The notes under the pieces: model-generated
The model's database searches: none
What the model was told of the DNA's origin: nothing
The model's input: the letters and a program-made list of their open reading frames with translations, nothing else
DNA from: a virus
Direction: 5' to 3' (one strand)
Length of the DNA: 20,453 nucleotides
Virus record (IMG/VR): IMGVR_UViG_3300006754_000254
Location: 1-20,453 of that record
Shown: piece after piece, positions 1-20,453 of the stretch
How positions within the stretch are numbered: the stretch's first letter is position 1
Layout of the letters: each line of letters begins with the position of its first letter
Translations under genes and position numbers: made by a program

Positions 1-489
1 GGTCCTGATCAATTACCTTGGGATGGTAAATTAAAGTATGACTATCAGTTATGGATTGATAGTGATATAGTCTTTAATACTGAAGCATTTTATAAGTTAA
101 TTCTTATGGATAAAGATCTTGCTTCTGGATGGTATTGTACAGAAGATGGACAGACTAGTTCTGTTGCACATTGGATGGAAGAGGATGATTTCAGAAAGAA
201 TGGTGGAGTAATGAATCATGAAACACTAGAAACTATGTCTAAGCGTAAGAAACCTTTTACTGTTGACTATGCAGGATTTGGATGGTTACTTATCAAGAAG
301 GGTGTATGGGAACACGAAGAGATGAAGTATCCTTGGTTTGCTCCTAAGATGCAAGTCTTTGAATCTGGTGAAGTACAGGACATGTGTGGGGAAGACGTAT
401 CATTCTGTCTAGATGCAATTGCTGCTGGATTTGATATATGGTGTGATCCTCGTGTTAGAGTAGGACATGAAAAAACAAGAATTATATAA
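1..489 (+). CDS. GT-A-type glycosyltransferase, 5'-truncated by window edge
   Basis: The frame is open from base 1, so the gene begins outside the window; 163 codons are visible. The first part holds a hydrophobic strand ending in IDSD (bases 55-66), a DxD-type motif that in GT-A glycosyltransferases binds the metal and nucleotide sugar. Near the C-terminus come GEDVSFCLDAIAAGFDIWCD (ED at bases 391-396) and VGHEK, which match the family pattern of an acidic catalytic pair, a conserved Cys/Leu helix and a late His. The ATG at base 106 is internal to the frame and is not the likely start. T4-like marine phages often carry such enzymes among structural genes. The acceptor is unknown; phage structural protein, phage DNA or host surface glycan are all possible. 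The last 23 bases overlap the next gene. Confidence 0.75.
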   Translation, partial: GPDQLPWDGKLKYDYQLWIDSDIVFNTEAFYKLILMDKDLASGWYCTEDGQTSSVAHWMEEDDFRKNGGVMNHETLETMSKRKKPFTVDYAGFGWLLIKKGVWEHEEMKYPWFAPKMQVFESGEVQDMCGEDVSFCLDAIAAGFDIWCDPRVRVGHEKTRII

Positions 490-640
490 GGTCTTTGTAA
501 AAGGGAAGGAGTTGTATGATAGTCTTACACAGAATCAATACTTCGAACTAATGGAGGATTTGTCGATAGAGTATTATCAGACAGGTTCTCCACATCCCGA
601 CGATATTAAGACTGAAACTTATTTGGAGGAACTAGCGTAA
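467..640 (+). CDS. Conserved hypothetical small acidic protein, 57 aa
   Basis: ATG at 467 opens a 57-codon frame that starts MKKQELYKVFVKGKELYDSL and contains YFELMEDLSIEYYQTGSPHP. It overlaps the glycosyltransferase end by 23 bases, and its TAA shares one base with the next ATG (TAATG at 638-642), which suggests translational coupling. The protein is soluble-looking, rich in Glu/Asp and Tyr and probably mostly helical, with no cysteine. I recall similar short proteins beginning MKK/MTKKELYKV next to gp25 in T4-like cyanophages, so it is probably a conserved gene of this lineage. No function is known to me. A short TAGGA stretch lies just before the ATG, closer than an ideal ribosome binding site. 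Confidence 0.7.
   Translation: MKKQELYKVFVKGKELYDSLTQNQYFELMEDLSIEYYQTGSPHPDDIKTETYLEELA
625..630 (+). promoter_or_regulatory. Shine-Dalgarno GGAGGA for the 71-aa membrane protein
   Basis: GGAGGA ends nine bases before the ATG at 640 and lies inside the upstream 57-aa gene. It is the strongest ribosome binding site seen in the window and supports the start at 640. Confidence 0.7.
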
Positions 641-855
641 TGGCTGCAAAGCAAACACTAACCGTTGAAAAGGTGGTTAGTTATATTAAAGAGAAGTGGA
701 TAATCTTTGGGGCAAGTGCTCTGATTATCTTTGTATTACAATTACTGTCTACTAAAGTATTACTATCAGTAGTACTAGGTTTACTCGTGGCAGCACTATT
801 ACCTTCTGATATTGTTAAGAAGGTTACTAAAAAAACTAAGGAGACTACTAACTAA
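640..855 (+). CDS. Small two-helix membrane protein, 71 aa
   Basis: The protein has a short polar N-terminus (about residues 1-19), a first hydrophobic segment WIIFGASALIIFVLQLL (about 20-36), a short STK turn, a second segment VLLSVVLGLLVAALL (about 40-54) and a Lys-rich tail with KKVTKKTK. This is the pattern of a helical hairpin in the inner membrane with a positively charged, probably cytoplasmic, C-terminus. No signal peptidase site or enzymatic motif is visible. It starts with a TAATG overlap with the preceding gene, has a strong GGAGGA site, and ends with a one-base TAATG overlap with the next gene. Size and topology would fit a holin-like or membrane-remodelling protein, but nothing in the sequence proves that. 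Confidence 0.7.
   Translation: MAAKQTLTVEKVVSYIKEKWIIFGASALIIFVLQLLSTKVLLSVVLGLLVAALLPSDIVKKVTKKTKETTN
838..843 (+). promoter_or_regulatory. Shine-Dalgarno AAGGAG for the 49-aa basic protein
   Basis: AAGGAG lies 11 bases before the ATG at 855, inside the end of the membrane-protein gene. It supports translation of the short frame that follows. Confidence 0.6.
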
Positions 856-1004
856 TGGCAAAATCCAGAACTGGCTCGTGGGGAACTGTTGTACTAGAAT
901 CGACCCCGAAAAAGACTCGGCAAGGTGCCAGTAAGCACACAAAACATACTGCTACCTCCCGTAACTCGGCTCGCAAAAAGTACCGTGGACAGGGGCGTGG
1001 ATAA
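855..1004 (+). CDS. Very basic small protein, 49 aa, GC-rich gene
   Basis: The ATG at 855 overlaps the previous stop by one base (TAATG). The 49-residue product begins MAKSRTGSWGTVVLESTPKK and ends ARKKYRGQGRG. It has 13 Lys/Arg, two His and one acidic residue, with many Ser, Thr and Gly, so it is strongly cationic and probably disordered until it binds nucleic acid or another polyanion. Its 150 bases contain 77 G/C (51%), clearly above the AT-rich neighbours. I recall similar MAKSRTGSW...RGQGR proteins near gp25 in cyanophages, but no assigned role. A packaged DNA-binding or ribosome-like protein are possibilities only. The coordinates rest on the good upstream AAGGAG, the overlap and this recalled conservation. 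Confidence 0.7.
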   Translation: MAKSRTGSWGTVVLESTPKKTRQGASKHTKHTATSRNSARKKYRGQGRG

Positions 1005-1020
1005 AAAATTATTAAAAGAG

Positions 1021-1028
1021 TATAAATA
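1021..1028 (+). promoter_or_regulatory. T4-type late promoter TATAAATA before gp25
   Basis: A perfect match to the T4 late promoter octamer sits in the 49-base gap between the basic-protein gene and gp25. In T4 this element is read by RNA polymerase carrying the late sigma factor gp55 and needs no -35 box. Transcription would start about six bases after the octamer, near 1034, leaving a leader of about 20 bases. It should drive gp25, gp6 and the giant gene. Confidence 0.8.
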
Positions 1029-1053
1029 GAATCAATAATAACTATTGACCTAC

Positions 1054-1455
1054 ATGGCAATAACACGGATATCAAGGACTTTTAAAGATATTAGTCTATC
1101 TTTTACTCCGCATCCTGTTACTAAAGATCTACCAATACTTAAGAACGAGAACTCGATTGTTCGTTCAGTTAGGAACTTAGTGCAAACTATTCCTACTGAG
1201 CGATTTTTTAATTCTAACCTAGGTTCTGATGTTACGGATAGTTTATTTGGTTTCGTTGATTATGGTACTGCTTCATTAATAGAGGATCAAATTGTAACTG
1301 TGGTTACGAACTTTGAACCAAGAGTAGAAAATGTAGAAGTAGATGTAGAACCTCAAGTAGATAACAACACTTTTGGTGTTATCGTGCGGTTTGATGTTGT
1401 TGGTCAAGCGTTCCCACCCCAAGAATTTGCCTTCTTGCTAGAAACAACAAGATAA
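1054..1455 (+). CDS. 25: Baseplate wedge subunit gp25 (gp25/TssE-like), 133 aa
   Basis: gp25 is the small wedge protein at the base of the contractile sheath; with gp6 and gp53 it builds the inner baseplate ring, and its family includes type VI secretion TssE. The visible signature is the EPR motif at residues 88-90 (TNFEPRVENVEVDVEPQ), which is conserved in the family. The N-terminus MAITRISRTFKDISLSF and the PTERFFNSNLGSDV segment resemble cyanophage gp25 proteins as I recall them. The length of 133 aa is close to the 132 aa of T4. I chose ATG 1054 over an in-frame TTG at 1045 because MAI(T/S)RISR is the usual family start. Neither start has a clear ribosome binding site. gp6 begins one base after the stop. 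Confidence 0.92.
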   Translation: MAITRISRTFKDISLSFTPHPVTKDLPILKNENSIVRSVRNLVQTIPTERFFNSNLGSDVTDSLFGFVDYGTASLIEDQIVTVVTNFEPRVENVEVDVEPQVDNNTFGVIVRFDVVGQAFPPQEFAFLLETTR

Positions 1456-1456
1456 T

Positions 1457-3346
1457 ATGCCTTTCACTAAATTTACCAATCTTGATTACGATCAAATAAA
1501 GACATCCATTAAGGATTACCTACGTGCAAATTCCACCTTTACGGACTTTGACTTCGAAGGTAGTAACTTCTCTGTCTTAATTGATACTTTAGCATATAAT
1601 ACTTACATAACAGCATTTAACTCTAACATGACGGTGAATGAATCCTTCTTGGATTCTGCTACCCTCAGAGAGAATGTAGTCTCCCTAGCACGTAATATAG
1701 GGTATGTACCACGTTCTAGAGCATGTGCCAAGGCAGAAGTCTCATTTAGTGTTACAATTGCCGATCAGCAGACTTCTACACTAGATCTAGAGGCAGGATT
1801 GGTCTGTGTTGGTAGTGCAAATGACTCAAATTATATATTTTCAATACCTGAGCGTGTTGTAACTACCGTAGACTCAAATAGAAATGCGACTTTTAACAAT
1901 ATTAACATCTATCAGGGAACATTTTTAGAAAAATCCTTCCTTGTAGACGGATCTCTAGACCAAAGGTTCATTTTAGACAACCCTTATATCGATTCTTCGA
2001 CAATTGTAGTAAGAATTCGTGATTCTGTCAATGATGTATCTGAAGGAAGGGAATATCAGGTCGCTGATAACATTTTAAAGATAGATTCTACCTCAGAAAT
2101 GTATCTTTTACAAGAAGTACAGGATGAAAAGTATGAATTACTCTTCGGAGACGGATTCTTTGGTAAAAAATTGGCAACTGGGAACGTTATTGATGTTTCA
2201 TACATTATTACTGACGGAAAAGACGGTAATGGAGCAGCAAATTTCAGTTTCTCAGGAAGATTTAAGGACGACCAAGGAAAAATAGAGGTTCCAACGAACG
2301 CTATTACCATTACTACAAATCAGAATGCCATGAATGGGTCTGATATTGAAAGTGTTGACTCAATTAAGTACTTTGCACCAAGAATTTACTCTTCTCAACA
2401 CCGTGCGGTGACTGCAAGAGACTATGAAGCAATTATTCAGAACATTTATCCTAATACAGAGTCTGTTTCTGTTGTTGGTGGTGAAGAATTGTCTCCTCCA
2501 CAGTTCGGAAACGTTGTAATTAGTATAAAACCGAAGAATGGTGACTATATTTCCGATTTTGATAGGTCTAATATCCTGTCAAAACTAAAACAGTACTCAC
2601 TTTCTGGTATAAATCAGAAAATTATCGATCTTAAGGTGCTTTATGTCGAAATTGACTCATCTGTTTACTATAATACTACTCAAGTAACCAATGTTAATGA
2701 CCTAAAAGCAAGAATTAGCAATACTTTAACGACATATAGAGGTTCTAACATCAATAAATTTGGTGGAAGGTTTAAATATAGTAAAATTTGTCAAATAATT
2801 GACAGTGTTGATGATGCAGTGACCTCAAACATCACTAGAGTCATCATTAGAAGAAATCTTAAGTCCTTAATTGACCAATCTGCACAGTATGAACTGTGTT
2901 TTGGTAATCAATTCCACTACAATAATGAAGGATTTAATATTAAGAGTACTGGGTTTAAAATTGCTGGAAGTAATGAGGTCTATTATTTCACTGATGTCCC
3001 TAAAGGATGTGGCATGGGTACTATTTCTATAGTAAGAGACTCTTCTGAAGATGGAACTTATAAGGTTATTACTAAGTCTGCAGGAACTGTAAATTATACT
3101 AAGGGTGAAATTATTATTAATACTGTTAATATTACATCAACAGTTGAACCAAACAACGTTGTTGAGATACAAGCAATACCAGAATCTAATGATATTGTTG
3201 GATTAACGGATTTATACCTAGATTTTGCCGTTTCCAAGAGTACAATAAATATGATTAAGGACACCATAACATCAGGTGAACAGATATCTGGTATCGGATA
3301 TAAGTCAACTTCCAGCTACTTAAACGGGGAATTAAAGAGGATATAA
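1457..3346 (+). CDS. 6: Baseplate wedge subunit gp6 (baseplate J-like), 629 aa
   Basis: gp6 forms the continuous inner ring of the baseplate and is related to the gpJ family of other contractile tails. The N-terminal part (FDFEGSNFSVLIDTLAYNTY, then NESFLDSATLRENVVSLARN and IGYVPRS at about residues 80-95) is the typical start. The central motif AVTARDYEAIIQNIYPNTES, followed by VSVVGGEE (from about residue 317), matches the AVTxxDY...VxVxGGE signature of gp6/gpJ. The length is close to T4 gp6 (660 aa). It follows gp25 after one base and precedes the giant gene by three bases, so the three are surely co-transcribed. The last ~200 residues are more variable. No truncation or frameshift is seen. 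Confidence 0.92.
   Translation: MPFTKFTNLDYDQIKTSIKDYLRANSTFTDFDFEGSNFSVLIDTLAYNTYITAFNSNMTVNESFLDSATLRENVVSLARNIGYVPRSRACAKAEVSFSVTIADQQTSTLDLEAGLVCVGSANDSNYIFSIPERVVTTVDSNRNATFNNINIYQGTFLEKSFLVDGSLDQRFILDNPYIDSSTIVVRIRDSVNDVSEGREYQVADNILKIDSTSEMYLLQEVQDEKYELLFGDGFFGKKLATGNVIDVSYIITDGKDGNGAANFSFSGRFKDDQGKIEVPTNAITITTNQNAMNGSDIESVDSIKYFAPRIYSSQHRAVTARDYEAIIQNIYPNTESVSVVGGEELSPPQFGNVVISIKPKNGDYISDFDRSNILSKLKQYSLSGINQKIIDLKVLYVEIDSSVYYNTTQVTNVNDLKARISNTLTTYRGSNINKFGGRFKYSKICQIIDSVDDAVTSNITRVIIRRNLKSLIDQSAQYELCFGNQFHYNNEGFNIKSTGFKIAGSNEVYYFTDVPKGCGMGTISIVRDSSEDGTYKVITKSAGTVNYTKGEIIINTVNITSTVEPNNVVEIQAIPESNDIVGLTDLYLDFAVSKSTINMIKDTITSGEQISGIGYKSTSSYLNGELKRI
3336..3340 (+). promoter_or_regulatory. 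Ribosome binding site AGAGG of the giant gene
   Basis: AGAGG lies nine bases before ATG 3350, inside the end of gp6, and supports this start. The gap between the gp6 stop and the ATG is three bases. Confidence 0.5.
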
Positions 3347-3349
3347 AGA

Positions 3350-6300
3350 ATGATACAAACTGGGTTTGAAAAGAGAGTAACTGTTCAGCAGGTAATAGAA
3401 AATCAGCTGCCTGAATTTATACTTTCCGAAAGTCCAAAGACTATTGATTTTCTAAAGCAATATTATCTTTCACAGGAGCATCAAGGTGGTCCTTTAGATA
3501 TTGCTGTTAATCTTGATCAATATCTAAAGGTAGATAACCTCACACCAGAGGTAATTTCTGGTGAGACAACATTATATTCTGATGTTGCAACCTCTGATAC
3601 CACTGTTCATGTATATTCCACTAAGGGATTTCCTAATGAATATGGTTTATTTAAGATTAATAATGAAGTTTTTACATATACTGGATTAACAACTAATACT
3701 TTTACTGGTGTTGTACGTGGATTTAGTGGAATTACTAGTTATAGGACTGATTTAGACGCAGAAGAACTACTTTTTAATGATACTACTGCTGAATCTCACA
3801 CGGCTACTGCAAAAGTACAGAACCTAAGTGCCCTATTTTTAAAAGAATTTTATAGAAAGTTAAAAGTTACTCTTACACCAGGACTTGAAGATGTAGATTT
3901 TCAGACAGATCTTGATGTTAACAACTTTATTAAAGAAGCAAGAAGTCTATATGAGTCAAAAGGTACAAAGGAATCGTTCAGAATCCTCTTTAATGCTCTT
4001 TATGGTGTAGCACCTAATGTTGTTGATCTAGAGCAATACCTACCCAAACCCTCCTCGTCAGAGTTTTTACGTAGAGAACTTCTAGTTGCTGAAAGAATTT
4101 CAGGTAATCCTGCCAAATTAGTAGGACAAACCATTAGAAAATCATCTGATGCTGCTACTCAGGGTGCTGTTTCTGAAGTTGAGGTCTTTACTAGGTCTGG
4201 AATTAGTACATATTATAAGATTGGACTGTTTGTTGGTTATAGTGATAATGCTCTAATTGAAGGAACATTTAAAGTTCAACCAAAAACAAAGGTAATTAAT
4301 CCTGCTGCTACCAATGATGCTATTATTACAGTTGATTCTACCATTGGATTTGGTGCAACTGGTACTTTAATCTCTGGAGATAATGTTATTACATACACTG
4401 ATAAGACTGTTAATCAGTTTTTAGGGTGTGATGGAGTAACTGTTGGTATTGGTACGGCTGCTGAAATAAGAACAGATGAAGTATTTGTAGGATATGAAGA
4501 TGGTGATTTAACTAAAAAGGTAGAAATACGTCTTGGTGGGGTATTATCTGACTTTGAGACCACTAGTGATGTCTTAGATACATCTGAAGAACAGGTTTTA
4601 TATGTTAAGCATGTAGGTGAAAAGATATTAAATCCAGAAACAAATTCTACAAATAAGGAAATATTTGCCAATTCATGGATTTATAATACTAGTAATAGAT
4701 TTGATATTGATGAAATTAATACAGGTTCATCAACAATTACATTAAAAACTGATAATCTTGATAGATCACAACTTAAAGTTGGTGATAAAGTTGATATTTT
4801 ACTATTCAATAGTCAAAATTTAGCATGGACAGGTGCTACTATTGCAAACATTAACAATTCTCTCAGTCAGGTACAGTTAAATGGTCTAAGTGGATTTGCT
4901 TATGATTCTACTCAAACATATACACTTAGAAGAGTATTAGAAACTGCTACTAGTTCTGGTAGTCCTATACATTATGGTAATAATAAGGTTACTTCAGATA
5001 TTACTAATGTTTATAATGATAAAAATGAATTTTTCTATGTTGCTTCAAATTCATTACCTTCTTATGATATAACAAAGTCTACTATTAAGTATACTATTTC
5101 AACTGGAACTGTTGGATCATTATCTGGTTATGATAATGTTACTGAGACATATCAGATAATTTCTTTCTCAGAACCTAGTCTTGATTTTGTTACAGGTGAT
5201 AGAATTTATTATAAAGCAGATGATGGTACTACTCTTAAGGGATTGGAAGAGGGATATTACTTTGTTAAGGTTATTTCTGGTGGTGCAATTAAGATATATG
5301 AGTCAAGAGCATTAATTGAAACTGATGGAATAACAATTGATGGTGATATAGTCAATAATGCATTAGGATTCCTTACAAATGGAACAAATAATCATAGCTT
5401 TATTCTAGCGAATCAAGTTAGTGATACTATTCATCCACAAAGGCTTCTTAAGAAGTTCCCACATGTTCAAGACATTAAGACTGGAAAGGATACAAAAACT
5501 GTTCCTGGTTCTGTTGGAATGCTGGTTAATGGTGTAGAAGTTGTTAGTTATAAGTCATTAGATAAAATTTATTATGGTCCACTTGAAAAAATTACTGTAT
5601 ATAATACTGGAAAAGATTATGATGTAATTGATCCTCCAAATATTACAGTTGCTGCAGGTTTGGGTACAACTGCTCTTGTACGTTCAGTTGTTAGTGGTAG
5701 TGTTAAAGAAGTCCTAGTGGATCCTCAAGACTTTGATGTCGTAGATGTTAAGTCAGTCACTATATCTGGTGGTAACGGCACTGGAGCAGTCCTAGAACCG
5801 ATGGTAGGTGTCAGACAACGTTCAGTTACCTTTGACAGTCGTAATACCGTTGCTGGTGGTGGAGTTAGTTTAGATACAACACAAAGAAGTATTGTTTTCC
5901 AACAGGAACATAATTTTATTAACGGAGAATCTTTAGTTTATCTGAATAATGGTAATACCAGTCTTGGAATAGGTACAACTGGATTTGCTCATGATTCAAT
6001 ATACTATCCAGAAGTTATTAATAATACAACAGCTAGATTTTATCCAAGTTTATCTGCTTTGAATACTGGTCTTATAGCAGCTGCTGTTGAACCAACAGAT
6101 AATGGGCAAGGTTACCATAAGTTTAAAAAAGCAGAATATACCAATACATTAAGAGCAATTAAGGTTCTTGATGGTGGTTCTGGATATACAAATAGAAAGT
6201 TATCTGTAAAACCAGTAGGTGTTCATACTATAAGCAATACTATCAATTTTGATGGTCATGGGTTTAATGATGGTGATCTAGTTAACTATACAACTGACGG

Positions 6301-9300
6301 TACAGTAATTGCTGGATTATCAACAGCAAATCAGTATACAATTATAAAGGAAGATGATGATTCGTTTAAACTTGCTAATGCTGGTGTTGGTGGAACACTA
6401 ACAACAAATTACGAAAGACGTTATTATGAGACATTTAGTGATTCTGGTGTTGGATATCAAAACTTTGCTTACCCTGAGATTACATTAACAGTTAATGCTA
6501 CTATTGCTGGTGTTGGTACTGCTACTCAATCAGTTGGTGTTATTACTGCAACTCCTATTATTAGGGGTGAAATGGTTAGTGCATATCTTTACGAAAAAGG
6601 AACTGGATATGGTTCATCAATCATAAACTTTAATAAGAGTCCAATAGTTACTATAAAAACTGGTAAGAATGCTGAATTTTTACCAATTATTGTTAATGGT
6701 AAGATTGATCAGGTAAAGGTAACTTATTCTGGTCTTGAATATACTTCTGCTCCAGATTTAACATTTGTTGGTATTGGTTCTGGTATTGGTGCTAAAGCAA
6801 GAGCAATTGTAGAAAATGGAAAAGTAACTGATGTTGTTGTTATCAATCCAGGTACTGGTTATGATAGCAATACTGGAATTGCAGTAACATCTATTGGATT
6901 AAATGCTTATATTGAAGCAGATATTAGAGAGTTATCGGTAAACCAGCATAGTAGATTTGGTGATGAAATATTAGTTGAAAATACAGATGGGTTGGAATAT
7001 GGATATGTTGGTCATTCAACTGCAATTGGTAGTGTTTCTCTTGGAGACAAATTAGATAAGCACTCACCTATTATTGGATGGGCATATGATGGTAATCCAA
7101 TTTATGGTCCAAATGGTTATTCTGATGTTGAAGATAGTAACTCTTCTATTAAGTATATTAATACTGGATATAGATTAGCACCTACAGATGTTGTAGATAG
7201 ACCTCCTGCCAAGATAGATGGTAACCCATTTGCTCAAGGGTTCTTTATCGAAGATTATAAATTTGATAATTCTGGAGATTTAGATGTACATAATGGAAGA
7301 TATGGTAAGACACCAGAATTTCCAAATGGAACATATGCATATTTTGCTGGAATAGCAACTGCAACTAGAGCAGCTAAATTCCCATATTATATTGGTGATT
7401 CTTATAGGTCAAATGTAGTTGATCAACTTGTAGACCAAAGTTTTGACTTTAATACATCAGATTTGGTTAGAAATACACTTCCATATAAAGCAGAAGATTT
7501 AAATGCAGGTAATGATTTCATTTCAGAACCATATGAAACTTTACAGCAAAGAACAATTGTTGATTCGATAAGTAAGGGTTCTGTTGATGCATTTGTTGTT
7601 AATCAGGCTGGTGATGGATATGCTGTAGATGATATTGTTGTATTTGATAATGATGGGACAAATGGTGGTGGATTAAATGCTTATGTATCTGAAGTAAAAG
7701 GTAAAGAAATTTCAAGGATTGACACTGAGGTTCAAACATATGCAGATATTCAAACAACATTAGTATGGGACACTTCAAGTCAAGTTTCTGTACATATTTC
7801 ACCGACACATGCATTAAACAATGGTGATACTGTTGTTATTTCTGGAGTATCGACACATATTAAGGGATTATCAAAATCACATATTATTGGTGTTAGTTCT
7901 TTAAGTTCATCTTTAGTTTCAGATGTTCCTGCTAATCCTGCTGTTGGAGATGTAGATGATATCTATGTTTCAACGATTCCAACTAATGTATCTGTTGGTT
8001 CTACAGTTGCTATTGGTGTAACGGATCAAGAAATTGTTGAAGTTCTTAATATATTTGATACAGAGAATGTTTTACGTGTACATAGAGGTCAAACTGGTTC
8101 TGTACATACAACATCATCTCCCGTAGAGAAAATATCTGATTCATTTACTATACCAATAGTTACTGACTACTTTAGTTCTACATTAAACGATAAAGTATAC
8201 TTTAACCCACTACAAGCAGTTGGTATGGGAGTAACTACTGGTGGTGATGCAACTAGAAGTTATACAATTGGTGATACTCAAGAATCAATATCTATTCCGT
8301 ATCAGAGCATTTATGTACCTAATCATCCATTCAAACAAAATCAAGAAGTAACCTTTAGTAGAGGTACTGGTGCTGTTATTGGTGTAAGTAAAGGTCCAGC
8401 AACTGGTGTTATTAACTTACCTTCTAGTGGTACTACTCAAACCATGTATGTTATCAATAAAGGTAAAGACTTTATTGGACTTACTACTGCTGTAGGATTT
8501 AACACAAATGGATTCTATTTTAGAAGTTTTGGTAGTAATGAAACTGGAAATGGAGATGCTAGAGATTGGAAGTATTCTTTAGAGACTAATTTAACACAAC
8601 AAATTGCTAAAATTGAAAAGATAACAAGTACTGTTTCAGTATCTACTGCTCATCAGTTATCTAATGGTGATCCTATCAGATTATCATTAAGATCTAATCA
8701 ATCTGTTGGTATTGGTACGTCCACTGCTGTAAGACTTAAGTATAACTCTGATAATGATAAGTTAATTATCAATCCAACAACATTTACTGGTTCTTCGATA
8801 ATAGCAGGAAATGAATTTAGTATAACTGCACATGAATTTAAAACTGGTGATAAAGTATTCTATAATGGTACTGCTACTGGATTATCTACTGGATCATACT
8901 ATGTTTATAGGTTAGATGATGATAAGTTCCAATTGGGACAAACAAATAAGGATGTAACAACAAATCCACCAACTGTTCTTAGTATAACTGCAGGTAGTGG
9001 AGGTTCTGGACAAGAATTATCTAAAGTTAATCCTAGAATTGAAGCAATAAGAAATAACCATTTAGTATTTGATACTTCTGATAGTACTTTAGTTGATTAT
9101 ACTGTTAGAATCTATCATGACGAAGACTTTAAGAATGAATTAGTTTCTGTTGGTGGTACTATAACAGATTTCACTATTGATAGAGGTATTACTCCATCTG
9201 GTAGTGCTGGTGCAGCAGTAACAGTAGGGTATTCAGAGACTTTACCTTCTAAGTTATACTACACAATAGAAAAGGGTGGATATATCAGTACATCTGATAC

Positions 9301-12300
9301 AGAAGTTTCTAATAATTCAGAAATATTATTTACACCTAGTGTCTATAATAATTCTTATAGTGTTGCTGGAGTAGGTACAACTACTTTCCAGGTATCTCTA
9401 AAATCAATTCCAGAGTCCCTTACATACAATCAGACTACATCTAGTCAATTAGTATACTCTACGTCTTCTGAAAATGCTAGGGGTGGTGTAGAGTCCTTAA
9501 GAGTGACATCTGGTGGACTTAATTATAAGAAGTTACCTAAATTTAAATCTATTACATCTATTGATGGTGCTAATGCTGATATAATTCCACATTCTTCAAC
9601 TATTGGTAGAATCAAGGAAGTTACTATTCAAGATCCAGGGTTTGATTATTCTGCAGATGCAACATTGCGTCCAGAAGTCTTTATATCTCCAAATATCACT
9701 GTAGTTGATAGAAATTATGTTATTTCCGTTGATGTTACTTCTGGTGGATCTGGATACTCATATGCGCCAGAATTGGTAGTTATTGATCCAGGTACTGGTT
9801 TACCATTCGATGAAGGTAAGTTGGAGGCAGAACTTCAGGGTTCTTCAATATCTAAAGTTAATGTTTTACAGTCACCAAGAGGGTTAGCAGACACAATCAA
9901 TAAAGTTTATGCTGTTAATAATACTAATGGTGTTAGTGTAGAGAAGATTGAGTCTACAGGAATCGGTACAGCAATATTCACACTAGTAACTCCAATTAGT
10001 AATTTCAGTACTGCTCCATTTGCTGTAGGTGATAAAATATTTATTGAGGGTATTGATACTTTAGGTATTGGTAATACTGTTGGATCTGGATATAATTCTC
10101 CTGATAATTCATATAAGTTCTTTACTGTTAGTGCATATGATAATGCTAACCCAGTTAAAGTTACAGTAGACCTTTCTGAAGTAACAGCATATGCTGGTGT
10201 TGCTGTAACTGCTGTTAATGGGTATGGAATCTTAGTTAATCAGAATACTTATCCAACATTTAAAGTTAATCAAGAACCATTAGACTTTATTCTTGATGAG
10301 CAAGTTGCTGTTCTTAAAGGCGGCATATATGTATTACAAGATCTTTATATTAGTTTAAGTCTTAATGACCAAATTAAAGTTAGGGGTACTTACGATTTAG
10401 TTAATGGTGATCAGATTCGTGGAAGATTCTCTGGTACAATTGCCCTTATTAAAACTCTTGTAGGTAATAGCGCAAGATTTAAGGTAGATTATTCATTAAG
10501 GCAAGATAAGGGATGGACTGATGATATTGGTAAACTAAATGAAGATTATCAGGTTCTTCCTGACAATGATTATTATCAGAATTTATCATATACTGTCAAG
10601 AGTCCTATCATGTGGGAGGATTTGCAGAATCCTGTAAATAGACTTTTACATACGACTGGATTAAGAAATTTTGCTGATGCTGGAATAACTACTGCAACAT
10701 CAATTAAAAGTGGAACACCTGCAGATTCTGGTAGTGTTGCATTGATTGATATTATTAACGAAAAGAGAGTTGATACTGTAAGTAATTTTGACTTTGGAAT
10801 TGATTTAGATGCTACTACAAATAAGTCTAGGTACATTAAGTTCCAAACTAAGAGGTTATCTGATTATATTGATTGTACTTCAAATCGTGTTCTTTCAATA
10901 GATGATATTGGACCATTCTTCAATAAGACCTTCCCTGCACCAAATTTATTTACTAATCTTGATACGATAACTTCTGGTGCTGGATATAATCGTTACTTAG
11001 TACAAGCAACTAATATTGGTAATGATGAAAGATCAGTAACTGAGGTTATAACACTTACTAACAAAACTGGTGATATCTTCACCTTTGAAAAGGCATCTGT
11101 AGGAATAGCATCAACTGCTTCAAATAATTCTTATAAAGTTACAAAATTAGCAGATATTATTGGAAATAGTGAAACTGAGAAGTTGGTATTTGACCCAGTA
11201 AATCCATATGATAATGATTATGATATTAAGATTATAAAAAATACTTTTAATACTAAAATTGCAGGTACTGGTAGTACTAGTCTTGGAATTGTTGATATAA
11301 CAGGCAGTAACACTAATGTTGGTGTAGGAACTGAAGTTACATTATTCTCTGCTACTGCAAATCAGAATGATGGGTTCTTTGCAAATGTTGAAGTTATAAA
11401 CGATTTAACAGATGAGATAACATACGTTGAGATGTATGTTGATCAAGATGGAACTAATACATATATCTCTGATTTCTATTTTGATAATGATCAGGGTGTT
11501 AATGGAAACTTCATTGGTACATTTGGGGCATCAATTTCTGGTGGTCTTGTTAATATCAACTTTACTAATAGTACTGAAATAAATGATGTTCTTGTTAGGT
11601 CTAGGGTAGTTGGTTTTGGACTTACTACTGCTGGTATTGGAACATATCGTTTCTTAACTTCTGGTCAGCAACCTGGAACAGAGAAAACTGCAAGATATGA
11701 GAGTAAGTATGTATATACCGATGAACCTCCAGTAGGAGTTACGACAATATTCAGAACACCTAAAGCAGATGTAACTAGTTTCAAATCAATTATTAAGGTT
11801 GGTTATGGAAATACTTCAGCATTACATCAGTTATTGGCAGTTCATAATGGTGGAGATTCTTATATTACACAATTCCCATATCAATCACTTGGAGGTACAA
11901 GTGGAATAGGAACATTTGGTACAGGATATAAAGGTTCTGATATTGAATTGTATTTCTATCCAGATTCTGGTATTAATAGTCAAATTTTAACAAAATCTTA
12001 TACCGAATTAATTCAAACTGAGAAAGATATTCAAAATACACCAAGTGATCATTTATATGGAACTATAAGTGAAAATATTATAACTACTCAATTTGATGCA
12101 ACAAATGGTGGTAGGGTTAATAGAACCCAGTTTGGTCTTAACTATAATGGAACTCCAATCTTTACTAAGACATTCAACCCTGCAGATACCACTCAAGTAA
12201 CTTTGGGATCTGGAACATTTAGTCTTAAAAATCACTTCTTCCAAACTGGAGAGCAGTTGGTTTATACAGCAGCAGATACTTTTGGTACTACTCCTGATGC

Positions 12301-15300
12301 AATGGAGATGTCTAACAGTAGTAATTTACCAGCGACTGTATATGCAATTAAAGTTACTGATGATGAATTTAGAGTATCTGCAACATCTGGTGGTGCAGCA
12401 ATTACATTCAATAATGCTGGTGCTGGTAATGCTCATACATTGACCATGGCTAAGAGAGCAGAGAAGACTGTTCTTTCTTTAGATGGTATTGTACAGAATC
12501 CAGTAACATATACTCCAGTTAGTTATACTTTAACTGATAATTTCGGTTCTATAAGTGCTACAGATACATTTGCATCTTTATCTGGAATTTCTTCAATCCT
12601 ACCTGGAGATATTCTTAAGATTGGTAATGAATTTGCTAAAGTTGCAACGGTTGGATTAGGAACTACTGCTGTTGGACCTATAACTGAAACAGGAACACAC
12701 AATCTTGTTGAACTTGAGAGAGGATATGTTGGAACAACAGCAGCAGCACATAATGATGCGGCAGTAGCAAGAATTTATCTTGGTTCATATAATATTGTTG
12801 ATAGTGATATTCATTTCACTGAAGCACCAACTGGAAATAATATAACATCAATAGATCCTGATACTTTACTTAATACTGCAAGGTCTACATTTGGTGGTAG
12901 AGTTTATTTGAGACAGGATTATACGAAGAATCAGATATATGACAATATTTCAAAATCATTTACTGGAATTGGAGCAACTTATCAATTAACAGTTGCTGGT
13001 GCTGGTAATTCTTCAACTGAACAAGGAAGTGGAATTGTTTTAATTAACAACATGTTCCAAACTCCAACTACAACTAATAACTTAGGAAATACTTGGTCAT
13101 TAACGAATAATGGAGTTGGTTCAACTATAACATTCAGTGGTATAACTGATGATAATGGAGATCTTGTAATATCTGATTATGATGTTAATAAGAATCAATT
13201 ACCAAGAGGAGGAATGATTGTTTCTCTTGGTTCTAGTCTAGGATCTGGATATGCTCCACCAGTAGGTGCTAAAGATATAGACGTAGTAATTAATGGTAGT
13301 GGTGCTCTTACTAAAGTTGGTATAGGATCAACTACTCAACATGGTTCTGGGTATCGTGGTGTTGTTAATGTTCAAGTAATTGATGAGGTTTATGAACATA
13401 GATGGGTAACAGCAGCAAATAATGCTGTTAATGGTAATTTAACACCTACAGATGGTACATATGATTCATCTACTGGATTATTGGCATTAACAATTCCTGG
13501 ACACGGTTTAGGTGCTAGTGGAAATGTTACTTTTGCTAATAACTCTATATCAATGACTTGTGCTAGAGATAATCATGCTTCTACCAAGACATATCCTCGT
13601 GCTGGAATTGACCCTGCTGGTGGTGGAGCAAATAGAGCATATACTAGAGTAGATAGTGATAATATTTCAGTTAATATTGGACAAGCTGGTGGTGGTGCTA
13701 ATGCAGTTGTGGCAGCAACAGTTGGTGCTGGTGGAACTCTTGCTTTCTCTGTTTCTACTGCTGGTAGTGGATATAAGAGTCCTAGAATTCTTGCTCCATC
13801 ACCATCCTATGAATCATTAGGAATAGTTGGTGTATCAAGACTTGGTATTGGTATGACAACTGATACAGGAACAGGTTTATTACTTGACTTAAATGTTGGT
13901 CCTGCAAGTGCTATACCACAGAATAACAAGTATGGTGATGCTTCTGACTTAATTGATGCTAATAACGCATTCCTTTCAGAACTTGCTGCTAAGAGGATGT
14001 ATGATAGATGGAACAATGGTTCTAACTCATCGTATAGTTATCCTGGTGGATTTACTGAGCAAGATTGTATTGATGATGTTGTAGATGTTCTAGAAGCAAC
14101 ATCACATAACCTTAAGTATGGTGGTAATGATAAGACTTATGATGCTGCAAATCTCTTTGTAACAGGTGTTTATTCCAACCCTGCACCAGTTGCAGGTGAA
14201 GAAGAGCAAGTAATTTATGCCCTACATGAAGCCAGAGATATGGCAACTAGAGCATTAAGGAATCAAACCATTTATACACATCTAGGAGCACAATATGCTC
14301 ATACGTATAGTAGTGGTACAGTAACAAATGCAGTTTGTTCTGGTGGTAATTATGCTCATACATACGTCGCAGCAGATTCTTCTGCTAATGCAATTAATGG
14401 TTCATTAAAACCAACTGCTGCTGTTTATGATGCAGTAGCAGGAACTTTGGCATTAACATTTGGTAGTGCTCATGGTATTGCTAATGGTGCAAATGTAACT
14501 ATTGCAAATCATTCATTAGTATTCACTTGTGCTAGGGATGGTCATATGACCAAACATGCATATCCAAGAACAAGTGATCCTGCTTCGGGTACTAACTTAT
14601 CTGCTACTGTAACTAGTACAACAGCATTAACAGTAACTGTTGGTACATCACCATTAGTATTCAAGAGTGTTGTTGCTGGTGCTGGTGCCGAAGCAACTTC
14701 ATATGACGCAAAGACTGGTGATTTAGTGCTTAATGTTGGTTCTAATCATGGACTCTTAGCACCAACAACCTTAACTGCTCCTTCAACAGCAGCTTATGCT
14801 CCATCGACAGGAAATCTTACATTAACAATTAATGCTCACGGATTATCAAATGGTGATTATGTGAAACTTGATGATGGGTTTGTAACATTCACATGTGCTA
14901 GAGATAATCATACTACTCAACATTCATATCCATTATCAAGATCATCTGTAAGTGATACTTGGTTGCCTGTTACTAATGTAACCACAAATACTTTTAAGGT
15001 TAATGTTGGTAAGTCTCCTGATACATCTGCACATACATTTGTATCTGCTACTGCTGGCGTTAAGAAGGCAAATGCTGGTATTGGTATTGGAACCAGTAAA
15101 TTAGGGTTCAAGTGTACTAGAGACGCTAATGCTGCTAATCCACAGGGTGTTGCACAACAATTATACCCACGTCCAGGCGATCCATTCTCTTGGAACAAGA
15201 AACAAATATCAATTGCCTCTACAAGTACATCTTCAGTTACTGTTAATGTTGGTGTATCATCTACATCTCATACTAATTTACAACAGACATTTGATAATAC

Positions 15301-17158
15301 AATTACTGTTGATAGTGCAGATCCTAAGTGTGCAACAGTTGCTTCTTCCGTTAATACTCTTGTTGGAATAGTAACTGGTGTTATTAAGACTCATAGTGCT
15401 TCTCAATTACCTACAAGGACTATAAGTTCCTTTGAGACATATCAAGTTAATGACTTTAAGATATCAAGATCTGGTTATGGATTTAAGAAAGGTGATGTAT
15501 TTGAACCAGTTGGACTTGTTACTGATGCTGCATTAACAACACCTAGTAAAGATTTCTCTCTTACTGTTTTAGAAACATTTACTGATAACTTTGCTGCTTG
15601 GACATTTGGTGAGTTGGATTATATTGATAGTATAAAAGATTTACAGAATGGAAAGAGAGTTAGATTCCCATTACAATACAATGGTGACTTACTAAGTTTT
15701 GAGACTTCTAATTCTGAGATTGATTTAAATTCAGTTTTAATTATCTTTGTAGATGGTGTTTTACAGCATCCAGGTAAACACTATACATTTGATGGAGGTA
15801 CATCATTCGTATTTTCTGCACCACCAGAAGCAGATTCTAGTATTTCTGTATTCTTCTATAGAGGAACTCGTGGTGTTGACAGTGCTTATGTTAATATCAA
15901 TGAGAGTGTAAAAGTTGGTGATATCATACAACTTAAGACAACGGGTGCTATTAAGGGACAAGATGAGAGAACAATCTCTGGTATTTCTAGTTCTGATAAA
16001 GTTCAAACCAATCTTTATACTGGATTGAATATTAATGAAGTTGATTATAGATTACTAGATTGGAGTAAGCAAAAGGTTGATAAGAATATTGAAGGTGAAA
16101 ATATCTACAAATCAAGAGATTCTATTGAAGGATTAGTTTATCCAACTGCTAGAATTATTGGTGATCTACCATCATCTGGAATTTCTTCCATATATGTTGA
16201 TGATGCACACTTCTTCAATTATGAAGAAAATGAATCTAGTATTAGCATTATTAGTTGTGGTGGTTTAATTATGCAGAATACTGATCCAGTAGCTGCAGCA
16301 GTGACAGCAACAGTTTCTGCTGCTGGAACTATAAGCGCATTAACAATTGTTGATGGTGGTTCTGGATATATTGGTTCTGCTGTTACAGTATCAATCGCTA
16401 GACCTGTAGGTTCTGCTGTTACCTTTATTGGTGGAGTTGGTGTTTATACTGGAATAGCAACTGCAACTATACCTGTTGTAAATGGTTCTTTATCTGGAAC
16501 AGCAAATATAACAAGTATTGGTGTGGGATATACTCATTCAACATCTCCAAATGTACTTGCACCTATTGAGGTTGTTCCATTAGATGAAACTATTAATACT
16601 ATTAACGTTGTGAAGGGATTCTCTGGTATCATTACTGGTATTAGTACATCACATAATGGTAGTGAGTGTTATATTGAATTCAATATCAATAAAGGTGATA
16701 GTGGTCAAAATATTACTAATCACTTGAAACCTGGTTATCCAATTTATGTAACTGGAACTCATGTAGGACATGGTGTTACTTCAATCGATAGATTTGAAGA
16801 GGCTTCTATTATTAGTATTGGAACAACCTTTATAGATAATGTTTACGTAGTAAAACACTACAATCGTTTTGATGATAATACTGGTATTATCACATGTAGA
16901 ATTAAAACTGGTTCTAATGTTGCTGGAATAGCAACATCAATAACTTTAAATTCTACTGTTGCTGGTATTAATACTGATGGTTATGATTTAGGAAGGTTCT
17001 CTTGGGGTGTACTAGAATACACTGATACTAGAACAACTGGAGTTGGAATTGCCGTTACAGGTAACATTCTTGCCTCTGGAATAAGCACATTCCCAACGAT
17101 TCAGAGGAGAGGATTTGGAATAAGATCCAATGGTGCTCTTAGAAAGGATCTTGGGTAG
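3350..17158 (+). CDS. Giant modular baseplate/tail protein in the gp7 slot, 4,602 aa, with YHYH-like domain
   Basis: One uninterrupted frame fills the interval between gp6 and gp8, where T4 has gene 7 (1,032 aa), so a role as wedge scaffold plus peripheral tail structure is inferred. The N-terminus (about residues 1-265) is least repetitive and contains ESPKTIDFLKQYYLSQEHQG and YESKGTKESFRILFNALYGV, then a YLPKPSSSEFLRRE segment; such segments recur in large phage baseplate proteins. The body is beta-rich and made of recurring modules: GxGY loops, H-x-x-x-x-GD units, three RGxxGT units, a YHYH-like domain (about 1240-1345), and a helical domain (about 3530-3643) followed by CARDxH units and a helical remnant near 3987-4013. 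Another motif, VDGVLQHPGKHYTFDGG, lies at about 4137. The C-terminus ends RRGFGIRSNGALRKDLG, which I recall as conserved in cyanophage homologues. There is no signal peptide or membrane segment. The estimated mass is near 0.5 MDa. Equivalence to gp7 rests on position, not on seen similarity. Confidence 0.85.
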   Translation: MIQTGFEKRVTVQQVIENQLPEFILSESPKTIDFLKQYYLSQEHQGGPLDIAVNLDQYLKVDNLTPEVISGETTLYSDVATSDTTVHVYSTKGFPNEYGLFKINNEVFTYTGLTTNTFTGVVRGFSGITSYRTDLDAEELLFNDTTAESHTATAKVQNLSALFLKEFYRKLKVTLTPGLEDVDFQTDLDVNNFIKEARSLYESKGTKESFRILFNALYGVAPNVVDLEQYLPKPSSSEFLRRELLVAERISGNPAKLVGQTIRKSSDAATQGAVSEVEVFTRSGISTYYKIGLFVGYSDNALIEGTFKVQPKTKVINPAATNDAIITVDSTIGFGATGTLISGDNVITYTDKTVNQFLGCDGVTVGIGTAAEIRTDEVFVGYEDGDLTKKVEIRLGGVLSDFETTSDVLDTSEEQVLYVKHVGEKILNPETNSTNKEIFANSWIYNTSNRFDIDEINTGSSTITLKTDNLDRSQLKVGDKVDILLFNSQNLAWTGATIANINNSLSQVQLNGLSGFAYDSTQTYTLRRVLETATSSGSPIHYGNNKVTSDITNVYNDKNEFFYVASNSLPSYDITKSTIKYTISTGTVGSLSGYDNVTETYQIISFSEPSLDFVTGDRIYYKADDGTTLKGLEEGYYFVKVISGGAIKIYESRALIETDGITIDGDIVNNALGFLTNGTNNHSFILANQVSDTIHPQRLLKKFPHVQDIKTGKDTKTVPGSVGMLVNGVEVVSYKSLDKIYYGPLEKITVYNTGKDYDVIDPPNITVAAGLGTTALVRSVVSGSVKEVLVDPQDFDVVDVKSVTISGGNGTGAVLEPMVGVRQRSVTFDSRNTVAGGGVSLDTTQRSIVFQQEHNFINGESLVYLNNGNTSLGIGTTGFAHDSIYYPEVINNTTARFYPSLSALNTGLIAAAVEPTDNGQGYHKFKKAEYTNTLRAIKVLDGGSGYTNRKLSVKPVGVHTISNTINFDGHGFNDGDLVNYTTDGTVIAGLSTANQYTIIKEDDDSFKLANAGVGGTLTTNYERRYYETFSDSGVGYQNFAYPEITLTVNATIAGVGTATQSVGVITATPIIRGEMVSAYLYEKGTGYGSSIINFNKSPIVTIKTGKNAEFLPIIVNGKIDQVKVTYSGLEYTSAPDLTFVGIGSGIGAKARAIVENGKVTDVVVINPGTGYDSNTGIAVTSIGLNAYIEADIRELSVNQHSRFGDEILVENTDGLEYGYVGHSTAIGSVSLGDKLDKHSPIIGWAYDGNPIYGPNGYSDVEDSNSSIKYINTGYRLAPTDVVDRPPAKIDGNPFAQGFFIEDYKFDNSGDLDVHNGRYGKTPEFPNGTYAYFAGIATATRAAKFPYYIGDSYRSNVVDQLVDQSFDFNTSDLVRNTLPYKAEDLNAGNDFISEPYETLQQRTIVDSISKGSVDAFVVNQAGDGYAVDDIVVFDNDGTNGGGLNAYVSEVKGKEISRIDTEVQTYADIQTTLVWDTSSQVSVHISPTHALNNGDTVVISGVSTHIKGLSKSHIIGVSSLSSSLVSDVPANPAVGDVDDIYVSTIPTNVSVGSTVAIGVTDQEIVEVLNIFDTENVLRVHRGQTGSVHTTSSPVEKISDSFTIPIVTDYFSSTLNDKVYFNPLQAVGMGVTTGGDATRSYTIGDTQESISIPYQSIYVPNHPFKQNQEVTFSRGTGAVIGVSKGPATGVINLPSSGTTQTMYVINKGKDFIGLTTAVGFNTNGFYFRSFGSNETGNGDARDWKYSLETNLTQQIAKIEKITSTVSVSTAHQLSNGDPIRLSLRSNQSVGIGTSTAVRLKYNSDNDKLIINPTTFTGSSIIAGNEFSITAHEFKTGDKVFYNGTATGLSTGSYYVYRLDDDKFQLGQTNKDVTTNPPTVLSITAGSGGSGQELSKVNPRIEAIRNNHLVFDTSDSTLVDYTVRIYHDEDFKNELVSVGGTITDFTIDRGITPSGSAGAAVTVGYSETLPSKLYYTIEKGGYISTSDTEVSNNSEILFTPSVYNNSYSVAGVGTTTFQVSLKSIPESLTYNQTTSSQLVYSTSSENARGGVESLRVTSGGLNYKKLPKFKSITSIDGANADIIPHSSTIGRIKEVTIQDPGFDYSADATLRPEVFISPNITVVDRNYVISVDVTSGGSGYSYAPELVVIDPGTGLPFDEGKLEAELQGSSISKVNVLQSPRGLADTINKVYAVNNTNGVSVEKIESTGIGTAIFTLVTPISNFSTAPFAVGDKIFIEGIDTLGIGNTVGSGYNSPDNSYKFFTVSAYDNANPVKVTVDLSEVTAYAGVAVTAVNGYGILVNQNTYPTFKVNQEPLDFILDEQVAVLKGGIYVLQDLYISLSLNDQIKVRGTYDLVNGDQIRGRFSGTIALIKTLVGNSARFKVDYSLRQDKGWTDDIGKLNEDYQVLPDNDYYQNLSYTVKSPIMWEDLQNPVNRLLHTTGLRNFADAGITTATSIKSGTPADSGSVALIDIINEKRVDTVSNFDFGIDLDATTNKSRYIKFQTKRLSDYIDCTSNRVLSIDDIGPFFNKTFPAPNLFTNLDTITSGAGYNRYLVQATNIGNDERSVTEVITLTNKTGDIFTFEKASVGIASTASNNSYKVTKLADIIGNSETEKLVFDPVNPYDNDYDIKIIKNTFNTKIAGTGSTSLGIVDITGSNTNVGVGTEVTLFSATANQNDGFFANVEVINDLTDEITYVEMYVDQDGTNTYISDFYFDNDQGVNGNFIGTFGASISGGLVNINFTNSTEINDVLVRSRVVGFGLTTAGIGTYRFLTSGQQPGTEKTARYESKYVYTDEPPVGVTTIFRTPKADVTSFKSIIKVGYGNTSALHQLLAVHNGGDSYITQFPYQSLGGTSGIGTFGTGYKGSDIELYFYPDSGINSQILTKSYTELIQTEKDIQNTPSDHLYGTISENIITTQFDATNGGRVNRTQFGLNYNGTPIFTKTFNPADTTQVTLGSGTFSLKNHFFQTGEQLVYTAADTFGTTPDAMEMSNSSNLPATVYAIKVTDDEFRVSATSGGAAITFNNAGAGNAHTLTMAKRAEKTVLSLDGIVQNPVTYTPVSYTLTDNFGSISATDTFASLSGISSILPGDILKIGNEFAKVATVGLGTTAVGPITETGTHNLVELERGYVGTTAAAHNDAAVARIYLGSYNIVDSDIHFTEAPTGNNITSIDPDTLLNTARSTFGGRVYLRQDYTKNQIYDNISKSFTGIGATYQLTVAGAGNSSTEQGSGIVLINNMFQTPTTTNNLGNTWSLTNNGVGSTITFSGITDDNGDLVISDYDVNKNQLPRGGMIVSLGSSLGSGYAPPVGAKDIDVVINGSGALTKVGIGSTTQHGSGYRGVVNVQVIDEVYEHRWVTAANNAVNGNLTPTDGTYDSSTGLLALTIPGHGLGASGNVTFANNSISMTCARDNHASTKTYPRAGIDPAGGGANRAYTRVDSDNISVNIGQAGGGANAVVAATVGAGGTLAFSVSTAGSGYKSPRILAPSPSYESLGIVGVSRLGIGMTTDTGTGLLLDLNVGPASAIPQNNKYGDASDLIDANNAFLSELAAKRMYDRWNNGSNSSYSYPGGFTEQDCIDDVVDVLEATSHNLKYGGNDKTYDAANLFVTGVYSNPAPVAGEEEQVIYALHEARDMATRALRNQTIYTHLGAQYAHTYSSGTVTNAVCSGGNYAHTYVAADSSANAINGSLKPTAAVYDAVAGTLALTFGSAHGIANGANVTIANHSLVFTCARDGHMTKHAYPRTSDPASGTNLSATVTSTTALTVTVGTSPLVFKSVVAGAGAEATSYDAKTGDLVLNVGSNHGLLAPTTLTAPSTAAYAPSTGNLTLTINAHGLSNGDYVKLDDGFVTFTCARDNHTTQHSYPLSRSSVSDTWLPVTNVTTNTFKVNVGKSPDTSAHTFVSATAGVKKANAGIGIGTSKLGFKCTRDANAANPQGVAQQLYPRPGDPFSWNKKQISIASTSTSSVTVNVGVSSTSHTNLQQTFDNTITVDSADPKCATVASSVNTLVGIVTGVIKTHSASQLPTRTISSFETYQVNDFKISRSGYGFKKGDVFEPVGLVTDAALTTPSKDFSLTVLETFTDNFAAWTFGELDYIDSIKDLQNGKRVRFPLQYNGDLLSFETSNSEIDLNSVLIIFVDGVLQHPGKHYTFDGGTSFVFSAPPEADSSISVFFYRGTRGVDSAYVNINESVKVGDIIQLKTTGAIKGQDERTISGISSSDKVQTNLYTGLNINEVDYRLLDWSKQKVDKNIEGENIYKSRDSIEGLVYPTARIIGDLPSSGISSIYVDDAHFFNYEENESSISIISCGGLIMQNTDPVAAAVTATVSAAGTISALTIVDGGSGYIGSAVTVSIARPVGSAVTFIGGVGVYTGIATATIPVVNGSLSGTANITSIGVGYTHSTSPNVLAPIEVVPLDETINTINVVKGFSGIITGISTSHNGSECYIEFNINKGDSGQNITNHLKPGYPIYVTGTHVGHGVTSIDRFEEASIISIGTTFIDNVYVVKHYNRFDDNTGIITCRIKTGSNVAGIATSITLNSTVAGINTDGYDLGRFSWGVLEYTDTRTTGVGIAVTGNILASGISTFPTIQRRGFGIRSNGALRKDLG
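3568..3760 (+). repeat. RGxxGT module, copy 1 (giant protein residues ~73-136)
   Basis: The module reads as a beta hairpin, FKINNEVFTYTG, then VVRGFSGITSYRTD. Its pattern, I-x-x-E-x-h...V-x-RG-x-x-G, recurs near 7957-8136 and 12559-12780. Copy 1 has lost the late His. Confidence 0.5.
6168..6188 (+). repeat. 21-base perfect direct repeat, copy 1
   Basis: This 21-base stretch encodes the DGGSGY loop (residues 941-946) and is identical to bases 16350-16370. The first flanking base differs on each side. It shows that the protein repeat is retained at DNA level in at least one pair and could support recombination within the gene. Confidence 0.7.
7040..7420 (+). other. YHYH-like domain within the giant protein
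   Basis: The segment GWAYDGNPIYGPNGYSD (W1244) is the hallmark of the YHYH domain family. About 75 residues later comes NGTYAYFAGI with YAYF at 1329-1332, where the family's naming tetrapeptide YHYH would be expected, then FPYYIGDSYRS. The two His of the canonical tetrapeptide are thus replaced by Ala and Phe. The domain occurs in many marine phage and bacterial surface proteins; its biochemical function is not established to my knowledge. Confidence 0.7.
7957..8136 (+). repeat. RGxxGT module, copy 2 (giant protein residues ~1537-1596)
   Basis: Visible as VSVGSTVAIGVTDQEIVEV followed by LRVHRGQTGSVHTTSSPVEK. It aligns by eye with copies 1 and 3 through the acidic residue in the first strand and the RG-x-x-G turn. 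A His follows two residues later, at SVH. Confidence 0.55.
12559..12780 (+). repeat. RGxxGT module, copy 3 (giant protein residues ~3070-3144)
   Basis: Visible as LPGDILKIGNEFAKVATVG followed by LVELERGYVGTTAAAHNDAA. This copy shows the fullest form of the unit, including the Gly-Thr and the late His. It follows a DGIVQNPVTYTPVSY segment that resembles the later VDGVLQHPGKHYTF segment, so the two motifs may form a larger repeated block. Confidence 0.55.
13401..15260 (+). repeat. CARDxH repeat region of the giant protein (four units, one degenerate)
   Basis: Units carry a YDxxTGxLxLTxxxHGL strand pair, then (S/T)hxFTCARDxHxTxxxYPR, then a SxTxxxVxVGxSP strand pair. The cysteines are C3404, C3727, C3849 and C3922 (bases 13559, 14528, 14894 and 15113). 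Units 1-3 keep C-A-R-D-x-H. Unit 4 reads CTRDANAANPQ and has lost the His but keeps YPRPGDP. A partial unit (SYDAKTGDLVLNVGSNHGLL, H3800) precedes unit 3, showing an incomplete duplication. A helical domain lies between units 1 and 2. I recall similar repeats in marine cyanophage proteins; their function is unknown to me. Confidence 0.7.
13938..14280 (+). other. Helical domain within the giant protein, interrupted by CARDxH units
   Basis: Residues about 3530-3643 are unlike the surrounding beta-rich sequence. Examples are DLIDANNAFLSELAAKRMYD, CIDDVVDVLEATSHNLKYGG and VIYALHEARDMATRALRN. They are rich in Ala, Leu and charged residues with helical spacing. A matching helix, DPKCATVASSVNTLVGIVTG, appears at about 3990-4011, after the last CARDxH unit. 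The simplest reading is one helical bundle into which beta units were inserted. Confidence 0.5.
16350..16370 (+). repeat. 21-base perfect direct repeat, copy 2
   Basis: Identical to bases 6168-6188 and likewise encoding the DGGSGY loop (residues 4335-4340), about 10.2 kb downstream in the same reading frame of the giant gene. Confidence 0.7.
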
Positions 17159-17166
17159 TATAAATA
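17159..17166 (+). promoter_or_regulatory. T4-type late promoter TATAAATA before gp8
   Basis: A perfect octamer begins at the first base after the TAG stop of the giant gene (17156-17158) and lies 18 bases before the gp8 ATG. Transcription would start near 17172, leaving a leader of about 13 bases. It lets gp8 and the following gene be made independently of the 13.8-kb upstream gene. Confidence 0.8.
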
Positions 17167-17184
17167 TAGGAAAAAGCTGATAAG

Positions 17185-18774
17185 ATGTCTGCAATTGTAA
17201 CAGATCAATTTAGAATATTGAATGCGGGTAATTTCGTTGACTCCGTTACAGATACTTCTAATTCATACTATGTCTTTGTAGGATTATCAAATCCTACTTC
17301 ATCAGGGTATGGTAAGGACGCTGCTTGGGACACAGCAACTCCTAGTCCCACCGACAACTTTGACTATCATGGTTTTGTTGGTGATAATATGTCTTTTGGT
17401 AAGAAGGTTACTTCTGCTAACGTAAGAAGGTTAGCAAGAAAGACTAGTTGGGCAAGAGGTACAAAATATGAAATGTATCGTCATGATTATAGTTTAACGA
17501 ACCTATCCCCGATTACAGGTTCATCTAGACTATATGATGCAAATTATTATGTAATTAATAATGACTATAAGGTTTATGTCTGCATTGATAACGGTTCTTC
17601 TGGTATTTCTACCACTGGTAATGCATCATTGAATGAACCAACTTTCACTGATTTAGAACCATCTAAGGCAGGTGATGGTGTTGATGGGTATACTTGGAAA
17701 TATCTGTTTACTGTTAGTCCAAACGATATTATTAAATTTGATTCTACTGATTATATTTCATTACCTGCTGATTGGGCAACTTCAAATGATGCTCAGGTAT
17801 CATCTGTAAGGAATAATGGTGACTCTGCTATTAATGAAAACCAGATTAAACAAGTCTATATCTCAGATAGAGGGCAAGGATATTCTGCTGGATCTTGGGA
17901 ATTAAATATTCTAGGTGATGGTGAAGGTGCAAAATGTGTTGTAGATGTCAATTCAAGTGGTAATATAACAAATGCAGTAGTTTCTGCTGGTGGTAAAGAT
18001 TATAGTTTTGGTGTTGTTGATTTGGGTCCAATTAGACCTGTTGGTGTAGGAACTGCTAATGCTAAGTTAATTCCTATTATACCTCCTGCAAGAGGGCATG
18101 GTAGTGATATTTACTCCGAACTAGGTGCTGATAAGGTATTAGTTTATGCTAGATTTGATGATTCAACAAGAGATTTCCCAACGGATACAAAGTTTGGACA
18201 GATAGGAATAGTTAAGAATCCTACTACAATAGGTACATCAAGTTCTATCTTTACTCAAAATCAGTTTTCGTCATTAGGTGCATTTAAGTTCTCGTCAGTG
18301 TCTGGTGAGTCAACAACAGTACCAGGTATAGGTGCTAGTATCACTCAAGTAACAACAGACGGAACTGCGAAGGGTTACATATCCTCGTATGATAGGGAAA
18401 CAAAAGTCCTTAAATATACACAAGATAGAACATTGTTCATGAATCCTAGTACTTATGATACAACAGACCATTCTGCTGTTACTAATACTGGAAATGTACT
18501 AAGTTTCTTCACTGCGGATCCTTCAGCATCAGCTTCTGTTAATAATATTTTGAGTTCTGATGGATTTACTGGAGCAATAGATCGTAATTTCACTGGAATT
18601 AATACTAATCCATCTGGAAACAAACTTATTTCACTTGGACTTGAGTTTACAAATGGCATTGCGAATCCTGAGATAAATAAAGGCTCAGGGGACATTATTT
18701 ACATTGATAACCGTCCTGAAATCTCACGAAATTCTCGACAAAAAGAAGACGTTAAAATCATCCTGGAATTCTAA
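17185..18774 (+). CDS. 8: Baseplate wedge subunit gp8, enlarged marine form, 529 aa
   Basis: gp8 is a wedge protein that in T4 (334 aa) dimerises and contacts gp6, gp7 and gp10. The N-terminus MSAIVTDQFRILNAGNFVDS and the segments SYYVFVGLSNPTSSGYG, ANVRRLARKTSWARGTKYEM, SRLYDANYYVIN and DGYTWKYLFTVSPNDIIKFD resemble cyanophage gp8 as I recall it. It is almost 200 residues longer than the T4 protein. Part of the extra length is a GxGY-type unit (DRGQGYSAGSWELNILGDGE from about residue 229, then SAGGKDYSFG), the same kind of repeat that fills the giant neighbour. It is preceded by its own late promoter. The region before the ATG has only a weak AGG, about 14 bases upstream. The C-terminus ends RQKEDVKIILEF, six bases before the next ATG. 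Confidence 0.9.
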   Translation: MSAIVTDQFRILNAGNFVDSVTDTSNSYYVFVGLSNPTSSGYGKDAAWDTATPSPTDNFDYHGFVGDNMSFGKKVTSANVRRLARKTSWARGTKYEMYRHDYSLTNLSPITGSSRLYDANYYVINNDYKVYVCIDNGSSGISTTGNASLNEPTFTDLEPSKAGDGVDGYTWKYLFTVSPNDIIKFDSTDYISLPADWATSNDAQVSSVRNNGDSAINENQIKQVYISDRGQGYSAGSWELNILGDGEGAKCVVDVNSSGNITNAVVSAGGKDYSFGVVDLGPIRPVGVGTANAKLIPIIPPARGHGSDIYSELGADKVLVYARFDDSTRDFPTDTKFGQIGIVKNPTTIGTSSSIFTQNQFSSLGAFKFSSVSGESTTVPGIGASITQVTTDGTAKGYISSYDRETKVLKYTQDRTLFMNPSTYDTTDHSAVTNTGNVLSFFTADPSASASVNNILSSDGFTGAIDRNFTGINTNPSGNKLISLGLEFTNGIANPEINKGSGDIIYIDNRPEISRNSRQKEDVKIILEF

Positions 18775-18780
18775 CAAATC

Positions 18781-20453
18781 ATGCCACAAAAAACGAATCT
18801 CAATATAAGTCCCTATTATGATGACTTTGACAAGTATAATAATTTTTATAGGGTACTTTTCAAACCAGGACATCCAGTACAGGCTCGGGAATTAACGACT
18901 CTTCAATCAATTCTACAGAATCAAGTAGAATCGTTTGGTAGTCATATGTTTAAAGAGGGGTCAATGGTGATCCCTGGTAACATTCAATATGTTGCCCATT
19001 ATTCCTTTATCAAGTTAAATACTGACCATTTGGGTATCGATATATCTGTTTATGGTGAAAAGTTAGTTGGGAAGCGTATAAGAGGAAAAGACTCTGGTGT
19101 AGTTGCAAAGGTAGATAAGTATTTTAATGTAAATTCCACAACAGGAATTACTGATCCTACTCTTTTTGTGACGTATATTAGATCAGGTCTCAGTAATGAA
19201 GCCACTGATATGAATGATGGTGAGGTTTTAATAGTTGAAGATGCATTTACTTATGGTAATACTGCAGTTAATGCTGAAGATTCTATAGCAACTCTTATAT
19301 CCGAAAATTCAACTGGTGCTGGTAGTGCAGCTGCTATTGGTGCAGGTGTATACTTTATACGTGGAACTTTTGTTGATGTAGATGCTGATAAGATAGTTCT
19401 TGATCCATATACAAAGCAACCTTCTTATAGGGTTGGTTTGACGATTTCTGAAGAAATTATTACAGCAAAAGAAAATACAACTTTATATGATAATGCTAAG
19501 GGATTTTCTAACTATGCTGCTCCAGGTGCAGATAGATTAAAGATTTCTACTAAATTATCAACAAAACTCTTAACAGACCATGATGATAAGACCTTCGTAG
19601 AATTAATGAGGGTTGAAAATGGAAGTGTTAAGAAACTTCAAAATAAATCCGAATATTCTTTAATTAGAGATTATTTTGCTAAGAGGACATATGAAGAGTC
19701 TGGTGACTATACCGTTGGTAATTTTAGTGTTGATGTAAATGAAACATTAAATGATCGTAAAGGAAATGGTGGTATATACTATAGCAATCAAGAGACTCAA
19801 CGAGGAAATACTCCTTCAGAAGACTTGATGGGTGTAAGTGTATCTCCAGGAAAGGCATATATTAGGGGATATGATGTTGAAACTCAAAGAAATAGAATTG
19901 TAGATGTAGAAAAACCAAGAGATAAGCAGAAAATTGCCACTGCTAGTGTTCCATTTGAAATGGGAACATTATTACAACTTAATAATGTTGTTGGTACACC
20001 TATTATTGATAATAATATTTCTTTAAATATTGTTACACTATGGAATCAGAGAAGAAGTTCTTCTATGAATGCAACTGGTGGTGGTCTAATTGGTGCTGCT
20101 AGAATATATACATTTAATTTGACAGATGGTAGTTATGCAAATGCTGGTAGTAAATGGGATTTGTATCTCTATGATATTCAAACACATACTACAATAGTTT
20201 TAAATCAACAGATTGCGGCAACCGCAACAGAACGTGTTAGAGGTGTAAGTAGTGGTGCTACTGGATATATGTTAAATGATGCTACTAGTACTACTCATGA
20301 GTTAATTGGAACATCTGGAACATTTATTGATGGTGAAAAACTTATTTTCAATGAAGATCCAGACGTTACTAGAGTTCTTAATTCATTCACTGCTTATAGT
20401 ATTGATGATGTTAAATCTATATTACAAGATTCTCCATCTAAAAATAGTGCTTA
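18781..20453 (+). CDS. DUF4815-like virion structural protein, 3'-truncated by window edge
   Basis: ATG 18781 opens a frame that stays open to the last base (557 complete codons). The N-terminus MPQKTNLNISPYYDDFDKYN, then FYRVLFKPGHPVQARELTTL with QSILQNQVESFGSHMFKEGS, is the highly conserved opening I associate with the DUF4815 family of marine T4-like phage structural proteins. Later visible elements are VSVSPGKAYIRGYDVETQRN and a beta-rich region with little periodicity. It starts six bases after gp8 with no promoter of its own, so it shares the gp8 transcript. In T4 this position is held by gp9 and gp10; whether this protein takes over their role of linking the wedge to fibres is inference. 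The family name is from memory and should be confirmed. Confidence 0.85.
   Translation, partial: MPQKTNLNISPYYDDFDKYNNFYRVLFKPGHPVQARELTTLQSILQNQVESFGSHMFKEGSMVIPGNIQYVAHYSFIKLNTDHLGIDISVYGEKLVGKRIRGKDSGVVAKVDKYFNVNSTTGITDPTLFVTYIRSGLSNEATDMNDGEVLIVEDAFTYGNTAVNAEDSIATLISENSTGAGSAAAIGAGVYFIRGTFVDVDADKIVLDPYTKQPSYRVGLTISEEIITAKENTTLYDNAKGFSNYAAPGADRLKISTKLSTKLLTDHDDKTFVELMRVENGSVKKLQNKSEYSLIRDYFAKRTYEESGDYTVGNFSVDVNETLNDRKGNGGIYYSNQETQRGNTPSEDLMGVSVSPGKAYIRGYDVETQRNRIVDVEKPRDKQKIATASVPFEMGTLLQLNNVVGTPIIDNNISLNIVTLWNQRRSSSMNATGGGLIGAARIYTFNLTDGSYANAGSKWDLYLYDIQTHTTIVLNQQIAATATERVRGVSSGATGYMLNDATSTTHELIGTSGTFIDGEKLIFNEDPDVTRVLNSFTAYSIDDVKSILQDSPSKNSA

Follow-up and report, generated by a model that had tools for sequence, protein, structure and literature searches.

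In bacteriophage T4, gp7 (1032 aa; PDB 5IV5 and 5HX2) is a monomer found in six copies per tail (PMC3004832). A minimal orthologue, gp17 of phage XM1 (242 residues; PDB 7KH1), uses an N-terminal helix-turn-helix to bundle with two gp6-orthologue chains in the core, and its internal loop and C-terminal segment face the periphery and hold twelve tail spikes, the spikes being a separate gene product (PMC10457771). For the marine T4-like phages, the literature is in conflict. T4 gp7 was stated to be absent from pelagi- and cyanomyophages, with VrlC in its place (PMC7029224). Nevertheless, the P-SSM2 protein in the gp7 slot (YP_214343.1, 5195 aa; phrog_2885) is already annotated as gp7, in a record that makes no mention of a split core, and the 7312-aa slot protein of P-SSM4 is already named gp7. 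CsCl-purified S-SZBM1 virions gave 71 peptides of a 6619-aa "baseplate wedge initiator," S-SZBM1_208 (PMC9146016), equal in length to the ORF in the S-SZBM1 slot, and in S-CREM2, 91 peptides were reported for a 1937-aa protein encoded between the gp6- and gp8-position genes (PMC10665884), for which homology is by position only. The first-pass annotation of the DNA studied here was right that large ORFs in the gp7 slot of T4-like cyanophages are already known (phrog_2885, P-SSM2, P-SSM4, and others). Absence of the protein from virions, which would have counted against a gp7 role, is contradicted by a homologue found in them (PMC9146016, PMC10665884).

The window analyzed here is a whole virus record of 20,453 bases. 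It contains an uninterrupted frame (3350..17158, + strand) that starts with ATG, has no internal stop, and encodes a 4602-aa protein with a calculated mass of 491.4 kDa, referred to below as the giant; the observation of this ORF is confirmed. The gene order is gp25-gp6-giant-gp8, followed by a DUF4815/VrlC-type gene. Upstream lie the gp25-like gene (1045-1455; PF04965, E 1.6e-12) and a gp6-like baseplate wedge protein (1457..3346, + strand; PF21379, E 9.5e-18; phrog_219, E 1.7e-198), which is presumed to be the partner of the gp7 core. Downstream lie a gp8-like baseplate wedge protein (17185..18774, + strand; PF09215, E 6.8e-11; phrog_438, E 6e-149) and a DUF4815/VrlC-type structural protein cut by the contig end (18781..20451, + strand; PF16075, E 6e-32; phrog_358). 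The placement of the giant between gp6 and gp8, as first proposed from the reading frames, was borne out by these flanks and, as described below, by profile homology to gp7. The TTG listed as the start of the gp25-like gene is questionable, since an ATG in the same frame (MAITRIS), three codons on, looks more natural, and a partial gene at the left edge (1-489) resembles phrog_1574, with a weak match to the glycosyltransferase family phrog_34859 (E 4e-6).

Since the DNA similarity of the whole protein to known phages is minimal, all comparison was made at the protein level. The family phrog_2885, "baseplate wedge subunit," matches residues 2-3417 of 4602 (3523 bits, E 0), and 461 phage records, nearly all cyanophages, match the N-terminus of the giant. 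The P-SSM2 protein shares the slot and near full-length collinearity, with an N-terminus 56% identical, whereas it is 593 residues longer and differs in the appendage and the variable stretch described below. S-SZBM1_208 likewise shares the slot, both core pieces, and the YHYH domain motif, but its first insertion is ~500 residues longer and its motif distance is 2,837.

A profile built from 92 sequences of residues 1-450 links the giant to gp7. When searched against all PDB chain sequences (hmmsearch), it gave two matches up to E 10, both of them gp7 (T4 and a KP1-type phage; E 8e-5 to ~9e-5), and against the whole T4 genome, gene 7 was the single match (E 3.9e-7). Aligned with the T4-family gp7 profile (hhalign), it scored E 7.9e-11 over 89 columns that cover the KG helix and the following strands (T4 726-813). 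In the reverse search through eight complete cyanophage genomes, the T4-family profile hit the giant in six of them and had no other match there. Where a separate gp7 homologue was sought with gp7 profiles in complete isolate genomes, no full-length match lay outside the giant gene. Searched directly against the window, the T4-family profile found nothing at E <= 1, so the link needs either the profile of the giant's own family or a compact bridge. The Pfam family PF23786 (Baseplate_wedge) scored 22.8 bits at the KG motif within residues 1-317, under its curated cut-off of 27 bits, and the end of its profile matches the YYQ region in several relatives. Because PF23786 had no match in T4 itself, it could not be used as a bridge, and a protein of an Ochrobactrum phage served instead.

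The predicted fold points the same way. An AlphaFold2 model of residues 1-450 (mean pLDDT 73.5) consists mostly of strands after residue 240, and among its PDB matches KP1 gp7 ranks first (E 2.3e-4) and T4 gp7 third (E 2.1e-3). For a 449-aa compact relative (pLDDT 58.6), KP1 and T4 gp7 make up the top three PDB matches (probability 1.00, E 3.6e-8 to 3.9e-6, ~290 columns). Baseplate chains of phages 7-7-1 and XM1 come next, with far weaker E values; TM-scores were low since whole chains of very different length were compared. We place moderate confidence in both models. The data searched contained no solved structure for any of the giants.

The family features of gp7 that are present in the giant are the gene position between gp6 and gp8, the first core part (T4 726-813) and the last part (T4 ~861-905) in order, and the core fold as predicted. 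The T4-type N-terminal region that precedes the core is lacking, the giant being without a match to T4 gp7 1-640 in the sliding scan; the compact relatives likewise begin with the core, and the 1-640 region is no feature of the wider family. Taken together, these profile and fold comparisons make the giant almost certainly a genuine homologue of T4 gp7. Judged by sequence, gp7 is present in these marine phages and is the giant protein.

The gp7-like sequence of the giant lies in separate pieces. The first, core piece 1a (residues 9-66; 3374..3547, + strand), comprises N-terminal helices (12-58 in the model) and aligns with residues 4-61 of the gp7 of Ochrobactrum phage vB_OspM_OC (OC; E 4.7e-6); by analogy with XM1 gp17, it may be the helix-turn-helix of the core bundle. 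It is followed by a gap relative to OC gp7, small insertion 1 (residues 67-155; 3548..3814, + strand), a beta module that is repeated at residues ~311-375 (self-match E 2e-4). Core piece 1b (residues ~156-295; 3815..4234, + strand) contains helices with the KG motif (YESKGT, 201-206) and beta strands, and carries the hhalign match at E 7.9e-11 and the PDB match at E 8e-5. Core piece 2 (residues ~2384-2475; 10499..10774, + strand), with the motif YYQNLSY...HTTG, corresponds to the C-terminal part of the gp7 core and aligns with OC gp7 179-285 (hhalign E 3.7e-14) and with the T4 family (E 2.4e-4). In T4, the sequence YYVMKIKS...RFVHPVGF stands 126 residues after the KG helix; in the giant, YYQNLSYTVKS...RLLHTTGL is found at residue 2408, 2,207 residues after the KG motif.

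The link of core piece 2 to T4 was examined both directly and through the compact bridge. A profile of the YYQ region built from 24 sequences found gene 7, from residue ~865, as its single match in the whole T4 genome (E 0.003), and aligned with the T4-family gp7 profile at E 2.4e-4 over 34 columns; none of 200 column-shuffled controls did as well (best control 0.036). In a larger search of PDB sequences, this profile found no gp7, and the direct link, which is short (34 columns), is therefore rated modest. The compact bridge is the 631-aa OC gp7, which matches the T4-family gp7 over 232 columns (E 5.6e-10), the N-terminus of the giant (E 4.8e-16), and its YYQ region (E 3.7e-14); through it, the sequence link of core piece 2 becomes strong. 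In OC, phiOC_p051, which occupies the gp6 position, and phiOC_p050, the gene after it, both carry the annotation "T4-like gp7" (L343:2422-4305); by position, phiOC_p051 should be gp6.

We also ran sliding windows of the whole giant (77 segments) against gp7, as the first-pass annotation had suggested. Only two match clusters appeared, at residues ~9-295 and ~2384-2475, ordered as in the compact protein; all segments outside them were at background, with no gp7 match in insertion 2 or the appendage. These comparisons show that residues 9-66 and ~156-295 represent the first part of the gp7 core and ~2384-2475 the last. The earlier view that the N-terminal ~265 residues are the conserved part was right yet incomplete, as a further conserved core piece stands at ~2384-2475. 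The homologous core in T4 gp7 spans residues ~655-905. T4 gp7 has ~640 residues before the core, which is uninterrupted on this scale and shares its order with the giant, whereas the giant begins with the core, has it split by ~2,050 residues, and carries ~2,130 residues after it. That the gp7 core has been split by ~2,050 added residues is, in our judgment, very likely. Both core pieces, with their order kept, also occur in OC gp7 (631 aa) and in metagenomic relatives (~400-1,030 aa), which are compact, with the insertion small or absent. Searches of the open literature turned up no account of a split core, though an earlier one may exist in subscription papers. The initial impression of a largely uncharacterized architecture applies to the split core and not to the family, which is already annotated.

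The distance between the two motifs varies widely among relatives. Between the KG and YYQ motifs, we count 126 residues in T4, 145 in OC, 571 in HTVC008M, 1635 in S-H9-2, 1664 in S-B68, 2194 in S-SRM01, 2207 in the window, 2208 in ACG-2014f, 2278 in P-SSM2, 2837 in S-SZBM1, and 2857 in P-SSM4; distances between 144 and ~590 are represented by metagenomic relatives ~400-1,030 residues long. When 41 compact and middle-sized members are aligned, the inserted residues cluster behind positions 197-201 of the 449-aa member, where they average about 258 in all, and are far fewer elsewhere. These alignments show that the distance between the core parts grows in a graded series and that most of the added residues enter at one point of the core. 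In P-SSM4 and S-SZBM1, insertion 1 reaches ~500-600 residues, which indicates that a second core position also takes insertions. This growth, by about 500 residues, is seen at L084:7129-18381 (P-SSM4) and L090:8728-18033 (S-SZBM1). The beta module of residues 67-155 (window 3548-3814) recurs in other structural genes of the same phages, for example at 145153-145317 in S-SZBM1 and in the VrlC-type gene of S-SRM01 (117610-117825). The tail after the YYQ motif ranges from 56 residues in S-B68 and 243 in HTVC008M to 2194 in the window and 3755 in P-SSM4 (1,395-3,755 in the giants other than S-B68). With other slot proteins of 1915 (S-B68), 3224 (S-H9-2), 3895 (S-SRM01), 4067 (Bellamy), 4225 (ACG-2014f), 4878 (Sf-CH5), 5195 (P-SSM2), 6619 (S-SZBM1), and 7312 aa (P-SSM4), the 4602 aa of the giant are mid-range. 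The P-SSM4 gene that follows the 7312-aa gp7 carries the annotation gp9 instead of gp8 (L339:21969-23198).

The added residues form two large regions. Insertion 2 (residues ~296-2380; 4235..10489, + strand) is modular, without recognizable similarity to T4 gp7 in the sliding scan; it is probably beta-rich, with small repeated modules, and inserted residues concentrate at the matching point of the 41-member alignment. The C-terminal appendage (residues 2476-4602, ~2,130 residues; 10775..17155, + strand) likewise has no gp7 match in that scan. Within the appendage lies a variable stretch (residues ~3346-4030; 13385..15439, + strand), delimited by a break in collinearity with relatives, which is lost at ~3345-3522 and regained at ~4031, and marked by module copies and phrog_1276. 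A C[AT]RD module occurs there in four copies, at 3404, 3727, 3849, and 3922, and P-SSM4 and S-SZBM1 match the stretch several times, so proteins may differ in length partly through how many copies of this module they have. The first description of everything beyond the N-terminus as modular and beta-rich holds in kind, given the repeated module types and a model, ending at residue 450, that is mostly strands after 240.

We propose, with a probability of roughly three in four, that the giant is the orthologue of T4 gp7, the baseplate wedge scaffold, which has kept a ~260-residue core and grown very large regions from fixed positions. Both core pieces would fold together and join two gp6 chains as a (gp6)2-gp7 heterotrimer. 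One copy of the giant would be present per wedge and six per tail, adding ~2.9 MDa; of the six or twelve copies envisaged at first, six is the expected number, because T4 gp7 is monomeric and each tail has six (PMC3004832). The ~2,050-residue insertion and the ~2,130-residue appendage would then probably project as two peripheral arms. In 532 comparisons with T4 gp7 1-640, gp6, and gp8-gp12, the arms gave no significant match, so their role is drawn from analogy. The giant is likened to XM1 gp17 by wedge role, and the two differ in that gp17 is minimal and its spikes come from a separate gene. As the loop and C-terminal segment of the XM1 protein are spike attachment sites (PMC10457771), the arms would most likely enlarge the rim of the baseplate, where they would carry the parts to which fibres attach or take their place, and pass host contact on to the wedge. 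Direct host contact by the arms is conceivable on the same analogy, at a little under even odds. More tentatively, one core loop could be an open insertion site that let the protein lengthen step by step, from ~400 residues to more than 7,000, the core pieces still meeting in space, so that a covalent multi-megadalton rim in cyanophages would replace the separate gp9-gp12 type parts of T4.

The alternative that survives best accepts the gp7-like pieces and takes the arms to be mainly rigid scaffold, with no part in host contact. The beta modules occur as repeats and are also seen in other structural genes, and different phages are collinear over the first ~3,300 residues, as a part that binds receptors usually would not be. 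Residues 3346-4030, the variable stretch, by contrast resemble a part under changing selection, and the loops of the XM1 gp7 orthologue hold spikes (PMC10457771). We regard the scaffold role as a serious minority possibility.

Much less probable is that the giant is a polyprotein cut during assembly, its core pieces and arms being separate chains in the virion. Its extreme length invites the idea, and the published masses were calculated from the ORF and hence give no measure of intactness; yet the relatives of 400-1,030 residues hold both core pieces in one continuous chain, and we know of no cleavage site or protease for this step.

A YHYH domain (PF14240; residues 1216-1335; 6995..7354, + strand; E 7.8e-24, 85.1 bits against a cut-off of 25) lies in insertion 2, and its motif is found in 9 of 10 compared giants, always between the two core pieces. 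It raises the prospect that an arm is an enzyme, for example a polysaccharide depolymerase, acting through this or an unrecognized domain. The name-giving motif, however, reads YAYF in the window, none of 219 surveyed segments contains YHYH, and the histidine pair is absent, which suggests that any histidine-based binding has been lost; moreover, Pfam identified no catalytic domain. The sequence of the region had no match among solved structures. We consider an enzymatic arm slightly less probable still than a cleaved polyprotein.

The published position, that marine T4-like phages lack gp7 and have VrlC/DUF4815 in its place, would make the giant an unrelated structural protein located by chance between gp6 and gp8. 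It was stated for pelagi- and cyanomyophages (PMC7029224), and a VrlC/DUF4815-type gene does lie nearby in several of these phages. Against it stands the profile match between the giant and T4 gp7, reciprocal in six of eight complete genomes and found nowhere else in them. HTVC008M, the reference pelagimyophage of that study, itself has a 1016-aa slot protein with the YYQ core motif at 773, and a DUF4815 search of T4 gave no match. With the giant matching gp7 and DUF4815 matching nothing in T4, we reject VrlC as the gp7 substitute and regard this reading as very improbable.

Finally, misassembly of what is a metagenomic fragment is ruled out as the source of the long ORF, with next to no probability left to it, because isolates and many independent contigs share the layout and are collinear with the giant. 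The contigs follow it up to ~3,600 residues, where the fetched DNA ends, and alignments with isolate proteins extend from its first residues to its last; the giant is not a chimera, since its C-terminus, to residue ~4,600, aligns with the ends of isolate proteins. In one contig (L039:6730-14755), the giant frame is broken at residue 2675 and resumes shortly after, probably through a frameshift or sequencing error.

That this giant family is annotated and that members occur in virions was known; its gp7 identity by sequence and the split-core architecture, of which the open literature searched gave no account, are what this analysis adds. At the level of sequence, the conflict in the literature is settled: gp7 in the marine T4-like phages appears to be present, split and enlarged, not missing. 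A ~490-kDa protein that had gone unexplained is now mapped as a ~260-residue anchor at known coordinates with two putative arms at known attachment points, which makes structural work and the design of mutants direct. The graded series, from 126 to 2,857 residues between the motifs, would be a natural record of how a machine part grows by insertion with its place kept, and it suggests that one structural protein can expand from about 400 residues to more than 7,000 and still occupy the same position in the baseplate.
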